Source: an uncultured bacterium (GTDB lineage Bacteria; Cyanobacteriota; Vampirovibrionia; Gastranaerophilales; Gastranaerophilaceae). From it: DNA of 64,000 nt. The notes beneath the pieces are model-generated. The model saw only the letters and a program-made list of their open reading frames with translations, was not told the origin of the DNA and ran no database searches. Position numbers and translations under genes: made by a program. Shown here piece by piece: positions 1 through 64,000 of the stretch. The stretch is from NCBI GenBank assembly GCA_902777605.1, contig CACYUI010000011.1, forward strand, positions 1 to 64,000, in the 5' to 3' direction. How positions within the stretch are numbered: the stretch's first letter is position 1; every line of letters starts with the position of its first letter.

Positions 1-2
1 AT

Positions 3-62
3 AATCAAGACTGGATAAAGTCAATTGAAAATAAAAAGACGGGAGTTGGAGTAAATGCGTAA
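3..62 (+). CDS. rfbB: C-terminal end of dTDP-glucose 4,6-dehydratase (partial)
   Basis: An open frame enters from the left edge and ends at a TAA at 60-62, 8 bp into the next gene. The visible tail begins NQDWIKSI, which resembles the tail of RmlB/RfbB proteins. RfbB would make dTDP-4-keto-6-deoxyglucose for the two rhamnose genes that follow. Only 19 codons are visible, so the identification rests mostly on context. Confidence 0.5.
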   Translation, partial: NQDWIKSIENKKTGVGVNA

Positions 63-915
63 AAAAGTACTCGTAACAGGTGCAAATGGTATGCTTGGTC
101 AAGACCTCTGTCCGATTTTAGAGGATGAAGGATATGAAGTTGTTGAAACAGATATTCAGAATTTAGATATTACAAATCCTGAAATGGTTGGTCAAGTTTT
201 AAATAGTGAACAACCTGATATAGTTATTCACTGTGCTGCGTATACTAATGTTGATAAAGCAGAAGAAGATTTGGGAACCGCCAGAAAAATAAATGCATAT
301 GGTACAGAAAATCTTGCTAAAGTTTGTGGTAAAAAGGATATAACGATGGTTTATATTTCTACCGATTATGTCTTTAGCGGTAATGGCACTAAACCTTATC
401 TTCCTACAGATGAAACAGCACCTTTAAATAATTATGGTTTAACAAAATGGGAAGGCGAAGAAGCTGTAAGAAAATATGTTCCAAAGCATTTTATAACAAG
501 AACGAGTTGGTTATATGGAATTCACGGTAAGAATTTTGTTGAAACAATGTTATCTTTGGCAGATAAACCTGAATTAAAAGTTGTAGATGATCAAATCGGA
601 TGCCCTACTTGGACGGTAGAGTTATCTAATGGCATTGTAAAGATATTGAAAACTGAGGACTATGGAACTTATCACATCTGTGGCAGCGGAAAAACATCTT
701 GGTATGGTTTTGCAAAAGAGATATTTGATCAGTATAAAAAAATTTCTCCCTCGCCCCTTGAGGGAGAGGGTTGGGGTGAGGGGTTAAAACCTTGTACAAC
801 AAATGAATTTCCTCGTCTTGCAAAAAGACCTGCATATAGCGTTATGGAAAATAACAAAATTTGCAGAAATTGGAAAGCGGCATTAAAAGATTATTTAGCA
901 CTAAGAGAGGTTTAG
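55..915 (+). CDS. rfbD: dTDP-4-dehydrorhamnose reductase with a repeat-derived insertion
   Basis: RfbD/RmlD catalyses the last step of dTDP-L-rhamnose synthesis, reducing dTDP-4-dehydrorhamnose in the cytoplasm. It is an extended SDR protein of 286 residues: the nucleotide-binding GANGMLG is at residues 9-15, STDYVF at about 102-107, and the catalytic YxxxK is Y127/K131. It overlaps the preceding rfbB end by 8 bp and is 1 bp from rfbA, so this is one operon. Odd: residues about 231-244 ([14 protein letters not shown]) are encoded by a GC-rich palindromic repeat (745-783, 39 bp, a multiple of 3) inserted between KKI and KPCTTNEF, just before the conserved C-terminal RPAYSV motif. The frame stays open, so the protein is probably still made. 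Confidence 0.93.
745..783. repeat. REP-like GC-rich palindromic element inside rfbD
   Basis: A 39-bp GC-rich block in AT-rich DNA, with an inner dyad (CCCTCGCCCC TTGA GGG type). A second copy with one clear mismatch is at 31721-31757 and a degenerate third at about 55787-55816. Because 39 is divisible by 3, the insertion keeps rfbD in frame. Confidence 0.85.
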
Positions 916-916
916 A

Positions 917-1783
917 ATGAAAGGAATTGTACTTGCAGGCGGAAGCGGAACAAGATTATATCCAAGCACAATGGTTGTTTCAAAACAACTGTTACCTGTA
1001 TATGACAAACCTATGATTTATTATCCTATATCTGTTTTAATGCTTGCGGGTATAAAGGACATTTTAATAATTTCAACTCCTCACGATTTACCTAATTTTG
1101 AAACACTACTTGGTGATGGTTCTCAATTTGGAGTACATTTTTCATACAAAGTTCAACCAAGCCCCGATGGACTTGCACAAGCATTTATACTGGGAGAGAA
1201 ATTTATTGGTAACGATAATGTTGCAATGATTCTAGGTGATAATATTTTCTACGGTGCAGGTTTTTCTCAATCCCTGCACGAAGCAGTTAAAAGAGCAAAT
1301 AATGGTGTTGCAACTGTTTTTGGGTACTATGTAAAAGATCCCGAGAGATTTGGAGTAGTAGAGTTTGATGAAAACGGCAAAGCTCTTTCTCTGGAAGAAA
1401 AACCCAAAAATCCTAAATCAAATTATGCAGTAACTGGATTATATTTTTATGACAATAAAGTCATAGAATATGCAAAAAATTTAAAACCGTCTGCAAGAGG
1501 TGAACTTGAAATTACAGACCTAAATAAGATTTATTTAGAAAAAGGCAATTTGCATACTAATCTTCTAGGAAGAGGCTTTGCTTGGTTAGATACAGGAACA
1601 CACAATTCTTTATTAAAAGCAGGGCAATATGTTCAGACAATTGAAGAAAATCAGGGAATAAAAATAGCTTGCTTAGAAGAAGTTGCATATCGTGTCGGAT
1701 TTTTGACAAAAGAGCAAATTCAGAAGGAAGCTGATAAATACAAGAAAAATGAATATTTTTCTTATGTAAAAAATATAAAATAG
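917..1783 (+). CDS. rfbA: Glucose-1-phosphate thymidylyltransferase
   Basis: RfbA/RmlA joins dTTP and glucose-1-phosphate to give dTDP-glucose, the first step of dTDP-rhamnose synthesis. At 288 residues it has the family's usual length. The N-terminus shows the nucleotidyltransferase signature GGSGTRLYP (about 8-16) followed by [16 protein letters not shown] (about 22-37); LGDN and an EEKP segment follow in the middle. Its start lies 1 bp after the rfbD stop, so translation is probably coupled. The product feeds O-antigen or another rhamnose-containing surface polymer. Confidence 0.96.
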
Positions 1784-1797
1784 TCGCTAGGTACAAT

Positions 1798-2169
1798 ATG
1801 AAATTTGAACAATTATATATTGGAGTTGATATTGAAGAAGTCATCAGGTTTGAAAATAAGTCTGCTGACAAAGATAAAGCCTTACTAGATAAAATATTCA
1901 CTAAAGCTGAACTTGAATATTGTTTTTCTAAAATGTTCTACGCACAACATTTGACAGCAAGATATTGCGCAAAAGAAGCTGTAGTAAAAGCTCTATATCC
2001 TGCAGGAATACATGATGTTTACTATAAAGACATTGAGGTTTTAAATGATGCTGATGGATGTCCGTCAGTTAGCATAAAAAAATATCCGAATATAAAAACA
2101 AAACTATCTTTGTCACATACAAAGACAACTGCAATAGCATCTGTTATACTATCTGTTCAAAATTTCTGA
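1798..2169 (+). CDS. acpS: Holo-[acyl-carrier-protein] synthase
   Basis: AcpS moves 4'-phosphopantetheine from CoA to a serine of acyl carrier protein. The 123-residue length is typical. The family motifs are present: GVDIEEVIRF near residue 9, FTKAELEYC, ARYCAKEAVVKAL with E60 and K64 as likely Mg/CoA ligands, and the C-terminal LSLSHT strand. It follows rfbA by 14 bp on the same strand and its end overlaps the convergent gene at 2144-2857 by 26 bp. Confidence 0.9.
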   Translation: MKFEQLYIGVDIEEVIRFENKSADKDKALLDKIFTKAELEYCFSKMFYAQHLTARYCAKEAVVKALYPAGIHDVYYKDIEVLNDADGCPSVSIKKYPNIKTKLSLSHTKTTAIASVILSVQNF

Positions 2170-2857
2170 TCTGATTTTTTCTTTCTTCAATCTGCAATAA
2201 CATTAGATTGGCAAAATCAGCTTCTTTGTATTTACCATATTTTGTAAAAGTTTTATGAGCCTTTTTTAATAAAACTGTAGCTTTATTTGGATCTATACCC
2301 ATTAAAAATTTTGAAATATCAACCCTTGTTTTAGCAAGTTCCAATTTGTATTTTTTTATAGAACTTTCTCCTCTTGTGTAAGTTCTGAAATTTTCCTTTG
2401 CTTCTCTAAAATTACTACAAATTTCTTTTAAAACTTCTTCTTCGCTAATCAAAACTTCTTTATATTTGTGCTTTTGTTTAGTTTGTTTATATAAAATTTT
2501 CAAATCCACAAGTCTTGCATGCTCGTGTATGATGTCACCATTCTTCCTTGAATATTCAAGAGCTTTCATCACATAATGCTCTTTTACATTAGGAGCTAGA
2601 AAGGGCATTTTTATTAAGCTTGAATATATCATTCCCGGAATATCGCTATGTCCCGTTTTTTCCAGAAGGTTTGCAAATGTAAATAAACTACCGGCATATC
2701 CTCTTTCCAAGCCAAGTTTTTTATACTCTTTTTCATACTTATTTAATTGAGATATGACATATATTGGCTTTAGAGACTTGTTCATTATCATGCGTTCTTG
2801 AAAAGCCTGAAAATTATTATTCAAAATGTTAAAACTTCTTCTATCTATCTTTGACAT
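2144..2857 (-). CDS. Hypothetical helical protein, possibly TPR-like
   Basis: A 237-residue protein with no recognised domain. It is lysine/glutamate-rich and appears all alpha-helical. Stretches such as AGSLFTFANLLEKTG and KVLLKKAHKTFTKYGKYKEADFANLML-type spacing suggest tetratricopeptide-like repeats, but no clear consensus is visible. There is no signal peptide or membrane segment. The ATG at 2857 has only a weak ribosome site. It converges on acpS with a 26-bp overlap. Confidence 0.7.
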   Translation of the reverse strand: MSKIDRRSFNILNNNFQAFQERMIMNKSLKPIYVISQLNKYEKEYKKLGLERGYAGSLFTFANLLEKTGHSDIPGMIYSSLIKMPFLAPNVKEHYVMKALEYSRKNGDIIHEHARLVDLKILYKQTKQKHKYKEVLISEEEVLKEICSNFREAKENFRTYTRGESSIKKYKLELAKTRVDISKFLMGIDPNKATVLLKKAHKTFTKYGKYKEADFANLMLLQIEERKNQIRNFEQIV

Positions 2858-2936
2858 ATAGAGAATAAAACATCTAAAAATAAATTTTGCTTTTTACTCA
2901 TGTGTAGAATTTTACATAGCAATGTAGACAACTAAA

Positions 2937-3779
2937 TTATATAGAATTTAGCATAGTTATTTCTTTTGAATCAATTGGTTTATCATCAGTATTGAGCCTT
3001 CCGAGCGGAACTGTTTTGTTTGTTCCATGCCAGTCACTGCCGCCTGAGATCAAAAGGTTATTCTCTTTTGCACAACTCTTTAAAAACTCAATTTCTTTCA
3101 TATCATATCTTGAATAATAGCACTCAAGACCTTTTATTCCACATTCAATCATCGTTTTAAGCTTTGGTAAAAATTCTTTCTCAGACAAATGCTCTTCACC
3201 TTCACCACCCAAAGGATGCGCCCAGACAGGAATTCCTCCGGCTGTAATAATGGTCTTAATTGCCTCTCCTCCGTCAAATTTTGTATTTCCGGTTTTGCAG
3301 GCATCAAGATACTTCTTCATAGCATCAACATTATTATCAGATAAACCTCGTTTTACAAGAATGTTAGCAATATGTGTTTTAACAACACTTTTCCTTGAAT
3401 ATAACCAGTCAAGCTCATCCTTTGTCAGTTCAATATTCCAAACTTCTTTCAAATATTTTATACGCGTTTCAAGCTTTGTTCTGCGAAGCTTTTTGCCAAG
3501 CGCTATAAGCTCTGTTAAATCTTTGTTTTGAGGATTAATGTTGTAACCAAGGATGTGGCATTTTACATCCCGCAATTTGCAAGTCAGTTCAACTCCATTT
3601 ATGAATTTTATATCAGCAGGAAGTTTCGTTTTTTCTATTTCAAAAAGACCGTTAACGGTATCGTGGTCTGTAAGTGCAAAAATTTTTATGTTTGCTTCGC
3701 GAACCTTTTCAAGTAACTCTTTAACAGAAAAACTTCCGTCGGAATTGTCACTATGAAGATGTAAATCGAATCTTGCCAT
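2937..3779 (-). CDS. PHP-domain phosphoesterase (TrpH/YciV-like)
   Basis: A 280-residue PHP-family metal-dependent phosphoesterase. The motifs run in order: HLHSDNSDG (about 7-15), ALTDHDT (about 35-41), GVELTC, HILGYN, AHPLGG and a C-terminal GGSDWHG, supplying the histidines and aspartates that bind the metal cluster. Relatives act on 3',5'-nucleoside bisphosphates or trim short RNAs (RNase AM); which activity applies here cannot be told from sequence. It stands alone between a hypothetical gene and hsp20 on the same strand. Confidence 0.88.
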   Translation of the reverse strand: MARFDLHLHSDNSDGSFSVKELLEKVREANIKIFALTDHDTVNGLFEIEKTKLPADIKFINGVELTCKLRDVKCHILGYNINPQNKDLTELIALGKKLRRTKLETRIKYLKEVWNIELTKDELDWLYSRKSVVKTHIANILVKRGLSDNNVDAMKKYLDACKTGNTKFDGGEAIKTIITAGGIPVWAHPLGGEGEEHLSEKEFLPKLKTMIECGIKGLECYYSRYDMKEIEFLKSCAKENNLLISGGSDWHGTNKTVPLGRLNTDDKPIDSKEITMLNSI

Positions 3780-3800
3780 AACAAAGTTTTAGCATAAAAA

Positions 3801-3826
3801 TATGGCGGGTTACAACACCCGCCATA
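3801..3826 (-). terminator. Rho-independent terminator after hsp20
   Basis: Perfect 10-bp arms TATGGCGGGT / ACCCGCCATA with a 6-nt loop, followed on the minus strand by ATTTTTATG. It lies 30 bp beyond the hsp20 stop. Confidence 0.85.
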
Positions 3827-3855
3827 TAACAATCAAGTTATCTTATAAGCGATTA

Positions 3856-4317
3856 TTATTTAATTGTAAGTTTTTTAACCTTGTCGGTTTCCTTTTCTAC
3901 TTTTGGTGCAATAATTTTCAGAATACCGTGTTCAAGGTGAGCATCAGTTTTTTCAACATCAATCTCTGCCGGGAAGTAAATTGTTCTTGAAAATTCACCG
4001 TAGCGGAACTCAGATTTTCTGTAGCTCTTTGTATCTTCCTTATTTTCCTCTTCCTTTTTCGCATTTATGGTAATGTGGTTTTTGTCAATATCAATATCTA
4101 AGTCCTCTTTCTTTACTCCCGGAAGTTCTGCTTTTACACAGTATTCATTGTCCTTCTCGTGAAGTTCAACCGGCATTGCAAGTTTGTCGCACTCTGCTTC
4201 TTCGTTGTATATATATTCAGGGAAGAAGCTATCAAAATTTCTGTTTAGAATTGATGAAATTTCATCATTTACTGAACGAATAAATCTGTCAGGTGTTTTT
4301 TTAATTAAGAATTTCAT
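3856..4317 (-). CDS. Small heat-shock protein Hsp20/alpha-crystallin family
   Basis: A cytoplasmic holdase chaperone of 153 residues. The alpha-crystallin domain spans roughly 47-140, with AELPGVKKEDLDID and the conserved AHLEHGILKIIAPK strand, and the protein ends with an IxI-like LTIK tail. The start at 4317 is chosen because AAAGGAGG lies 6 bases upstream; a longer frame to 4488 is open but lacks a ribosome site. The leader contains an inverted repeat (4331-4370) and two GGGGTAAAT motifs (4336, 4418), suggesting regulation at the RNA or DNA level. No CIRCE element is visible. Confidence 0.93.
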   Translation of the reverse strand: MKFLIKKTPDRFIRSVNDEISSILNRNFDSFFPEYIYNEEAECDKLAMPVELHEKDNEYCVKAELPGVKKEDLDIDIDKNHITINAKKEEENKEDTKSYRKSEFRYGEFSRTIYFPAEIDVEKTDAHLEHGILKIIAPKVEKETDKVKKLTIK

Positions 4318-4330
4318 AAATGCCTCCTTT

Positions 4331-4370
4331 GGGTAGGGGTAAATATATTGGATTTTATTTATCCTTACCC
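4331..4370 (-). promoter_or_regulatory. Leader hairpin directly upstream of the hsp20 ribosome site
   Basis: On the minus strand GGGTAAGGATAAA pairs with TTTACCCCTACCC (11 of 13 positions), and the hairpin ends exactly where AAAGGAGG begins. It could be a temperature-sensitive leader or an operator; the sequence alone does not decide. Confidence 0.45.
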
Positions 4371-4532
4371 GACTTATTAAATACTTTCTTTCAACACTTT
4401 TATTATTACTCCAATTTGGGGTAAATCTTAATTTTTTAACAAAGAAATAACAATATGTGCCAAATGTTATTTTTTTGTTAATTTTCATTGATTTTCGAAA
4501 ATGAGTGTTATATAGTGAATGTATATTACCCT

Positions 4533-4629
4533 ATAAAACAGTATCGGGATGTAGCGCAGCTTGGTAGCGCACCGTGTTCGGGTCGCGGGGGTCGCAAGTT
4601 CGAATCTTGTCATCCCGATACTGTTTTAT
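4533..4629. repeat. Inverted repeat extending the tRNA-Pro acceptor stem
   Basis: The 12 bases before the tRNA (ending AAAACAGTAT) are perfectly complementary to the 12 bases starting at its discriminator base (ATACTGTTTT and on). With the 7-bp acceptor stem this makes a continuous 19-bp helix. It may act as processing signal or terminator. Confidence 0.7.
4545..4618 (+). tRNA. tRNA-Pro (anticodon CGG)
   Basis: A 74-nt cloverleaf: acceptor CGGGATG/CATCCCG, D stem GCGC/GCGC, anticodon stem CCGTG/CGCGG with loop TTCGGGT (anticodon CGG, reads CCG), T arm GCAAG-TTCGAAT-CTTGT, discriminator A. CCA is not encoded. It stands alone. Confidence 0.95.
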
Positions 4630-4768
4630 TTCATTAAATGTAACTAGCCCCACAACTATCCTACTTTTTTATACGATAAAATCTATCTTAGTTATTTTCA
4701 TCTAAACAGTTGATGTCAAACATTGACAAAACAATTATTATACTTATGGACTATAGTAGGGATTAGGT

Positions 4769-5869
4769 ATGATAAACTCAATATTTTTTGATGAATTATA
4801 CAAACAATATGCTTGGTACGATTCAATATTCACACCTGTTGTGGAGAATTGTAGCAACGAATTTTTCTTTGAAGGTTTTGAATACAAACTTGCTTCTATC
4901 AGTACCAATATGAATGTTTTGGCACAAAACGAAACATTTTTTGTGACAAAAGTCAAAATAAATTCTAAAAATGATGTATATATAAGAATTTCGCAAAATG
5001 CTATTAATGTAATATTAGACAAAGTTTTAGGGAAAAATAATCGTAAATTTGATTTAACTGAGGTGACAGAACTAGAAGCGAGAATTATAACAGCTTTTAA
5101 TGACTTTTTGTATGAATCTTTATCACCTAATTTTACTATAGAACCCAACAGAAGATATACTGAAATATTACACCTAACCTACTTTGTAAAGAGCGAAAGC
5201 TCTGATAATGCGGCAAAGTTTATAATATCTGTACCAAAAGAAATTCTTTCGCCGACAGAAATTGATATCAGTCAACAAAGATTTACAGATATGGATTTTG
5301 CGCAAAGTTTGGTAGAAGTAAATCTGTTATTGGGAACAACAACATTCCCACTTGCAGATGTTAAAAAACTTGATGTTGGAGATATTGTTGTTTTTGAAAA
5401 CAGTAATTCTTCAGAAATGACTTTGATTTGCGACAATATAGTACAAAAATTTAGGATAAATCCTAACACGGATATTGTAGAACCATACGATAACATTGGC
5501 GGAGGGAACGGAATGGACGGAATAGATACAAATACTAATCTTTGGGATAGTATTCAGGTTGATATGGGAGCTGAGTTTGACAAAGTTAAAGTAACTTTAG
5601 GCGAACTTAAAAGCATAGAAGAAGGTTTAATTGTAGACCTTTGCTCTGTATATGACAATAATGTATCACTCAAGGTCGGCGGAAAAACCGTAGCAACAGG
5701 AGAGCTTGTAATAATTAATGACAGATTTGGTGTGAGAATACAAAAAGTAAACGAATCCGATCCAAACCCTGAACCATCTCCTGTACATCAGCAAGAAAAA
5801 ACCGAACAATCAGAAGGTGGAGAAGATTTTGATTACAGCGACTTTGAGGTTGAAGAACCACAAGGTTGA
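4769..5869 (+). CDS. Flagellar motor switch protein, FliM/FliN-like with SpoA domains
   Basis: A 366-residue protein of the flagellar C-ring. Residues about 50-125 resemble the CheC-like middle domain of FliM (LDKVLG..FDLTEVTELEARIITAF). Two SpoA/FliN-type domains follow: SLVEVNLLLGTTTFPLADVKKLDVGDIV (about 180-220) and a C-terminal one (about 270-335) with VTLGELKSIEEGLIVDL and GGKTVATGELVIINDRFGVRI. It ends in an acidic E/D/Q-rich tail. A ribosome site (GGGATTAGGT) precedes the ATG. It starts the fliO-P-Q-R block. Separate FliM and FliN genes are not in this window, so fliM or fliN alone would be over-precise. Confidence 0.82.
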   Translation: MINSIFFDELYKQYAWYDSIFTPVVENCSNEFFFEGFEYKLASISTNMNVLAQNETFFVTKVKINSKNDVYIRISQNAINVILDKVLGKNNRKFDLTEVTELEARIITAFNDFLYESLSPNFTIEPNRRYTEILHLTYFVKSESSDNAAKFIISVPKEILSPTEIDISQQRFTDMDFAQSLVEVNLLLGTTTFPLADVKKLDVGDIVVFENSNSSEMTLICDNIVQKFRINPNTDIVEPYDNIGGGNGMDGIDTNTNLWDSIQVDMGAEFDKVKVTLGELKSIEEGLIVDLCSVYDNNVSLKVGGKTVATGELVIINDRFGVRIQKVNESDPNPEPSPVHQQEKTEQSEGGEDFDYSDFEVEEPQG

Positions 5870-5945
5870 TTTTGGGGTAAATGTAATTAAGTATAAAGTA
5901 AAGCTTACTTAATCATTTGCTCACTTTTACGAAAGGATATGAAAA

Positions 5946-6389
5946 ATGGGATATTTCGCGAATTTTATGATTTATACTTTTGCAATGATAGGAATCATTG
6001 TTATTGCTCTGCTTGTATTTAAACATTCTACATCTATTGGTGGCGCTAAAAGCTCAAAACTCTTAAAACTAGTTGATACAATGTCTCTCGGTCAAAGAAA
6101 AATGCTATACATAGTATCAACCGGTAAAGAAAAATTTTTGATAGCCGGTGATACCGACAGAACAACTTTAATATCAAAATTGGATAGTATATCTGACGAA
6201 GTAACAAATATAGTACAAAAAGAAGAAATACCAACTGAATTTTCTTTTCAAAAAACATTAACAAACCTTGCAAAACCAAGCTTTATGGATAAATCAAACC
6301 TCGGGATAAAATCAAGTTTGTTAACTAAAAAAACACAAAACTCTGAACAATCAGTATTAAGAAGTTTAGCTCAAAGAATAAGTAAATAA
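5946..6389 (+). CDS. fliO: Flagellar biosynthesis protein FliO
   Basis: FliO helps FliP assemble in the flagellar export gate. This 147-residue protein has one N-terminal membrane segment (about 5-25) followed by the typical cytoplasmic segment LKLVDTMSLGQRKMLYIVSTGKEKFLIAGDTD. Sequence conservation in FliO is low; position directly before fliP supports the call. An AAGGAT ribosome site lies 9 bp upstream. A GGGGTAAAT motif (5874) lies in the preceding gap. Confidence 0.88.
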   Translation: MGYFANFMIYTFAMIGIIVIALLVFKHSTSIGGAKSSKLLKLVDTMSLGQRKMLYIVSTGKEKFLIAGDTDRTTLISKLDSISDEVTNIVQKEEIPTEFSFQKTLTNLAKPSFMDKSNLGIKSSLLTKKTQNSEQSVLRSLAQRISK

Positions 6390-6401
6390 AGGATTTTAAT
6401 A

Positions 6402-7040
6402 ATGGATAGCGCATTACAAAATATGAACCCTGTTCTGCAATTACTTACAGTAATGACTCTTTTTTCACTCATACCGTTTGTATTTTGCTGTATGACATGT
6501 TTTTTAAGATTTACAATTGTATTTTCTCTTTTAAAAACAGCCATGGGCGTTCAAGTACCACCGTCAATTGTTACACTGGGTTTATGTATGATTCTTACTT
6601 TTTACACAATGGGCGGAGTTTTTCAACAAATGTACGAAAGAGGCTCCATACCTTACCAAAAAAATCAAAATCTTATCATGACAATTGATGAAGGCTCAAA
6701 ACCGCTTAAAGAATTTATGCTCAAACAGACAAGAGAAAACGACTTGGCATTTTTTGTAGAATTAAAACGCAAAGCTCCGCCAAAATCTCCCGATGAAATT
6801 ACAATTTGGGAAGTAGCTCCTGCATACATTTTAAGTGAATTAAAAACTGCTTTTGAAATAGGATTTATCGTATTTGTACCATTCATCGTTCTAGACCTTG
6901 TTGTAGCAAACATCTTGCTTGCTCTTGGTATGTTTATGTTATCACCGACAATTATTTCTTTGCCGTTTAAGTTATTGATATTTATTGCGGTAGACGGTTG
7001 GGCTTTAATTGTACAAGGTTTGGTACAAAGCTATAACTAA
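6402..7040 (+). CDS. fliP: Flagellar type III export protein FliP
   Basis: FliP forms the core ring of the export gate with FliQ and FliR. Its 212 residues contain the family blocks TCFLRFTIVFSLLKTAMGVQVPPSIV, MGGVFQQMYE and the C-terminal ELKTAFEIGFIVFVPFIVLDLVVANILLALGM, with four membrane segments. It is shorter than enterobacterial FliP because the N-terminal cleaved signal segment is absent. It is 12 bp downstream of fliO. Confidence 0.95.
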   Translation: MDSALQNMNPVLQLLTVMTLFSLIPFVFCCMTCFLRFTIVFSLLKTAMGVQVPPSIVTLGLCMILTFYTMGGVFQQMYERGSIPYQKNQNLIMTIDEGSKPLKEFMLKQTRENDLAFFVELKRKAPPKSPDEITIWEVAPAYILSELKTAFEIGFIVFVPFIVLDLVVANILLALGMFMLSPTIISLPFKLLIFIAVDGWALIVQGLVQSYN

Positions 7041-7078
7041 AATTAACTCAATCACTTTTAACAAAAAGGACACAAAAT

Positions 7079-7570
7079 ATGGAACTTTTAACTGAATATC
7101 TTGCAAAAGGATTTATGACAATGTTATCAATATCAATGCCATGCGTACTGACCGCTGCAGCAATTGGTCTTGTTGTTGGTATAATTCAAGCTGTTACACA
7201 GGTTCAAGAGCAAACTATTGCTGCTGCGCCTAAAATTCTTGCAGTATTTTTGGTTATTATTATTGGCGGTTTAGGATTTATTAAACTTTTAACAAATTTA
7301 TTTAATGAAGGAATGGCATTAGCGTTCAATACAGTTACAAAAAATGATTCCTTTGTGCTTCCTGCTGATTACTACAAATACACAACTCCGTTTGAGGGGG
7401 AACTCAGTGATAAGTTTAAAAATGTACCTACCGTCAATGAAGTTATGAAAAATCCCGGTAAAGTTCCATATATAGACAGAAACCAAAAAATTAAATATTC
7501 ACCGGCTCCAAAAGCCCCTATGCCTAAGGGTAATTTTGTAGAAATTAACAAAATGCTTGGAAGACAATAA
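7079..7570 (+). CDS. fliQ: Flagellar export protein FliQ with long C-terminal extension
   Basis: The first about 88 residues are a normal FliQ: two membrane helices with GLVVGIIQAVTQVQEQT between them. FliQ proteins usually stop near residue 90. Here a further 75 residues follow, hydrophilic and proline-rich towards the end (SPAPKAPMPKGNF), with no membrane segment. AAAAAGGA precedes the ATG. The extension would lie on the cytoplasmic or periplasmic face of the gate; its role is unknown. Confidence 0.92.
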   Translation: MELLTEYLAKGFMTMLSISMPCVLTAAAIGLVVGIIQAVTQVQEQTIAAAPKILAVFLVIIIGGLGFIKLLTNLFNEGMALAFNTVTKNDSFVLPADYYKYTTPFEGELSDKFKNVPTVNEVMKNPGKVPYIDRNQKIKYSPAPKAPMPKGNFVEINKMLGRQ

Positions 7571-7586
7571 ATACGAAAGATTATAT

Positions 7587-7970
7587 ATGAAAAATTTGTT
7601 GTTATCATTAATCATCATAATATATAGTGCATCAGCAACCTTTGCGTTTGAGGATTGCTTGATTTCAACGAATAAAAAACTTTCCGACATAAAAATTGAA
7701 GACAATACTGTTATAGATGTTTTTCCACTATATACAATAATGAATGAAAAAAATACCTTGATTATTCATCCTTTAAAAAGAGGAAATACAAGATTTAGTG
7801 TTTTAAAAAACAATAAAGATATTGTGTTATTTAATGTAAAGGTTACGGAAAATGAAACAAGTATTGAGCCTATAGAAGGTTTTGATATACTTCAAATAGA
7901 TTGCCCTCCGAATTTCTATGAATTTGAACTGGACCTGCCTCCCATTTTTATTATGGAGGAAGATAGCTAA
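7587..7970 (+). CDS. Unknown secreted protein between fliQ and fliR
   Basis: A 127-residue protein with a clear signal peptide (about 1-20, ending ATFAFED). The mature part (KKLSDIKIEDNTVIDVFPLY...TLIIHPLKRGNTRFSVL..DIVLFNVKV) resembles the N-terminal domain of secretin/pilus proteins (CpaC/RhcC type N domain), a weak resemblance judged by eye. The ATG at 7587 is preferred because an earlier in-frame start at 7557 would overlap fliQ. Its stop is 2 bp before fliR, so it belongs to the flagellar operon. Confidence 0.8.
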   Translation: MKNLLLSLIIIIYSASATFAFEDCLISTNKKLSDIKIEDNTVIDVFPLYTIMNEKNTLIIHPLKRGNTRFSVLKNNKDIVLFNVKVTENETSIEPIEGFDILQIDCPPNFYEFELDLPPIFIMEEDS

Positions 7971-7972
7971 CA

Positions 7973-8752
7973 ATGGATCAACTAGTCGCACAAATGTCTT
8001 ATATGTTTCCGGAATTTGCCCGCTGGTTCTCGGCAGGTTTCATTGTCTTTGCTCGACTTCTTGGTTTTATTAGATTTGCTCCCATTTTTAACAGAAAAGA
8101 AATAGCAGGCATTGTAAAAATTGCACTGGCATTTCTTTTGACAATAATGATTACACCAATGTTAAAACCTGCAAATCCGCCTGCTGATATTTCTCCTTTG
8201 TTGCTTTTAACTCTTAATTTTGCAGCAGGTGCTATTATCGGATATATTGCTCAATTATTTATTTTAGCGATAGAGGCCGGCGGCGACATGATAAATACTC
8301 AAATGGGTTTGTCTTCTGCTATGGTTATGGATCCGTCTTCAAACAGCCAAACTTCTATTCTTAGCCGAGTCATTACTCTTCTTGGACTTTTAATCTTTAT
8401 TGAAATAGGCGGATTTTATTGGCTTTTTAACGCTTTGATAAGAAGTTTTGAGATTTTTCCTATATATGCCGTTGCAATTCCATTGGAAAAAATTATAAAT
8501 CTTGATTATCTTGTAACGACAACTTCAAATGTATTGTATATCGGTTTACAAATAGCTTCACCAGTGCTGTTAGCCACATTGGGACAAGACATAATATTAG
8601 GTGTAATATCAAAAACTGCTCCTCAAGTAAATGTATTTCAATTAAGCTTCTTATTTAAGCCAGTATTTGGTGCCGCAATTATGATTTGGATACTTCCGAT
8701 GCTAATCAATGTAATTTCTGATTTCTTCTTGTCTTTTTCACAAATTTATTAA
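7973..8752 (+). CDS. fliR: Flagellar export protein FliR
   Basis: A 259-residue polytopic membrane protein of the export gate. Family blocks: FARLLGFIRFAPIFNRKEI near the N-terminus, GGDMINTQMGLSSAMVMDPSSNSQ in the middle (the signature EaGdliqmqmG-like loop) and a C-terminal APQVNVFQLSFLFKP segment. It ends the fli block here; flhB and flhA do not follow, so the rest of the flagellar genes must lie elsewhere. Confidence 0.95.
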   Translation: MDQLVAQMSYMFPEFARWFSAGFIVFARLLGFIRFAPIFNRKEIAGIVKIALAFLLTIMITPMLKPANPPADISPLLLLTLNFAAGAIIGYIAQLFILAIEAGGDMINTQMGLSSAMVMDPSSNSQTSILSRVITLLGLLIFIEIGGFYWLFNALIRSFEIFPIYAVAIPLEKIINLDYLVTTTSNVLYIGLQIASPVLLATLGQDIILGVISKTAPQVNVFQLSFLFKPVFGAAIMIWILPMLINVISDFFLSFSQIY

Positions 8753-8894
8753 AAGAATTTATCAGAAATATCAGAGTTGATTTTGTAACATTAAATTACA
8801 ACAAAGCTATATTTACCCCTAAGACTTGAAAAAATTGGGTTTTTTTAGTAAAATTGACATTGAAAATGCGTATTTTAAGAAGAGGTAATTTTTA

Positions 8895-11411
8895 ATGTTC
8901 GAACGTTTTACAGAAAAGGCGATTAAGGTCATTATGCTTGCTCAAGAGGAAGCCAGAAGACTTGGTCATAACTTCGTCGGAACAGAACAAGTATTGCTTG
9001 GTCTAATTGGCGAAGGTACAGGAATTGCCGCAAAAACCCTTAAATCTATGGGTGTAAACCTTAAAGATGCTCGTGTCGAAGTGGAAAAAATTATTGGCAG
9101 AGGTTCTGGTTTTGTTGCGGTAGAAATTCCATTTACTCCACGAGCTAAGAGAGTTTTGGAACTTTCTTGGGATGAAGCAAGACAGCTTGGTCACAACTAT
9201 ATTGGCACAGAACACTTGCTACTCGGACTTATAAGAGAAGGAGAAGGTGTTGCTGCTCGTGTTCTTGAAAATTTAGGTGTTGACCTAAACAAAGTCAGAA
9301 GCAATGTTGTCAAGATGCTTGGGGATTCAAAACCAACCGCAGGAGCAGGAGCAGGAACCGGTACGGGTTCAAGTTCTTCGTCATCTTCTGCAAGCAAAGT
9401 TAAAACTCCTAGTCTTGACGAGTATGGTACAGATTTAACACTTGCAGCTTCTGAGATGAGATTAGATCCTGTTGTCGGAAGAGAAAAAGAAATTGAACGT
9501 GTTATACAAATTCTTGCAAGAAGAACAAAAAACAACCCTGTTCTTTTAGGTGAACCGGGTGTTGGTAAGACTGCTGTAGCAGAAGGTCTTGCAATAAGAA
9601 TTGTGAACAACGAAGTTCCTGATATTTTGGAAGACAAAAAAATTATTCAGCTCGATATGGGCTTGTTAATTGCAGGTACAAAATACAGAGGTGAATTTGA
9701 AGAGCGTCTTAAAAAGATTATGGACGAAATCAGACAAGCCGGTAATGTTATTCTTGTAATTGATGAAATGCATACACTTATCGGTGCAGGTGCAGCAGAA
9801 GGTGCAATTGATGCTGCTAATATTCTTAAGCCTGCTCTATCAAGAGGAGAGCTGCAAGTTATTGGTGCTACAACTTCTGATGAGTACAGAAAGTATGTCG
9901 AAAAAGATTCCGCTCTTGAAAGACGCTTCCAACCTGTACTTATTGAAGAACCTTCAATCGAAGATACAATTGAAATTATCAGAGGTTTGAAATCTAAATA
10001 TGAAGAACACCATAATTTAAACATTTCTGATGAAGCAATTATTGCAGCGTCAAAACTTTCAAGCAAATATATTAATGACAGATTTTTGCCTGATAAAGCA
10101 ATTGATGTAATTGATGAAGCTTCTTCTAAGGTTCGTTTAAAAGTTTCTACACTTTGTCCTGAAGCAAGAGAGCTTGATAAAGAACTTAAGGATATTATAA
10201 GAGAAAAAGAAGAAGCAATAAGAAATCAAGAATTTGAAAGAGCATCTTCTCTTCGTGATGATGAAGCAAACATGAAAGACAGAATTCGTGAAGTTTCAGA
10301 AGAATGGAGACGCAAAAACGATGCTAATAAACCGACTGTAACAGAAGAAGATGTTGCACAGGTTATTGCGACAATGACAGGTGTTCCTGTTACAAAGCTG
10401 ACAGAAGGTGAATCAGAAAGATTGATGAAACTTGAAGAAACTCTTCACAACCGTGTAATCGGTCAATCCGATGCAGTTGTAGCAATTTCTAAAGCAATCA
10501 GGCGCGCAAGAGTCGGACTTAAATCACCAAACAGACCTATCGGAAGCTTTATCTTCTCAGGTCCAACAGGTGTTGGTAAAACCGAACTTGCAAAAGCTTT
10601 AGCAGAAGCAGTCTTTGGAAGTGAAGATAATATGATTCGTGTAGATATGTCAGAATTTATGGAAAAACATTCTACCGCAAAACTTATCGGCTCACCTCCG
10701 GGGTATGTAGGTTATGATGACGGCGGACATATGTCAGAACTTGTCAGAAAGAAACCTTATTCAGTTATTCTTTTTGATGAAATTGAGAAAGCTCACCCTG
10801 ATGTATTTAACATCCTTCTTCAAATCCTTGATGACGGACGCTTAACAGATGCTAAGGGTAAACATATTAACTTTAAAAATACAATCATAATTATGACATC
10901 AAATGTTGGTGCAAGTATGATTACAACACAAGGTAAGCTCGGTTTCTCTGCAACTGCAGATGATGCGAAGAAAGATAAATACGAAAAACTCAAAGATACA
11001 GTAAATGAAGAACTTAAAAAGGCATTTAGACCTGAATTCTTGAACCGTATTGATGACATTATCGTATTCTCACACTTAAGCAAAGAAGAAATCAGACAAA
11101 TCGTTGATCTTATGATGAAAGATTTATTCAAAAGACTTTCTGAAAGAGAACTTTCTATTGAAGTTACAGATGAAGTTAAAGATTATCTTGCAAAAGACGG
11201 TTATAATGAAGCATACGGTGCAAGACCTCTTCGCAGACTTATCCAAAGAAAGATTGAGGATCAGCTTGCTGAAGAAATCTTGGGTAATGCTTATCAACCG
11301 GGAGATACAATTCTCCTGAAGCTTGATTCTTCTGAAGGCGAAGGCAAAGAAAAACTTGTTTTTGAAAGAAAAGAAGGACATGCAAAAGAAGAACCAGTCG
11401 AAATCGGTTAA
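8895..11411 (+). CDS. clpC: ATP-dependent Clp protease ATP-binding subunit ClpC
   Basis: An AAA+ unfoldase that feeds ClpP. At 838 residues it has the ClpC order: two Clp-N repeats (about 1-145), a Ser/Gly/Ala linker, the first AAA module with Walker A GEPGVGKT (about 219-226) and Walker B VILVIDEM (about 287), a UVR-containing middle region (about 430-465), and the second AAA module with Walker A GPTGVGKT (about 556-563) and the C-terminal D2-small domain. The AAGAAGAGG ribosome site precedes the ATG. A GGGGTAAAT motif (inverted, 8811-8819) lies in its leader, as for hsp20. No CtsR box is recognised. Confidence 0.97.
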
Positions 11412-11426
11412 TTAAATAATAAGACA

Positions 11427-11461
11427 ACAAAATAGGACTGCAAACTGCGGTCTTATTTTGT
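11427..11461 (+). terminator. Terminator between clpC and the convergent gene
   Basis: 15-bp stem (ACAAAATAGGACTGC / GCGGTCTTATTTTGT, with two G-U pairs), loop AAACT, then TTTAA on the plus strand. A-rich on the other side, so it can serve both convergent genes. Confidence 0.8.
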
Positions 11462-11472
11462 TTTAATAATAT

Positions 11473-12687
11473 TTAAAAGAACATTCCCATTGCATTTGGG
11501 AGCGGTGAATGATATTTGCTTAGACTTGGCTGTAAACGATTTCCGTATGTAACATGATCATTGTCCACAGATACCCATTCATTTTTGTCCAAAGCTTCAT
11601 TAAAGCCTTCTAATTTGTAATGAGTATCGCTGGTTTTGGAATCTAATTTAAATAAATTTTTAAATCCAACAGTATCGTTATAATCAAGTCCTAAAAGTTT
11701 GAAATCAGGAAGTTTTTTTCGTATTGTACTAATTTCATGGTCATTATCATCTACCGGTATATGTTCAATATATTTATATATTGAAAAATTTCTTACATGA
11801 TCGTAATAACACAGAGGTGCTGAATTCCGACTTCTGTTAACAGTTAAGTACCCATCAATTTTTGCTAAAGTTCCCAAAGCAAAAGGTTTGTCTAAACTAC
11901 GATTACATGGAGATTCCATTTTTATTACATATTTTTTACCTGCAGACGGAATAAAAACACCAAACACATTTTTGCTTGATTTTCCCTCTGTAAAGAATTT
12001 AAATTCATATGTTTTACCATCAAGAACTAAATTGTCTATTTTTTTATCTGATTTCAAACCAATTTCCATTTTATCTCTCAGGTAAGCTACAATCTCTTTC
12101 AAATGTTCTTTGGGTATAACTCTTGGTATATTACCTATTTTTAATCTGTCATGGTTAGCCAACGACTTGAACTTTTCTATTAAAACATCTCCTCGCCAAT
12201 CGGGGCGAATTTTTATCAGTTCTGTAATTGTATGAGCATTTTGAAATTTTGTTTCAATAAAATTTTGATAAGCATTATAATATGGAGTATTTGGTATGAA
12301 AGTCATTAAATGCTGCGAATCTGAACCAAGTCTTTTCTCCATCATATTTTTTATAAAATCACTGTTTCTCGGTTGATTAACAATACTATCAATAAATTCA
12401 TATCCCCTGTCTTTTGCACTTAAAATTGCGGTTAAAAATTCATTCATAACTTCTTTTGGTTGTTCCATTTTTAGAAAGGAATTTATTGCAGGAATTCCGT
12501 CATGTCGGATATACCAGTTATATTCATCGTAAAGCTTATTTAAAGAAATTCCTTTAAAGGAATTCGAATAATAATTTACAGGATATGATGAAAAGCTTGT
12601 TGTTTGTGGTTCGCTATTATTTGTTTTTTTTATTTGTGTATTTTTATATAAATATTGAGGGCTATTTAGTGCAAAATTTACTTTCAT
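11473..12687 (-). CDS. Hypothetical protein with lineage-type N-terminal SFKG motif
   Basis: A 404-residue protein without a recognised domain. The first 45 residues are Asn/Ser/Tyr-rich and end in NSFKG; similar short motifs occur in the proteins at 45576-45800 (SFG) and 48562-49332 (NFRA). The body is a mixed alpha/beta sequence with no signal peptide or membrane segment. GGAG precedes the ATG (AAAAGGAGAAAATAT). Codon use matches neighbours, so recent transfer is not indicated. Confidence 0.8.
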   Translation of the reverse strand: MKVNFALNSPQYLYKNTQIKKTNNSEPQTTSFSSYPVNYYSNSFKGISLNKLYDEYNWYIRHDGIPAINSFLKMEQPKEVMNEFLTAILSAKDRGYEFIDSIVNQPRNSDFIKNMMEKRLGSDSQHLMTFIPNTPYYNAYQNFIETKFQNAHTITELIKIRPDWRGDVLIEKFKSLANHDRLKIGNIPRVIPKEHLKEIVAYLRDKMEIGLKSDKKIDNLVLDGKTYEFKFFTEGKSSKNVFGVFIPSAGKKYVIKMESPCNRSLDKPFALGTLAKIDGYLTVNRSRNSAPLCYYDHVRNFSIYKYIEHIPVDDNDHEISTIRKKLPDFKLLGLDYNDTVGFKNLFKLDSKTSDTHYKLEGFNEALDKNEWVSVDNDHVTYGNRLQPSLSKYHSPLPNAMGMFF

Positions 12688-12744
12688 ATATTTTCTCCTT
12701 TTGGTGAAAAAACTTGTGAAAATAAAAGTTGCTAGTTAAAATTT

Positions 12745-13686
12745 TTATTCAATAATTTCAGCACCTTTTGGTTCTATTTTTAAGGTTCTTATATCTGTTT
12801 TAATGCTTTGACCTTCCCATATTTCTTTAACTTTAGACTTGATTTTATCTAAATCATAACCACAAGAAATAATTAGCATAGAAGGTCCGGCTCCTGAAAG
12901 AACACATCCTATAACGCCATCTTCATGCTTAAAGGCTTCCATAATTTCACTCATACCGGGGACAAGTTTTTCTCTGTAAGGTTGATGAAGTTTGTCATGA
13001 AGAGCCATTTTCATAAGTTTTGCATCTTTATTATTAACTGCTTGAATTAGCATTGCCAAATGTTTTGCATTAAATACAGCATCCTGAAGTTTTACTGATT
13101 CAGGAAGTACGGAGCGGGCAATGTTTGTAGAAAGTTCAAAATCAGGAATACACACTGTTATATCCCACTCTTCAGGCCAATTAAGTTTTTCACAAATTAT
13201 TGAACCGTCATCCTCTTGAGAGGCTAAAACAAAACCCCCTAAAATAGCGGGAGCGACATTGTCAGGGTGTCCTTCAACCTCTGTAGCAATTGATAAAAGC
13301 GCCGTTGTATCCGCAGGATTTCCCAAAAGCTTATTAGCAGCCAAAAGTCCACCAACAACTACCGACGCAGAACTTCCCAAACCTCTTGTAATAGGGATTT
13401 GCGATTGAACATTTATTTTCAATTCAGACGGTTCTTGCCCGATTGAGTTGTACAACATTTCGACAGCTTTATATATAATACTGTTTTCATCTTTTGGAAT
13501 GTTGTCAAAAATCATTTCATCCAAAGGCTGTTCTTCTTCTGTCATAAGGTTTATTTCTATACCGGTTCCGGGAAGAACGGTTTCTTCTATTGTAATTGTA
13601 TTATATATCGGAAGTGCAAGCCCGAGGCAATCAAATCCCGGTCCTAAGTTCGCTGATGTTGCAGGCACTTTTACACTAACTTTCAT
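12745..13686 (-). CDS. thrB: Homoserine kinase
   Basis: ThrB phosphorylates homoserine in threonine synthesis. This GHMP kinase of 313 residues begins VKVPATSANLGPGFDCLGLAL, carries the ATP loop PITRGLGSSASVVVGGLLAAN (about 95-115) and the C-terminal GVIGCVLSGAGPSMLII motif. The start at 13686 is chosen over a longer open frame (to 13749) because GAGGAG lies upstream and family members begin here. No other thr genes adjoin. Confidence 0.94.
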   Translation of the reverse strand: MKVSVKVPATSANLGPGFDCLGLALPIYNTITIEETVLPGTGIEINLMTEEEQPLDEMIFDNIPKDENSIIYKAVEMLYNSIGQEPSELKINVQSQIPITRGLGSSASVVVGGLLAANKLLGNPADTTALLSIATEVEGHPDNVAPAILGGFVLASQEDDGSIICEKLNWPEEWDITVCIPDFELSTNIARSVLPESVKLQDAVFNAKHLAMLIQAVNNKDAKLMKMALHDKLHQPYREKLVPGMSEIMEAFKHEDGVIGCVLSGAGPSMLIISCGYDLDKIKSKVKEIWEGQSIKTDIRTLKIEPKGAEIIE

Positions 13687-13764
13687 CTCTGTGATAATCT
13701 CCTCATAAAAGTATAAAGAGATTATACAATAAAGAAAAACAATATCCAATATTTTGAATTGATA

Positions 13765-14004
13765 TTAAGTTTCAAACTTCATTAATTCTCGTATTGTAAT
13801 TTTTAATGCATCAGCTATTTTGAACAAATGTCTGTTTACGCGCATATGGTATGCCTTACCGTTTTCTATTTTTTGAAGATAATCTTATCTTATCCCTGTA
13901 TTTGTTGAAACTTCTTTCAAAGAAATATCCTTGCTTTCTCTAATGCTTTTGATATGGTTTCCAAGTTGTTCACATATTTTGCAATATTCTTCATCGTATT
14001 TCAT
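13765..14004 (-). pseudogene. XRE-family regulator broken by an in-frame stop
   Basis: An 80-codon frame starts at ATG 14004 behind AAAGGAGG and runs to TAA 13765. It reads as a helix-turn-helix protein (ISLKEVSTNTGIR, stop, DYLQKIENGKA) with a TAA at 13885-13887 as codon 40. The expected residue at that position in HTH proteins would make a single-base change from AAA plausible. The second half stays intact, so the lesion looks recent, or a truncated peptide is made. It is divergent from the AbrB-like gene at 14107. Confidence 0.8.
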
Positions 14005-14031
14005 AATTCCTCCTTTTTGCTCTTTAATTTA

Positions 14032-14049
14032 ACAATGTTTAAACATTGT
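14032..14049. promoter_or_regulatory. 18-bp perfect palindrome in the divergent promoter region
   Basis: ACAATGTTTAAACATTGT, midway between the broken XRE gene and the AbrB-like gene. A second looser dyad (CTTTGT...ACAAAG) follows before 14100. Likely the operator of one of the two regulators. Confidence 0.65.
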
Positions 14050-14106
14050 AAGATATTTAATATTGTTTTAACTTTGTAAAATTATTGTTATAACAAAGAG
14101 GTTAAT

Positions 14107-14256
14107 ATGAAGAAAAAGTTTATAACAATTGGTAATAGTTGGGCAATGTTGTTTACAAAAACAATGCTTGAAATGTTGGAGGTTAATCCCGAAGAAGAAC
14201 AAGTTGAAATTGAGTTTGATAAAAAAGTTTTAAAAATGGAAAAAGCAGAAAAATAG
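14107..14256 (+). CDS. Small AbrB/MazE-like protein
   Basis: A 49-residue frame behind GAGG. KKFITIGNSWAMLFTKTMLEMLEVNPEEEQVEIEFDKK fits the SpoVT-AbrB fold (ITkiGNSxgv..pk..Le.L.l..gd.VelE). Such proteins are DNA-binding antitoxins or transition regulators. No toxin gene adjoins; the divergent XRE fragment may be its former partner. It ends 35 bp before mazG. Confidence 0.75.
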   Translation: MKKKFITIGNSWAMLFTKTMLEMLEVNPEEEQVEIEFDKKVLKMEKAEK

Positions 14257-14291
14257 ACTTTAATTATAAACAATTATGCTATAATCAAGGT

Positions 14292-15068
14292 ATGAAATAT
14301 CCAAATTTAGAAAAACTTGTTGATATAATCGCGATTTTGCGCAGCGAAAACGGATGCCCATGGGATAGAGAGCAAACTCACAAATCGTTGCGCCCCAATA
14401 TGCTGGAAGAAGCTTATGAAACTGTGGATGCAATTGATGAGGGTGATATCCCAAATCTTAGAGAAGAGCTAGGAGATGTGCTTTTGCAGGTTGTTTTACA
14501 TTCTCAGATTGCAAAAGATAACGGCGAATTTGACATAGAAGATGTTGCAAAAGAATTAAGTGACAAGCTTATCCACAGACACCCGCATGTATTCGGAACA
14601 GAACATGTAAATTCCGCAGACGATGTGGTTACAAATTGGGATAAGCTTAAAAAAGAAGAAAAAACCTACAGAAAATCTATTCTTGACGGGATTTCTAAAT
14701 CTCAATCAGCTTTAATGTCCGCACAAAAAATCAGTAAAAAAGTAGTTAAAGTCGGCTTTGAGTGGGATTCTGTTGATAGTTTAAAAGAATGTATACAATC
14801 TGAATACAGAGAGTTTGATGAAGCAGTACAAAAGGGCGACAAAGAACTTATGGAAGACGAGATGGGTGACATATTCTTTGCAACAGTAAATCTTGCCCGC
14901 TGGTATAAAATTGATGCGGAGCAGGCACTTTTAAGAGCCAATAAGAAATTTACCGCACGATTCAAAAAAATGGAAGAAATAAAAACAAAACCTTTTGAAG
15001 AGTACTCATATGAGGAATTTAACGATTTATGGAAACAGGCTAAAATATTAATCAGTGAGGGAAAATAA
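14292..15068 (+). CDS. mazG: Nucleoside triphosphate pyrophosphohydrolase MazG
   Basis: MazG hydrolyses (d)NTPs to NMP and pyrophosphate as house cleaning. The 258 residues include both MazG repeats: the N-terminal one with NGCPWDREQTHKSLRPNMLEEAYE and LREELGDVLLQVVLHS (the EExxE/ExxD metal sites) and a second around residues 160-225 with EDEMGDIFFATVNLARW. Length matches the two-domain bacterial form. Its TAA overlaps the ATG of the next gene by one base (TAATG), so the two are translationally coupled. Confidence 0.95.
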   Translation: MKYPNLEKLVDIIAILRSENGCPWDREQTHKSLRPNMLEEAYETVDAIDEGDIPNLREELGDVLLQVVLHSQIAKDNGEFDIEDVAKELSDKLIHRHPHVFGTEHVNSADDVVTNWDKLKKEEKTYRKSILDGISKSQSALMSAQKISKKVVKVGFEWDSVDSLKECIQSEYREFDEAVQKGDKELMEDEMGDIFFATVNLARWYKIDAEQALLRANKKFTARFKKMEEIKTKPFEEYSYEEFNDLWKQAKILISEGK

Positions 15069-15430
15069 TGAAAAAACTTTTAGGAATAATTTTTATTTTG
15101 ACAATGATAACAGCTCCGGCATTTGCATATATGGGACACAGTTTTGACGAGCCTATAAATGTTTGCGCATACCATATTTTGGTAAAAGACCAAATGCAGG
15201 CATTAAAAATCAAGTCAGAGATTAAAACATTTGATGATTTCCAAGACTTTGCAAAAATATATTCTGAATGCCCGTCAGGTAGAAATGGCGGCGAGTTGGG
15301 TTGCTTTGGCAGAAGACAAATGGTTAAAGAATTTGAAAAAGCAGCATTTGACGGAAATATCGGCGAAGTAACAGGACCAATTAAGACAGATTTCGGATAC
15401 CACTTGATTTGGGTAACAAGAAAATATTAG
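15068..15430 (+). CDS. Secreted parvulin-type peptidyl-prolyl isomerase
   Basis: A 120-residue protein with a signal peptide (about 1-19, APAFAY) and a single PpiC/parvulin domain: AYHILVKDQMQALKIKSEI, FAKIYSECPSGRNGGELGCFGRRQMVKEFEKAAF and DFGYHLIWV. It lacks the chaperone domain of SurA/PrsA. It probably folds exported proteins in the periplasm. Coupled to mazG by TAATG. Confidence 0.9.
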   Translation: MKKLLGIIFILTMITAPAFAYMGHSFDEPINVCAYHILVKDQMQALKIKSEIKTFDDFQDFAKIYSECPSGRNGGELGCFGRRQMVKEFEKAAFDGNIGEVTGPIKTDFGYHLIWVTRKY

Positions 15431-15447
15431 TTATAGGTTAAAACAAA

Positions 15448-16341
15448 ATGGAAAATAAATTTACCGCAAATTTGGCATTATTTATGACGGCTCTTATTTG
15501 GGGGTTATCTTTTGTCGCTCAAAGAGCGGGAATGGAGTATGTAGAGCCATTTACATTTAATATGGTAAGATGTATTTTGGGCGGATTTAGTTTGATACCT
15601 GTCATATTATGGCTTAAAGTTTCTCAGACTGATAACAGAACAGAACGCAGGAAACACATTCAACATATAAACCTTGAAAGAGCGGGTATTGCTTGTGGTT
15701 TGGCCCTTTTTACGGCAATGACAATACAACAGTATGCAATGCAATTCGTCGGAGCAGGTAAGGGCGGTTTTATAACCGCACTTTATATTGTTTTTGTGCC
15801 ATTGATTATGGTTTTAATGGGGAGTAAGTTAGGCAAAAATGTTGTTGTTAGTGTTATTTTATCAGTTATCGGTCTGTATTTGCTATGCTGGAAAGGTGGC
15901 AGCGGATTTGATATTTATGACTTAATGATTTTAGTAAGCGCATTTTTCTATGGTGTGCACATTCTTGTAGTAAATTATTACTCAAGACATGTTAATCCTG
16001 TAAAAGCCTCTTGCCTGCAATTTTTTGTGGTTGGAATTCTGTCAACAATTTTGGTGCTTTTATTTGAACATCCTACCTTGAGTGCAATATATGAATGTAG
16101 AATTCCTATTTTGTATGCAGGGATTTTGACTTGCGGAGTAGCTTATACACTTCAAATATTCGGTCAAAAACACACTTTGCCTGTGGTTGCATCTCTTATA
16201 TTCTGCTTAGAAGCAGTTTTTGCGGTTCTTGGAGGGGTGCTTATTTTAGGAGAAAGTTTGAGCTTAAAAGAAGGTATTGGATGTTTGTTTATGATAAGCG
16301 CAGTAATTCTTTCTAATATAAGAGCAGAAAAAAGATTTTGA
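15448..16341 (+). CDS. EamA/DMT-family transporter
   Basis: A 297-residue membrane protein with about ten hydrophobic helices arranged as two EamA repeats. The N-terminal repeat starts ALFMTALIWGLSFVAQRAGMEYVEPFTFN, typical of the family, and the second ends with LEAVFAVLGGVLILGESLSLKEGIGCLFMISAVILSN. Substrate cannot be told. It is the last conserved gene before the island's left end. Confidence 0.9.
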   Translation: MENKFTANLALFMTALIWGLSFVAQRAGMEYVEPFTFNMVRCILGGFSLIPVILWLKVSQTDNRTERRKHIQHINLERAGIACGLALFTAMTIQQYAMQFVGAGKGGFITALYIVFVPLIMVLMGSKLGKNVVVSVILSVIGLYLLCWKGGSGFDIYDLMILVSAFFYGVHILVVNYYSRHVNPVKASCLQFFVVGILSTILVLLFEHPTLSAIYECRIPILYAGILTCGVAYTLQIFGQKHTLPVVASLIFCLEAVFAVLGGVLILGESLSLKEGIGCLFMISAVILSNIRAEKRF

Positions 16342-16381
16342 CACGAATATTTTTTGTGATAGACTAAAAATACACTCTATT

Positions 16382-16620
16382 GGTGCGTGGCACTCTACCG
16401 AGCGAAACGATTAAGTATCGTTTTGTGAGAGGAACGATAGCGCGAAAGCGGAGCTTTCATGCGGTACCAACTGCCACAAACAAATTAAAAACTGAATATA
16501 TGGGTGCGTGGCACTCTGCCGAACAAAACGATTGAGTATCGTTTTGTGAGAGGGTTGACTCTGCCGAAAGAATCCGAACCGTTGAGGGTTTTTGAGAGGT
16601 AGCAGTTGACGAAGTCAACG
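16382..16620 (+). repeat. Two degenerate tRNA-Lys 5'-end copies carrying hairpin insertions
   Basis: GGTGCGTGGC at 16382 and GGGTGCGTGGC at 16502 match the first bases of tRNA-Lys. Each is then interrupted by units of the form CTCTRCCGA...GAGAGG containing an AAACGAT/ATCGTTT hairpin. In the second copy the text resumes as GGTAGCAGTTGAC (about 16598-16610), i.e. the tRNA D arm and anticodon stem; the first ends in an inverted match GGTACCAACTGCCAC. These look like tRNA-Lys pseudogenes invaded by small palindromes. Confidence 0.6.
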
Positions 16621-16645
16621 GAGCGATTTGAAAATTGAATAACAT

Positions 16646-16721
16646 GGGTGCGTGGCGCAGTTGGTAGCGCAGTTGACTCTTAATCTCAGGTCTTACAGGG
16701 TTCAAATGCACACCACATAAG
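16646..16721 (+). pseudogene. tRNA-Lys(CTT) 5' half, left attachment site of the island
   Basis: Bases 16646-16685 are identical (40 of 40) to the first 40 bases of the intact tRNA-Lys at 39243-39282. After the anticodon loop the sequence diverges; the T stem no longer pairs and the acceptor 3' strand is lost, so it cannot be a working tRNA. This is what an attL/attR junction looks like after recombination in the anticodon arm. Confidence 0.85.
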
Positions 16722-16796
16722 GATTACAACCAACTTTAATACATTTTTGAAAATAGGGCTGAAACCCTTGATTTTTCGTTGTATTATGTTCAACCG

Positions 16797-16818
16797 TTAC
16801 ACAATTATTACACAAAAA
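16797..16818. repeat. Paired TTACACA repeats near the island's left end
   Basis: TTACACA, 4 bases, TTACACA, then A-rich DNA: two 7-mers 11 bp apart. The same arrangement occurs at 38880 and 39193 near the right end. Likely integrase arm-type sites (inference). Confidence 0.65.
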
Positions 16819-16969
16819 TTTTTAGGAATTTTTTAACATAATTGCCAAAAAAATAATGGAAAAAAATAGAAAGATTTTTAACTTTGGCAGATAAAAAAAT
16901 TGGGTAATAAAAACTTTATTTTTTACTTTTACTTAATACTACATATAAAGAGAAAGTTGTAAAACTTCA

Positions 16970-17206
16970 CTAGTGTACATATTCTTGATTATCATTTGAA
17001 CCTTCTGCATTAATGAAGAAGGCATTTATTAAGTCAGCATTTCGCCTGAGTAATTTAACTATAGGAGCTAAGTTATAACATTCCTCTTTATCAGGCTGAG
17101 TTTCACAAAAGTAATCTACAACAACAGCTATGTTATATATGTCATCTGCTAATTTGCTTAACTTTTTAAACTCTTTAGACGTAATGTTATATCCGACTTC
17201 TTCCAT
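16970..17206 (-). CDS. Small hypothetical protein
   Basis: A 78-residue helical protein (MEEVGYNITSKEFKKLSK...) behind a strong GGAGG site. It has two cysteines and no membrane segment. First gene inside the island's left end and separate from the long operon to its right. No family recognised. Confidence 0.7.
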   Translation of the reverse strand: MEEVGYNITSKEFKKLSKLADDIYNIAVVVDYFCETQPDKEECYNLAPIVKLLRRNADLINAFFINAEGSNDNQEYVH

Positions 17207-17326
17207 ACAATGCCTCCTAACTCAAGAGACATCTTACCGCGCAGATATAAGAATAAGCAAGAGGTTTAAAATTAATATAGGTGATAATAGCAAGTACTCA
17301 AACTATTATTAAATGGCAATACTTAA

Positions 17327-19171
17327 TTAGTTCCAAGACACAGTACTATAAACTTGTTCATAATCTTTTTTGATATTTTGCGGTAAATTATTCAAGCATT
17401 CATACGCAATGTCTTTACTTTGTATAAGTACAGAAATATTAAACCATTCTTCATAGATTCTCTTTTTGTACATATCTCCATTTTGCCCCCAATATGCATT
17501 ATACTTTTGAAAATACTCTTCAAGAAAGTCTTTTGCCCTTTGGGCTTTTTCGTTTTCAGGTGCTTTAGAAACAAGAATTGCTAGCAAAGAAAATGGAGGA
17601 ATTGGCATATTCGTTAGCATCTCAATTTCTTTAGATAAAATATCATTATCAATAACTATATTCAATTTAAAAATTGCATCTACTGCTTGCTTTAGAGCAT
17701 TATCTGTATACCATGTATGTAGATTTATATATTTTATAAACAGATCAAAATATTTATTTACATTTGTTTTACTGATTTTCTTTTCTGTTTTTTGAAGATT
17801 TTCTATGCAATAAAACATAACTGTAAAAAACTGCATTATCCTCTTTTTGTTATTTATCATTTCTGAACTATTATAAATATAATCTTCTTCTGTTATATAA
17901 AATTTATTTAAAATTTTTTCAAATAGTTTGGTTACAGATACTTGTTTATTAACAACAAGCCCAAAAATTGAGTCAATTATAACATTTGTATAATAAACAC
18001 CATCTTCTTGGTCTAATGGGGCATAAAATTTATCATCATTTATAGATTTTACATAATTGTTAAGTATAATTTTTCTAATGTAATTTGCTAAAGGTTTATC
18101 CACTTTTTCTATTTTTTGATAAATGTCTAAGTATCTATAGCTAATATTTGTATAATAGTTTTCAAGTCCTTTTGTAAAATACTTTAATGCTAATGGCTTA
18201 TTATTAACCCTTAGAATATTTTTTATTAACCTGTTTTGTACTTGTTTTCTAAATAGTGGTATTAGTTCCTCTTTTTTAGTGTTATATATTGGAACATATG
18301 AAAAATCCGATAGTAAACCGTACCAATAAAATTTGTTGTAACCAAGTCTATCAATATTATCTAAAATTAGTTTAAAATATTTTTTTGCTGAAAAGACTGA
18401 TAGATTTTTGTTGTTTATTTTATCTGCATAATTCAATATTATTAAAGAGATAAAAGAATCACTTATTTTCTTGTATTTTAGAGGAATGGTGCATTCACAG
18501 TTAATATTGCATCGTTTGTAATCATCGTTTAAAGCATGAATTATGACAGGTTTTTTAAATTTATTAATGGTTTCATACCAACAGTTCTTGTTTAAATTAC
18601 ATATAATACCAAGAACTTTTAAAATTATAGGACTAACCTCATACCAAATTCCCCAATTATCAAAATTTCTATACATTTCAAGAATATTGCTATAATTATC
18701 AATACTAAGTACAGAGTTTTCATATCTTCTGTTCTGCTTAAATAAATCCTTGTCCTCTAAAGAATTTATAGCTTTTACAGCATTATTGCAAAATCGATTG
18801 CTATTTGATTGTTTTAGTGCTTTTAACAATTTATTAAAATAATTATACGAATCCTCTTGCTTATTAAAAAGTGGCGAAAATGCCCAAATTAATTCTTGTT
18901 TAGAAAAACAACCGTCTGAACCGAATAATGCCTTGACTATAACATCACTATTCAATATATTAGATTGATCAATATAATATCCGTATTCAGTAAACAATAA
19001 ATCTTTACTGATGAAATCTTTTACTTTCTTATCAGAAAATAACTTCTCTATCAAAGTTATTACTTTTTGTTCTGATAAAGGATATTTTTTAGGATTAAAT
19101 ATAATGCTTAATAATTTTACAAGGCTATTATTAAATTGTTTATTTCTCTTCAAATCTTTTATTTTTTTCAT
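17327..19171 (-). CDS. Large unknown protein, last gene of the hsd-linked operon
   Basis: A 614-residue protein with no recognised domain. It is Lys/Asn/Ile/Tyr-rich, apparently all helical, without signal peptide or membrane segment; helices of 25-40 residues repeat along the whole length, suggesting a solenoid or scaffold. Its start overlaps the preceding gene (19140-20663) by 32 bp and has no good ribosome site, so translation is probably coupled to that gene. Base composition is even more AT-rich than the housekeeping genes. A joint function with the PLD-like neighbour is inferred from the overlap. Confidence 0.8.
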   Translation of the reverse strand: MKKIKDLKRNKQFNNSLVKLLSIIFNPKKYPLSEQKVITLIEKLFSDKKVKDFISKDLLFTEYGYYIDQSNILNSDVIVKALFGSDGCFSKQELIWAFSPLFNKQEDSYNYFNKLLKALKQSNSNRFCNNAVKAINSLEDKDLFKQNRRYENSVLSIDNYSNILEMYRNFDNWGIWYEVSPIILKVLGIICNLNKNCWYETINKFKKPVIIHALNDDYKRCNINCECTIPLKYKKISDSFISLIILNYADKINNKNLSVFSAKKYFKLILDNIDRLGYNKFYWYGLLSDFSYVPIYNTKKEELIPLFRKQVQNRLIKNILRVNNKPLALKYFTKGLENYYTNISYRYLDIYQKIEKVDKPLANYIRKIILNNYVKSINDDKFYAPLDQEDGVYYTNVIIDSIFGLVVNKQVSVTKLFEKILNKFYITEEDYIYNSSEMINNKKRIMQFFTVMFYCIENLQKTEKKISKTNVNKYFDLFIKYINLHTWYTDNALKQAVDAIFKLNIVIDNDILSKEIEMLTNMPIPPFSLLAILVSKAPENEKAQRAKDFLEEYFQKYNAYWGQNGDMYKKRIYEEWFNISVLIQSKDIAYECLNNLPQNIKKDYEQVYSTVSWN

Positions 19172-20663
19172 CGTAAAAGAATTCCTCTATGATTGTATCT
19201 TTATCAGAACATGTATTCCACAATTCTTCTGACTCATTAAAATAATGTTCATATGATTTGAAGAATGAAACACCTTTTTGGAAATTATTAATAGAATTTG
19301 TAAAACCGTATTCCTGGTTTTTAGTTGCAATCCATCTATCGTGAAATGTTTCTTTTGTTTTAAACCTTTTATTTCCATTTTCGTCAAGTTTTATATTTTT
19401 TGTATCATCATCTATAATATACTCATACTGTCCTTTTTTATCTTTACTTTTTAAGCACAGTAATTTTATTCTTATATTTTTAAATCTATACTGATCATTT
19501 TTAATATACTCTTTTAAATATTCAGGAATATTATTTCTACACCCCATTAACCTAAATTCTATATTTTTAATTGAATTTAAAATCCCGATATAATCCTCAA
19601 TACCTGCATTGCAGAACAAATATGGGTCCATTAGATAAATATATTCTGGAAGATTATTATCAAGTCCTTTATCTTTTGATATATCTTCCAATAACTTTAC
19701 CAAAAACGGATAAGCATCTTGTTTTTTCACAAACCTTGAAAATTCTGAATTTTTAATCCTTTTTATATGGTTTGTCCAAAGTTTTCGAGTGTGTTCAAGA
19801 CTTGAAACAGTTTCAGATAATTCTGTTTTTTGTTTATTTGTTTCTATTGAATAATAACTCTTTTTCTGTTCAATATTATTTTTTATATAGTGTATTTTAG
19901 GATTTCCACCTCCAAAAAAGACAAAATTTCTTTTTAGTACACATTTCTCTGTTTTTAAATTTGAAATCTCAATATCAATTTCATAATCTGCATCTTGTAA
20001 CTCAAAGTCATAAAATTTCTCTTGGACCCTAAATGTTTGATTTAGAATCAAATCATCATAAGATTTTACTTTAATGTTGCATATATAATCCCCTTTTTTA
20101 TATTTCTGAAAACCTAATGTAATATATTTATTATTTTGATGGGTTATGTTAACATCAATCTCATGTATATCAACAAAATGAAGTATATTCCCGACTCTAT
20201 CAATTAAATTATACAAATTTACATCAAGACTTTTTTCGAATTTGTTTTTTTCTTTGACATCAAGTTTCATAAAAATATTTCTGAGTTCTAAATCCGTATT
20301 CCAGTATTCATACAAATTACAATTTGAATAAAAAGGACTGAGAATTTGGTTGTATATATCTGGATTAAATTCATCACGGTGCAATAAAAAGGACTCTCTT
20401 GGAATCTCACCTATATTATATATAACCTCAATATCACCAAAAGATATTGATTTTCGTTTTATTATATTATTCTTAAAATTATTGAGTTTTTTATTACATA
20501 AAAAAGCTTCATATATAATTATCTTTTCTCCGTTTAAACATTCAAAAACTGCTGTTTTTTTAAATTTGTTATTCTTTTCATCAACAGAACTTTGTTTGAT
20601 AGTTGTCAACAAGTTTAAACTTTTATCTTCAAGTTTTAAAATAACTACCTTAACTTTAGCCAT
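19140..20663 (-). CDS. Unknown protein with phospholipase D-like C-terminal half
   Basis: A 507-residue protein. Residues about 1-270 are of unknown fold, beta-rich. The C-terminal part reads LPEYIYLMDPYLF (about 345), FRLMGCRN, IRIKLLC, then TFHDRWIATKNQEYGFTNSINNF (about 455-475). A DPYLF strand followed by an FHDRW motif resembles PLD-like nuclease/phosphatase folds found in defence genes, such as the VPA1262-type family; this is by-eye resemblance, not a search. Only one H-x-D-like motif is seen, so activity would need dimers. It starts 23 bp after the hsdR stop and overlaps the next gene by 32 bp. Confidence 0.8.
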   Translation of the reverse strand: MAKVKVVILKLEDKSLNLLTTIKQSSVDEKNNKFKKTAVFECLNGEKIIIYEAFLCNKKLNNFKNNIIKRKSISFGDIEVIYNIGEIPRESFLLHRDEFNPDIYNQILSPFYSNCNLYEYWNTDLELRNIFMKLDVKEKNKFEKSLDVNLYNLIDRVGNILHFVDIHEIDVNITHQNNKYITLGFQKYKKGDYICNIKVKSYDDLILNQTFRVQEKFYDFELQDADYEIDIEISNLKTEKCVLKRNFVFFGGGNPKIHYIKNNIEQKKSYYSIETNKQKTELSETVSSLEHTRKLWTNHIKRIKNSEFSRFVKKQDAYPFLVKLLEDISKDKGLDNNLPEYIYLMDPYLFCNAGIEDYIGILNSIKNIEFRLMGCRNNIPEYLKEYIKNDQYRFKNIRIKLLCLKSKDKKGQYEYIIDDDTKNIKLDENGNKRFKTKETFHDRWIATKNQEYGFTNSINNFQKGVSFFKSYEHYFNESEELWNTCSDKDTIIEEFFYDEKNKRFEEK

Positions 20664-20686
20664 ATTTTAACCTATTTTATACAATA

Positions 20687-23641
20687 CTAATCTTCTTGAT
20701 TTCTTAATTCATTATACAAATCTGCCAGGAACAGTTTTTTAATAAATTTAAGTTTATCTTTATTCTGCAATATATCCTTGAAGAAATTGTCATTCTCTTC
20801 ATAACGATCCATAAGCAGTTTATCAAAACCTTTATCTGATAATGTATCATAGGCTGTTCTGTCTCCAATTTTTGCTGAATTTACGATTTTTGTATCTTTC
20901 ATCATGTCAGCTCTTAGTTGTGCCAATACTTTATCTTGTTCAGTAAACTCTGTTCCGAATTTTTTGTTAAATTTCTCTATAATCTCTGACAGAGCATCTT
21001 TTTCCTTGTTAGAACCAGCACCACCTGCACCACTAACAGGAGGAATGAGACCTTCTGCATTTTCTAATGTAATTTTTCCATCTGCTGTTTTTTGAAGTTT
21101 GTAGTATTCAAGTAATAATTCATCATTCAGATTAACTTTTTCATCATTATCTTTTGGAAGAACTGTTGCAAGATATTTTGTATAAATGTATAACTTTTGC
21201 ATATCTTTATCAAACATTCTGCAAACCTGTATAATAAATGAATAAATTCTGTTAAATGAATGAATTAGAGATTTAAACTCATCTTTCTTTTTGTCTTCTA
21301 AAACTTCGTATCTTTGTTTTGCAGGTTCAAGAAGTGAGGAAAGTCCGCTAAGAGTTGGAATAGTTTTTTGATAAAACTTCTTAGCAAAGGTTTCCACTTC
21401 ATTTTGCTGATAGATGTGAAAATCTTCTAATTGACGTTTTATTGTATAAATTAAATTTGGATCAGTTTCTTCTTCAAGTACTGTTGCTTCGTAAAATGGT
21501 TGAAATGATTTTCTAATTTCTTCTTGAGTGTTGGCAAAATCAAGAACGAATGTATCTTCTTTGCCTTTCATTGTTCTATTTAATCTTGATAATGTTTGTA
21601 CGGCTTTTACTCCGTTTAACTTTTTATCTACAAACATTGTATGTAGCAAAGGTTCATCAAATCCAGTTTGATATTTTTCGGCAACGATAAGCATATCAAA
21701 GTTTTCGTGGAACTCTTTTTTTAGCTGAGTTTCTTTTATACCGTTAATTTTTTCTTCTGTCCACTCTTGTCCGTTATCAGAAACATTTCCTGAGAAAGCT
21801 ACTAACACATCTAAGTCATTGTAGTTGTGTTCTTGAATATATCTTCTAAATTCAAACAAATATCTTACTGCGTGTAATCTTGACGCTGTAACAACCATTG
21901 CTTTTGCTCTGCCGTCAATCTTATTTTTGGTAATCTCTCTAAAGTGTTCAATTATGATAGCAGTTTTTTGAGCAATGTTATGAGGGTGTAAACTTTCAAA
22001 CCTTGAAACAGCTCTTGCGCCTTTTGTTTTGTCGTATTCAGGATCACCCTCAATTTTTTTTGCTATTTGATAATACTGTTTGTAAGTTGTGTAATTTTGA
22101 AGAACATCTAAAATAAACCCTTCTTCTATTGCTTGCCTCATGGAATAAATATGAAATGCTCTGTAATTCCCATTTTCTTGTCTTTCTCCGAATAGCTGAA
22201 GTGTTTTGTTCTTTGGTGTTGCAGTGAAAGCAAAGAATGATATGTTTTTATGCATACCATGAGTTGATAATTCACGCACTAAATTATCTTCGTAATCTTC
22301 TTGCCTGCTTTCTTCTTCGGCTTCTTCTTTTGCGTATTGCTCCAATACTTCTTCGGTATCACCTAAAGCTGCTTTCAATTTCTTTGCAGCTTGACCTGTT
22401 TGAGAGGAATGAGCTTCATCTACTATTACAGCATATCTTTTTCCTGTTGCTTCAACATCCTGATAAATGTATGGGAACTTTTGAAGTGTTGTTATAATTA
22501 TTTTTGCACCGTCATTGAGTGCTTGCTTTAACCCTGCGGAACCATCAGTAACACGTCTTACAACTCCGTCAATGTGGTCAAATTGGTAGATAGTTTCTTG
22601 TAATTGACTGTCTAAAATTTTTCTGTCTGTTACAACGATTACGGAATTAAAAATAACTTCATCATTTTTGTCGTGCAAACTTTGTAATCTGTGAGCAAGC
22701 CAAGCAATAGAATTTGATTTGCCACTACCTGCACTATGCTGGATTAAATAGTTTTTACCGCTGCCGTTTTCTTTTACATCAGCAAGAAGTTTTGTTACAA
22801 CATCTAATTGGTGATAACGTGGAAAAATCATTGTTTCTTTTCCGTCTTTTGCCTGTAAGTGCATATATTTGTGTAAGATTTCCATTAAGGAATCTTTTGT
22901 CAAAACTCTTTTCCAAAGATAAGATGTCATATAATCATCTTCTACAATTGGATTACCTTTACCGCCGACATTTCCTGCTCCGTTTGAACCTTGGTTAAAC
23001 GGCAAGAAATATGTACCTGCACCTTGTAATCTTGTTGTCATAAATACGTTGTATAAATCAACGGCAAAATGCACTAAAACTCTTTGTTTAAACTCAAACA
23101 TCTTATCTCTTGTAGCACGGTCAAACTTGTATTGATTTATAGCGTTTGAAACATCCTGACCTGTGAATTGGTTTTTAAGTTCCATTGATACAACAGGAAT
23201 ACCGTTAAGCAAAAGAACAATATCAATGCTTCTTTCATCTTTCAGAGAAAACTTCATCTGACGAGTGCAATGCAAAATATTTTGGTTATATCTTTCAACT
23301 GTTTCAGGGTTTAATGTTGTTTCAGGCTTGAAGAAACATGGGTAGAATTTTACACCTCGGTCAACAAAACCGTGTCTTAATACCCATAATATACTTGTAG
23401 CAGATACTTCATCTTGAAACCGTCTTAAAAGAGCTTGTTCAGGATTATTTGGATAATTCCTGCAATGTTTTTCCCATTCTCTTGGCTGAGTAGATTGGAT
23501 AAACTTTAAGAACGTATCTTCATCTAAAGCCGTTGCCCTGTTCAAATGTTCAGGAGCTCCTTTTTCATAACCGCCTTCTGTTATAAGATAATTTTCAATC
23601 GCTTCTTCAAAGTTCTTTTCTTTTAATAAAGTATCTTGCAT
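20687..23641 (-). CDS. hsdR: Type I restriction enzyme R subunit
   Basis: HsdR is the ATP-driven translocase and nuclease of the type I complex. The 984 residues hold an N-terminal PD-(D/E)xK nuclease (D140, then ELK at 154-156), Walker A HSAGSGKS (about 302-309), the DEAH box (408-411, VDEAHSSQTG), FFAFTATPKNK, and the later helicase motifs (TGFDEP, QTLSRLNR). The C-terminal helical part would bind HsdM. AAGGAAAT precedes the ATG, 3 bp after the fic stop. No frameshift or missing motif is seen, so it should be active. Confidence 0.97.
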   Translation of the reverse strand: MQDTLLKEKNFEEAIENYLITEGGYEKGAPEHLNRATALDEDTFLKFIQSTQPREWEKHCRNYPNNPEQALLRRFQDEVSATSILWVLRHGFVDRGVKFYPCFFKPETTLNPETVERYNQNILHCTRQMKFSLKDERSIDIVLLLNGIPVVSMELKNQFTGQDVSNAINQYKFDRATRDKMFEFKQRVLVHFAVDLYNVFMTTRLQGAGTYFLPFNQGSNGAGNVGGKGNPIVEDDYMTSYLWKRVLTKDSLMEILHKYMHLQAKDGKETMIFPRYHQLDVVTKLLADVKENGSGKNYLIQHSAGSGKSNSIAWLAHRLQSLHDKNDEVIFNSVIVVTDRKILDSQLQETIYQFDHIDGVVRRVTDGSAGLKQALNDGAKIIITTLQKFPYIYQDVEATGKRYAVIVDEAHSSQTGQAAKKLKAALGDTEEVLEQYAKEEAEEESRQEDYEDNLVRELSTHGMHKNISFFAFTATPKNKTLQLFGERQENGNYRAFHIYSMRQAIEEGFILDVLQNYTTYKQYYQIAKKIEGDPEYDKTKGARAVSRFESLHPHNIAQKTAIIIEHFREITKNKIDGRAKAMVVTASRLHAVRYLFEFRRYIQEHNYNDLDVLVAFSGNVSDNGQEWTEEKINGIKETQLKKEFHENFDMLIVAEKYQTGFDEPLLHTMFVDKKLNGVKAVQTLSRLNRTMKGKEDTFVLDFANTQEEIRKSFQPFYEATVLEEETDPNLIYTIKRQLEDFHIYQQNEVETFAKKFYQKTIPTLSGLSSLLEPAKQRYEVLEDKKKDEFKSLIHSFNRIYSFIIQVCRMFDKDMQKLYIYTKYLATVLPKDNDEKVNLNDELLLEYYKLQKTADGKITLENAEGLIPPVSGAGGAGSNKEKDALSEIIEKFNKKFGTEFTEQDKVLAQLRADMMKDTKIVNSAKIGDRTAYDTLSDKGFDKLLMDRYEENDNFFKDILQNKDKLKFIKKLFLADLYNELRNQED

Positions 23642-23644
23642 AGT

Positions 23645-24550
23645 TTATTTCCTTTTAATTTTGTTTTTTTGTTCTTTTTTAAATAACATATATCCGCTTT
23701 CAGAATACAAATATGGCTTTATTTGATTTTGCTTAACTCTGTACCTGATTGTAGCAACGGTTAATCCTGTTAACTTAGCAAATTCGCTAATTGTAAGCAG
23801 CTTGTCATCAGGTTCAATATTTTTGGATGTATCTAAAATATCAATAGCAGTTTGCATAGATTTATCAAGCATTTTAAGCATAAACTTGTTATATTTTTCT
23901 TCATTTTGAGTTAGTTGAGCATTTTCAATAGCATCTAAATACCTTTTTCTATCTCTTGGACGGATAATTATCGGAGAATATCCAGCTTTTAATAATAAAA
24001 GATTCATAAGAAGTCTTGCACATCTGCCGTTCCCATCTACAAAAGGGTGTATTGATACAAACTTTAAGTGAGCATTAATAGCAGTATGGATATCATTAAT
24101 ATCTTGATTTTGTAACCAAAGAATAAAATCTTCCATAAGTTTAGGAACTTTCATCGGATTCGGTAGAATTACTCTTGAACCTGATATTCTAACCATACAA
24201 TTCCTGTAAAAACCTGCGTTTATATCATCAATGCCTGTTAATATTATTCTATGCAGCTCTAAAATATGTTTTTCTGTTATTTTATCGTTATTTTCTATGT
24301 ACTCGTAACATTTATTAAACGCTTTTGCATGATTAACAGCCTCCTGATAATAAACAAAAGGTTTAGAAGAAGATGTAATTCTTTCATTAATTACAAGCTC
24401 TGTTTCTTTTTTGGTTAAAGTATTTCCCTCAATAGCATTAGAAGAATATGCAAGTTCGGAAACCAACCAATTTTTAAATGTTTGTTTGCTATTGCTATTT
24501 TTTAATAACTCTTTTAGTTGCTTGTATTTTGTATTGATTTTTTCTAACAT
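23645..24550 (-). CDS. Fic-family AMPylase with HTH tail
   Basis: Fic proteins usually transfer AMP to a target hydroxyl. In this 301-residue protein the active loop HPFVDGNGRCAR is at 168-179. The inhibitory helix motif SSNAIEGN is at 36-43, so it is a class II Fic that holds itself inactive. Residues about 250-290 form a DNA-binding segment (TISEFAKLTGLTVATIRYRVKQNQI, MerR-like). Two perfect dyads lie directly upstream (24569-24636), suggesting that it represses its own transcription. It sits between DUF2971 and hsdR. Confidence 0.93.
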   Translation of the reverse strand: MLEKINTKYKQLKELLKNSNSKQTFKNWLVSELAYSSNAIEGNTLTKKETELVINERITSSSKPFVYYQEAVNHAKAFNKCYEYIENNDKITEKHILELHRIILTGIDDINAGFYRNCMVRISGSRVILPNPMKVPKLMEDFILWLQNQDINDIHTAINAHLKFVSIHPFVDGNGRCARLLMNLLLLKAGYSPIIIRPRDRKRYLDAIENAQLTQNEEKYNKFMLKMLDKSMQTAIDILDTSKNIEPDDKLLTISEFAKLTGLTVATIRYRVKQNQIKPYLYSESGYMLFKKEQKNKIKRK

Positions 24551-24568
24551 TTACACCTCTATTGATTA

Positions 24569-24636
24569 TGGTTATAGTTTGGTATTTTGTAAACTATAAC
24601 CATTATACATTATAGTTTAATATTTCGCAAACTATA
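24569..24636 (-). promoter_or_regulatory. Tandem dyad operators upstream of fic
   Basis: First dyad: TGGTTATAGTTT (24569-24580), 10 bases, AAACTATAACCA (24591-24602), perfect arms. Second: TATAGTTT (24611-24618), 10 bases, AAACTATA (24629-24636). Both share AAACTATA and a 10-base spacer; centres are 38 bp apart. They lie 19-86 bp from the fic start. Confidence 0.75.
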
Positions 24637-24683
24637 ACCATAAACATTTTTAAAAACTATCTTGCATTTATTTATCCTCTTTT

Positions 24684-25580
24684 TTAATATCTTTTTGGTA
24701 TTTTAGACCCTTTTACATCTGCACTTGAAAATTTAGAAAAACTGATTAAGGATTTAACTCCTTGTATCAACATTTCTTGTTCTTTTGCAGGTGAAACATA
24801 TATCATTGAAATGGCATTATTTTCTAATGGCATTTCATAGTAAGGGATATAACAACCATTATTTATTCTAAATTTACAATTCCTGATAATTTCACAATCC
24901 TTATCAAAAATAACAAACCTATATTCATTTTCGACTTCATATTCTTTCGGTTTAAAAAACAAATTATAAAACTCTAAAATCCCTGATAAACTTGTTACAA
25001 TCTTTTTGTCAAAATTATCAACATTATTATTTGTATTTTGATTGTAGTAGTTATTATAATTATCTAATACATTAACCAATAATTTCTCTTGGTCTTCTAT
25101 CTTATATATAACCTTGCCATTAATTAGCATTATCTCTGGATTATGTTCAAAAGTTTCATAGACATCTGTTTCTATATTATAACCAACTCCATTATCGTTT
25201 TTAGTATAATAATTCCATAATGACAAACAATCTTTTTCGGTAGAAAATGAAGCAACATAGCACTTATTCTTCCATATTGGAGTGTTTTTGTATACGCAAA
25301 AGTCCGTTTTGCTAAAATCACTACAAAGTTTATAAACCAATTTTTTAAAGTCAGAAGATAAATTATCTTTATTTAATAACGGTTTTATTATTTTATATAT
25401 ATAAGTTGCTTCTGAAGAATCATTCAAAAACCCTATATCAGAGAACCAAATTTTTCCACTATCCACAATGCCTTTTAATCCAACAGCAGAAGTATAGTGG
25501 TAAATCTTTCCCGTATGCTGGGTCTTAATATCTGCTAATCGTTGCCGTAAATTATCTTCAATATTAAACAGTTGTTCCAT
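24684..25580 (-). CDS. DUF2971-family protein
   Basis: A 298-residue protein with the DUF2971 pattern: IYHYTSAVGLKGIVDSGKIWFSDIGFLNDSSE near residue 25, then YVASFSTEKDCLSLWNYYTKNDNGVGY, and a C-terminal IYVSP. The function of the family is not established; members are frequent in phage-defence and mobile regions. The ATG at 25580 shares its A with the hsdS stop (TAATG), so the two are translationally coupled. The HYTS...FNDSSE arrangement resembles ADP-ribosyltransferase-like folds, an inference only. Confidence 0.85.
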   Translation of the reverse strand: MEQLFNIEDNLRQRLADIKTQHTGKIYHYTSAVGLKGIVDSGKIWFSDIGFLNDSSEATYIYKIIKPLLNKDNLSSDFKKLVYKLCSDFSKTDFCVYKNTPIWKNKCYVASFSTEKDCLSLWNYYTKNDNGVGYNIETDVYETFEHNPEIMLINGKVIYKIEDQEKLLVNVLDNYNNYYNQNTNNNVDNFDKKIVTSLSGILEFYNLFFKPKEYEVENEYRFVIFDKDCEIIRNCKFRINNGCYIPYYEMPLENNAISMIYVSPAKEQEMLIQGVKSLISFSKFSSADVKGSKIPKRY

Positions 25581-26893
25581 TAGCACACCTTTCTTTTCCC
25601 TGTTACACATTCGTAAATCAGAGATTTTTTGTATTCGGTAAATTTTTCTATAACCTGTTCTTTATCCGCTATTGCCTTATCTATTTCAGAACATTTTTTG
25701 TCAAGATATTCAGCAATTTGTTGTTGTTCAATTAAAGAAGGATAAGTTACAGTAAAATCATTAAGTGTTGCTAAGGACAAGTTAGCAATAGTAGTTCCAC
25801 TTAAACTTAAATCCATTATAAATTTTGCAACATTGCTTTGCAGATAATACCTTATATATTTCTTATTTTGTTCTTTATTTAAAGTTACATAGCCTGCACT
25901 CTTTCCTAATAAAACAATTTCGCCATTATAAAATGAGGTTTTTCCATATGTAGCACCATTTAGTGTTATGAAAATAGTATTCTCACTTAAATTTGGTTTA
26001 TTGTAGTTCTCAAATTCTGCTAAATTTATTTTCTTTGTATCTTCTTTAAATATTAAATTATCCTGACCTATATTGTTGCCATTAACAAAATATATATCAC
26101 CTGAATCATCATAATTTGGAGTTGAATGAATCCCATCACCAATACTTGTAGATAAATATTTCAGTTTTATAACTTCCCAATGTTGAGGGATTTTGCCTAT
26201 CCATTCTATACCGCTGTCTTTTAGAGGTGCGGATTTGTCTAAACCTTTTGTTACGGCTTCGGTGATAATAGATTGCTTATACTCTTTTAACTTTTCAATA
26301 ACCGCTTTTTCCGTTTCAACAACCCTATCAATCTCCCCACACTTCTTATCCAAATAATCAGCAATCATTTGTTGTTCTTTTACACTTATATAAGGAATTT
26401 TATAATCTAAAATATTACCCATAGAGATATTAGGTTGTGCTGAGCCTGCTGATAATAATGCTACATACTGCATAAAACTTTCATTATCAAGACAATATCT
26501 TATAAACTTATTATATTTACTACGGATTATACCAACTCGTTGATTAATATATGCTTGTTTATCATCACAAATTACTGCTAATTTACCTGTAGTTGCACCA
26601 CTCATTGCAATTACAATATCATTTACTTTTAACTCGTAAGGTTTTAATTCTTCACGACTATCAACCTTTAAGCAAGTTTCATATTGAACTCGGTTATTTT
26701 GTATATCACCAATCCTAACAACAGGAACTTCTCCGTCAATGTCCATATTTTCACTATTAAAGGCATACCCATTAACAAAATTTGAACACCAAGCCAATTT
26801 TGCAAACTTCCACTCTTGAGGAATTTCACCAATCCACTCAATCCCCGAATCTTTATATGTATCGTATTTTTTAACAGTTTGTTCTAATTGCAT
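25580..26893 (-). CDS. hsdS: Type I restriction enzyme specificity subunit
   Basis: HsdS recognises the two halves of the target site. Its 437 residues contain two target-recognition domains, each opened by YKDSGIEWIGEIPQEWK-type text (KDSGIEWIG at about 12 and 212) and closed by a conserved helix (QQMIADYLDKKCGEIDRVV and QQQIAEYLDKKCSEIDKAI). It is full length. In this operon hsdS is separated from hsdM by three foreign genes. There is no second hsdS copy or inverted half nearby, so phase variation by inversion is not supported. Confidence 0.96.
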   Translation of the reverse strand: MQLEQTVKKYDTYKDSGIEWIGEIPQEWKFAKLAWCSNFVNGYAFNSENMDIDGEVPVVRIGDIQNNRVQYETCLKVDSREELKPYELKVNDIVIAMSGATTGKLAVICDDKQAYINQRVGIIRSKYNKFIRYCLDNESFMQYVALLSAGSAQPNISMGNILDYKIPYISVKEQQMIADYLDKKCGEIDRVVETEKAVIEKLKEYKQSIITEAVTKGLDKSAPLKDSGIEWIGKIPQHWEVIKLKYLSTSIGDGIHSTPNYDDSGDIYFVNGNNIGQDNLIFKEDTKKINLAEFENYNKPNLSENTIFITLNGATYGKTSFYNGEIVLLGKSAGYVTLNKEQNKKYIRYYLQSNVAKFIMDLSLSGTTIANLSLATLNDFTVTYPSLIEQQQIAEYLDKKCSEIDKAIADKEQVIEKFTEYKKSLIYECVTGKRKVC

Positions 26894-27408
26894 ATTTTAC
26901 TTTCTTTATCCATTATTTCTTCATATTTCTTGTATAGCTTGTCAAACATTGCTCTATTGTTTGTATATTCTTCTAATGGTAAATTATAGATACTCCAAGG
27001 AGTCCCGCGAGAGGGTACAAAACTTTTTAAAGAAGTTATTATTTTATACTCTAAATCGTAAATTTCCTGTGGAAAAAGATACTTTGTTGTGAAATTATAT
27101 TTAAATAAATCTGCAATAACTTTTTCCATATCTGTTATAACCATTTCATCATTTAAACCATTTGGAACAATTATCCTTGCTTCATAACCTTTTGTATAGT
27201 GAATATCTTGATGGAACTTACCCCAAGTATCGAATATACTTTTAATGTGTTCTATTCGTAATTTTAGCAATTCAACTTGTTGTTGCTTATATTGAATATT
27301 TTTCTGCTGATAAATAAACCAAGCAGTACATATAGCAATTGTTGGTGTTAATAATGCAGAGAGAATTTCTATTCCAATCTTAACCGTGTTTATAGATATA
27401 TTACACAT
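26884..27408 (-). CDS. Single-pass membrane protein next to the SIR2-like gene
   Basis: A 174-residue protein with one N-terminal membrane helix (IEILSALLTPTIAICTAWFIYQQ, about 10-32) and a soluble helical remainder beginning with a QQQVELLKLRIEHI-type coiled coil. No known family. The ATG at 27408 behind GGAG is preferred; a longer start at 27429 is possible. It overlaps the SIR2-like gene by 8 bp and hsdS by 10 bp, so it is locked into the operon. Paired with the SIR2 protein it could be a membrane effector or anchor. Confidence 0.8.
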   Translation of the reverse strand: MCNISINTVKIGIEILSALLTPTIAICTAWFIYQQKNIQYKQQQVELLKLRIEHIKSIFDTWGKFHQDIHYTKGYEARIIVPNGLNDEMVITDMEKVIADLFKYNFTTKYLFPQEIYDLEYKIITSLKSFVPSRGTPWSIYNLPLEEYTNNRAMFDKLYKKYEEIMDKESKICN

Positions 27409-28435
27409 TAATAATTTCTCCTTTTTCATCTATGTTGACTCTAGACATGAGTTCTTTTTGCATAAATTCTTGCATTGCATTTGGCTTGCAAAAATCAAAA
27501 TTACATTTATTTTCGCCAAAAATGTTTATGTATCTTTGTTTTAAATTATCAGTAGTATCTGTATTAATTACATATACTACTGGTGAACAACTATTTAATT
27601 TCATTGCTGATTCAAATAAATATTTTACACTTAAATCAGTAGTGGGGAATGAAAAACCAATAATATATATTTTTTGTGCTTGGGCAATATATTTAAAAGC
27701 ACTATTCCACAACAATTGTATTGTATTATTTTTATAAAATTTAGTTTTATCTAATACAGGTGGTACTATAAATGGTTTATATACTTCAACTAATCTCTGT
27801 TCTATCTCTGTTTCATTATCACTACAGTATATTTGGCTATGAGTATCATCACCGTTATAGTACCAATTTGCGGAACCATGCAATTTTAATATTTCTGGCA
27901 TAGCATTAGTCATAGACATTAAGTCTTTAACAGTATTAGCAATATCTACAATCTTACCTCTATAATAAGGTTCATAATGTTCACCACTTTTTGTATATAG
28001 AGCAACTCTCGGATTATCTTTTTCACATAATATAAGATTTTTTTCTACAATTAAATCATAATTTAAAGTAATAACAGGCGAATTATTATTCATAATATAT
28101 TGCCATAATGGTTTGTATGTTAAATTCTGCGTAGTGTTATGGTATAAAGAACCATTTGAAAAAAAATCTTTTATTTGTTTTGCAATATGAATGTATAAAA
28201 TGTTATCTAAGCATCTTTCATTTTCAGTTTTCCATGGCAAATCAGTTGCTAAATATGTTAGCAAAGATTCAAAATTGTTTTTACACGATTCAGGCAAAAA
28301 CTCTTTTCTTCCATAATCAGGTAATTTTGAATATTGCTCACCAATAATTTCTTTTGTTAAATCACTCATTAATGGAAAATGTTCATCAATTGCCTTTGAA
28401 AAACCTGCACCTAAAAAGAATACATCGTTAGTCAT
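27401..28435 (-). CDS. SIR2-like domain protein
   Basis: A 344-residue protein with the SIR2-like NAD-binding pattern: GAGFSK at 9-14, TLNYD (about 123-127) and KLHGS with H186, then YIIGFSFPTTDLSVKYLF (about 267-284). Related SIR2 domains in defence systems (Thoeris, DSR, SIR2-pAgo) destroy NAD upon infection. A very strong ribosome site (GGAGGGGAGGGG) precedes the ATG; it includes a GGGGTAAATG motif. It starts directly after the RhuM-Doc gene and overlaps the membrane-protein gene. A two-gene defence module is inferred. Confidence 0.9.
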   Translation of the reverse strand: MTNDVFFLGAGFSKAIDEHFPLMSDLTKEIIGEQYSKLPDYGRKEFLPESCKNNFESLLTYLATDLPWKTENERCLDNILYIHIAKQIKDFFSNGSLYHNTTQNLTYKPLWQYIMNNNSPVITLNYDLIVEKNLILCEKDNPRVALYTKSGEHYEPYYRGKIVDIANTVKDLMSMTNAMPEILKLHGSANWYYNGDDTHSQIYCSDNETEIEQRLVEVYKPFIVPPVLDKTKFYKNNTIQLLWNSAFKYIAQAQKIYIIGFSFPTTDLSVKYLFESAMKLNSCSPVVYVINTDTTDNLKQRYINIFGENKCNFDFCKPNAMQEFMQKELMSRVNIDEKGEIINV

Positions 28436-29440
28436 TTACCCCTCCCCTCCTCTATTCAGAATACTCAAAACAATCTGTTTTACGGTTTCCATTTCTTCAG
28501 GTTTTGAGGTTGCTATCAAGAGCGTCAGAGCAAACAGGGTTGAATTATCTATTATCGGCAAGCCATTTTTATAAAGCATATTGTTTCTATTCAAGAAATA
28601 CAAGAAACAACTTGCACCGATTCTTTTGTTTCCGTCTGCAAAACTGTGATTTTTTACTATCAGATATAATAGGGTTGCTGCTTTTTCTTCTAATGTCGGA
28701 TAAAGTTCTTTTCCGTCAAAGGTTTGATAAATCTGATTAACCGAACTTGCAAAACTTTCATCCTTTGGAGTTGCAAAAACATCTGACGCAAACCCTGACT
28801 TCATTTTATCAATGACTGTCAAGAACTCCTGTTCTTCAATTCTAACAGCTTCCTTTTGTGTTAAACCTTTGGTATCAAGTTTTTTGTGGTCGTAATTATC
28901 CAATAAATCAAGTCCGCCTGCAAAATTATCCATAAGTTTTGCAACATCTTTTGCTTCATTTAACGATTGAACCTGATATTCTAAGCTCCTTGAAAGAAGT
29001 TTTATCGTATCTTGCAGAGTTTTAATCTTGTCTTGTTCCTGTTTTAGTTTATGCTCATTGATTGCATAACCTTTTGTCATATATTCTTTTAAAACAGTTG
29101 TTGCCCATTTACGAAACTGTGTAGCCGTTTTGGATTTAATTCTATAACCGACAGAAAGTATCATATCAAGATTATAGAAAGCAAGTTTACGGGAAACCTC
29201 TCTCTTACCTTCTTTTCGAACTTGTAAGAAATCCTTACAAGTTGAAATTTGTTCTAACTCCTTTTCCTCATAAATATTTTTTATGTGCATAGTAATATTT
29301 TGAGAAGTAGTTTCAAACAATTTAGCCATCATATCCTGAGTTAGCCAAATTGTTTCATCTTCTAACTTCGCTTCAAATGAAATGTTTCCATTCTCATTTT
29401 TATATATAACTATTTCACCTTTGTTGCCTTTATCAGTCAT
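28436..29440 (-). CDS. RhuM-Doc fusion protein
   Basis: A 334-residue protein with two parts. Residues about 8-125 match the RhuM virulence-protein domain (IWLTQDMMAKLFETTSQNITMHI, YNLDMILSVGYRI, FRKWATTVLKEY). After a helical linker, the C-terminal part is a Doc-type Fic domain with HSFADGNKR at 265-273. Doc proteins phosphorylate EF-Tu; what the fusion does is not known. It overlaps hsdM by 8 bp and has GAGGGG before its ATG. Such RhuM genes are often embedded in type I RM operons. Confidence 0.92.
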   Translation of the reverse strand: MTDKGNKGEIVIYKNENGNISFEAKLEDETIWLTQDMMAKLFETTSQNITMHIKNIYEEKELEQISTCKDFLQVRKEGKREVSRKLAFYNLDMILSVGYRIKSKTATQFRKWATTVLKEYMTKGYAINEHKLKQEQDKIKTLQDTIKLLSRSLEYQVQSLNEAKDVAKLMDNFAGGLDLLDNYDHKKLDTKGLTQKEAVRIEEQEFLTVIDKMKSGFASDVFATPKDESFASSVNQIYQTFDGKELYPTLEEKAATLLYLIVKNHSFADGNKRIGASCFLYFLNRNNMLYKNGLPIIDNSTLFALTLLIATSKPEEMETVKQIVLSILNRGGEG

Positions 29441-31160
29441 TAAATATCCCCTCTAATACTCCGTCAAGAGATTTTTCAAGTTCTCTTATCTCTGCCATAA
29501 TATCCTCAGAAGGTTTCGGCGGAATGTATTTGTAGAAATATCTTGTGAATGGGATCTCATAACCAACCTTAGTTTTCTTTTCATCTATCCACGCATCAGG
29601 AGCATAAGGAAGAACCTCACGTTTAAAGTATTCTTGAATATCCTCTTTTAAAGGTACATTTTCAGTATCTCTTAAATTGGTATCAGGAACAGGCTTACCG
29701 CTCTTTAACACAGGGTTGCCGTTTTCATCTTTTTCAGGTCGTTCAACAACGATTTTTGAATACCCAAAATCTTCCGTATCAAAGATTTTACTAACTTCAT
29801 TTTGAGTAAAATCAGCATAGATTCTTGTTATCTCATCTATATAATGTTTTGGAATATCGTTTCTCTTGTTACCCAAAGATTTACGGCGTTTTTCAAACAT
29901 ATTGTTTGCATTAATCAGTTGAACTTTACCTTTTCTGCGGTTTTCTTTCTTGTTAGAAAGTACCCAAATATATGTTGCTATGCCTGTATTGTAAAAAATG
30001 TCATTCGGTAAAGCGATAATAGCTTCAAGTAAATCATGTTCCAAAATATACTTTCTGATATTAGATGGGCCTGAATCAGCATCACCAGTAAATAGTGGTG
30101 AGCCGTTATGAATAATGGCAATTTTACTTCCACCCTGTGTAATATCTTTCATTTTATGAATAGCCGTTTGCAAGAAAAGCATTTGACCATCACCAACAGC
30201 AGGAAGTCCTGCACCAAATCTTCCGCCCTCACCTAATTTTGCCTCATCTTCAACAGCTTTTTTATCGTTTTTCCATTCTCTGCCAAATGGTGGATTTGAA
30301 AGTATATAGTCAAATTTTTCGTTCTTAAAGTTGTCATCAGACAATGTATTACCATTGCGAATTTTATCAGCATCATTGCCTTTAATAAGCATATCCGCTT
30401 TACAAATAGCAAATGTTTCGTCATTGATTTCCTGTCCGAATGGTAACAATGTTGCAGAACTGTTTAATTTTTTCAAATAATCTTCTGCAACCGACAACAT
30501 ACCGCCTGTTCCACAAGCAGGGTCATAAATAGTCTTAGCAACATTACTTGTTAAAATGTCATTATCATTCGTAAACAAAATGTTTACCATAAGTTCTATA
30601 ACTTCTCTTGGAGTGTAGTGCTGTCCTGCATCTTCGTTATGAGCTTCTGAAAATCTGCGGATAATCTCTTCAAAGATATAACCCATCTCTAAATTAGAGA
30701 TCTTATCAGGGTGTAAATCTGCTTTAGGAGTTGTAAATTCCTGAATAACAATATAAAGAAGGTTTTTATCAGCCAAACGCGTTATTTCGTTATTAAAATC
30801 AAACTTTTCAATAATCTGTCTTACATTTTCTGAAAAACCGTCTAAGTAGTTTTTAAAATTAGCTTCAATGTTGTTAGCATCATCTAATAAACTTTCAAAA
30901 GTGTATTTGCTTGTATTATAAAATTCATAACCTGACGCTTTCTTCAAAAACTGTTCACGCATAGGAAAATCTTCTGCCATAGAGTTGTGTTTATCCAAAA
31001 CAGCCTGCTTTGTATCAGCCAAGATACAATCAAACCTTCTTATAACAGTTAAAGGAAGAATTACTTTTCCGTATTCGTGCGGTTTATAAACCCCTGTTAA
31101 TTTATCAGCAATAGCCCAAATAAGATTGGCTTTTTCATTAATATTAGACGTTAAGCTCAT
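29433..31160 (-). CDS. hsdM: Type I restriction enzyme M subunit (DNA methyltransferase)
   Basis: HsdM methylates adenine and with HsdS forms the modification enzyme. The 575 residues show the N-terminal HsdM helical domain, the AdoMet-binding DPACGTGG (213-220) and the catalytic NPPFG (289-293). GAGG precedes the ATG. This is the first gene of the long minus-strand operon that runs to 17327. The upstream gap (31161-31356) separates it from the HTH gene. Confidence 0.97.
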   Translation of the reverse strand: MSLTSNINEKANLIWAIADKLTGVYKPHEYGKVILPLTVIRRFDCILADTKQAVLDKHNSMAEDFPMREQFLKKASGYEFYNTSKYTFESLLDDANNIEANFKNYLDGFSENVRQIIEKFDFNNEITRLADKNLLYIVIQEFTTPKADLHPDKISNLEMGYIFEEIIRRFSEAHNEDAGQHYTPREVIELMVNILFTNDNDILTSNVAKTIYDPACGTGGMLSVAEDYLKKLNSSATLLPFGQEINDETFAICKADMLIKGNDADKIRNGNTLSDDNFKNEKFDYILSNPPFGREWKNDKKAVEDEAKLGEGGRFGAGLPAVGDGQMLFLQTAIHKMKDITQGGSKIAIIHNGSPLFTGDADSGPSNIRKYILEHDLLEAIIALPNDIFYNTGIATYIWVLSNKKENRRKGKVQLINANNMFEKRRKSLGNKRNDIPKHYIDEITRIYADFTQNEVSKIFDTEDFGYSKIVVERPEKDENGNPVLKSGKPVPDTNLRDTENVPLKEDIQEYFKREVLPYAPDAWIDEKKTKVGYEIPFTRYFYKYIPPKPSEDIMAEIRELEKSLDGVLEGIFND

Positions 31161-31356
31161 ACAACCTCCTGCATAGATTTATTTTACCATGTTCACCTAA
31201 TTTTTGCTTACATGTAAAGCTGTATGATTTAAGTATACAAAATCCCTATGTCACATGTGGACATATAGCTAATGATTTATAAATTTTGCAAAATTAAAAC
31301 GCTAAAAGATAGTAAAATAAGCTACTTTGGTTGGGAGTCATTTTTAACCCTAACCT

Positions 31357-31701
31357 TTATTTTTTACGCAAAATTTTCATTTTACAAAGTATAGAACTAA
31401 GTTCAGGAGTTGAGTTTGATTTTAATGTTTGTATAGCGGAGATTTCGGAGTCGGTAAATTCGACTATCTCTTTCATAGAGTAATTAATAAATCCCCAGCG
31501 TTTGATTTTTGAGCCTTCATTAACTACATCAACCTGCGGGAAAGCATCTCTGATTGCGGATATCATTCTTTGTGCTGTGCGAACGCATACATTAAACTCA
31601 ATACAAATATCTTTAATACAGATACCTCTTGGTTCCGCAAGTAACATATGCAACAATTGCATGAAGTCAGTCATTCTTGAATATCTAATAGTATCACTCA
31701 T
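31357..31701 (-). CDS. Small HTH regulator, WYL/DeoR-type N-terminal domain only
   Basis: A 114-residue protein: FMQLLHMLLAEPRGICIKDICIEFNVCVRTAQRMISAIRDAF is the HTH of the DeoR/WYL kind. The WYL sensor domain that normally follows is absent, so this is a short form or a truncation. AGGTG lies upstream. It sits between the recombinase (28 bp before it) and the hsd operon, and could control either. Confidence 0.8.
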   Translation of the reverse strand: MSDTIRYSRMTDFMQLLHMLLAEPRGICIKDICIEFNVCVRTAQRMISAIRDAFPQVDVVNEGSKIKRWGFINYSMKEIVEFTDSEISAIQTLKSNSTPELSSILCKMKILRKK

Positions 31702-31720
31702 TTTTCACCTATATTTTTCA

Positions 31721-31757
31721 CCCCTCACCCTAACCCTCTCCCTCAAGGGGCGAGGGA
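31721..31757. repeat. Second copy of the SPLEGEG palindromic element, at the recombinase 3' end
   Basis: 37 bp matching 745-783 (reverse orientation on the plus strand) with one clear mismatch. It supplies the last codons and the stop of the recombinase gene. Confidence 0.85.
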
Positions 31758-32395
31758 ACTTTAGTTAAGTAGGTTTGATCTTTATACATTTTTACTAATT
31801 TATAGAAAGAAGTTGGCTTTAGTTTTAGTTCTACCATAGCTTTTCTTGCTGTAATCAAACCATTTTGCCATACCTCATAAATATTTTTCCAATTCTCAGG
31901 ATATTTTAGTTTGGGTCTGCCTAAATGTTTACCTTTTTCTTTTGCAATCTTAATTCCTTCAGCCTGTCTTTGTTTAATAAAGGTTCTTTCCTGTTCGGCT
32001 ACATAGCTAAGAAGTTGTAAGACGATATCCGATATAACTTCACCAATAAGCCCGTCCGTCTTTGTTGTATCAAGGATTGGCATATCTATTACTCTAATAT
32101 GAGCTTTAATATCCTTTACTATTTCACGCCATTCTTCACATATTTGTTTGTAGTTTCTGCTAAGACGGTCAATGGACTTAATTACAAGGACATCTCCTTC
32201 TCTTAATTGAACCTTTAGGGCTTGATACTGCGGACGGTCAAAGTTTTTACCTGAGCATTTATCAACAAAAATATCTCTTTCGTTAATACCCATATCCAAC
32301 ATAGCTTCAAGCTGCCTGTCCTCGTTTTGATCGGTCGTGGATACTCTACAATATCCAAAAATTTTTGTGTTTGTATTAGTCAAGATTGTCTCCAT
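31730..32395 (-). CDS. Serine recombinase / resolvase
   Basis: A small serine recombinase of 221 residues: GYCRVSTTDQNEDRQ with catalytic S19, then DKCSGKNFDRPQYQAL, GDVLVIKSIDRLSRN and YVAEQERTFIKQRQAEGI, then a short HTH. The last residues (SPLEGEG) come from the GC-rich repeat at 31721-31757, where a TAG ends the frame. The ATG lies inside the ACTTGAGT dyad and lacks a ribosome site; a TTG at 32383 with GGAG 6 bases upstream is an attractive alternative start. It may resolve or invert DNA, or be a leftover of a second mobile element. Confidence 0.9.
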   Translation of the reverse strand: METILTNTNTKIFGYCRVSTTDQNEDRQLEAMLDMGINERDIFVDKCSGKNFDRPQYQALKVQLREGDVLVIKSIDRLSRNYKQICEEWREIVKDIKAHIRVIDMPILDTTKTDGLIGEVISDIVLQLLSYVAEQERTFIKQRQAEGIKIAKEKGKHLGRPKLKYPENWKNIYEVWQNGLITARKAMVELKLKPTSFYKLVKMYKDQTYLTKVPSPLEGEG

Positions 32396-32458
32396 ACTTG
32401 AGTTTTACTCTTTTTATTGCTTACGACTCAAGTATAACGCGCTATTCGTAAATCTCAA
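32396..32458 (-). promoter_or_regulatory. Promoter with ACTTGAGT dyad for the recombinase
   Basis: On the minus strand: -35 TTGAGA (32453-32458), 16-bp spacer, -10 TATACT (32431-32436). ACTTGAGT overlaps the -10 (32426-32433) and its inverse lies at 32396-32403, against the start codon. The same motif occurs before the genes at 34670 and 37915. Confidence 0.65.
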
Positions 32459-32605
32459 GTCTCTTTATGAATATTCGCAAAATCTTGCAGCAAAACTTTA
32501 CAAACAGTTTTTAGAGCAAAATTTGAATGTTCAAAAAGGTACGCTTTTACGAAGAATGATTTGCGGATTTTCTTTAGATTTTTTAATTAAAATAAAGGAG
32601 GGCTT
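32459..32605 (+). other. Leader before two small genes, with an open coding-like frame
   Basis: A frame reading ALFVNLKSLYEYSQNLAAK and on to KEGLWN stays open to a stop at 32613-32615, overlapping the next gene, but no start codon or ribosome site is visible. It may be a gene remnant. Confidence 0.3.
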
Positions 32606-32818
32606 ATGGAATTAGAATTAATATACAGCGAAATGGCTTATGAAGACGCACGTCATTTAATGGAACTCCGTCATATTGATTGCATTAAGGTTGAAGAAGA
32701 ATTAAAACACCTGAAAAAACTTACCGAACTAAAAGAGCAAAAAGAAAATTTGCTTAAAAGCCGAAGTAAAAAATGTTCTTACATTCCACAAAAATTAATA
32801 ACTGAGATAATATATTAA
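32606..32818 (+). CDS. Small hypothetical helical protein
   Basis: 70 residues, charged and helical (coiled-coil-like KVEEELKHLKKLTELKEQKENLL). An almost perfect ribosome site AAGGAGGGC precedes the ATG, which makes a real gene likely. It is divergent from the recombinase and followed by another small gene. No family recognised. Confidence 0.7.
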   Translation: MELELIYSEMAYEDARHLMELRHIDCIKVEEELKHLKKLTELKEQKENLLKSRSKKCSYIPQKLITEIIY

Positions 32819-32899
32819 CTTTTGTTCTGCATTTCCTTTTAAAATTTTTTCTCAAAATATTTACCCCAATTTTTATATTAAATAAAAAGGAGAAAAATT

Positions 32900-33211
32900 A
32901 TGGCACTTGCAGAATACAAAATTATTGACGAATTGACAGAAGAATCAGAACAAGAACTGCTAGAAGTAGCAAAAAGCCTTGTAAAACAAACAAAGTATGT
33001 TGTTATTGAGTGTGTTACAGACCTCTACGACTTATCTGACGGAATAACTAACTTAAAATCCGTAATGAACCTTTTAGATACAAATGAAACAGGAAATATT
33101 CATTCAAAGCTGGCTTTAGTTATGGGAGAAAACTTAGGAGATAGTCATTTAAAGATTAATGTAAAATTTTACGATGAAGAACCTAAACTTACTGATAATA
33201 TTTATAACTAA
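32900..33211 (+). CDS. Small acidic hypothetical protein
   Basis: 103 residues, acidic (MALAEYKIIDELTEESEQELLEVAKSL...), no membrane segment. AAAAGGAG precedes the ATG and a GGGGTAAAT motif (inverted, 32859-32867) lies in the gap before it. Converges with the ATPase gene at 33220 with an 8-bp gap. Unknown function. Confidence 0.75.
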   Translation: MALAEYKIIDELTEESEQELLEVAKSLVKQTKYVVIECVTDLYDLSDGITNLKSVMNLLDTNETGNIHSKLALVMGENLGDSHLKINVKFYDEEPKLTDNIYN

Positions 33212-33219
33212 ATAGAATA

Positions 33220-34530
33220 TTAATTCCCTAATAAATGAGTACTGATATTTTCAATTACATATAGAGGTATATCATACAATCCGTTTTCATTTATTTTGTA
33301 GTCTGATAATGATGTTCTTACAGCTTTTTGCGGAGAATAATCTTTAATATATTGCTGTAAACTTTTTGCTTTCAAATTAGTTGTTGCTTTGACTTCAATA
33401 GGAACTACATAGTCTTCAATTTGTGTAACAAAATCAACTTCTGCTACATAAGATTTGCTTGTCCAGTAATGAATATCCGATAAATTTATTTTTAGCTGCT
33501 GTAATACATATTGTTCTGTTAAAGAACCTTTAAACTCCGTAAAAATTCTATTATCTTCCAAAATTGCTTTTGCAGATAGTTTTGACAGGGCACATAAAAT
33601 TCCTACATCAAGAACATACAATTTAAACACACCAATATCTTCATATGATTTTATAGGCAAATTTGGTTTAGAAATCCTTGTAACTTTATAAACAAGACCA
33701 CTATCTCTCAGCCAAGCAAGTGCTATTTCAAATTCCTTTGCCCTCGCTCCATTTTTTATTGCATTGTATATAAATTTTTTATTTTCTTTTGCAAGCTGAG
33801 ATGATATAGAATCCCATACCATTTTAATTCGTTCTGCGGTATTAGAATCAGTGTGTTTTGAAAAATCACTGTTGTATGAAGATATTATTTCTTCTTGTAT
33901 TTTTCTGACCTCATTAAAATCTCTGTTTTCAACAAATGCCTGAACAACCTCGGGCATTCCTCCAACAAAATAGTAGTATCTTAGATAATTAATGAGTTTT
34001 GACGAAAATGTACTTATTGTATCAAATTTATTTTCATTTATCGCTTCTACCAATAATTCTTCACCATTAGCATTTAGAAATTCCTTAAAACTCATTGGAT
34101 AGAGTGTCATAAAATTAACTTTACCAACTGGAAATCCTGTTCCGTTATGATGTGATAATCCTAAAAGACTTCCTGCAACAATGATATGTAATTCTGGCAT
34201 TTTTTCTTGAAAATATTTAAGAGAAGTTATTGCATCAGGACATTCTTGAATCTCATCAAATATAATCAATGTGTCATCAGCCGTAACTTTAGTTTGAGCT
34301 TCAATCTCAATTTTAGTCAAGAGTTCTTTAACATTTGTATAATCAGTAAAAGCTTTCTGTAAATTTTCATTACGGTCAAATGTAACATAAGCAGTTTTTT
34401 TGTAATGTGTTTTGCCAAATTCCTGCATCAACCATGTTTTACCGACCTGCCTTGCTCCTTGTAAAATTAGCGGTTTTCTGCGTTTACTATTTTTCCATTC
34501 TATAAGTTGATTTATAGCTTCCCTTTTCAT
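33220..34530 (-). CDS. AAA-family ATPase with DUF4143 C-terminus
   Basis: A 436-residue ATP-binding protein of the common AAA_14/DUF4143 family: Walker A GARQVGKT (25-32), Walker B LIIFDE (88-93), and a C-terminal DUF4143 segment with a PD-(D/E)xK-like EVDFVTQ...VPIEVKA (about 370-390). The E-V-D...E-V-K spacing suggests a nuclease fold. The cellular role is unknown; members abound in gut bacteria and islands. Its promoter carries three 16-bp repeats (34544-34625). Confidence 0.9.
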   Translation of the reverse strand: MKREAINQLIEWKNSKRRKPLILQGARQVGKTWLMQEFGKTHYKKTAYVTFDRNENLQKAFTDYTNVKELLTKIEIEAQTKVTADDTLIIFDEIQECPDAITSLKYFQEKMPELHIIVAGSLLGLSHHNGTGFPVGKVNFMTLYPMSFKEFLNANGEELLVEAINENKFDTISTFSSKLINYLRYYYFVGGMPEVVQAFVENRDFNEVRKIQEEIISSYNSDFSKHTDSNTAERIKMVWDSISSQLAKENKKFIYNAIKNGARAKEFEIALAWLRDSGLVYKVTRISKPNLPIKSYEDIGVFKLYVLDVGILCALSKLSAKAILEDNRIFTEFKGSLTEQYVLQQLKINLSDIHYWTSKSYVAEVDFVTQIEDYVVPIEVKATTNLKAKSLQQYIKDYSPQKAVRTSLSDYKINENGLYDIPLYVIENISTHLLGN

Positions 34531-34543
34531 TTTATAGCCTTCG

Positions 34544-34625
34544 CATTTTTTCTAACGAATAACATGGTACATTATACATTTTTTCCAACGAAAGTCAATC
34601 ACTAAGTTACATTTTTTCTAACGAA
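34544..34625 (-). promoter_or_regulatory. Three 16-bp direct repeats with 33-bp period over the ATPase promoter
   Basis: CATTTTTTCTAACGAA at 34544, CATTTTTTCCAACGAA at 34577 and CATTTTTTCTAACGAA at 34610. On the minus strand -35 TTGACT (34593-34598) and -10 TATAAT (34571-34576) flank the middle repeat, which fills the 16-bp spacer exactly. Confidence 0.8.
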
Positions 34626-34669
34626 AGGTCAATGTAAATAGTTAAAGGAATTAATTTTTATTTAATGGC

Positions 34670-35557
34670 TTAAAACTCTATTGTGTTTTTCTTAAGCTCA
34701 GGGATTCTCTTCAAATCAACTTCTTCCTGCAGCATTTTAGAAATAGTTTTAAAATCCGTAATGTTCAGATATTCACACTTTTTCGCTACATTTGCACAAT
34801 CACCGCAGCAAAGTCCTTTGATATAATAATCTGTATCAATATTAAAGAAATGCTTGAATGCAAGTTTTACCTGTTCTTTTGTCATGTAATCCATGCGGAT
34901 TTTGAAGGTGAACCTTCTCAAGCTTGCTTGGTCAAGCGTGTCCATAAGATTTGTTGTAGCAACAAATGGAATCTTAGTATTTTCGAGATTTACAAGTAGC
35001 TCATTAACCTGAGAAATTTCGTATTGTCTATAAGCATTTGTTCTGTCCTGTAAGAACGTATCACATTCGTCTAAGATAAGCATAGAGTTGGATTCTTCAC
35101 ATTCCTTGAACATAGCGGCTATATTTTTCTCACACTCGCCTACATAACACGATTGAATATCACTTACTTTTTTAATTACAGCTTTAATACCGAGTTTTTC
35201 AGCTAGGTGCAGGGCATATCTGCTTTTACCTGCACCACTTATTCCGTGCAAGCAAAGAGAAAAATTCATCTTTCCTGATTGTTTAATCTTTTCGGTTAAA
35301 TCCTCCATATCCATATCTGCATTAACAAGCCTAATATCATAGCTTCCTAATGGAGTTTCTTCTTTCTTTTCTTCTTTTACGTCACGTTTTTTGTGAACTA
35401 CTTTAGCTACGGATTCGATAAAATCCTCAAAATCATTTTCATTTAAGGTTTCAATATTTTCAATTGTTTCGTTACAGATATAATCGGAATAACAATCAAA
35501 TATTTTTATTCCGAATACCCTTAAAAAATTATGAGTTGTTCCAACGATTTTAGCCAT
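34670..35557 (-). CDS. AAA+ ATPase (single module)
   Basis: A 295-residue AAA+ protein: Walker A GISGAGKS, Walker B SMLILDECDTFL, and an arginine-finger region LRRFTFKIRMDYMT. A C-terminal CCGDCANVAKKC cluster has four cysteines that could bind a metal. The N-terminal part (about 1-75) is unknown. The start at 35557 is preferred because AAGGTG is 7 bases upstream; a start three codons earlier exists. It shares the ACTTGAGT promoter with the recombinase and integrase, so it may help the element's DNA transactions. Confidence 0.88.
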   Translation of the reverse strand: MAKIVGTTHNFLRVFGIKIFDCYSDYICNETIENIETLNENDFEDFIESVAKVVHKKRDVKEEKKEETPLGSYDIRLVNADMDMEDLTEKIKQSGKMNFSLCLHGISGAGKSRYALHLAEKLGIKAVIKKVSDIQSCYVGECEKNIAAMFKECEESNSMLILDECDTFLQDRTNAYRQYEISQVNELLVNLENTKIPFVATTNLMDTLDQASLRRFTFKIRMDYMTKEQVKLAFKHFFNIDTDYYIKGLCCGDCANVAKKCEYLNITDFKTISKMLQEEVDLKRIPELKKNTIEF

Positions 35558-35982
35558 ATGTTTCACCTTAATTATTGCTTACAACTCAAGTATAACGGTC
35601 ATATATGACCATAAGGGTCACGAATAAAAGAGGTTAATCAGATTTCTTTAAAAAAGTTACACTAATTCTAAGACGACCCACAGCCCTTTGGTGAAGACTG
35701 TTTTAAAGGATAGAAGAACCAATACGGATTTTTCATTTTCTCTAAAGCTTCAAGCAACAAACTAGCTCTAAATTAATTAAATTTTAAATTCTTTAAAAAA
35801 GCTACCGATTTTCTACTTTTACTTTATTTTTCATTTCTCAAAGTATTGTTGGGTAAACTGCCGAGTTTTATTCTCAAAAGCGTATAGTTTTGCATGGTAA
35901 AGTTATAAGTTTAGACTTCAAAACCTTAAAGTTTAAAAAGTAAAAAATTTTCTTCCGTAAATGTAATTTTTCTAGAAAAAAT
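35558..35982 (-). promoter_or_regulatory. Promoter of the AAA gene and otherwise gene-free gap
   Basis: On the minus strand -10 TATACT (35589-35594) overlaps ACTTGAGT (35584-35591); a perfect palindrome GGTCATATATGACC (35597-35610) fills the spacer in front of it. Farther out (35668-35736) a short minus-strand frame MKNPYWFFYPLKQSSPKGCG ends in a TAG and may be a gene remnant; TTTAAAAAAGYTAC occurs twice (35648, 35793). Nothing else is recognised. Confidence 0.55.
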
Positions 35983-37077
35983 TTAATCTTTTATTTCAGA
36001 AAGTTCCCAATTTACCCCTTCATTTACCCCTTTGTTTACCCCTTTATCATTTTTTATCGGAAGATTAAATGTGTAATCTGTTTGCGGAGCAAGAGTTTTA
36101 ACTTCATCATCTACATCTTCTATAACATTACCCTTTTTATCCAATACATTTATAACCACTTCTAAATCATTAATCGGCTTGTCGGTTTTATTTCTAAGAG
36201 TAATTGCTACATTCTTTGTTTTTACAGAATTGTTTTCGTAAAAGCTTTCTCTAATTTCAGTAATTGCAACTCTATTTAAGATTTCAGGATTTTTATTTAC
36301 AAAATTTTGTACCCTTGAATCATTAATAAGTCCAGTATTAGAATAAACGCTGCTCATTTCTTCTCTTACAATAGTTCTGTATGTTTGAGGTTTATTCATT
36401 TTGTTATAAACAAATGAGCCAATGCCCAATAGTAGCAAAATAGATAGCAAAGTTATCCATAATGCTTTCGGACTCTTATTTCCGTTTTCACTATTCACAA
36501 CTGTCCCACTATTTACCCCTACCCCTGCAAAGTCAGATTCTTCAAGGATGTAAGCATTAACTATTTCTCCGTAGTAAACTGTATGATAATCTTTGTTTGC
36601 CATAGGATTATCAGATGGAACGTCTTGAGGGTAGCAAGAGTCTTTAATCTCTTGCGGTATATTATCAATGTTTTGTTCTTGGCTGTATATTACTTTACAT
36701 TCTAATGTCAAGGGCAGTTCCTTAATAGCAGGGGATTTAACTTCTTTACCTTCTAATAAACTCAAGTTCATATCAGATAATTTATCAATCTCACGCCCAG
36801 AGCGAGAGCCAATATATCCGATTGCTTTGGCAACTTCAGGAGTTCTTTCAAGCGGAACAGAAACTGTAAACTCTTTTGTAGCTTCAATTTGTTCATGGGT
36901 AAATCTGCCGTGGCGGATATAAGTTGTAAAAAACATTTTCCCCCATTCAATACCAATCTGCCCCCAACCTATTGTCATTGAATTAGTTTTATCACCATTT
37001 TTTGTATTAACTAAAATCCCTTTTTTAAGTTCTTCTATTATTTTAGGTAAGTATTCAATAGCATTAATTTGTTTCAT
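35983..37077 (-). CDS. Flavin-reductase-like domain fused to a membrane helix and an extra domain
   Basis: A 364-residue fusion. Residues about 1-175 are a flavin reductase/FMN-binding split-barrel (NSMTIGWGQIGIEWGKMFFTTYIRHGRFTHEQIE, GYIGSRSGREIDK, YYGEIVNAYI). A membrane helix follows (ALWITLLSILLLLGIGSFVY, about 203-222), then a domain resembling FxLYD-type extracytoplasmic domains (VAITLRNKTDKPINDLEVVINVLDKKG). The C-terminus contains KGVNKGVNEGVN, encoded by three 12-bp units with GGGGTAAA. The start at 37077 behind GGGGA is preferred over 37113. Its role in the island is unknown. Confidence 0.82.
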   Translation of the reverse strand: MKQINAIEYLPKIIEELKKGILVNTKNGDKTNSMTIGWGQIGIEWGKMFFTTYIRHGRFTHEQIEATKEFTVSVPLERTPEVAKAIGYIGSRSGREIDKLSDMNLSLLEGKEVKSPAIKELPLTLECKVIYSQEQNIDNIPQEIKDSCYPQDVPSDNPMANKDYHTVYYGEIVNAYILEESDFAGVGVNSGTVVNSENGNKSPKALWITLLSILLLLGIGSFVYNKMNKPQTYRTIVREEMSSVYSNTGLINDSRVQNFVNKNPEILNRVAITEIRESFYENNSVKTKNVAITLRNKTDKPINDLEVVINVLDKKGNVIEDVDDEVKTLAPQTDYTFNLPIKNDKGVNKGVNEGVNWELSEIKD

Positions 37078-37130
37078 AATTTTATCCCCTGTTAATTTAC
37101 TCCTATATACCACTATGATAACATGAACCT

Positions 37131-37472
37131 ATGGATATTTTGGATAGGTTAGCAAGGTCAAATTTTAGGAGTAGGTTTAAACTACGTACTAAAGAAATTG
37201 AATATATAAAGGATAAAGGTATAGAGAAGATAGAATCTCATGCAAGAGATTTTATCAGAGATAGAATTGCTCCTGCGGAACCAGTTAATGATGGCAAGCA
37301 AACTCCAATGCGAGGACACCCTGTATTTATCGCTCAACACGCAACGGCTACATGTTGCAGAGGTTGTATAGAAAAATGGCACAAGTTCCCTAAAGGGAAA
37401 CAACTTTCTGAAGAACAACAGGAATATCTTGTGAATGTAATTATGGAGTGGATAAGCAAACAAATGATTTAA
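37131..37472 (+). CDS. DUF4186-family protein
   Basis: A 113-residue protein matching DUF4186: RSRFKLRTKEIEYI, GHPVFIAQHATATCCRGCIEKWHKFPKG, and a C-terminal amphipathic helix. The conserved H, CC and C suggest metal binding. Function unknown. Divergent from the flavin-reductase fusion. No strong ribosome site is visible. Confidence 0.88.
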   Translation: MDILDRLARSNFRSRFKLRTKEIEYIKDKGIEKIESHARDFIRDRIAPAEPVNDGKQTPMRGHPVFIAQHATATCCRGCIEKWHKFPKGKQLSEEQQEYLVNVIMEWISKQMI

Positions 37473-37661
37473 AGATTTTTATTACTTTATTACTTTTTAT
37501 TACTAAATTATTACTTCTTGAAAATAAGTAAATACAGATATTTTAGATATATTTATCTTAAAAAGTAATTTTATAATATTTAAATACTTAAAATATGTTT
37601 TTTTAAGTAAAAAAAAATAAATGATTAAATAGTAGGATTACAAAATTACCAAAAATATAAA

Positions 37662-37699
37662 ACCACCTCTGAAGTAGTAATAATGACAACAGAGGTGGT
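37662..37699. terminator. Hairpin after the DUF4186 gene
   Basis: Perfect 10-bp arms ACCACCTCTG / CAGAGGTGGT with an 18-base loop. No T-run follows, so termination is uncertain. The preceding 190 bp (37473-37661) are very AT-rich and show nothing else. Confidence 0.5.
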
Positions 37700-37723
37700 A
37701 ATATAGGTATAATTAAGGTTTAC

Positions 37724-37843
37724 ACTTAAAAAGGATTGTTAGGATCAATTTCCTTTTTAGGTGGTTCTTCCTCCGTTAAATCAGAATATTCACTTAATCT
37801 GATTATACTTCAGTTTTACCCTTACTGAACAAAGCGATTGACT
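37724..37843 (-). pseudogene. Degraded coding remnant with acidic tail
   Basis: On the minus strand two frames join across one frameshift: SIALFSKGKTEV, then IIRLSEYSDLTEEEPPKKEI and DPNNPF followed by a stop. No start codon is left. The acidic tail ending in PF recalls the tip of single-stranded DNA-binding proteins, but nothing else supports that. Confidence 0.3.
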
Positions 37844-37885
37844 TTTTATAACTGCGCGATACACTTGAGTCGCTAAAACTCAAGT
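37838..37885 (+). promoter_or_regulatory. Integrase promoter with ACTTGAGT dyad
   Basis: -35 TTGACT (37838-37843), 16-bp spacer, -10 TACACT (37860-37865). ACTTGAGT (37863-37870) and its inverse (37878-37885) are 7 bases apart and overlap the -10. Same layout as before the recombinase and the AAA gene. Confidence 0.65.
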
Positions 37886-37914
37886 ATATCAACAAAAAAG
37901 GCCAATGAAATTTT

Positions 37915-38864
37915 ATGTCTGTTTATTATGTAAAAAAATCTAAGAGGTGGTATTACTCTTTCATGTTAAATCATGAACGTTGTCATGGTGCCTGCAAGGG
38001 GTGCATAACCATATCGGACGCACTTGAATATGAGGCTGATGTAAAGCATGAGCTAAGTCTAATCCAACGGAACAAGCTTTCTATTGCGAATCAAATAACT
38101 GTAAGAGAAATGTGTAATATGCTTATGCAGTATTCAAAAGCTAATAACTCTAAACATCAATACGAACAGAACTGGCACAAGGTAAGAATTTATAAAAAGT
38201 TTTTCGGTTTATATACCACTATAAACAGGATTACGCCTGGTAAAATAGAGGAATTTAAGCAATCTTTATTAAACCAAGGTTTAAAAAATTCAACAGTAAA
38301 TAGGTACTATTCTTCTTTATCCAAAGCTTTTAACTTGGTTATCATAAACTATCAGTTAAATATGTTAAATCCATGCAAATGCGTACAGAAGTTAAAAGAA
38401 GATAATCAGATAATAAGATATCTTTCAGAAGATGAAGAGAAACGATTATTTACAGTACTCCCTGCCCATTTGAAACCTATTATCGTGTGTGCCCTTACTA
38501 CAGGTTTAAGGCTATCTAACATTCTTAATCTAAAGTGGGAAAGTATCAATTTCGACATAGGTTTTATTGAAATACTTCGTCAAGAAAATAAGGGACATAA
38601 GAGAATACAGATTCCGTTAAGTCAGAAATTCAGAGTAGAATTAGAGAAAATCGGAATTAAGGATTCGGGGTACATTTTTATTAATCCAAAAACAGAACTA
38701 CCATATAGAGGAATCAGAAAATCATTTAAGACAGCATTAAAGCAAGTGATTTGCAAACAGTAAAAGAATATTTGGCACACAGTGATTTGAAGACCACACA
38801 GAGATACCTTCACCCTGTTAATGAGAATATGTTAAAAGCCGTTAATATATTAGACAGTTTTTAA
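37915..38864 (+). pseudogene. Tyrosine integrase with internal deletion and frameshift
   Basis: The first frame (282 codons to 38763) has the N-terminal SAM-like domain and the catalytic arginine in ALTTGLRLSNILNLKW (R199), then the beta-strand lysine region. After FKTALK the frame breaks; the next frame reads ASDLQTVKEYLAHSDLKTTQ and RYLHP, carrying the H/W-box (AHS) and the nucleophile tyrosine, and ends at 38864. The HxxR box (normally HDLRHTFAS) that should lie between is missing, so about 25-30 residues were deleted. The enzyme cannot be active. It lies at the usual place beside the tRNA. Confidence 0.88.
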
Positions 38865-38878
38865 ATTATTTTCGAACT

Positions 38879-38902
38879 GTTACACACAGGTTACACAAAA
38901 AA
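38879..38902. repeat. Paired TTACACA repeats after the integrase
   Basis: TTACACA, 4 bases, TTACACA then A-run, 11 bp apart; same as 16797 and 39193. Confidence 0.65.
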
Positions 38903-38948
38903 TTTTATGAGCAAGTCTGAAAGCAAGATTACATGTACAATACTGCAT

Positions 38949-38967
38949 GGTAGCACAGTTGACTTTT
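38949..38967 (+). repeat. tRNA-Lys-like fragment
   Basis: GGTAGCACAGTTGACTTTT matches tRNA-Lys 39260-39278 at 17 of 19 bases (D arm to anticodon loop). It lies about 50 bp after a TTACACA pair, as the intact tRNA does, and may be an older attachment site. Confidence 0.5.
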
Positions 38968-39191
38968 GAGCAATCAACAAAATGCTGAAAATCTTGATTA
39001 ATCCGCTTTTGAGTATCAATTAAACAAGACAATATTGGATTATTTAGTTTCTAACAAGTACCACTCGCTGTTTAACATGCTTGTGTTCGTTTTAATGCCC
39101 CTAGGGAGACAATCTCCTTCGTCTTAATCGAGTTAAATCATGAAAAACATAGTTGCAATTTAAGAATGTTTTTAATAAAATCTCAATAGGC

Positions 39192-39213
39192 ATTACACAA
39201 ATATTACACAAAA
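39192..39213. repeat. Paired TTACACA repeats before tRNA-Lys
   Basis: TTACACA, 4 bases, TTACACA, A-run, 30 bp upstream of the intact tRNA. Third copy of the arrangement. Confidence 0.65.
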
Positions 39214-39242
39214 GTAAATTTTGTAATCCTGAAAAGCAATCA

Positions 39243-39318
39243 GGGTGCGTGGCGCAGTTGGTAGCGCAGTTGACTCTTAATCAATTGGTCGTGGGTTCGA
39301 GTCCCACCACACCCACCA
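39243..39318 (+). tRNA. tRNA-Lys (anticodon CTT), right attachment site
   Basis: A 73-nt cloverleaf with encoded CCA: D arm GCGC/GCGC, anticodon stem GTTGA/TCAAT with loop CTCTTAA (anticodon CTT), T arm GTGGG-TTCGAGT-CCCAC, discriminator A. The acceptor has one C-A mismatch (position 6). Its first 40 bases are repeated exactly at 16646. The tRNA's upstream region lies inside the island, so its promoter is island-borne. Confidence 0.95.
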
Positions 39319-39322
39319 TTTT

Positions 39323-39349
39323 AAAAGACTCCTTTGGGGGTCTTTTTTT
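39323..39349 (+). terminator. Terminator of tRNA-Lys
   Basis: AGACTCC / GGGGTCT stem with a short TTT loop, followed by TTTTTTT. Confidence 0.85.
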
Positions 39350-39730
39350 GTGGGACATCGAACCGCATTTGCGCACGCAAACGGGGTTACCTTTTTTCAA
39401 GACATTTGCTCGGAAGGGGTAAATGTCATTGCGAGGGCAAAACCCCGAAGCAATCCAGCTTTTGCCAATTATTAAAGGTCGGAAATTGGATTAGTTCAAA
39501 AGTCCGAAATGTCTGATTTCGGTAACAAAAATGTCCGCAAATTTGCACATTTTGTCATAATATTTGCACTCAAGAGTTATTGTCGGGTTGAAACCCGACC
39601 TATTAGCTACTCCAAAAGTGACATTCTTTGCACTTTTTTACTCATTTTTTGCACTATTCTTGCACACTTTTGCACAAAATTGAACCCTAAAGTTTTTGTC
39701 GGGTTAAAACCCGACCTATTCACTACAACT
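39350..39730. repeat. Repeat-rich non-coding region right of tRNA-Lys
   Basis: Holds a REP-like segment (GTCATTGCGAGGGC... GAAGCAATCC, 39425-39460), two hairpins GTCGGGTTGAAACCCGAC (39582-39599) and GTCGGGTTAAAACCCGAC (39698-39715), about seven TTGCAC words between 39540 and 39680, and a GCGCACGCAAACGGGGTT segment echoed at about 40460. Open frames across it lack ribosome sites and are not called. Confidence 0.7.
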
Positions 39731-40216
39731 TTATGATTTTTTTAATATTTTATCTTTAAAAAATAAAATAATAATTCCTATCAAAGCTATAAAAACATAT
39801 AAAAAAATAATTTCATATATGGAATTACTAGCACAACTTTTAATATGAAAACTTGCTGTTCTATGATTAATATAATTATTGAAATCTGTTGTGGTAAAAT
39901 AATTTACCTGACATTCAGAACTTAAACACCTTGGTTCAAATTCTTCTATAAAAGGAACGGTATTTTTATCATGATTTTTTATTATAAGATGACCATAGTA
40001 TCTACCACATCTAGAAAAGGGGTTATAATGAGTTTTTATACTTAATTCGCTTTTTGAATTTATATAGATAGGATATTCCCATTTCATCACAAAATAAGTT
40101 CGCACAACCTTGCAATTGAAATTATTATTACAATTTAATATTTCGCTTGTAGGATGAAAATATATAAATCCGAAAATAGAAATTAACACAAGAGTAAGGA
40201 TTATTATCTTTTTCAT
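39731..40216 (-). CDS. Small membrane-anchored protein, paralogue of 54023-54430
   Basis: 161 residues with an N-terminal membrane segment (about 4-20) and a C-terminal one (about 136-155). The part between contains SEILNCNNNFNCKVVRTYFV, matching KEILECYDDNCTIERSYVL in the gene at 54023; both then show H..S/P..RCGRYYGHLIIKN versus RGLYYYEIEN. Unknown family, seemingly lineage-specific. No clear ribosome site. Confidence 0.65.
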   Translation of the reverse strand: MKKIIILTLVLISIFGFIYFHPTSEILNCNNNFNCKVVRTYFVMKWEYPIYINSKSELSIKTHYNPFSRCGRYYGHLIIKNHDKNTVPFIEEFEPRCLSSECQVNYFTTTDFNNYINHRTASFHIKSCASNSIYEIIFLYVFIALIGIIILFFKDKILKKS

Positions 40217-40749
40217 ACTTATATTATATCATATTGTCTTGGCCTCGCAAGCAGGTATTAAGAAAGCTGGTAGGGTGCAATTTTTTGCACCAAAAATTAT
40301 AAAAATCTCTGTGTCTTGGATTTGCTCCACGCTCGAATAGCCTCGTTTACGAACCTGCGGTTCTTTCAAACTCAGTATTCTCGCTATCCGAATTTCGCTT
40401 CGCTCAATACGTCCGCAAATCCGCTGTTCTTTCTTCTCAAACCGACTTTTATTATACAATTTGCTTGCGCAAACGGGGTTCTTTCTCCATTGACTTATGC
40501 AAACATTACACGATAATAGTTATACTCTACGGAAAATGTGACATTTGTCTTGAGCTGTTCGCATTAAATGTGTCTCCGCAAAAAGACTTGATAGAACTGT
40601 TATTTTCAAGTCTTTTAAGCTTTGCACTCTGCTCACAGCTCGCTAGTCACCCTTTTTGTCTGCCAACAGAATCCTTCTCCACATTAACTACTTACATTTG
40701 TCAGCTTTTATTTAATTTGGTATATTAACTAGTAGAAAGGCTTTAATTT
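40217..40749. other. Non-coding stretch with hairpins
   Basis: Contains the hairpin GGTGCAA...TTGCACC (40274-40291), short dyads such as CGAATTTCGCTTCG, a GCGCAAACGGGGTT segment like the one at about 39375, and AAAGACTTG...CAAGTCTTT (about 40579-40612). No convincing gene; a ribosome site (GAAAGG) for cstA is at its end. Confidence 0.5.
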
Positions 40750-42189
40750 ATGATAACTTTTATTTTCGGAATTTTAATTTTATTTTTTGGTTATATTTTC
40801 TATTCAAAATTTATTGAGAAAACTTTTGATCCCCAAGATAAAGAAACACCTGCCCATAAATTAGGTGATGGAATAGATTATGTTCCAATGTCGAAAAACC
40901 GTAATGCATTAATTCATTTATTGAACATCGCAGGAATGGGACCAATCATAGGAGCAATTCAGGGAATTCTATTCGGACCAATTGCTTTTATTTTGATACC
41001 TTTGGGGTGTATACTGGCAGGCGGTGTTCACGACTATTTTGCAGGTATGTTGTCTATAAGAAACAATGGTGCACAGATTACAGGGCTTATTCATAAATAC
41101 CTTGGACAAAATGCATTCAAAGTTTTTATGGTAATTGTCTCAATTATGCTCCTTTTACTTGCGACAGTATTTGTGTATACAGCAGGCGATCTGTTTGTTG
41201 AAAGATTTTTTGGAGTTAAAGAATTTATTATAACAAACCCGATAGTACTCGGAGCATACATTGTTATACTTTCTTACTTTATAATCGCAACACTTTTTCC
41301 TATAGATAAAATCATAGGGAAATTCTACCCTATACTGGGTTTAATGCTAATTCTCGGCACAGGTATGGTTCTAGTCGGATTTATGATAAATGGTGTTAAT
41401 TTACAAAATTTTGATTTAAAAAATTACAATCTTCACCCTAATAACTTGCCTATAATACCTATGTTTTTTATGACAGTCAGCTGCGGTTTGCTGTCAGGAT
41501 TTCATTCTACTCAAGCAACAATTATTTCAAGAACCGTTGACAAAGAAAAAGACGGAAAAAGAATTTTTTACGGAATGATGTGTTTAGAATCATTAATTGC
41601 AATAATTTGGGCGGCAGCAGCAATGGATGTATACTCACTTAATCAAGTACCGCAAAATATAATCGGAACTGTTAATGTAGTGAATATTATCGCAAATAAA
41701 TTTGTTCCGCTAAATCTTGCTTTTTTGGTTACAATAGCAATAATTATTTTGCCGATAACATCAGGTGATACGGCGCTCAGGGGATTGCGTATAACTATAG
41801 CTGATGCGCTTAATTTAGAGCAAAAATCAATAAAAAACCGCCTAATTATTGTTATACCTATAGTGCTTACAGTATTGTCAATTCTTGTTTGGGCAAAAGT
41901 TAATGCCAACAGTTTTTCATTAATTTGGCGATATTTTACTTTCTTTAACCAATTGATTGCAATACCGACACTTTGCTGTGCCTCAATATTTTTGGCTGAA
42001 CAAGGTAAGCAAAAGTTCATTACACTTATTCCTGCGCTATTTTATGTATTTATAACTATGTCATTTATTTTTTCAGAAAAAATCGGTTTTAATCTCCCTC
42101 TACAACCCGCAATGATTATCGGCGCAATAATAACATTTGGTGTTTATCTTTATGTTGGAAAAATAATCAAAAACAATAAAACTATTTAA
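40750..42189 (+). CDS. Carbon starvation protein CstA family transporter
   Basis: A 479-residue polytopic membrane protein with the CstA N-terminal signature: YSKFIEKTFDPQDKETPAHKLGDGIDYVPMSKNRNALIHLLNIAG..., then GPIIGAIQGILFGP and GGVHDYFAGMLSIRNNG. CstA proteins import peptides or pyruvate. It is shorter than E. coli CstA (about 700 residues) but matches the short form common in Firmicutes and related lineages. A stand-alone gene before rnpB. Confidence 0.93.
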   Translation: MITFIFGILILFFGYIFYSKFIEKTFDPQDKETPAHKLGDGIDYVPMSKNRNALIHLLNIAGMGPIIGAIQGILFGPIAFILIPLGCILAGGVHDYFAGMLSIRNNGAQITGLIHKYLGQNAFKVFMVIVSIMLLLLATVFVYTAGDLFVERFFGVKEFIITNPIVLGAYIVILSYFIIATLFPIDKIIGKFYPILGLMLILGTGMVLVGFMINGVNLQNFDLKNYNLHPNNLPIIPMFFMTVSCGLLSGFHSTQATIISRTVDKEKDGKRIFYGMMCLESLIAIIWAAAAMDVYSLNQVPQNIIGTVNVVNIIANKFVPLNLAFLVTIAIIILPITSGDTALRGLRITIADALNLEQKSIKNRLIIVIPIVLTVLSILVWAKVNANSFSLIWRYFTFFNQLIAIPTLCCASIFLAEQGKQKFITLIPALFYVFITMSFIFSEKIGFNLPLQPAMIIGAIITFGVYLYVGKIIKNNKTI

Positions 42190-42210
42190 CTACATTTTTA
42201 TAAAAAGAAA

Positions 42211-42552
42211 AAGCAGTCCGTAAGCCGTGTTCTGTTTTAAATAATCATCTATCTGGTATTAGGATTACTCCTAATCTCTAGCGATTTTTCCAAGCTCGGC
42301 GGACACCTCAAGCGCTTGATTCAATCTTGCATCCGATTGGGGTTTACCTGAACCGATACCTCTCAGTATCGACGGTGAGCTCTTACCTCGCCATTGCACC
42401 TTCGCCTGTAATATAAAATCCATCGGCTGTATCTTTCTGTGGCACTTTCCACCGGCTCACGCCGTCCGGAGTTTCTCCGGCAATCTGTCCTTGGATGCAC
42501 GGACTTTCCTCACAGAATAATAATTTACCCCGCGCGATTATCCGACTGCTTT
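42211..42552 (-). ncRNA. rnpB: RNase P RNA
   Basis: The catalytic RNA of RNase P. On the minus strand the 5' end AGCAGTC pairs with the 3' GACTGCT (helix P1). Conserved blocks are present: GAGGAAAGTCCGTGC (CR I), GGCGAAGGTGC region, and ACAGAACACGGCTTAC near the 3' end (CR V). T-rich DNA follows as terminator (TTTTTCTTTTT). About 340 nt, bacterial type A. An inverted GGGGTAAA pair (42524 and 42556) flanks the 5' end. Confidence 0.95.
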
Positions 42553-42571
42553 TTCGGGGTAAATTGTAACA

Positions 42572-43591
42572 TTAACCAAGTATTTCTTCAAGTGGTAAGA
42601 CTGTTTTTAGTTTTAGCGCATAAATATTATCTTTATCCAAAAGAGCTAATTTTACAGCATCTTTTTCCGTTGTTACAATTATACCTTCTATATTTTCAAT
42701 ATCTTTTTTTACATATTGGTGATGATCGTCAAAAGTTATTTTATCTTTTATTTTATAATCATCTTCCAAAAATTTATAAAATTGTTCCGGCTGACCAATA
42801 GCTGAAAGTGCGGTAATTTCAGAGCCTTCCTTCAAGTGTTCTCCAGAAATAATATTATAAACATAATCCGGTTCAGTTTTACAAACAAAAGTTTTTACAC
42901 CTTGTTTTTTTGCGATAATTTTCGCCAGCTTTTCTGCTCGTGAATGTTCTGCATTTTTACTTACAATAATCAGATGACTTAACCGCTTAAATCCTTCCAT
43001 ACCTTCTCTCATCGGACCTGCCGGAAGAAGATTTTCGTTACCAAACATTTTTTCCGAATCTACCATAACTAAGTCTAAATCCCGATGCATTTTTCTGTGC
43101 TGAAAACCATCATCAAGTATAATTTTTGTACATCCCAAATTTTTAACCGCATATTCGGCAGCTCTATATCTGTTTGAACAAGTCAAAACTGCGCAGCCGT
43201 CCAAATTAACAGCAAGCCAATACGGTTCGTCACCAGCCCAATCAGCTTTATAGTACAAATTTACACCATCGGAAACAACATGTACATTCTTATTATTCAA
43301 TTTCCCGCCATAACCCCTTGAAATTATTGCAGGTTTTTCACCTTTTTCAATATAATATTTTGCAATTTCAGCTACAACAGGGGTTTTTCCAACACCTCCC
43401 GTCGTAAAATTTCCGACAGAAATTACAAAAGCATCAACTTTTTTAGGTTTTAAGAAAGCTCTGTCATACAAAAAATTTTTTAAGCCGCTTCCTATTCCAT
43501 AAAATAATGAACAAAATTTCAAAAAATTGAACAAAAAACCTTTTGCATTTTTATCATAATGAATCTTAGTGATTTGTGTTTTTATATTCAA
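42572..43591 (-). CDS. lpxK: Tetraacyldisaccharide 4'-kinase
   Basis: LpxK phosphorylates lipid A disaccharide at the inner membrane. The 339-residue protein has an N-terminal hydrophobic segment, the P-loop VGNFTTGGVGKTPVV (about 57-71), SRGYGG and DDGFQHRKMHRDLDLVMVD. Together with kdsB it shows that the cell makes LPS and so has an outer membrane. It overlaps kdsB by 4 bp. Confidence 0.95.
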   Translation of the reverse strand: MNIKTQITKIHYDKNAKGFLFNFLKFCSLFYGIGSGLKNFLYDRAFLKPKKVDAFVISVGNFTTGGVGKTPVVAEIAKYYIEKGEKPAIISRGYGGKLNNKNVHVVSDGVNLYYKADWAGDEPYWLAVNLDGCAVLTCSNRYRAAEYAVKNLGCTKIILDDGFQHRKMHRDLDLVMVDSEKMFGNENLLPAGPMREGMEGFKRLSHLIIVSKNAEHSRAEKLAKIIAKKQGVKTFVCKTEPDYVYNIISGEHLKEGSEITALSAIGQPEQFYKFLEDDYKIKDKITFDDHHQYVKKDIENIEGIIVTTEKDAVKLALLDKDNIYALKLKTVLPLEEILG

Positions 43592-44328
43592 ACCATAACT
43601 CCTTCTACAAGAGTTTTAAATTTTTTAAAATCTTCTAATGTATCAATTCCAACCGGAACATTCTCAACTACTGCAACCTTAATTTTCATTCCGTTTTGAA
43701 GCGCTCTTAGCTGTTCCAAACTTTCGGACATTTCATAAGTTGTTTGAGGAAGAGATGTCATCTTGAATAATGCCTCTCTTTTATAGCCATATATTCCTAA
43801 ATGGCCGTAAAACTTACTTTTGCCTTCGTTCCTTTCATAAGGAATTTTTGCTCTTGAAAAATACATTGCATAATTATTGACATCAAAAATGCATTTTACC
43901 AAGTTTGGATTATTAACTTCGTCTGCATCTTTGATTTCGCGGACAAGCGTAGAAATATCGGCACTATCGTCTTCGACAACACCTTTCCTTACAAGCTCTA
44001 TATTAGAATCCTCTATCAAAGGTTCATCACCTTGAAGGTTAATAATATAAGCTATTTCAGGATGTCTTTCCGCCACTTCTGCAATTCTGTCACTACCGCT
44101 TTTATGCTCCGTTGAGGTCATTTCTACCTCAGCACCAAATTCTTTGCAAGTATTAAAAATTCTATCATCATCGGTCGCGACAATAACTCGATCAATTCCT
44201 TTACACTTACGGGCCTTTTCCCAAACCCATTGAATTATAGGCTTGTTATTTGCTCTCAATAGAGGTTTACCCTCCAATCTTGAAGAACCATATCTGGCGG
44301 GTATTATAATTGCAGTTTGTTTTTCCAT
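43588..44328 (-). CDS. kdsB: 3-deoxy-manno-octulosonate cytidylyltransferase
   Basis: KdsB activates KDO as CMP-KDO for LPS inner core. Length 246 is typical. Motifs: IIPARYGSSRLEGKPLL (about 7-23), VIVATDDDRI, MTSTEHKSGSDRIAE and LQGDEPLI. Overlaps lpxK (ATG/TGA type, 4 bp), so both are coupled. Confidence 0.96.
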   Translation of the reverse strand: MEKQTAIIIPARYGSSRLEGKPLLRANNKPIIQWVWEKARKCKGIDRVIVATDDDRIFNTCKEFGAEVEMTSTEHKSGSDRIAEVAERHPEIAYIINLQGDEPLIEDSNIELVRKGVVEDDSADISTLVREIKDADEVNNPNLVKCIFDVNNYAMYFSRAKIPYERNEGKSKFYGHLGIYGYKREALFKMTSLPQTTYEMSESLEQLRALQNGMKIKVAVVENVPVGIDTLEDFKKFKTLVEGVMV

Positions 44329-44358
44329 ATTATTACTTTTCCCTTATATTCCTGACAC

Positions 44359-45225
44359 TTATTTGGTTGCATTAATAAATACAGCATTCGTTTTTAAATC
44401 TATTTGTTTGCCGGTCAAATAGTTTTCGACATCTCGCATAAACTTCTCAACTGTAGGTTCATCAAAATACTTCATATATCTTTCTTTAGTATTTGGCTGA
44501 TTTGGTGAAGGGGGATTCAAAAACCATTCACGAACCATATTCGGCTGCACAACATAACTTGATTTTACTTCCTGTAGTTTTACCTCAGGAATAGTGAATC
44601 CTGCAATTTCAAGGTTCATCTTTATTGTATTTTCATCAAAATTGCAAAGTGAGTCATATTGATTTTCCATTATCTCATTCTCTGCTTTTTTAAAATCCTC
44701 ATATCTGTCAACAAACGCAGGATGCAATATTTCCCAATACCTTGTATTAGAACGAATTACCGGTTCAAATGCACATAACTTGCCGCCTTTTTTTAGAACT
44801 CTATAAATTTCATTAAAAGCAGGTTGTTTATTAACAACATGAACAAGAACAGAGCGCATAACTGCTTTATTAACAGATTCATCGGGAAGATTAATATGTT
44901 CAACAGGACTTTGGAGAAGTTCATATCCTTCTTTAACGCCTAATTCATCAAGGATTTTCTTACAATCATCAAGACAATCCTGAAACATATCAGAAAAAAT
45001 AACCTTTCCTTTACAATCTTGCATTTCAAGAGCTTTAAAAGCAAGCAAACCTGTTCCGCATCCAATATCAAGAACCGTATCAAAAGGCTTTATTTCCGCA
45101 TAAACTAAAATTACATCCCTTACAGCTTCTAACCATTTAGTTGTTTGTTCAATCATTTCAGGTGTTTGCCCTGCAAAACGATTTTGTTTAAGCCATTGTG
45201 TCCAGTTTTTACAAATTTCGCTCAT
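44359..45225 (-). CDS. Class I SAM-dependent methyltransferase
   Basis: 288 residues with motif I VLDIGCGTGLLAFKAL (about 65-80), acidic motif II, and a UbiE/methyltransf-11-like core (VLKKGGKLCAFEPV). The C-terminal half is unusual and may form a substrate lid. Substrate unknown. GAGG-type site before the ATG. It lies upstream of kdsB on the same strand with a 30-bp gap. Confidence 0.88.
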   Translation of the reverse strand: MSEICKNWTQWLKQNRFAGQTPEMIEQTTKWLEAVRDVILVYAEIKPFDTVLDIGCGTGLLAFKALEMQDCKGKVIFSDMFQDCLDDCKKILDELGVKEGYELLQSPVEHINLPDESVNKAVMRSVLVHVVNKQPAFNEIYRVLKKGGKLCAFEPVIRSNTRYWEILHPAFVDRYEDFKKAENEIMENQYDSLCNFDENTIKMNLEIAGFTIPEVKLQEVKSSYVVQPNMVREWFLNPPSPNQPNTKERYMKYFDEPTVEKFMRDVENYLTGKQIDLKTNAVFINATK

Positions 45226-45294
45226 CTTCCAATCCTCTTAAAGCCTGTATAACTGATATGAAAAGATTATACAACATTTTAGGTTATTGGGCAA

Positions 45295-45567
45295 TTACTT
45301 AAGATTAGAAGCACAAGCTTTTGTATATTCTCTGAAGAAATCATAACCTTGTCTTGCTCTGTTATCAAAATCTGTCATTATTTGAATAAGATCAAAAGAA
45401 TCAATGCCTTTTTTATCAGAAAAATCTTTTGCCTCGACTACTTTTCCTTTTTTCCATACTTCGTAAGCAATTTTTGTTATGCCTGTATTACCGACCTTTT
45501 CAGATTCTGTAATAGCAATTTTCGCAGTCTCTCCCGTTTTTAAGGGCAATCGAAAAACTGTTTTCAT
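45295..45567 (-). CDS. Hypothetical protein
   Basis: 90 residues, charged, no membrane segment; contains FDLIQIMTDFDNRARQGYDFF. Follows the 74-residue gene by 8 bp, so the two form a small operon. Family not recognised. Confidence 0.65.
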   Translation of the reverse strand: MKTVFRLPLKTGETAKIAITESEKVGNTGITKIAYEVWKKGKVVEAKDFSDKKGIDSFDLIQIMTDFDNRARQGYDFFREYTKACASNLK

Positions 45568-45575
45568 TCTAAATT

Positions 45576-45800
45576 TTATTTTTTTATATTGTTGATTAAA
45601 TATGAAAAGTAATTTGCTTTAAGCAAATCATTAACTTCATCAGACAAAAAATATTCATCCTTCATTAAAAGTTGAGCATAAAGAGTTGGTTCTGCTTTTT
45701 TAACAACACCTTTTTGCTGTTTTGCTACATTCATGGTTCTTAGCATAATTTCACTATAAGAAACACCAAAAGATTGTTGATTTATATTTCCTACGCGCAT
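45576..45800 (-). CDS. Small protein with SFG-type N-terminus
   Basis: 74 residues: MRVGNINQQSFGVSYSEIML then a helical body. The N-terminal QQSFG resembles the SFKG/NFRA motifs of two other proteins in the window. GGGAT upstream. Unknown function. Confidence 0.6.
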   Translation of the reverse strand: MRVGNINQQSFGVSYSEIMLRTMNVAKQQKGVVKKAEPTLYAQLLMKDEYFLSDEVNDLLKANYFSYLINNIKK

Positions 45801-45836
45801 AAAATATCCCTTATATAATACACATCAGAGAAAAAC

Positions 45837-45861
45837 AGAGCTCCGCATAATTTGGAGCTCT
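45837..45861 (-). terminator. Bidirectional terminator after rpmA
   Basis: AGAGCTCC / GGAGCTCT stem (8 bp) with T-runs on both strands. Confidence 0.85.
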
Positions 45862-45875
45862 ATCTTTTTTTAATT

Positions 45876-46130
45876 TTAAACAGCGTATACAGAAACTTGC
45901 TTTCTGTCGCGTCTGTGCGGTTCAAATTTAACCTGTCCGTCAATTAGCGCGAACAATGTGTCATCAGAACCTATACCTACATTGTTGCCGGGATGAATTT
46001 TAGTTCCTCTCTGGCGAACAATGATATTTCCGGTTTTTACCATTTCACCGCCGAATTTCTTTACGCCTAAACGCTTAGCTTCCGAATCACGGCCGTTACG
46101 GGTGGAACCCATACCTTTCTTATGTGCCAT
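45876..46130 (-). CDS. rpmA: 50S ribosomal protein L27
   Basis: 84 residues beginning [28 protein letters not shown] with the invariant [18 protein letters not shown]. There is no cleaved Firmicutes-type N-terminal extension. AAAGGAG precedes the ATG. Downstream of rplU, as usual. Confidence 0.98.
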
Positions 46131-46175
46131 TTTTATTTCTCCTTTAGTTAATTACATTATTGTTACAGATGCTAA

Positions 46176-46532
46176 TTATTCTGCAGATGCTTCTGTTGTT
46201 TCTGCTTTAGCTTTTGATGCAGTAGTTCTGATTTTGTTAATCATTACTCTTGCAAAACCTTGTCTGTGACCTTGTTTTTTTCTGTAACCTTTTTTAGGTC
46301 TTTGTTTGTATACAATGATTTTCTTTGCACGGTCTAATTTTAGAACTGTACCTTCAACCTTTGCATTTGCTACATATGGTTGACCAACTTTTGACTTTTT
46401 GCCGTTAACAATCATAACAACTTTGTCAAAAACAACTTTTGAATCAGCTTCTTCACCCAAAAGTTCAACATCAACATAGCGTCCTTCTTCAACTTGGTAT
46501 TGTTTACCACCTGTTTCGACTATTGCGTACAT
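46176..46532 (-). CDS. rplU: 50S ribosomal protein L21
   Basis: 118 residues: MYAIVETGGKQYQVEEGRYVDVELL, VVMIVNGKKSKVGQPYV, KKIIVYKQRPKKGYRKKQGHRQ, plus an Ala/Glu-rich tail. AAAGGAA ribosome site. A GGGGTAAA motif (inverted, 46602) lies 70 bp upstream of the start. First gene of the rplU-rpmA operon. Confidence 0.98.
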   Translation of the reverse strand: MYAIVETGGKQYQVEEGRYVDVELLGEEADSKVVFDKVVMIVNGKKSKVGQPYVANAKVEGTVLKLDRAKKIIVYKQRPKKGYRKKQGHRQGFARVMINKIRTTASKAKAETTEASAE

Positions 46533-46694
46533 TGTCTTTTCCTTTCGTTTATGGGTTCTGTAGAATTCCGTACTTTCTGTACCGAGTCCGTTTAAAAACA
46601 GTTTACCCCTCTAATACTATTTATATAAGTTAAATCTAACACAAGCCTATTTCTGCTGTCAAGAACAGAGTTTTTAAATGTTTACAATAGGGGT

Positions 46695-46740
46695 AAAATA
46701 ATGTCGCGTTTTGTTGTTCCACAAAACGCGACATTATTTT
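46695..46740 (-). terminator. 20-bp perfect stem after the acyl-CoA synthetase gene
   Basis: Arms 46695-46714 and 46721-46740 are perfectly complementary (core GTCGCGTTTTGT), loop of 6 bases, ending in ATTTT. Stop of the minus-strand gene is at 46755. A GGGGTAAA motif adjoins (46690). Confidence 0.85.
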
Positions 46741-46754
46741 ACTTATTTTATTTT

Positions 46755-48440
46755 TTATACTGCACCGACTTGTGCTTTAACTTCTTTTCTCTTCACTTTG
46801 TTTGTTGTTGTTCTCGGAAGAGTTTCGCGTCTGATAATCAAGTTTGTCGGGCGTTTATACGGTGTCAGTCTTTGCAAAAGTTCTTTAATGTCAGCTTTAA
46901 CGAGATTATTAATTTCTTCATCTGTTTTTTCTTCATACAAATAAGGTTTTGGGACAACTACGGCTACAACTTCTTCCGTACCGTCTTTTGCTCCAAAAGT
47001 TCTTTCTGCACCAAATACACATACCTCTGAAAGATATTCACTTTTTTCTAAAACTGATTCTACTTCTTCAGGAAGAACTTTTTTACCACCTGAAAGAACA
47101 ATCATGTTCTTAATTCTGCCTGTTATATAGATGTAACCGTCATCACCGATTTTTGCGACATCACCCGTATGGAACCATCCGTCCGGCTCAAGAACAGATG
47201 CGGTAAGTTCAGGCTGATTGTGATATCCTTTCATAACGGAAGGACCTTTTACAAGAAGTTCCCCTGTTTTAGGATCTGTTTTATATTTCCAGCTCTTATA
47301 TGGTTTTCCTATTGAAGCATAGTCATTGATTTTATCAGTGTTTAGTGCTACAACAGGGCTTGTTTCTGTTAAACCGTATCCCTGACATACTTTTATACCG
47401 ATTCTGTTAAAGAATATAGCGACATTTACATCCATTGGCGCGCCGCCGGAAAGAATACCCCAGAATTTACCGCCAAATTGTCTGTGAAGATCTCTGAATA
47501 AGAATTTTTTAATTTTTCCAAAACCCAAAAGTTTAGCAATATAGTGATATTTAAAATCAAACCACCACTTACCAAGCGGAGTATATTTATTAATGCATTC
47601 CGCTTCAAGAGTTGTTTTAAGAAGCTTCATAAAAGCAGGTACCATTATCATAAATTCAATTTCTTTATCTCTCATCATCTTCAAAATATCTTTTGGCTTA
47701 AGGCTCTTTGTATAATAAATTGAATAACCAAAATTCAAAAATGAAGAGAAACCAACAGTCATTTCAAACATATGATTCATTGGAAGAATTGATAAAATTG
47801 ATACCCGTCTGTTATCAGGAAGTATCTTATCAAACGCATCTTTAGTAATAATAAGCTGTGAAGTAATATTACCAAAAGTAATTTCTACACCTTTTGGTGC
47901 ACCTGTCGTACCTGATGTATAAATAATGAATGCTACAGCTTTTCCGCTTCTGACTCTCCATTTTGCATCATAAATATCAGGCAATTCATAAATATTTTTA
48001 ATTCCTTCTGCTTGGAACTTGTCATCCATTACCAAGATTGTTTTAAGAGAAGGAATCTCATCTCTTAGTTGATATGCCTTATCTATATAAGATTGAGAAA
48101 CTAATATAACAGATGGTTCGCTGTCTAAAAGTATTGATTTAAGTTCGTATATTGTAAGTTTGTTGTCTAAAGGAACCGTAATTGTACCCGCAAGAACCGA
48201 TGCGAACACGCAAGCACCGTACTCAGGTTTTGACTCGGAAAGAATTGCCAGTCGCTCACCTTTTACAACACCTACTTCTTCAATTAAGTATCTTGCAAGT
48301 TTTCGTGAAAGCAAGCCAACACCTTTGTATGTCAATTCTCTCCAGCCATATTTGCTCCTCATACCGAGAGCAACACGACCTTCATATTCAGATGACTTGT
48401 TTTCTAATATTGATAATAAATGTTTACTTCTTGACTCCAT
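46755..48440 (-). CDS. AMP-binding long-chain acyl-CoA synthetase-like protein
   Basis: 561 residues of the ANL superfamily. Motifs: AFIIYTSGTTGAPKGVEI (AMP-binding P-loop), NHMFEMTVGF, GYGLTETSPVVA, GWFHTGDVAKIGDDGYIYITGRIKNMIVLSGGKKVLPEEVE and a C-terminal region PRTTTNKVKRKEV with the catalytic lysine. It activates a fatty acid or similar acid as acyl-AMP/CoA. The start at 48440 is chosen for GGGAG upstream. Confidence 0.93.
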   Translation of the reverse strand: MESRSKHLLSILENKSSEYEGRVALGMRSKYGWRELTYKGVGLLSRKLARYLIEEVGVVKGERLAILSESKPEYGACVFASVLAGTITVPLDNKLTIYELKSILLDSEPSVILVSQSYIDKAYQLRDEIPSLKTILVMDDKFQAEGIKNIYELPDIYDAKWRVRSGKAVAFIIYTSGTTGAPKGVEITFGNITSQLIITKDAFDKILPDNRRVSILSILPMNHMFEMTVGFSSFLNFGYSIYYTKSLKPKDILKMMRDKEIEFMIMVPAFMKLLKTTLEAECINKYTPLGKWWFDFKYHYIAKLLGFGKIKKFLFRDLHRQFGGKFWGILSGGAPMDVNVAIFFNRIGIKVCQGYGLTETSPVVALNTDKINDYASIGKPYKSWKYKTDPKTGELLVKGPSVMKGYHNQPELTASVLEPDGWFHTGDVAKIGDDGYIYITGRIKNMIVLSGGKKVLPEEVESVLEKSEYLSEVCVFGAERTFGAKDGTEEVVAVVVPKPYLYEEKTDEEINNLVKADIKELLQRLTPYKRPTNLIIRRETLPRTTTNKVKRKEVKAQVGAV

Positions 48441-48561
48441 AAAACTCCCTTCCAACTAGGCTTATTGATAATTTATTCTACTTCAATAAAAATTCTTTGT
48501 CAAAAATAGCAAAAAAAATTTTCTCAAGCTTTAAAAAAAATATAATTATTTGAAAGGTTTT

Positions 48562-49332
48562 ATGAATATTTCTGCGCAACATAATGTAAATACCAATTTT
48601 AGGGCAATACCTCTTGCCGAATACAAATATTTGAACGATAAAGCTAAAAATGTTATTGTATACCAACTTGAAAAAAGGGATATTGACTATCTTAAATACC
48701 TTTCTCAGAATATAGACAAATTCTATAAAAAACACGAAATAGAAGATTATTCTACAAAACAGGTTGTAAAAGAAGCTTTTGATGCAGGAGTAGAAATTCT
48801 TTCCGAAACAAAATACAAAGAAGAAAAAGCAAAAGTTTTGCTTGCACTATCTGACGAAGAACCTAGCGCAATACTTATCGGAAACACTCTAAAAATAGAC
48901 AAAAACGGCAATTTTCACTATTCAAGCAGAAAAAATCATTCAAAAGATGAAACCGAACTTGATTGGCTGGCAACTTGGAACAAAAAAATATTAGGTGAAG
49001 GAAAAGTTATTGTTTGTGAATTTTTCCACTCACTTTTAAACGACGGTTTCAAACAATGTTATGTCCGCTCAGAAATTCCCGAGAAATCATTTGCAATGGC
49101 ATTTTATAAAAAGATGGGATTTGAGCCGTTATCTAACAAACAAAGAAGAATTCAAAGAAAAAATGATAATAGCTATGTCATAGGAAACTTTGATTCTCCT
49201 AAAGATATGATTATACCTATGAAAGCAACCACTAGAGATATCCTTCGCACGCTAAAACTCAGGTGCAAAGAACTCATGCGCAAAGAATTTAAAGAACCCT
49301 TCAGCACAGATTTACCATTCAAAGAACTCTAA
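48562..49332 (+). CDS. GNAT-like protein with NFRA N-terminal motif
   Basis: 256 residues. It begins MNISAQHNVNTNFRAIPLAEYKYL, a lineage-type N-terminus. The C-terminal half has SEIPEKSFAMAFYKKMGFEPL, the acetyl-CoA-binding end of GNAT acetyltransferases; the rest of the fold is not obvious. ATG 48562 behind GAAAGG is preferred over an upstream TTG. Converges with a 42-codon gene by 4 bp. Confidence 0.72.
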   Translation: MNISAQHNVNTNFRAIPLAEYKYLNDKAKNVIVYQLEKRDIDYLKYLSQNIDKFYKKHEIEDYSTKQVVKEAFDAGVEILSETKYKEEKAKVLLALSDEEPSAILIGNTLKIDKNGNFHYSSRKNHSKDETELDWLATWNKKILGEGKVIVCEFFHSLLNDGFKQCYVRSEIPEKSFAMAFYKKMGFEPLSNKQRRIQRKNDNSYVIGNFDSPKDMIIPMKATTRDILRTLKLRCKELMRKEFKEPFSTDLPFKEL

Positions 49333-49457
49333 TATTCGGAAGCAAATCCTTTAACAAGCATTGTTAAAAACTTTTCTAAAATTTCTGCTTTTTCCTTGCA
49401 TTCTTTATAATCTTTTTTAATCCCTTCATCAAGTTTCATTTCTTCAATGTGTTCCAC
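49329..49457 (-). CDS. Very short hypothetical protein
   Basis: A 42-residue charged helical peptide (EHIEEMKLDEGIKKDYKECK...) starting with GTG 49457 behind GTGAGG. Spacing and composition fit a real gene, but it is too short to be sure. Confidence 0.45.
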   Translation of the reverse strand: MEHIEEMKLDEGIKKDYKECKEKAEILEKFLTMLVKGFASEY

Positions 49458-49582
49458 GATATACCTCACTTAAAATAACATTTTATCCTACATGTTGTAT
49501 ATCGGAATTTTTTTTCAAAACTTTAGAGAAAAGCTTGTTTTTGTTACATAAATTAACAAAATAAATTGACTAAGATAACAAA

Positions 49583-49894
49583 CTAAATTCTTTTTTCCAC
49601 TTCTGTTTTAACTATCCAAAAAGTTAATCCTGCTAAAAGGCTTTTTAGTTGATCAATAACCATTTTATTAATAACAGATTTTATTTTTCCTCTTACGATT
49701 GGAGCAAGTTCTATCATTTGCTCGGAAAGCTTTCTTACAATCTGCATAATATCTTTTATCTTTGGTTTTACTTCCTCCAAAAATATATTCGCAGAATTTA
49801 GAATTTTATCCAGCTTAACAAGATTTGTTATAACAAACAAAGCTATAATAACTTCCGCTATAAATACTATTGAAATAAGAAAATAAAATACCAT
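49583..49894 (-). CDS. Small membrane-anchored helical protein
   Basis: 103 residues. One N-terminal membrane helix (FLISIVFIAEVIIALFVITNLV) is followed by a long amphipathic helix (LDKILNSANIFLEEVKPKIKDIMQIVRKLSEQM), resembling DUF948-type proteins. Divergent from murT. Unknown function. Confidence 0.7.
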   Translation of the reverse strand: MVFYFLISIVFIAEVIIALFVITNLVKLDKILNSANIFLEEVKPKIKDIMQIVRKLSEQMIELAPIVRGKIKSVINKMVIDQLKSLLAGLTFWIVKTEVEKRI

Positions 49895-49966
49895 ATTACC
49901 AGACCTATTTTTGTATTATTATATTCCATATAAGGGATTTTTTGAATACACTCGGAGGATTAGATT

Positions 49967-51292
49967 TTGATAAAATCAAATTTTCGATTTAGCTTTTCTT
50001 TGGCAGCTGCAAAGTCAATAAGCACCGCTTTGAAAATAACAAAGCTTTCTGCCGGAACTTCTATTATAGGGAAATTTGTACTTAAAATTTGTCCTGATTT
50101 TTTAGCACATGCAAACAAATACATAAAAACAAAGATTAATATAACGGGAACTAATGGAAAAACAACAACTTCGGGCTTGATTTCCCATCTTATAAAATCT
50201 GATAAAAATACCGTTATAAATAATGCGTTAGGCGCAAATATGATTCAAGGTGTGGTAAATGCCATAGCGGTAGAATTGAACCCGTTTAAGAAATATGACT
50301 ACTCTGTTATTGAATCAGACGAGGCTTTTTTAGAAGTTATTTACAAAAACTTTGAGGCAGATTATCTTGTTGTCACTAATCTTTTTCGTGACCAATTGGA
50401 CAGATATGGTGAGCTTGCGACAACAAAAAAATTTATTCAAAACGGAATAGATTTGAAACCTGATTTAACACTATTATTAAATGCTGATGATCCGCTTGTT
50501 GCAAGTTTTAGAGGTGGCAAAGAAAAAATCTATTATGGTGTTGAAAATGTTGATTACATGGATGGTCTAGAACCTTCAAAAAGCAACACCGAAGAGGCTT
50601 TTAACTGTCCTTGCGGAAAAGCGCTTAAATACGAAAAGAAATTTTATGCTCAGCAAGGTCATTATTACTGTGAATGCGGATACAAAAGACCTGAACCCAA
50701 GTATAAAGCCGATGTAACCCTATACAAAGACCACTCCGTCTTGTTAATAAACGGAGAAGAATTTTTTGTTCCTCTTGTCGGATTATTTAATGCATATAAT
50801 GCACTCGGAGCAATTGCTCTCTGTAAAGAGCTTGGTATCAAAAATATTCAGGAAAATTTGAAAAGTTTCAAAGTTGCATTCGGAAGAAGTGAAGTGAAAT
50901 ATTTGAACGGAAAAAGAACGCTAATTCAATTGATAAAAAATCCAATCGGTGCAAACGAGGTTCTAAAGACAGTAGATTTAGATTCAAATCTTTTAATTAT
51001 AATTAACGATAATTATGCAGACGGGCGTGATGTTTCATGGCTTTGGGATGCAGAATTTGAATGGGTAAACAATACAAAAAAAGAAATTATAGTGTCAGGT
51101 TCACGAGCAAACGATATGGCACTTCGGCTGAAGTATGCAGGAATTAAGGACAATAATATTAGAGTTATAAATGATATAGAAAAAGCGGTTGAATATGTAG
51201 GGAAAAAGGCTGATAATAATATTACGATACTTCCTACTTATACGGCACTTTTGAAATTGAATAAAATGAAAAATTTAAGGAGTAAAGGATAA
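49967..51292 (+). CDS. murT: MurT-like lipid II isoglutaminyl synthase subunit
   Basis: MurT works with the glutaminase GatD to amidate D-Glu in lipid II. 441 residues: Mur-ligase P-loop INITGTNGKTTTSGLI (about 57-72), a Cys4 ribbon (CPCGKALK ... YYCECGYK, about 206-230) that marks MurT, and the C-terminal DUF1727 region with NDNYADGRDVSWLWD. It starts with TTG behind a perfect GGAGG. GatD is not adjacent: the next gene is pdxJ, 3 bp later. Confidence 0.9.
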   Translation: MIKSNFRFSFSLAAAKSISTALKITKLSAGTSIIGKFVLKICPDFLAHANKYIKTKINITGTNGKTTTSGLISHLIKSDKNTVINNALGANMIQGVVNAIAVELNPFKKYDYSVIESDEAFLEVIYKNFEADYLVVTNLFRDQLDRYGELATTKKFIQNGIDLKPDLTLLLNADDPLVASFRGGKEKIYYGVENVDYMDGLEPSKSNTEEAFNCPCGKALKYEKKFYAQQGHYYCECGYKRPEPKYKADVTLYKDHSVLLINGEEFFVPLVGLFNAYNALGAIALCKELGIKNIQENLKSFKVAFGRSEVKYLNGKRTLIQLIKNPIGANEVLKTVDLDSNLLIIINDNYADGRDVSWLWDAEFEWVNNTKKEIIVSGSRANDMALRLKYAGIKDNNIRVINDIEKAVEYVGKKADNNITILPTYTALLKLNKMKNLRSKG

Positions 51293-51295
51293 TAT

Positions 51296-52018
51296 ATGTT
51301 ATTAGGTGTAAATATAGATCATGTCGCAACACTAAGAAACGCAAGGGGCGGAGTTGACCCCGATATTATGACAGCAGTAAGGATTTGCAAAGACTGTCAG
51401 GTTGCATCAATCACAACTCATTTGAGAGAAGACAGGCGTCATATTAAAGATGCCGATGTTGAAGCCATAAGAATGCTTCCAAGGGTTAGATTAAATTTAG
51501 AAATGGCAATGACAGATGAAATGCAAGAAATTGCTCTTCGCTTAAGACCGCATGCAATTTGTCTTGTTCCTGAGAAAAGGCAAGAACTAACAACAGAAGG
51601 CGGACTTGATGTAGAGGGGCAATTAGACAGAGCTATTGAATTTGTAAAACCGCTTATGGCTAAAAATATAGAAGTTAGCTTTTTTATAGATCCTGATGTA
51701 CACCAAATTGCTGCAGTTGCAAAGACAGGCGCGCCATTTATAGAATTACATACAGGAAGATACTCAGAAGTATATGGGACACAAGACGAGGAAAAAGCAT
51801 TCCAAGACCTTAAGGGTGCTGCAATTTTTGCCCAAAATTTTGGTTTAAAAGTCAATGCAGGTCATGGTTTGAATTACAAAAATGTTCACAGAATGCACGA
51901 AATCCCTAACCTTGTAGAACTAAATATAGGACATTCTATCATAGCACGCTCAATTTTTGTAGGCTTGGAAAAGGCTGTCAAAGAGATGAAAGTACTCTGT
52001 GAAGGGGGCAATAGATAA
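51296..52018 (+). CDS. pdxJ: Pyridoxine 5'-phosphate synthase
   Basis: PdxJ condenses 1-deoxyxylulose-5-phosphate with 3-amino-1-hydroxyacetone phosphate in vitamin B6 synthesis. 240 residues: LGVNIDHVATLRNARGG, THLREDRRHI, LVPEKRQELTTEGGLDV, ELHTGRYSEVYG, and LNIGHSIIARSIFVGLEKAV. AAGGAG precedes the ATG. It follows murT by 3 bp. Confidence 0.97.
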   Translation: MLLGVNIDHVATLRNARGGVDPDIMTAVRICKDCQVASITTHLREDRRHIKDADVEAIRMLPRVRLNLEMAMTDEMQEIALRLRPHAICLVPEKRQELTTEGGLDVEGQLDRAIEFVKPLMAKNIEVSFFIDPDVHQIAAVAKTGAPFIELHTGRYSEVYGTQDEEKAFQDLKGAAIFAQNFGLKVNAGHGLNYKNVHRMHEIPNLVELNIGHSIIARSIFVGLEKAVKEMKVLCEGGNR

Positions 52019-52060
52019 AGCAGAACAGCATTACTTTTATAAAAACTGCGAGGGAGTATA

Positions 52061-52396
52061 ATGAAATCAAAAGAAGAAGTTGTTAAGGAAATGCAATTGG
52101 TTGTTGAGCAGATGAGGCTTGATGATATAGAAGAAAATCCCGATTGCGAGCACGAATTTTTCACCTGTGATGCTTGCGGAGGAACAAAGGATTTTGCGGG
52201 CTCTGTAGTCTATGGACATCACAGGCTGTGTAACGACTGCGTTCTTTTGGCTGAAGTAGGGTTTGAGCTTGGGCAAATCAAGGATATTCATGAGCTAATA
52301 GATGCTATGGAAGACAAGCGACTTGAGGCTGACTGTGAATTTATTAAAGAGGAAGAAAAAAGAAAACAAGCTTTAGACAATGCAGAGTTGAATTAG
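52061..52396 (+). CDS. Small zinc-ribbon-like hypothetical protein
   Basis: 111 residues, acidic, with CEHEFFTCDACGG ... HHRLCNDC, i.e. two CxxC pairs with histidines, likely a metal-binding finger. GGGAG ribosome site. Follows pdxJ by 42 bp. Function unknown. Confidence 0.75.
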   Translation: MKSKEEVVKEMQLVVEQMRLDDIEENPDCEHEFFTCDACGGTKDFAGSVVYGHHRLCNDCVLLAEVGFELGQIKDIHELIDAMEDKRLEADCEFIKEEEKRKQALDNAELN

Positions 52397-52423
52397 TCAA
52401 TAATACCCTCTCCCAAAAGATGC

Positions 52424-52553
52424 AAAGTTATGGCGATTCTTCGGACTTCGTCATCATAGGTAAAAATCTACCAAATTTAGCTGTTCCCCTTCTGTCCTTC
52501 GGACATCTTCCCCAATCGGGGCAGAAACAAAACGCGGTTTATCTTGAATATTT
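52424..52553 (+). repeat. 130-bp direct repeat, copy 1
   Basis: Matches 52886-53015 over 130 bp without gaps and with about eight differences. It contains nested dyads (TCCTTCGGA, CCCCAATCGGGG inside CTTCTG...CAGAAG). Short frames across it are not called. The stretch between the copies (52554-52885) holds GGGGTAAA motifs (52713, 52798) but no gene. Confidence 0.85.
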
Positions 52554-52885
52554 AAAACCTTTCCACAAAAAACGAAAAAGTGGGGTTTGGGGCATAACGG
52601 AATGAGCAAACAAACTAGGTGAAGCAACATCATAGAGAGTGCTGTTTGAAGGACAGGCGGGTTGGTAAATGTCTGCTTGACAAAATTTTTAAATCCTATA
52701 TTTACCTCTACATTTACCCCCGAAAGTCCTGAGTTCACTCGATTAGGCTGAGCCGTAGAATTGTTTAGTGAATGTAGTTAAAGCCCCAAGAGTTTCTGGG
52801 GTAAATGCATAAAGCTTGGAGGTATCACTACAAACTTGGAAGTGAAGTGAAAAATTTCTTTGCGGTCAAAGAAATGAACATACAA

Positions 52886-53015
52886 AAAGTTATGGCGATT
52901 CTTCGGACTTCGTCATTATCAGCAAAAATCTACCAAATTTACTTATTCCCCTTCTGTCCTTCGGACATCTTCCCCAATCGGGGCAGAAGCAAAACGCGGT
53001 TTATCTTGAATATTT
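52886..53015 (+). repeat. 130-bp direct repeat, copy 2
   Basis: Second copy, same orientation, ending 116 bp before nifU. May be a mobile mini-element or a structured RNA. Confidence 0.85.
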
Positions 53016-53131
53016 TATAACCACTTAATCACTTTTTTTAAAATCGTTAATTTTTTCTTAAGGCAATATAAAAAAAACTTTCTTTGATATAAAATTATAT
53101 AAGAAAATCACAAAATCACGAGGTAGAAACT

Positions 53132-53962
53132 ATGTGGGATTATTCAGAGAAAGTATTGGATCACTACAGAAACCCCAGAAATGTAGGCAAAATTGATAAC
53201 GCTGACCTTATTGGCGAAGCAGGTTCGCTCGCTTGCGGGGATTCTTTAAAATTATATTTGAAACTTGACGGCGAAAAGATTGTTGATGCCAAATTCCAAA
53301 CCTTCGGATGCGGTTCTGCTGTTGCTTCTTCAAGCATTTTAACAGAAATGATTATCGGCAAAACTTTGGATGAAGCCAAAAAGATTACCAACAAAGATAT
53401 CGCAGACGAGCTTGGCGGACTTCCGCAAGAAAAAATGCACTGCTCGGTAATGGGACACGAAGCTTTGGAAGATGCTCTCAAAAAATACTATGGAAAAGAA
53501 ATAGAAGAAGATTTACCCCCCCAAACTGCGGATAAAATTGTTTGTACTTGCTTTAATGTAACAGAAAACCAAATTTGGGAAGCAATAAAGGTTAATAATC
53601 TAAGAACAGTGGAAGAAGTTACAAACTACACAAAAGCAGGCGGTGCTTGCGGAAGATGCAAAGGCACAATTCAAGATATTATTGACACATACTACAAGTC
53701 AGAAAATAAGAAAGAGGAAGCTCCTCTGACTGCTACACAGAAAATATTAAAGATAAGCAAGGTTATTGAACAGCAAATTTCTCCCGAACTTCAAAAAGAC
53801 GGAGGGGATATTGAATTTATTGACCTTGAGGGTAATAAGGTAAAAGTAAGACTTACCGGCATGTGTCAAGGTTGTAAAAATTCAAGAATGACAATCAAGA
53901 CATTTGTTGAGTCGATTTTGAAAGACAAAGTAGACAAAAATCTTGAAGTAGAACAGGTATAA
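53132..53962 (+). CDS. nifU: Full-length NifU Fe-S cluster scaffold
   Basis: 276 residues with all three NifU parts: an IscU-like domain (C35, C60, C104), a central [2Fe-2S] BFD domain (C138, C140, C173, C176) and a C-terminal Nfu domain with CQGC (245-248). It builds Fe-S clusters from sulfur given by NifS. Full-length NifU occurs in nitrogen fixers but also as the general system in some anaerobes; no nif structural genes are here, so a housekeeping role is likely. GAGG site before the ATG. Confidence 0.95.
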   Translation: MWDYSEKVLDHYRNPRNVGKIDNADLIGEAGSLACGDSLKLYLKLDGEKIVDAKFQTFGCGSAVASSSILTEMIIGKTLDEAKKITNKDIADELGGLPQEKMHCSVMGHEALEDALKKYYGKEIEEDLPPQTADKIVCTCFNVTENQIWEAIKVNNLRTVEEVTNYTKAGGACGRCKGTIQDIIDTYYKSENKKEEAPLTATQKILKISKVIEQQISPELQKDGGDIEFIDLEGNKVKVRLTGMCQGCKNSRMTIKTFVESILKDKVDKNLEVEQV

Positions 53963-53969
53963 AGATGTT

Positions 53970-53989
53970 GTTGGGCAGATATGCCCAAC
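53970..53989. repeat. Hairpin after nifU
   Basis: GTTGGGCAGATATGCCCAAC, followed by CTATAGG. Belongs to the covarying hairpin family; may act as terminator. Confidence 0.6.
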
Positions 53990-54022
53990 CTATAGGTTTG
54001 TCAACAACGAAAGATTTTATGT

Positions 54023-54430
54023 ATGGACAATTTGAAAGATAAAATTAGTATTATATTAGTTTATTTGTGCTTAGTATCATTAATATTATTATGCGTATCC
54101 ATTTTCCCATATAAAGAAATTTTGGAGTGTTATGATGATAATTGTACTATTGAAAGGTCATATGTTTTATTTAAAAATAGAGATGATGCATATTACTATT
54201 TTAAAAAAACTGATGATATTCAAGTAGTATCTCATCATAGTAGTGGACAAAGAGGTTTATATTATTATGAAATTGAAAATGCTTCTGATTACAATTTTTC
54301 AATATTTAATAATACATTTGCTGGAAAAAAGACCCCGGAAATGTTATTATCAAAAATAAAATCAAATAATAGGCATATAAAAATAATAAAATATTGGATA
54401 GGACACAAAATAGAAAAAGAAAAGGAGTAG
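54023..54430 (+). CDS. Small membrane-anchored protein, paralogue of 39731-40216
   Basis: 135 residues with one N-terminal membrane segment (ISIILVYLCLVSLILLCVSIF). The rest contains KEILECYDDNCTIERSYVLF, matching the gene at 39731. No ribosome site is obvious. It separates nifU from nifS, flanked by hairpins, and has the look of a later insertion. Unknown function. Confidence 0.65.
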   Translation: MDNLKDKISIILVYLCLVSLILLCVSIFPYKEILECYDDNCTIERSYVLFKNRDDAYYYFKKTDDIQVVSHHSSGQRGLYYYEIENASDYNFSIFNNTFAGKKTPEMLLSKIKSNNRHIKIIKYWIGHKIEKEKE

Positions 54431-54526
54431 GTCAGGTTTTAACTGACAACAAACACAGTAAATAGGTCGGGTTTCAACCCGACGACAATTTAAAAAAACA
54501 TAAATGTAGGGTAGACTTTAGTCTAC
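54430..54526. repeat. Three covarying hairpins before nifS
   Basis: GTCAGGTTTTAACTGAC (54430-54446), GTCGGGTTTCAACCCGAC (54465-54482) and GGTAGACTTTAGTCTACC (54509-54526). Each follows TAGG or a near match and its stem pairs although the sequences differ. Confidence 0.7.
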
Positions 54527-54544
54527 CGTTAAAAAGAGGCGAAG

Positions 54545-55735
54545 ATGATATATTTAGACAATAATGCAACAACAGCAGTCGCGAAAGAAGTATTGGATGA
54601 AATGTTACCGTATCTGAGCGGGGAGTACGCGAATCCGTCAAGCATGTATGATTTTGCAAAGAAGCCTGCTGCTGCGATAAGAGAGGCTAGAGTAAAAGTT
54701 CGTGACTTTTTTGGCGCAAAAGATGAAAAAGAAATTTTCTTCACCTCTTGCGGTTCAGAATCAGCAAATATGGCAATAAAAGGTGTTTTAAACTGTAACA
54801 AGGAAAAGCGTCATATTATAACTACAAAGGTTGAGCATCCTTGTGTTTTAAATACATACAAATGGTTTGAAAAACAAGGGTACGAAGTCGATTATATAGG
54901 TGTAAATGCTCAAGGCGAGCTTGATGTAGAAGAGTTAAAAAACAAGCTCAGAAAAGACACTGCGCTTGTATCAGTAATGTGGGCAAACAATGAGACGGGT
55001 GTTATTCATCCTGTTGAAGAGATTGCAGAATATGTAAAATCACATTCTCCCGAAACACGAGTTTTTGTGGACGGTGTTCAAGCAGGGGGTAAAATTCCTC
55101 TGAATGTAAAAGAAACTAAAATAGATTTGGTTGGTGTTTCAGGTCACAAATTCCACGCACCAAAAGGAATCGGCGCATTGTATGTTAAACCTGATGTAAG
55201 GCTTACTCCTCTTATTAACGGCGGACACCAAGAACGCGGAATGAGAGCGGGCACGGAAAATGTTCCGTATATTGTTGGGTTAGGAAAAGCCGCAGAGCTT
55301 GCCATGGAGAATATGAACCATGAACTTACCGAGGTAAAAAGACTTCGTGACAAATTGGAAGCAGGAATTTTGAAGAGTGTATTCAATGCAAGATTAAATA
55401 CGGGTATCACAAACAGAGTTCCTAATACATCTAATATCGGGTTTGAATATGTGGAAGGCGAGTTAATTCTTCTTCATCTTTCTGATATTGGTGTTTGTGC
55501 AAGCTCAGGAAGTGCCTGCACATCAGGTTCTTTAGAGCCAAGTCATGTATTAAGGGCAATGGGAATTCCGTTTACGGCATTGCATGGTTCAATAAGATTT
55601 TCTCTTTCCCGATACAATACGGAAAAAGAAGTTGATTATGTAATAGAGAACATGCCTGCTATAATGGATAAGCTCACAAAAATATCACCGTTCCAAACGG
55701 AGCTTGAAGAATTAAGGGAAAGAAAAGGTTTCTAA
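54545..55735 (+). CDS. nifS: Cysteine desulfurase NifS/IscS
   Basis: A PLP enzyme that takes sulfur from cysteine for NifU. 396 residues: YLDNNATTAV at the start, the PLP lysine in SGHKFH (K202), and the active cysteine in SSGSACTSGS (C325). GAGG before the ATG. It must be expressed separately from nifU, because hairpins and an unknown gene lie between (583 bp). Confidence 0.96.
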   Translation: MIYLDNNATTAVAKEVLDEMLPYLSGEYANPSSMYDFAKKPAAAIREARVKVRDFFGAKDEKEIFFTSCGSESANMAIKGVLNCNKEKRHIITTKVEHPCVLNTYKWFEKQGYEVDYIGVNAQGELDVEELKNKLRKDTALVSVMWANNETGVIHPVEEIAEYVKSHSPETRVFVDGVQAGGKIPLNVKETKIDLVGVSGHKFHAPKGIGALYVKPDVRLTPLINGGHQERGMRAGTENVPYIVGLGKAAELAMENMNHELTEVKRLRDKLEAGILKSVFNARLNTGITNRVPNTSNIGFEYVEGELILLHLSDIGVCASSGSACTSGSLEPSHVLRAMGIPFTALHGSIRFSLSRYNTEKEVDYVIENMPAIMDKLTKISPFQTELEELRERKGF

Positions 55736-55786
55736 CCCCACACCCGTTTTTCTAAGCTTCGAAAATAAATCTTCTCAGCTTGGAAA

Positions 55787-55860
55787 ACTTCCCTCTCCCA
55801 CAAGGGGCAAGGGTAAAAACAAAAAATAAAGTTGGCGAAATAGGTTGGGTTTTTACCCGA
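55787..55860. repeat. Degenerate SPLEGEG-type element and a TTGGGT hairpin
   Basis: CTTCCCTCTCCCACAAGGGG (from 55787) is a partial third copy of the 745-783 element. TAGG followed by TTGGGTTTTTACCCGA (55845-55860) is another covarying hairpin. Confidence 0.6.
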
Positions 55861-55881
55861 TAAAATCGAAAAGGATGAAAA

Positions 55882-56733
55882 ATGATTGATGACATTTTTA
55901 ATATGGTAGTGAAACCAATAATCGGTTTTTTAGAAAAACATTCACCTTTTATATTGGGTGTAATTATTAACATTGTAATTATAATGGTAATCAATAAAGT
56001 TATTGATGCCCTTGAGATTAAGGTAACATCAAAATTAAGAGAAAGACACTCCGATTCATCATTAGTTAACCTTTTGCCCGTTTTAATCAAGGTATTGAAA
56101 GCAATTATAATCTTTATGCTTTTGGCGGGCTTCTTGCAAAGCTTTGGGTATAATGTTTCATCACTCATCGCCGGCTTCGGAATTACAGGTTTGGCAGTTG
56201 GTTTTGCGGCAAAAGAAGCAATCGGAAATGTCTTTGGTTCGCTTGGACTCTTGGGTGACAGAGTTTATAAAATTGGTGACTATATAAAGTTTGATGATAT
56301 AGAAGGATATGTTGAAAAAATAAATCTTCGCTCGACTTCAATTAGGACTTTGGATAACTTTGTTGTTAATGTTCCTAACAACACCATTGCAAATGAGGCA
56401 ATAACAAATGTTTCAAAGTGTAAAAAGAGAAAAATTGATATTACTGTTGGAGTAGAATATGGAACCTCTAACGAAAAACTGGATAGAGCCGTAGAAATAT
56501 TAAAAGAAATAGCAACAAATAATGAACATATTATAGGTTCAGGAATGTTTACCGCAATAGAAGAACTTGCAGACAGTTCTATAAATATAAGGTTATTTGC
56601 TTACACATCAGAAACGGCATGGGCTAAATACAAAGTTGTTAAAGGAAACATAATAAGAGAAATTATCCACCGATTCAGGGAAGAAGGTATTGAATTTGCA
56701 TTCCCGTCTACAAGTGTTTATATGCATGAGTAA
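55882..56733 (+). CDS. MscS-family mechanosensitive channel
   Basis: 283 residues. Three membrane helices; TM3 and the pore-linked part are AGFGITGLAVGFAAKEAIGNVFGSLGLL (about 97-124), followed by the MscS beta domain (GDYIKFDDIEGYVEKINLRSTSIRTLDN, VNVPNNTIANEAITN). It releases solutes on osmotic downshift. AAGGATG site before the ATG. rlmH follows 3 bp later. Confidence 0.94.
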   Translation: MIDDIFNMVVKPIIGFLEKHSPFILGVIINIVIIMVINKVIDALEIKVTSKLRERHSDSSLVNLLPVLIKVLKAIIIFMLLAGFLQSFGYNVSSLIAGFGITGLAVGFAAKEAIGNVFGSLGLLGDRVYKIGDYIKFDDIEGYVEKINLRSTSIRTLDNFVVNVPNNTIANEAITNVSKCKKRKIDITVGVEYGTSNEKLDRAVEILKEIATNNEHIIGSGMFTAIEELADSSINIRLFAYTSETAWAKYKVVKGNIIREIIHRFREEGIEFAFPSTSVYMHE

Positions 56734-56736
56734 ATT

Positions 56737-57207
56737 ATGAAAATTAAAATAATAGCACTTGGAAAAATCAAAGAGAAATTTTTAAAAGAAGGCATTGATG
56801 AGTTCCTAAAAAGACTCACTCCTTATGCATCACTAGAGATTGTTGAACTTAATCCAATTGATATAAAAGACGAAAATTTGGTTCAAAAAGCACTTGATGA
56901 AGAAGGGGTAAATATATTATCGCATATTAAAGATAACTCATTTGTTATAACTACGGAAATTCAAGGGAAACAACTTTCTTCAGAAGAATTTGCATCAAAA
57001 ATAAACGAGATTTCTATGAGCGGAACTTCGGAGCTCGTTTTTGTCATTGGCTCTTCCTGCGGGATTTCGCAAATCGTCAGCCAAAGAGCAGATTTCAGAT
57101 TGAGCATGTCTAAAATGACATTTCTACATCAATTTGCACGACTATTACTTGTTGAACAAATTTACCGTGCTTTTAAAATACTGAAAGGTGAAAAATATCA
57201 CAAGTAA
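56737..57207 (+). CDS. rlmH: 23S rRNA (pseudouridine1915-N3) methyltransferase
   Basis: 156 residues of the SPOUT family: IIALGKIKEKFLKEGIDEFLKRL, LSSEEFASKI, FVIGSSCGIS and MTFLHQFARLLLVEQIYRAFKILKGEKYHK. It methylates helix 69 of 23S rRNA. A GGGGTAAAT motif (56905) lies inside the gene. Confidence 0.96.
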   Translation: MKIKIIALGKIKEKFLKEGIDEFLKRLTPYASLEIVELNPIDIKDENLVQKALDEEGVNILSHIKDNSFVITTEIQGKQLSSEEFASKINEISMSGTSELVFVIGSSCGISQIVSQRADFRLSMSKMTFLHQFARLLLVEQIYRAFKILKGEKYHK

Positions 57208-57262
57208 CCGCTTTACAAGACATACCGATTATATAATCCTTTAGAATTAGCACCAAAGAAGA

Positions 57263-57445
57263 TTAAGAAACAAAAAATAAAATGTTAAAATATATATGTA
57301 AGTCGAGGGCAACAGTGTTATTGTCGGATTTCGACGCAAAATTTTGATTAGGCATGTGTGTGTGTTCGGCTTACTTCTTTAAAGCTCAAAATCTTTTCTT
57401 CATAATAATTAGCCTTGCTCCTTTTGTTTCTCTTCCGAAAGGGGC
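57263..57445 (+). ncRNA. Candidate structured RNA between rlmH and ispE
   Basis: Promoter-like TTAAGA (57263) and TAAAAT (57286) are 17 bp apart. Just after, GTAAGTCG (57298-57305) pairs with CGGCTTAC (57367-57374), enclosing smaller stems (GTCG/CGAC, CAAAATTTTG). A further hairpin GCTCCTTTT/AAAGGGGC (57417-57445) precedes ispE. No known RNA family recognised; may be a leader of ispE. Confidence 0.4.
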
Positions 57446-57469
57446 TTAACTTTGTGCTACAATTTAAGT

Positions 57470-58315
57470 ATGAAAAACATAAAAATAAAATGTCCGGCAA
57501 AAATAAACTTGACTTTGGAAATAATTAATAAAAGAGAAGACGGTTTTCATAATATAAAAAGTATTATGCAGCTGATTAGCTTGTATGATTTTTTGACAAT
57601 TTCAGTTGCAGAAGCGGAAAATACTGAAATTATGCTTTCAGGAAACAGTAATGAAATTCCGTATAATGAAAAAAATTTAGTGTATAAAGCTGCGGATTTA
57701 TTTTTTCAAAAAACAGGGATTAAGGCAAAAGTTAGTGTTTATATAGAAAAAAATATCCCGATAGCTGCAGGACTTGCAGGCGGAAGTACGGATGCAGCTG
57801 GAACTCTATTCGGGCTAAATAAAATTTTTAACGAACACCTAAAAGAAAAAGAACTACACGAACTATGTGCGAAACTCGGTTCAGACCTTAATGTTTGTTT
57901 AAAAGGCGGATGCCTCCTTGCCACTTCACGCGGAGAAAAAATAAAAGTTCTTCCTGTTATAAGCATGCCTGTTACACTAATCAAACCAAAAAATCTGGGT
58001 ATTTCAGCAAAAGAAGCGTACACAAAATATGCACTTAAAGAATTTAAGCCAAAATATGGCTATACAGAAAAAATGGTAAAAGCTTTAAATTCTAATCAAG
58101 ATATTAAACCGTTTTTATATAATGATTTAGAATATGCCGTATTTGATTATTATAAAGAATTACAGCAGATAAAAAGAATCGTGCCAAGCTCTGTTATGTC
58201 AGGATCAGGCTCAACATATTTTGTTCTTGATAATATTTCAAACAAATTTGATGAAAATTTTCAAGTCATCAACAATCTTAAATTTATTTCTGAAGGAGTT
58301 ACTCAAACAGACTAG
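57470..58315 (+). CDS. ispE: 4-diphosphocytidyl-2-C-methyl-D-erythritol kinase
   Basis: IspE is the GHMP kinase of the MEP isoprenoid pathway. 281 residues from the ATG at 57470: KCPAKINLTLEIINKREDGFHNI at the start, IPIAAGLAGGSTDAAGTL (about 104-121) as ATP loop and a C-terminal SSVMSGSGSTYF. A TTG at 57452, behind GAAAGGGG, is an alternative start giving 287 residues. Confidence 0.95.
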   Translation: MKNIKIKCPAKINLTLEIINKREDGFHNIKSIMQLISLYDFLTISVAEAENTEIMLSGNSNEIPYNEKNLVYKAADLFFQKTGIKAKVSVYIEKNIPIAAGLAGGSTDAAGTLFGLNKIFNEHLKEKELHELCAKLGSDLNVCLKGGCLLATSRGEKIKVLPVISMPVTLIKPKNLGISAKEAYTKYALKEFKPKYGYTEKMVKALNSNQDIKPFLYNDLEYAVFDYYKELQQIKRIVPSSVMSGSGSTYFVLDNISNKFDENFQVINNLKFISEGVTQTD

Positions 58316-58380
58316 CCAAGGTGGGGAATGATAATAGAGAAAACAGCTTTAGAATAACAGTACAAGGAGGTAATCTGTTA

Positions 58381-58668
58381 ATGAAAAAGCTTTTAATCGT
58401 CATATCTCTTCTTTTTCCGATGTCTGTGTTTGCACTTTGTCCTCTTGATCCTTCAGGAAACAATTCTTGTTCGGAAAACATTGTTCCGAATTATTCTCCT
58501 ATCTATGAAAACAATAATCCGTCAAAAGTCGAGTTACAACCACTTAACACGCAAAATCCACTCGACAGTATGCGTAATCCCAACAATCGGATTAATTCAA
58601 ACCTGAATTGTCCGCTTGGTATCTGCTCACAAGAAGGAATAAGACAACCCTACAACAATCTTCCTTAA
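58381..58668 (+). CDS. Small secreted protein
   Basis: 95 residues: signal peptide (about 1-18, MSVFA) and a mature part rich in Asn/Pro/Ser with four cysteines (CPLDPSGNNSC, CPLGIC). Perfect AAGGAGG site, though 10 bases from the ATG. Follows ispE by 65 bp. No family recognised. Confidence 0.75.
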   Translation: MKKLLIVISLLFPMSVFALCPLDPSGNNSCSENIVPNYSPIYENNNPSKVELQPLNTQNPLDSMRNPNNRINSNLNCPLGICSQEGIRQPYNNLP

Positions 58669-58670
58669 AA

Positions 58671-58703
58671 GACGAGGCGCAGTGCAAAGCACTGCGCCTC
58701 GTC
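58671..58703. terminator. Strong hairpin between convergent genes
   Basis: GACGAGGCGCAGTGC / GCACTGCGCCTCGTC, 15-bp perfect GC-rich stem, AAA loop. Serves both convergent genes. Confidence 0.85.
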
Positions 58704-58721
58704 TCTCTCTCTTCAAAATTA

Positions 58722-59102
58722 CTAAATCATATTCTTTCTGATTTTTTCTTTTGCTCTATCAATTTCTCTAATTCTTTTTTCTACAGTACGAATTTGTTTC
58801 TTAAGAGCGTTTCTTTCTGTTTTTACAAGCTTATATTGTGCATCTATATCAGCATACTTTGTTTTTGCATTTAATAAATCATTTCTGATATCAATTTGCG
58901 CGTTGTCCAATTGCTGAATTGCATTTTGAATATTACCGTTACCTGTTGCCTCTTCTGTTGCAGCACTTGTTACAGCTGCAGGAGCAGGAGTTGTTCCATA
59001 TGTTGTATCATTAAAGTTTAGCGGTGTGAATGCATTACCATCAGCATAAGCTACAGTTGATAGAGCAAATATAGCACCCAATGTCAAAATCATTTTTTTC
59101 AT
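58722..59102 (-). CDS. Secreted coiled-coil protein
   Basis: 126 residues: signal peptide (about 1-20, TVAYA), Ala/Thr-rich linker, then a coiled coil (about 60-125) rich in K/R/E ending MI. Probably periplasmic. No family recognised. Converges with the gene at 58381. Confidence 0.75.
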   Translation of the reverse strand: MKKMILTLGAIFALSTVAYADGNAFTPLNFNDTTYGTTPAPAAVTSAATEEATGNGNIQNAIQQLDNAQIDIRNDLLNAKTKYADIDAQYKLVKTERNALKKQIRTVEKRIREIDRAKEKIRKNMI

Positions 59103-59183
59103 AAGTTATTCTCCTATTTTAGTATTTACACATTTTCATTTTATATTTTACATCTTTTCCCCCTTTTGCATATCCTATATTAA

Positions 59184-59657
59184 ATGTATAATTACAGTAT
59201 GGAAAAAGATTTTTGCAAAAAATGTGGTGATTGCTGCAAGCAGATTTTTGTTGATTTTGATAATAAAATGCTTTATTTTGACGGAATTCAGCCCCTAAGT
59301 GAAGATTTTGCTCAAATGCTTGTTCCTATAGGGAAGAAAGGGAATTTAAGTATTTGTTACTGTAAACATTTAAAAGATAACAAATGCACAAATCATCAAA
59401 AACCCGCTATATGCAACCAGTACCCTTCATCTCCGTTTGCCTATATTCCATCTTCATGCGGTTTTTATGGTGAAACTTTTATAAAAAACGAAGCCGAAAA
59501 ACAAAAAATCAGAAAATTAAAAGAAGAAATTATACATTACGAAGCTCTTTTAAATACGACAGCCAACAAGAAAGAACAGCAACAATACAGTAGAATACTT
59601 AAAACGCTAAAAGCAAGAGTAGATAAATATTCTATATATGGTTCCGAAGATTGGTAA
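59184..59657 (+). CDS. YkgJ-family cysteine cluster protein
   Basis: 157 residues with FCKKCGDCC near the N-terminus and CYCKHLKDNKCTNHQKPAICNQYP, the pattern of YkgJ/CxxCxxCC proteins that bind zinc or iron. Start is either 59184 or the ATG at 59199; neither has a good ribosome site. Its stop abuts the folC stop. Confidence 0.88.
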   Translation: MYNYSMEKDFCKKCGDCCKQIFVDFDNKMLYFDGIQPLSEDFAQMLVPIGKKGNLSICYCKHLKDNKCTNHQKPAICNQYPSSPFAYIPSSCGFYGETFIKNEAEKQKIRKLKEEIIHYEALLNTTANKKEQQQYSRILKTLKARVDKYSIYGSEDW

Positions 59658-60800
59658 TTATAAATCTAATCCGCTTATCATATAGAACGAACCGCAAATA
59701 ACATTTAATTTTTCAGGGGTTAATATTTTTGAATTTGTGTATCTGCACGCTTTAATTGGACATTTCTGAGTAAGTTCGTTAAAAGTACATGCCTTAGGAT
59801 AATTAAATTCGTTTAAATAAACTTCATCACCTTCTTGAAACAATATATCCATCATTTTCGCATAATCTTTTGTTTTTAAACAACCAAAAACAAATCTTCG
59901 CTTCTGATTTGGGAAATAATAATCCAAATTTTCTCTCAAAGCATGGACTCCATTTGGATTATGGCATGCATCAATAATCAGGTTTTTGTCTTTAAAATAC
60001 TCAAAACGACAAGGATGTTTAACTTTTTTAAGACCGTTTTTTATTGTTTCTTCATCAATATCTTTAAAGAGATAATCTATAGCAGTCAAAACAAGTGCCA
60101 AATTTTCTGTTTGGTGTTTTCCCTTGAGCGATAAAGCTTCGATATATTCAGATTTTACAAACGGAGAAACAAATATTAACATAGAGTTGACACTATCAGC
60201 CTTATCCCTTATTGCTTCGTATCCCATGCTTGTGATAACCGGGCATTTCGGCTTAATTATTCCTGCTTTTTCATAAGCTATTTTTTCTTTGGTATCACCA
60301 AGTCTGTCAGTGTGGTCCAAATCTATTTGCGTAATTATTGCGCAGAGATTTTGTTTTATGACATTTGTAGCATCCAGCCTTCCGCCCATTCCCGTTTCTA
60401 AAATAACATAATCAGTTTTTTCATCACGAAAATACAAAAATGCTGTCACTGTAAGAATTTCAAACTCGGTAAGATGTATCCCAATATTAGTAATTTTTTC
60501 AACATACTGAGCAAATCTTTCTTTTGAAATATCTATATCATTGACTTTAATGCGCTCAGTGTATTCCCAAATATGCGGACTTGTATAAAGCCCAGTTTTG
60601 TAACCTGCTTCTCTTAATATAGACTCAAGCATTGCGCAAACAGAACCTTTTCCGTTTGTACCTGCGACATGAATACACTTTAAATCATCCTGCGGGTTCC
60701 CCAGTTTTTCTAATACCTGAGAAATCCTATCAAGTCCCAAATCTATATAAAAATTGTCTTTGCTTGTAATAAATTTAAGCGCTTCTTCATAAGTCATCAT
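59658..60800 (-). CDS. folC: Folylpolyglutamate/dihydrofolate synthase
   Basis: Adds glutamate to folates. 380 residues from MMTYEEALKF: the Mur-ligase-like P-loop HVAGTNGKGSVCAML (about 41-55), TSPHIWEYTERIKVN, LETGMGGRLDATNV, TQIDLDHTDRLGDTKEKIAYEKAGIIK and DACHNPNG. The start at 60800 is chosen because the upstream 27 codons are a hydrophobic run without family similarity; a ribosome site is not obvious. Confidence 0.94.
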   Translation of the reverse strand: MMTYEEALKFITSKDNFYIDLGLDRISQVLEKLGNPQDDLKCIHVAGTNGKGSVCAMLESILREAGYKTGLYTSPHIWEYTERIKVNDIDISKERFAQYVEKITNIGIHLTEFEILTVTAFLYFRDEKTDYVILETGMGGRLDATNVIKQNLCAIITQIDLDHTDRLGDTKEKIAYEKAGIIKPKCPVITSMGYEAIRDKADSVNSMLIFVSPFVKSEYIEALSLKGKHQTENLALVLTAIDYLFKDIDEETIKNGLKKVKHPCRFEYFKDKNLIIDACHNPNGVHALRENLDYYFPNQKRRFVFGCLKTKDYAKMMDILFQEGDEVYLNEFNYPKACTFNELTQKCPIKACRYTNSKILTPEKLNVICGSFYMISGLDL

Positions 60801-60962
60801 TCTTATATAATACTTTAAAAATAAACAAATAAGTAATAATAAAGATAAAGGCAAGGGTGACATGAACACCTTCACCACCAAAACTAATGGATTTGGATTA
60901 TAAGAACTATTACTATTATTAGTAGTAGTTCTTTTTCGTTGATTTTGACTTACATTTTTAAC

Positions 60963-61613
60963 TTACTCTTGAATTAACTCTATCCCCTTAATCAATGTTT
61001 TTAATTCATTAAGTGCATTTTTGTCAGTAAGAGAATCAATGGCTAAATTTATAAACTCCAATTTTTTCTTATCATTAGAAACCGATAATATCTTATCTTT
61101 TAACATCTCTAATAGAACATTTTCATCTTTTGCATCTTTAATTTCAATATCTCCTGAGGGTTTGAAAACCTTTGTTCGTAGTGAATTTCCATCTTGAATT
61201 TCATCAACAAAAATATCTTTTCCCGTTCTCTTTGCAATCTCTTTCATTTTTGCATCAAAATCTTTGCTTAAAGAATTGTATCCCTCTGTTTTTTCATATT
61301 CTTCGGCTTTGAATGATGGAATCAGTTGTATTACATTACCCGCTTTAATGACACTAAAATGCATTGTGTTATCCGTACCTGTCTTTAAGGAGCTTTCTAA
61401 AATATCAAAATCAAACAAAATTTGAGGAGAGATTTCTAAAACATCGCATATTTTAAATAATGTTTCAGAGGATACAAAGCTTTCGCCGGCTTCAATTCTC
61501 GCAAGCTGCCTTAAATTTATGCCGATTTCTTCGGCAAGTTTTTCTTGAGTAAAATTTTTAAGCTTTCTTATAGCCTTAAGTTGAGAACCAAAACCTCTTT
61601 TAATTATATCCAT
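60963..61613 (-). CDS. XRE-family transcriptional regulator
   Basis: 216 residues. The N-terminal HTH is LKAIRKLKNFTQEKLAEEIGINLRQLARIEAGESFVSSETLFKICDVLEIS (about 11-62). The remaining 150 residues form an unknown domain that may sense a signal. An inverted repeat lies just upstream (61623-61675), so it probably regulates itself. Confidence 0.88.
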   Translation of the reverse strand: MDIIKRGFGSQLKAIRKLKNFTQEKLAEEIGINLRQLARIEAGESFVSSETLFKICDVLEISPQILFDFDILESSLKTGTDNTMHFSVIKAGNVIQLIPSFKAEEYEKTEGYNSLSKDFDAKMKEIAKRTGKDIFVDEIQDGNSLRTKVFKPSGDIEIKDAKDENVLLEMLKDKILSVSNDKKKLEFINLAIDSLTDKNALNELKTLIKGIELIQE

Positions 61614-61622
61614 ACCAAACCT

Positions 61623-61675
61623 CTCTCATAGGCATTATAAATTAGGTCAACAAACAATATAATGGCATATGAGAG
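61623..61675 (-). promoter_or_regulatory. Inverted repeat upstream of the XRE gene
   Basis: CTCTCATAGGCATTATA (61623-61639) and TATAATGGCATATGAGAG (61658-61675) are complementary except at the centre of the arm (one extra base). Likely operator. Confidence 0.6.
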
Positions 61676-61753
61676 CACAAACATGTTTTAAATTGATTTG
61701 ACTTTTTATTTTTATGGCTTAACATAGCATGTATAACAATTTAAAGGCGGGCT

Positions 61754-61969
61754 ATGTAGATTAAGATTACAGAAGCCAAAACAGTAAATAAAAAAGATTT
61801 TGATTATTGGAAAGAATGTGATATTCTTAAGATATGCTTATTTAATGGAAAATTTTTGAATCTGCTTTCAGAAAAAACATGCTATAAAGATCATAAGCCA
61901 AATCTTAAAGTATATTATTTGAACGAAAAGTGGATTATTAAGCAAATTATTTGTAAAAATACAAAATAA
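61754..61969 (+). pseudogene. Short gene with a stop at codon 2
   Basis: ATG (61754) behind AAAGGCGG is followed at once by TAG, then an open frame of 69 codons: IKITEAKTVNKKDFDYWKEC and on to LKVYYLNEKWIIKQIICKNT, ending TAA 61967-61969. Either a nonsense mutation has killed the gene or ATT at 61760 starts it. Unknown family. Confidence 0.55.
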
Positions 61970-61997
61970 AAGATATTCAGCAGATAGTAGAGAAGGC

Positions 61998-62837
61998 ATG
62001 CATAAAGTAAAGGTCAGTATAATAATTCCTGTATATAATACCGAAAGGTATTTACTAAAGTGTATTGAGAGTGTTATTAGTCAAACTTTTAGCAATATTG
62101 AAATAATTTGTATTAATGATGGTTCAACAGACAAATCGCTTGAAATTTTAAACGATTATGCACAAAAAGACAACCGCATAATCGTTTTATCGCAGGAAAA
62201 TTCAAAACAAGGTGCGGCAAGAAACAGAGGGTTGGAAATTGCAAAAGGAGAATATATAACTTTTGTAGATTCAGACGATTGGATAGAAAAAAACTACATA
62301 GAGCTTTTATACAATGCAGCTATCACTGATAATGTCAACATTGCTGCAGCATCAATGACAAGAGATAAGGACGGCAAAGAAAAACGACATCTGACACTAA
62401 AAAATCAACAAAAATATTTTGGTGCTAATGATATAGTAAAAGCCATAGACAATCATTTTGAAACAGCAGGAAAACTGTACAAATTTGAGTTGATAAAAGA
62501 TTTAAGATTTATGGAAGGAGTTTTTTACGAAGATGCTCCATATACGATAAGGGCAATTCATAGTTGCAGTTCTATGGTAACTGTACCAAATGCGCACTAT
62601 CACTATGTATCTCACAAAGGATCTACAATAAAACAACAAAACAACTATGTAGAAGATAAAATCAAAACTTCTTTAGATTTGGTGAACTATGCAGAAGAAA
62701 ACAATATAGAGATTAAAGACTGGGTCATATACAAAGAAAATCATTTTTTGTGGGCAATAAAGCATTACAAATATCATGATGATTTGTATATACTTGGAGT
62801 AAAAGTATGGACAAAGAAGATAAAAAAATATATTTAA
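61998..62837 (+). CDS. Family 2 glycosyltransferase
   Basis: 279 residues of the GT2/GT-A fold: VSIIIPVYNTERYLLKCIESVISQTFSNIEIICINDGSTDKS, QGAARNRGLEIAKGEYITFVDSDDW (the DxD is DSDD, about 92-95). It transfers a sugar in polysaccharide synthesis. AGAGAAGG before the ATG. It overlaps the next gene by 31 bp. Confidence 0.94.
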   Translation: MHKVKVSIIIPVYNTERYLLKCIESVISQTFSNIEIICINDGSTDKSLEILNDYAQKDNRIIVLSQENSKQGAARNRGLEIAKGEYITFVDSDDWIEKNYIELLYNAAITDNVNIAAASMTRDKDGKEKRHLTLKNQQKYFGANDIVKAIDNHFETAGKLYKFELIKDLRFMEGVFYEDAPYTIRAIHSCSSMVTVPNAHYHYVSHKGSTIKQQNNYVEDKIKTSLDLVNYAEENNIEIKDWVIYKENHFLWAIKHYKYHDDLYILGVKVWTKKIKKYI

Positions 62838-64000
62838 ACGAAGAGTTTACAACATTTTGGAATAAAATTACAAACAAAGAAAACTTTGCATTGTTAAGAT
62901 ATGGTGATGGAGAAAGAGCTATTATGACAGGTAAATCTGTTAAAGCACAAGAAGGATGGATTTCTCCTAATTCAATATCTCAGTTGGGAAGCAAGTTGCT
63001 GCAAACTCTTAACCTTAACGATAAAAGTGTTTTTTACGGAATTTCATGCCCATGCTGCGACCAACAAGCATACTATTGGTATAAGTCAAGAATAATTAGT
63101 CAAAATATTACTTTTGCAAATTTATTTGTTAATTCAAATTACAAAACATTTATAAATAAGTTCAACAATATAAAAAGAGATGCAATTTTTATTGGAAATC
63201 ACAGAGCCTTAAACAATAAGATTGGGAATCTTAATATACTAAAATACTATTTGATTGATGATGATTGTATCAATTTTTATGAAAACAAATATACAGAACT
63301 GTTAAAAAGTATCAAAAATGATTATGGAAATCAGAATGACTTACTATATGTAATATCTGCGGGTCCACTATCAGAAGCTATTATATATGATTTATACATT
63401 AACAATCCCAATAATTGCTACATAGATTTTGGCTCAAGTATTGACAAATACATACACAATAAAATAACACGCCCTTACATGAAAGATAATTCTAATTATG
63501 CAAAACTGCATTGCTGGATGTATAAACCCGATATCGATATGAGCGTGTCTGTTGTTCTTAGCACATATAAACGACCTGAAGTCCTTGAAAAACAACTAAA
63601 AGCAATCGAGGAACAAACATTAAAACCAAAAGAAATTTTATTGTTTCAAGACGGAATAAATGGCAATTATTCTATTAATTTTTCTGATGAATTAATAAAA
63701 AGATTTAATAATGTTGAAATTAGCCAAAATAACAAAGGTGTTTGGGCAAGATTTGATTATGCAAGAAAAAATGCTAAATCACAGTATGTCTGTGTATTTG
63801 ATGATGACACAATACCAGGCAATAGATGGCTGGAAAACTGTATGAATGAAATGCTCAATCGTGAAGGTTTATATGGCACAATAGGTATTTTATGTAAACA
63901 AAATTGTTATAAGCCAAATAGTTATGCAGCTATTGGGTGGAGAAGCCCTAATGATAAAACTTTGCAAGTAGATTTTGCAGGTCATAGCTGGTTTTTAAAA
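62807..64000 (+). CDS. GT-D domain fused to a GT2 glycosyltransferase (partial at window end)
   Basis: 398 codons visible, frame open at the right edge. The N-terminal part (about 1-230) begins near FALLRYGDGERAIMTG, the mark of GT-D (DUF1792) glycosyltransferases, and contains AGPLSEAIIYDL. From about 245 a second catalytic domain starts: MSVSVVLSTYKRPEVLEKQL, FQDG and VCVFDDDTIPG, i.e. GT2 with the DDD metal site. GGAG precedes the ATG at 62807, which lies inside the previous gene. Two transferases in one chain suggest two consecutive sugar additions. Confidence 0.85.
   Translation, partial: MDKEDKKIYLNEEFTTFWNKITNKENFALLRYGDGERAIMTGKSVKAQEGWISPNSISQLGSKLLQTLNLNDKSVFYGISCPCCDQQAYYWYKSRIISQNITFANLFVNSNYKTFINKFNNIKRDAIFIGNHRALNNKIGNLNILKYYLIDDDCINFYENKYTELLKSIKNDYGNQNDLLYVISAGPLSEAIIYDLYINNPNNCYIDFGSSIDKYIHNKITRPYMKDNSNYAKLHCWMYKPDIDMSVSVVLSTYKRPEVLEKQLKAIEEQTLKPKEILLFQDGINGNYSINFSDELIKRFNNVEISQNNKGVWARFDYARKNAKSQYVCVFDDDTIPGNRWLENCMNEMLNREGLYGTIGILCKQNCYKPNSYAAIGWRSPNDKTLQVDFAGHSWFLK

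Follow-up and report, generated by a model that had tools for sequence, protein, structure and literature searches.

In a stretch of 64,000 nucleotides from an uncultured Gastranaerophilales bacterium (the window), two overlapping genes, P0001 and P0002, lie behind hsdR at the end of a type I restriction-modification (RM) operon, in a slot that holds other genes in one sister genome and is empty in another. We give about even chances to the reading that P0001 and P0002 form an anti-phage module of two proteins that was acquired horizontally, travels as exchangeable cargo between hsdR and a conserved small ORF of the RM operon and is expressed with it. Two-gene cargo embedded in an RM operon is a known kind of arrangement, and the two proteins are unclassified. 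An earlier reading of this DNA from its letters alone (the sequence-only reading) had claimed two ORFs of 507 and 614 aa with a 32-bp overlap (19140-19171) at the end of the restriction operon. Both frames were reproduced at exactly those coordinates, and they are co-directional with a complete hsdR, whose stop codon lies 23 bp ahead of the P0001 start. The pair and its borders are:

19140-20663, minus strand: P0001, gene for a 507-aa orphan protein
17327-19171, minus strand: P0002, gene for a 614-aa protein, predicted to be all-helical; overlaps P0001
17254-20702, minus strand: exchangeable cargo segment of about 3.45 kb, its genes at 24.7% GC (blastn against L035 and L037; junction sequences)
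20687-23641, minus strand: hsdR, complete, 984 aa, with SWI2_SNF2, HSDR_N and T1R_D3 domains; upstream border of the slot
16970-17206, minus strand: conserved small ORF of 78 aa, which closes the slot in the window, in L035 (17278-17532) and in L037 (2369-2644)

The frames of P0001 and P0002 are both long and intact, and their GC content by codon position (0.32-0.34 / 0.21-0.22 / 0.19-0.20) is coding-like. A Shine-Dalgarno-like AGAGGA for P0002 was found at 19183-19188, inside the 3' end of P0001, and from the overlap and this internal site we read hsdR, P0001 and P0002 as one transcript, with the last two translationally coupled. The GC content of the pair is 24.7-24.8%. ORFs of 200 aa or longer in the same genome, of which 305 were sampled from about 464 kb (20 stretches and the window), have a median of 33.2%, and the two genes rank fifth and sixth lowest among them. 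Their common low GC is consistent with joint acquisition. Another cluster of very low GC in the same genome (L057, G000:C12:1-20000; ORFs of 22-25% GC) is possibly a further island.

Two sister genomes from the genus of the window, one for each of the other states of the slot, were compared with it. In G709 (L035), hsdR has 96% DNA identity to that of the window and the small ORF 93%, and between them a 219-aa and a 475-aa gene stand in place of P0001 and P0002. The 219-aa gene is weakly similar to Abi_alpha (E 0.0027, which falls short of the curated cut-off) and to PDC-M36B (7e-4); the 475-aa gene matches DUF2971 (8e-7) and PDC-S31 (4e-25). In G691 (L037) the small ORF follows directly behind hsdR, which represents the empty site. 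As the homology between window and G709 ends at 17253 and restarts at 20703 in blastn, the cargo can be delimited to about 3.45 kb. RM-embedded defence cargo lies co-directionally within an hsd operon or at its end, and in related genomes its slot is empty or has other defence-like occupants; both features were found here. Since one sister genome carries a defence-like module in place of the pair and another has nothing there, an undescribed defence module is the best reading of the pair. The corresponding claim of the sequence-only reading thus stands as to a discrete exchangeable module at the operon end, but not as to the PLD and VPA1262 assignments that came with it. The small ORF (78-91 aa across the window, L035 and L037) is likely a real gene, because synonymous codon differences outnumber non-synonymous ones (10:5, 24:13 and 18:15), and it is possibly a regulator or an immunity-type protein. 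RNA folding of the outer border of the slot gave no structure above shuffles, and a comparison of the module DNA with E. coli genomes gave no match. The hsdR of G709 is split over two frames (562 and 403 aa; L035:12137-15090) despite its 96% DNA identity to the intact gene of the window.

In the direction of transcription the operon reads hsdM, RhuM-Fic, SIR2_2-like, 181-aa gene, hsdS, DUF2971, Fic-MerR, hsdR, P0001, P0002 and the 78-aa ORF, and it lies as a whole on an island of about 22.6 kb between perfect 40-bp repeats:

29433-31160, minus strand: hsdM
28436-29440, minus strand: gene for a RhuM-Fic protein (PADLOC PDC-S23)
26884-28435, minus strand: 181-aa gene and SIR2_2-like gene, cargo of the slot that precedes hsdS
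25580-26893, minus strand: hsdS
24684-25610, minus strand: gene for a DUF2971 protein, weakly PDC-S31-like, at the same place in L035
23645-24550, minus strand: gene for a Fic-MerR protein, cargo between the DUF2971 gene and hsdR
16646-16685, plus strand: 40-bp direct repeat, the 5' half of a tRNA-Lys; outer end of the island
39243-39282, plus strand: second copy of the repeat, in the tRNA-Lys(CTT) gene 39243-39318
37915-38763, plus strand: tyrosine integrase-like gene beside the tRNA, apparently interrupted (read by eye)

The repeat corresponds to the 5' part of the tRNA-Lys(CTT) gene instead of the usual 3' part. In the integrase-like region (37915-38875, plus strand) the reading frame ends at 38763, and the C-terminal part (LAHSDLKTTQRYLHP...) is encoded in a different one; the stretch between the two parts seems to be without the usual HxxR segment. 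Two further slots of the operon are variable. Ahead of hsdS, where the window has the SIR2_2-like and 181-aa genes (26884-28435), L035:6592-8029 carries unclassified genes of 241 and 239 aa, which look related to each other and both contain YLDILG near the start. Ahead of hsdR, the Fic-MerR gene of the window (23645-24550) is matched in position by unclassified genes of 148, 119 and 359 aa in L035:10262-12125, and similar genes of 304 and 122 aa are found at this place in L038. A more distant relative has AbiH beside hsdM.

The other slots of this and related operons hold RhuM-Fic, SIR2_2, Fic and AbiH, and judged by this company a defence function of P0001 and P0002 is about as probable as its opposite. 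The defence reading is supported by the tRNA-Lys island, the shared low GC, the overlap with its internal Shine-Dalgarno-like site and the precedent of TgvAB and DarTG2. It is weakened by the fact that genes unrelated to defence can settle in such slots of RM operons as well.

Searches for relatives gave little. Neither protein had a match in Pfam, PADLOC, NCBIfam, PHROGs or PDB sequences. Relatives of P0001 were found neither in 287 genomes of the family, 386 of the phylum and 383 of the order (overlapping sets) nor in phage records, plasmid records or viral contigs. For P0002 there was one relative among the matches listed, in another Gastranaerophilales genome, of the same family (G124/L019), which aligns to residues 367-604 with 36-37% identity. 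This gene lacks its 5' part and has no P0001 alongside. Two D12-type methylase genes and a truncated gene for the AlwI endonuclease precede it, and a type I hsdR-hsdM-hsdS set follows, its hsdR of a different type (DUF4145-HSDR_N). The vicinity of type I hsd genes and of a type II RM remnant supports the defence reading; this second tie of P0002 to RM genes is suggestive, but the P0002-like gene is itself a remnant. Two RM-type loci have been joined by recombination at L019:951-3419, where the scar is seen as the truncated AlwI gene running straight into the P0002-like gene with its missing 5' part. The intact pair was found in its own genome only, among the matches listed, which weakens the defence reading. 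Several low-scoring candidates were rejected as chance matches: PF24229 and a NikA-like entry (below cut-off), L002-L009 as P0001 relatives (E 0.01-0.07 over short segments), L013 (inside a histidine-kinase/response-regulator region), L012 (an unrelated gene), L028 (inside unrelated genes), the Piwi entries 8ifk/8j8h (E 0.67, segments out of order) and a Variovorax phage segment (E 0.5).

The tight overlap and the translational coupling would also suit a toxin-antitoxin or abortive-infection pair, in which P0001 would be the toxin (a nuclease or another activity) and P0002 its neutraliser, and which would stabilise the island or kill infected cells. The Abi_alpha-like gene among the alternative occupants of the slot points the same way, as does DarTG2 in a slot of another type I RM operon (PMC12255303). 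However, 507 and 614 aa are large for toxin-antitoxin components, no toxin-antitoxin family was matched, and of the P0002 gene no more than the 3' part survives in the relative, which shows no sign of antitoxin retention, so that we consider this explanation rather unlikely. It is likewise improbable, and a little more so, that the pair is decaying or non-defence cargo, that is, orphan genes without an anti-phage role that hitch-hiked into the island, e.g. out of a phage or a plasmid. The lack of P0001 relatives in the phylum, order and family genomes, viral contigs, phages and plasmids, the very low GC and the 5' truncation of the only P0002 relative among the matches listed would fit such genes, but both frames are long, intact and coding-like in their position-specific GC, and the alternative occupants of the slot are defence-like. 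Accessory subunits that work with HsdR, HsdM and HsdS, e.g. in assembly, anti-anti-restriction or DNA targeting, could be expected co-directionally 23 bp from hsdR and, as for the P0002 relative, next to type I hsd genes, but they are quite unlikely. The operon of G709 (hsdR 96% identical in DNA) is without the pair and the slot of the other sister is empty, so that the enzyme seems not to need P0001 and P0002. The hsdR beside the relative is of another type (DUF4145-HSDR_N).

For P0001 the sequence-only reading had noted a pattern typical of PLD-like folds. P0001 does contain DPYLF (residues 346-350) and FHDRW (440-444), the latter followed by GFTNSINNF. The pattern hydrophobic-DPY ... H[DE][RK] ... 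GxSxN was matched by 1 of the 305 ORFs and by no sequence among 20,000 shuffled versions of P0001, but it was written post hoc, with the strings in view, and the counts are indicative only. The order DPY(L) - HDR - GxTNSxN resembles one half-site of the PLD superfamily (PLDc_2, MIT_C), and the C-terminal part alternates alpha/beta in a low-confidence model. In contrast to the superfamily, HxKxxxxD is absent: P0001 reads H441-D-R-W-I-A-T-K448, with R at the position of K and K at that of D, and the motif is found in a single copy. No PLD model matched the C-terminal part at E values up to 10. A PLDc_2 search of the own genome detected four strong PLD domains, with P0001 not among them, and an MIT_C search of the same genome had no match, P0001 included. 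Homology to the PLD domains of the own genome was rejected at an hhalign probability of 0.2%. The single-sequence AlphaFold model of P0001 (pLDDT 33) is too poor to use; its layout is beta-rich at about 1-260, with helices at 289-330 and alpha/beta at about 335-480. With the canonical motif absent, the profile tests negative and the model unusable, we treat 'PLD-like' as a lead; membership of P0001 in the PLD family is not established. The suggested kinship to VPA1262-type genes found no support, as no NCBIfam or Pfam model that would point to VPA1262 matched P0001 or its parts at E values up to 10. A published VPA1262 primer sequence had no match in viral contigs, and the paper naming VPA1262 lists the gene as an island marker only.

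The description of the 614-aa protein as helical agrees with its model, which contains helices only (mean pLDDT 56, best blocks 70-87). In structure comparison HEAT/ARM solenoids scored best; their Z of about 9-12 is often reached by helical models, and no Foldseek match had an E value below 0.001. With moderate confidence, P0002 is predicted to be a HEAT/ARM-like all-helical solenoid. It would resemble importin/transportin and the PP2A scaffold as a stack of helices, but it is without sequence similarity to them, and helical solenoids match many unrelated proteins.

Under the preferred reading of an anti-phage module, P0001 would be the effector, with a degenerate PLD-like half-site (DPYLF, HDRW, GFTNSINNF) in its C-terminal alpha/beta part that might cleave or nick the nucleic acid of phages, possibly once two copies have formed a dimer. 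Its beta-rich N-terminal part may recognise the target or the trigger. P0002 would serve as an alpha-solenoid scaffold, which either keeps P0001 inactive or recruits it to the target; holding or recruiting P0001 in this way would explain the translational coupling. The pair may then back up restriction as a second barrier. A nuclease activity of P0001 together with a scaffold role of P0002 is speculative and, taken as a specific proposal, has a low probability. It is somewhat less doubtful, yet still tentative, that the pair is a new anti-phage system in which an effector with a beta-rich sensor part and a degenerate, HxR-type single PLD-like half-site is controlled or delivered by a large alpha-solenoid partner, the families of both being absent from current defence and domain libraries and spreading as exchangeable cargo of type I RM operons in gut Gastranaerophilales.

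Defence modules inside RM and related operons have already led to new systems, namely TgvAB, DarTG2 and Hma-embedded candidates (PMC11411939, PMC12255303). In Gastranaerophilales, two unclassified protein families now occupy a slot that is bounded by genomes with an empty site and with an alternative occupant. As more unclassified genes are present in the slots nearby, the operon may be a compact source of candidates for phage challenge. A full-text search returned no paper that contains both Gastranaerophilales and restriction-modification. The pair can be likened to RM-embedded defence because it shares with TgvAB and DarTG2 the pattern of a single slot in which modules are exchanged and which may also be empty. 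TgvAB is a two-gene GmrSD-type system of proven activity in V. cholerae, where it lies inside a type I RM operon of VPI-2, with DUF262 and DUF1524 in TgvA/TgvB (PMC11411939). As in the window, a genomic island carries a type I RM operon with two embedded genes; here, the pair sits after hsdR, is a candidate system and matched neither DUF262 nor DUF1524 in Pfam and PADLOC. DarTG2 lies inside a type I RM system on the RptR island of EPEC, where the site between hsdS and hsdR has been called a potential recombination hotspot (PMC12255303). It, too, consists of two genes that occupy a slot in a type I RM operon, but this slot is between hsdS and hsdR, and DarT/DarG domains were not found in P0001 and P0002, which occupy the slot behind hsdR.
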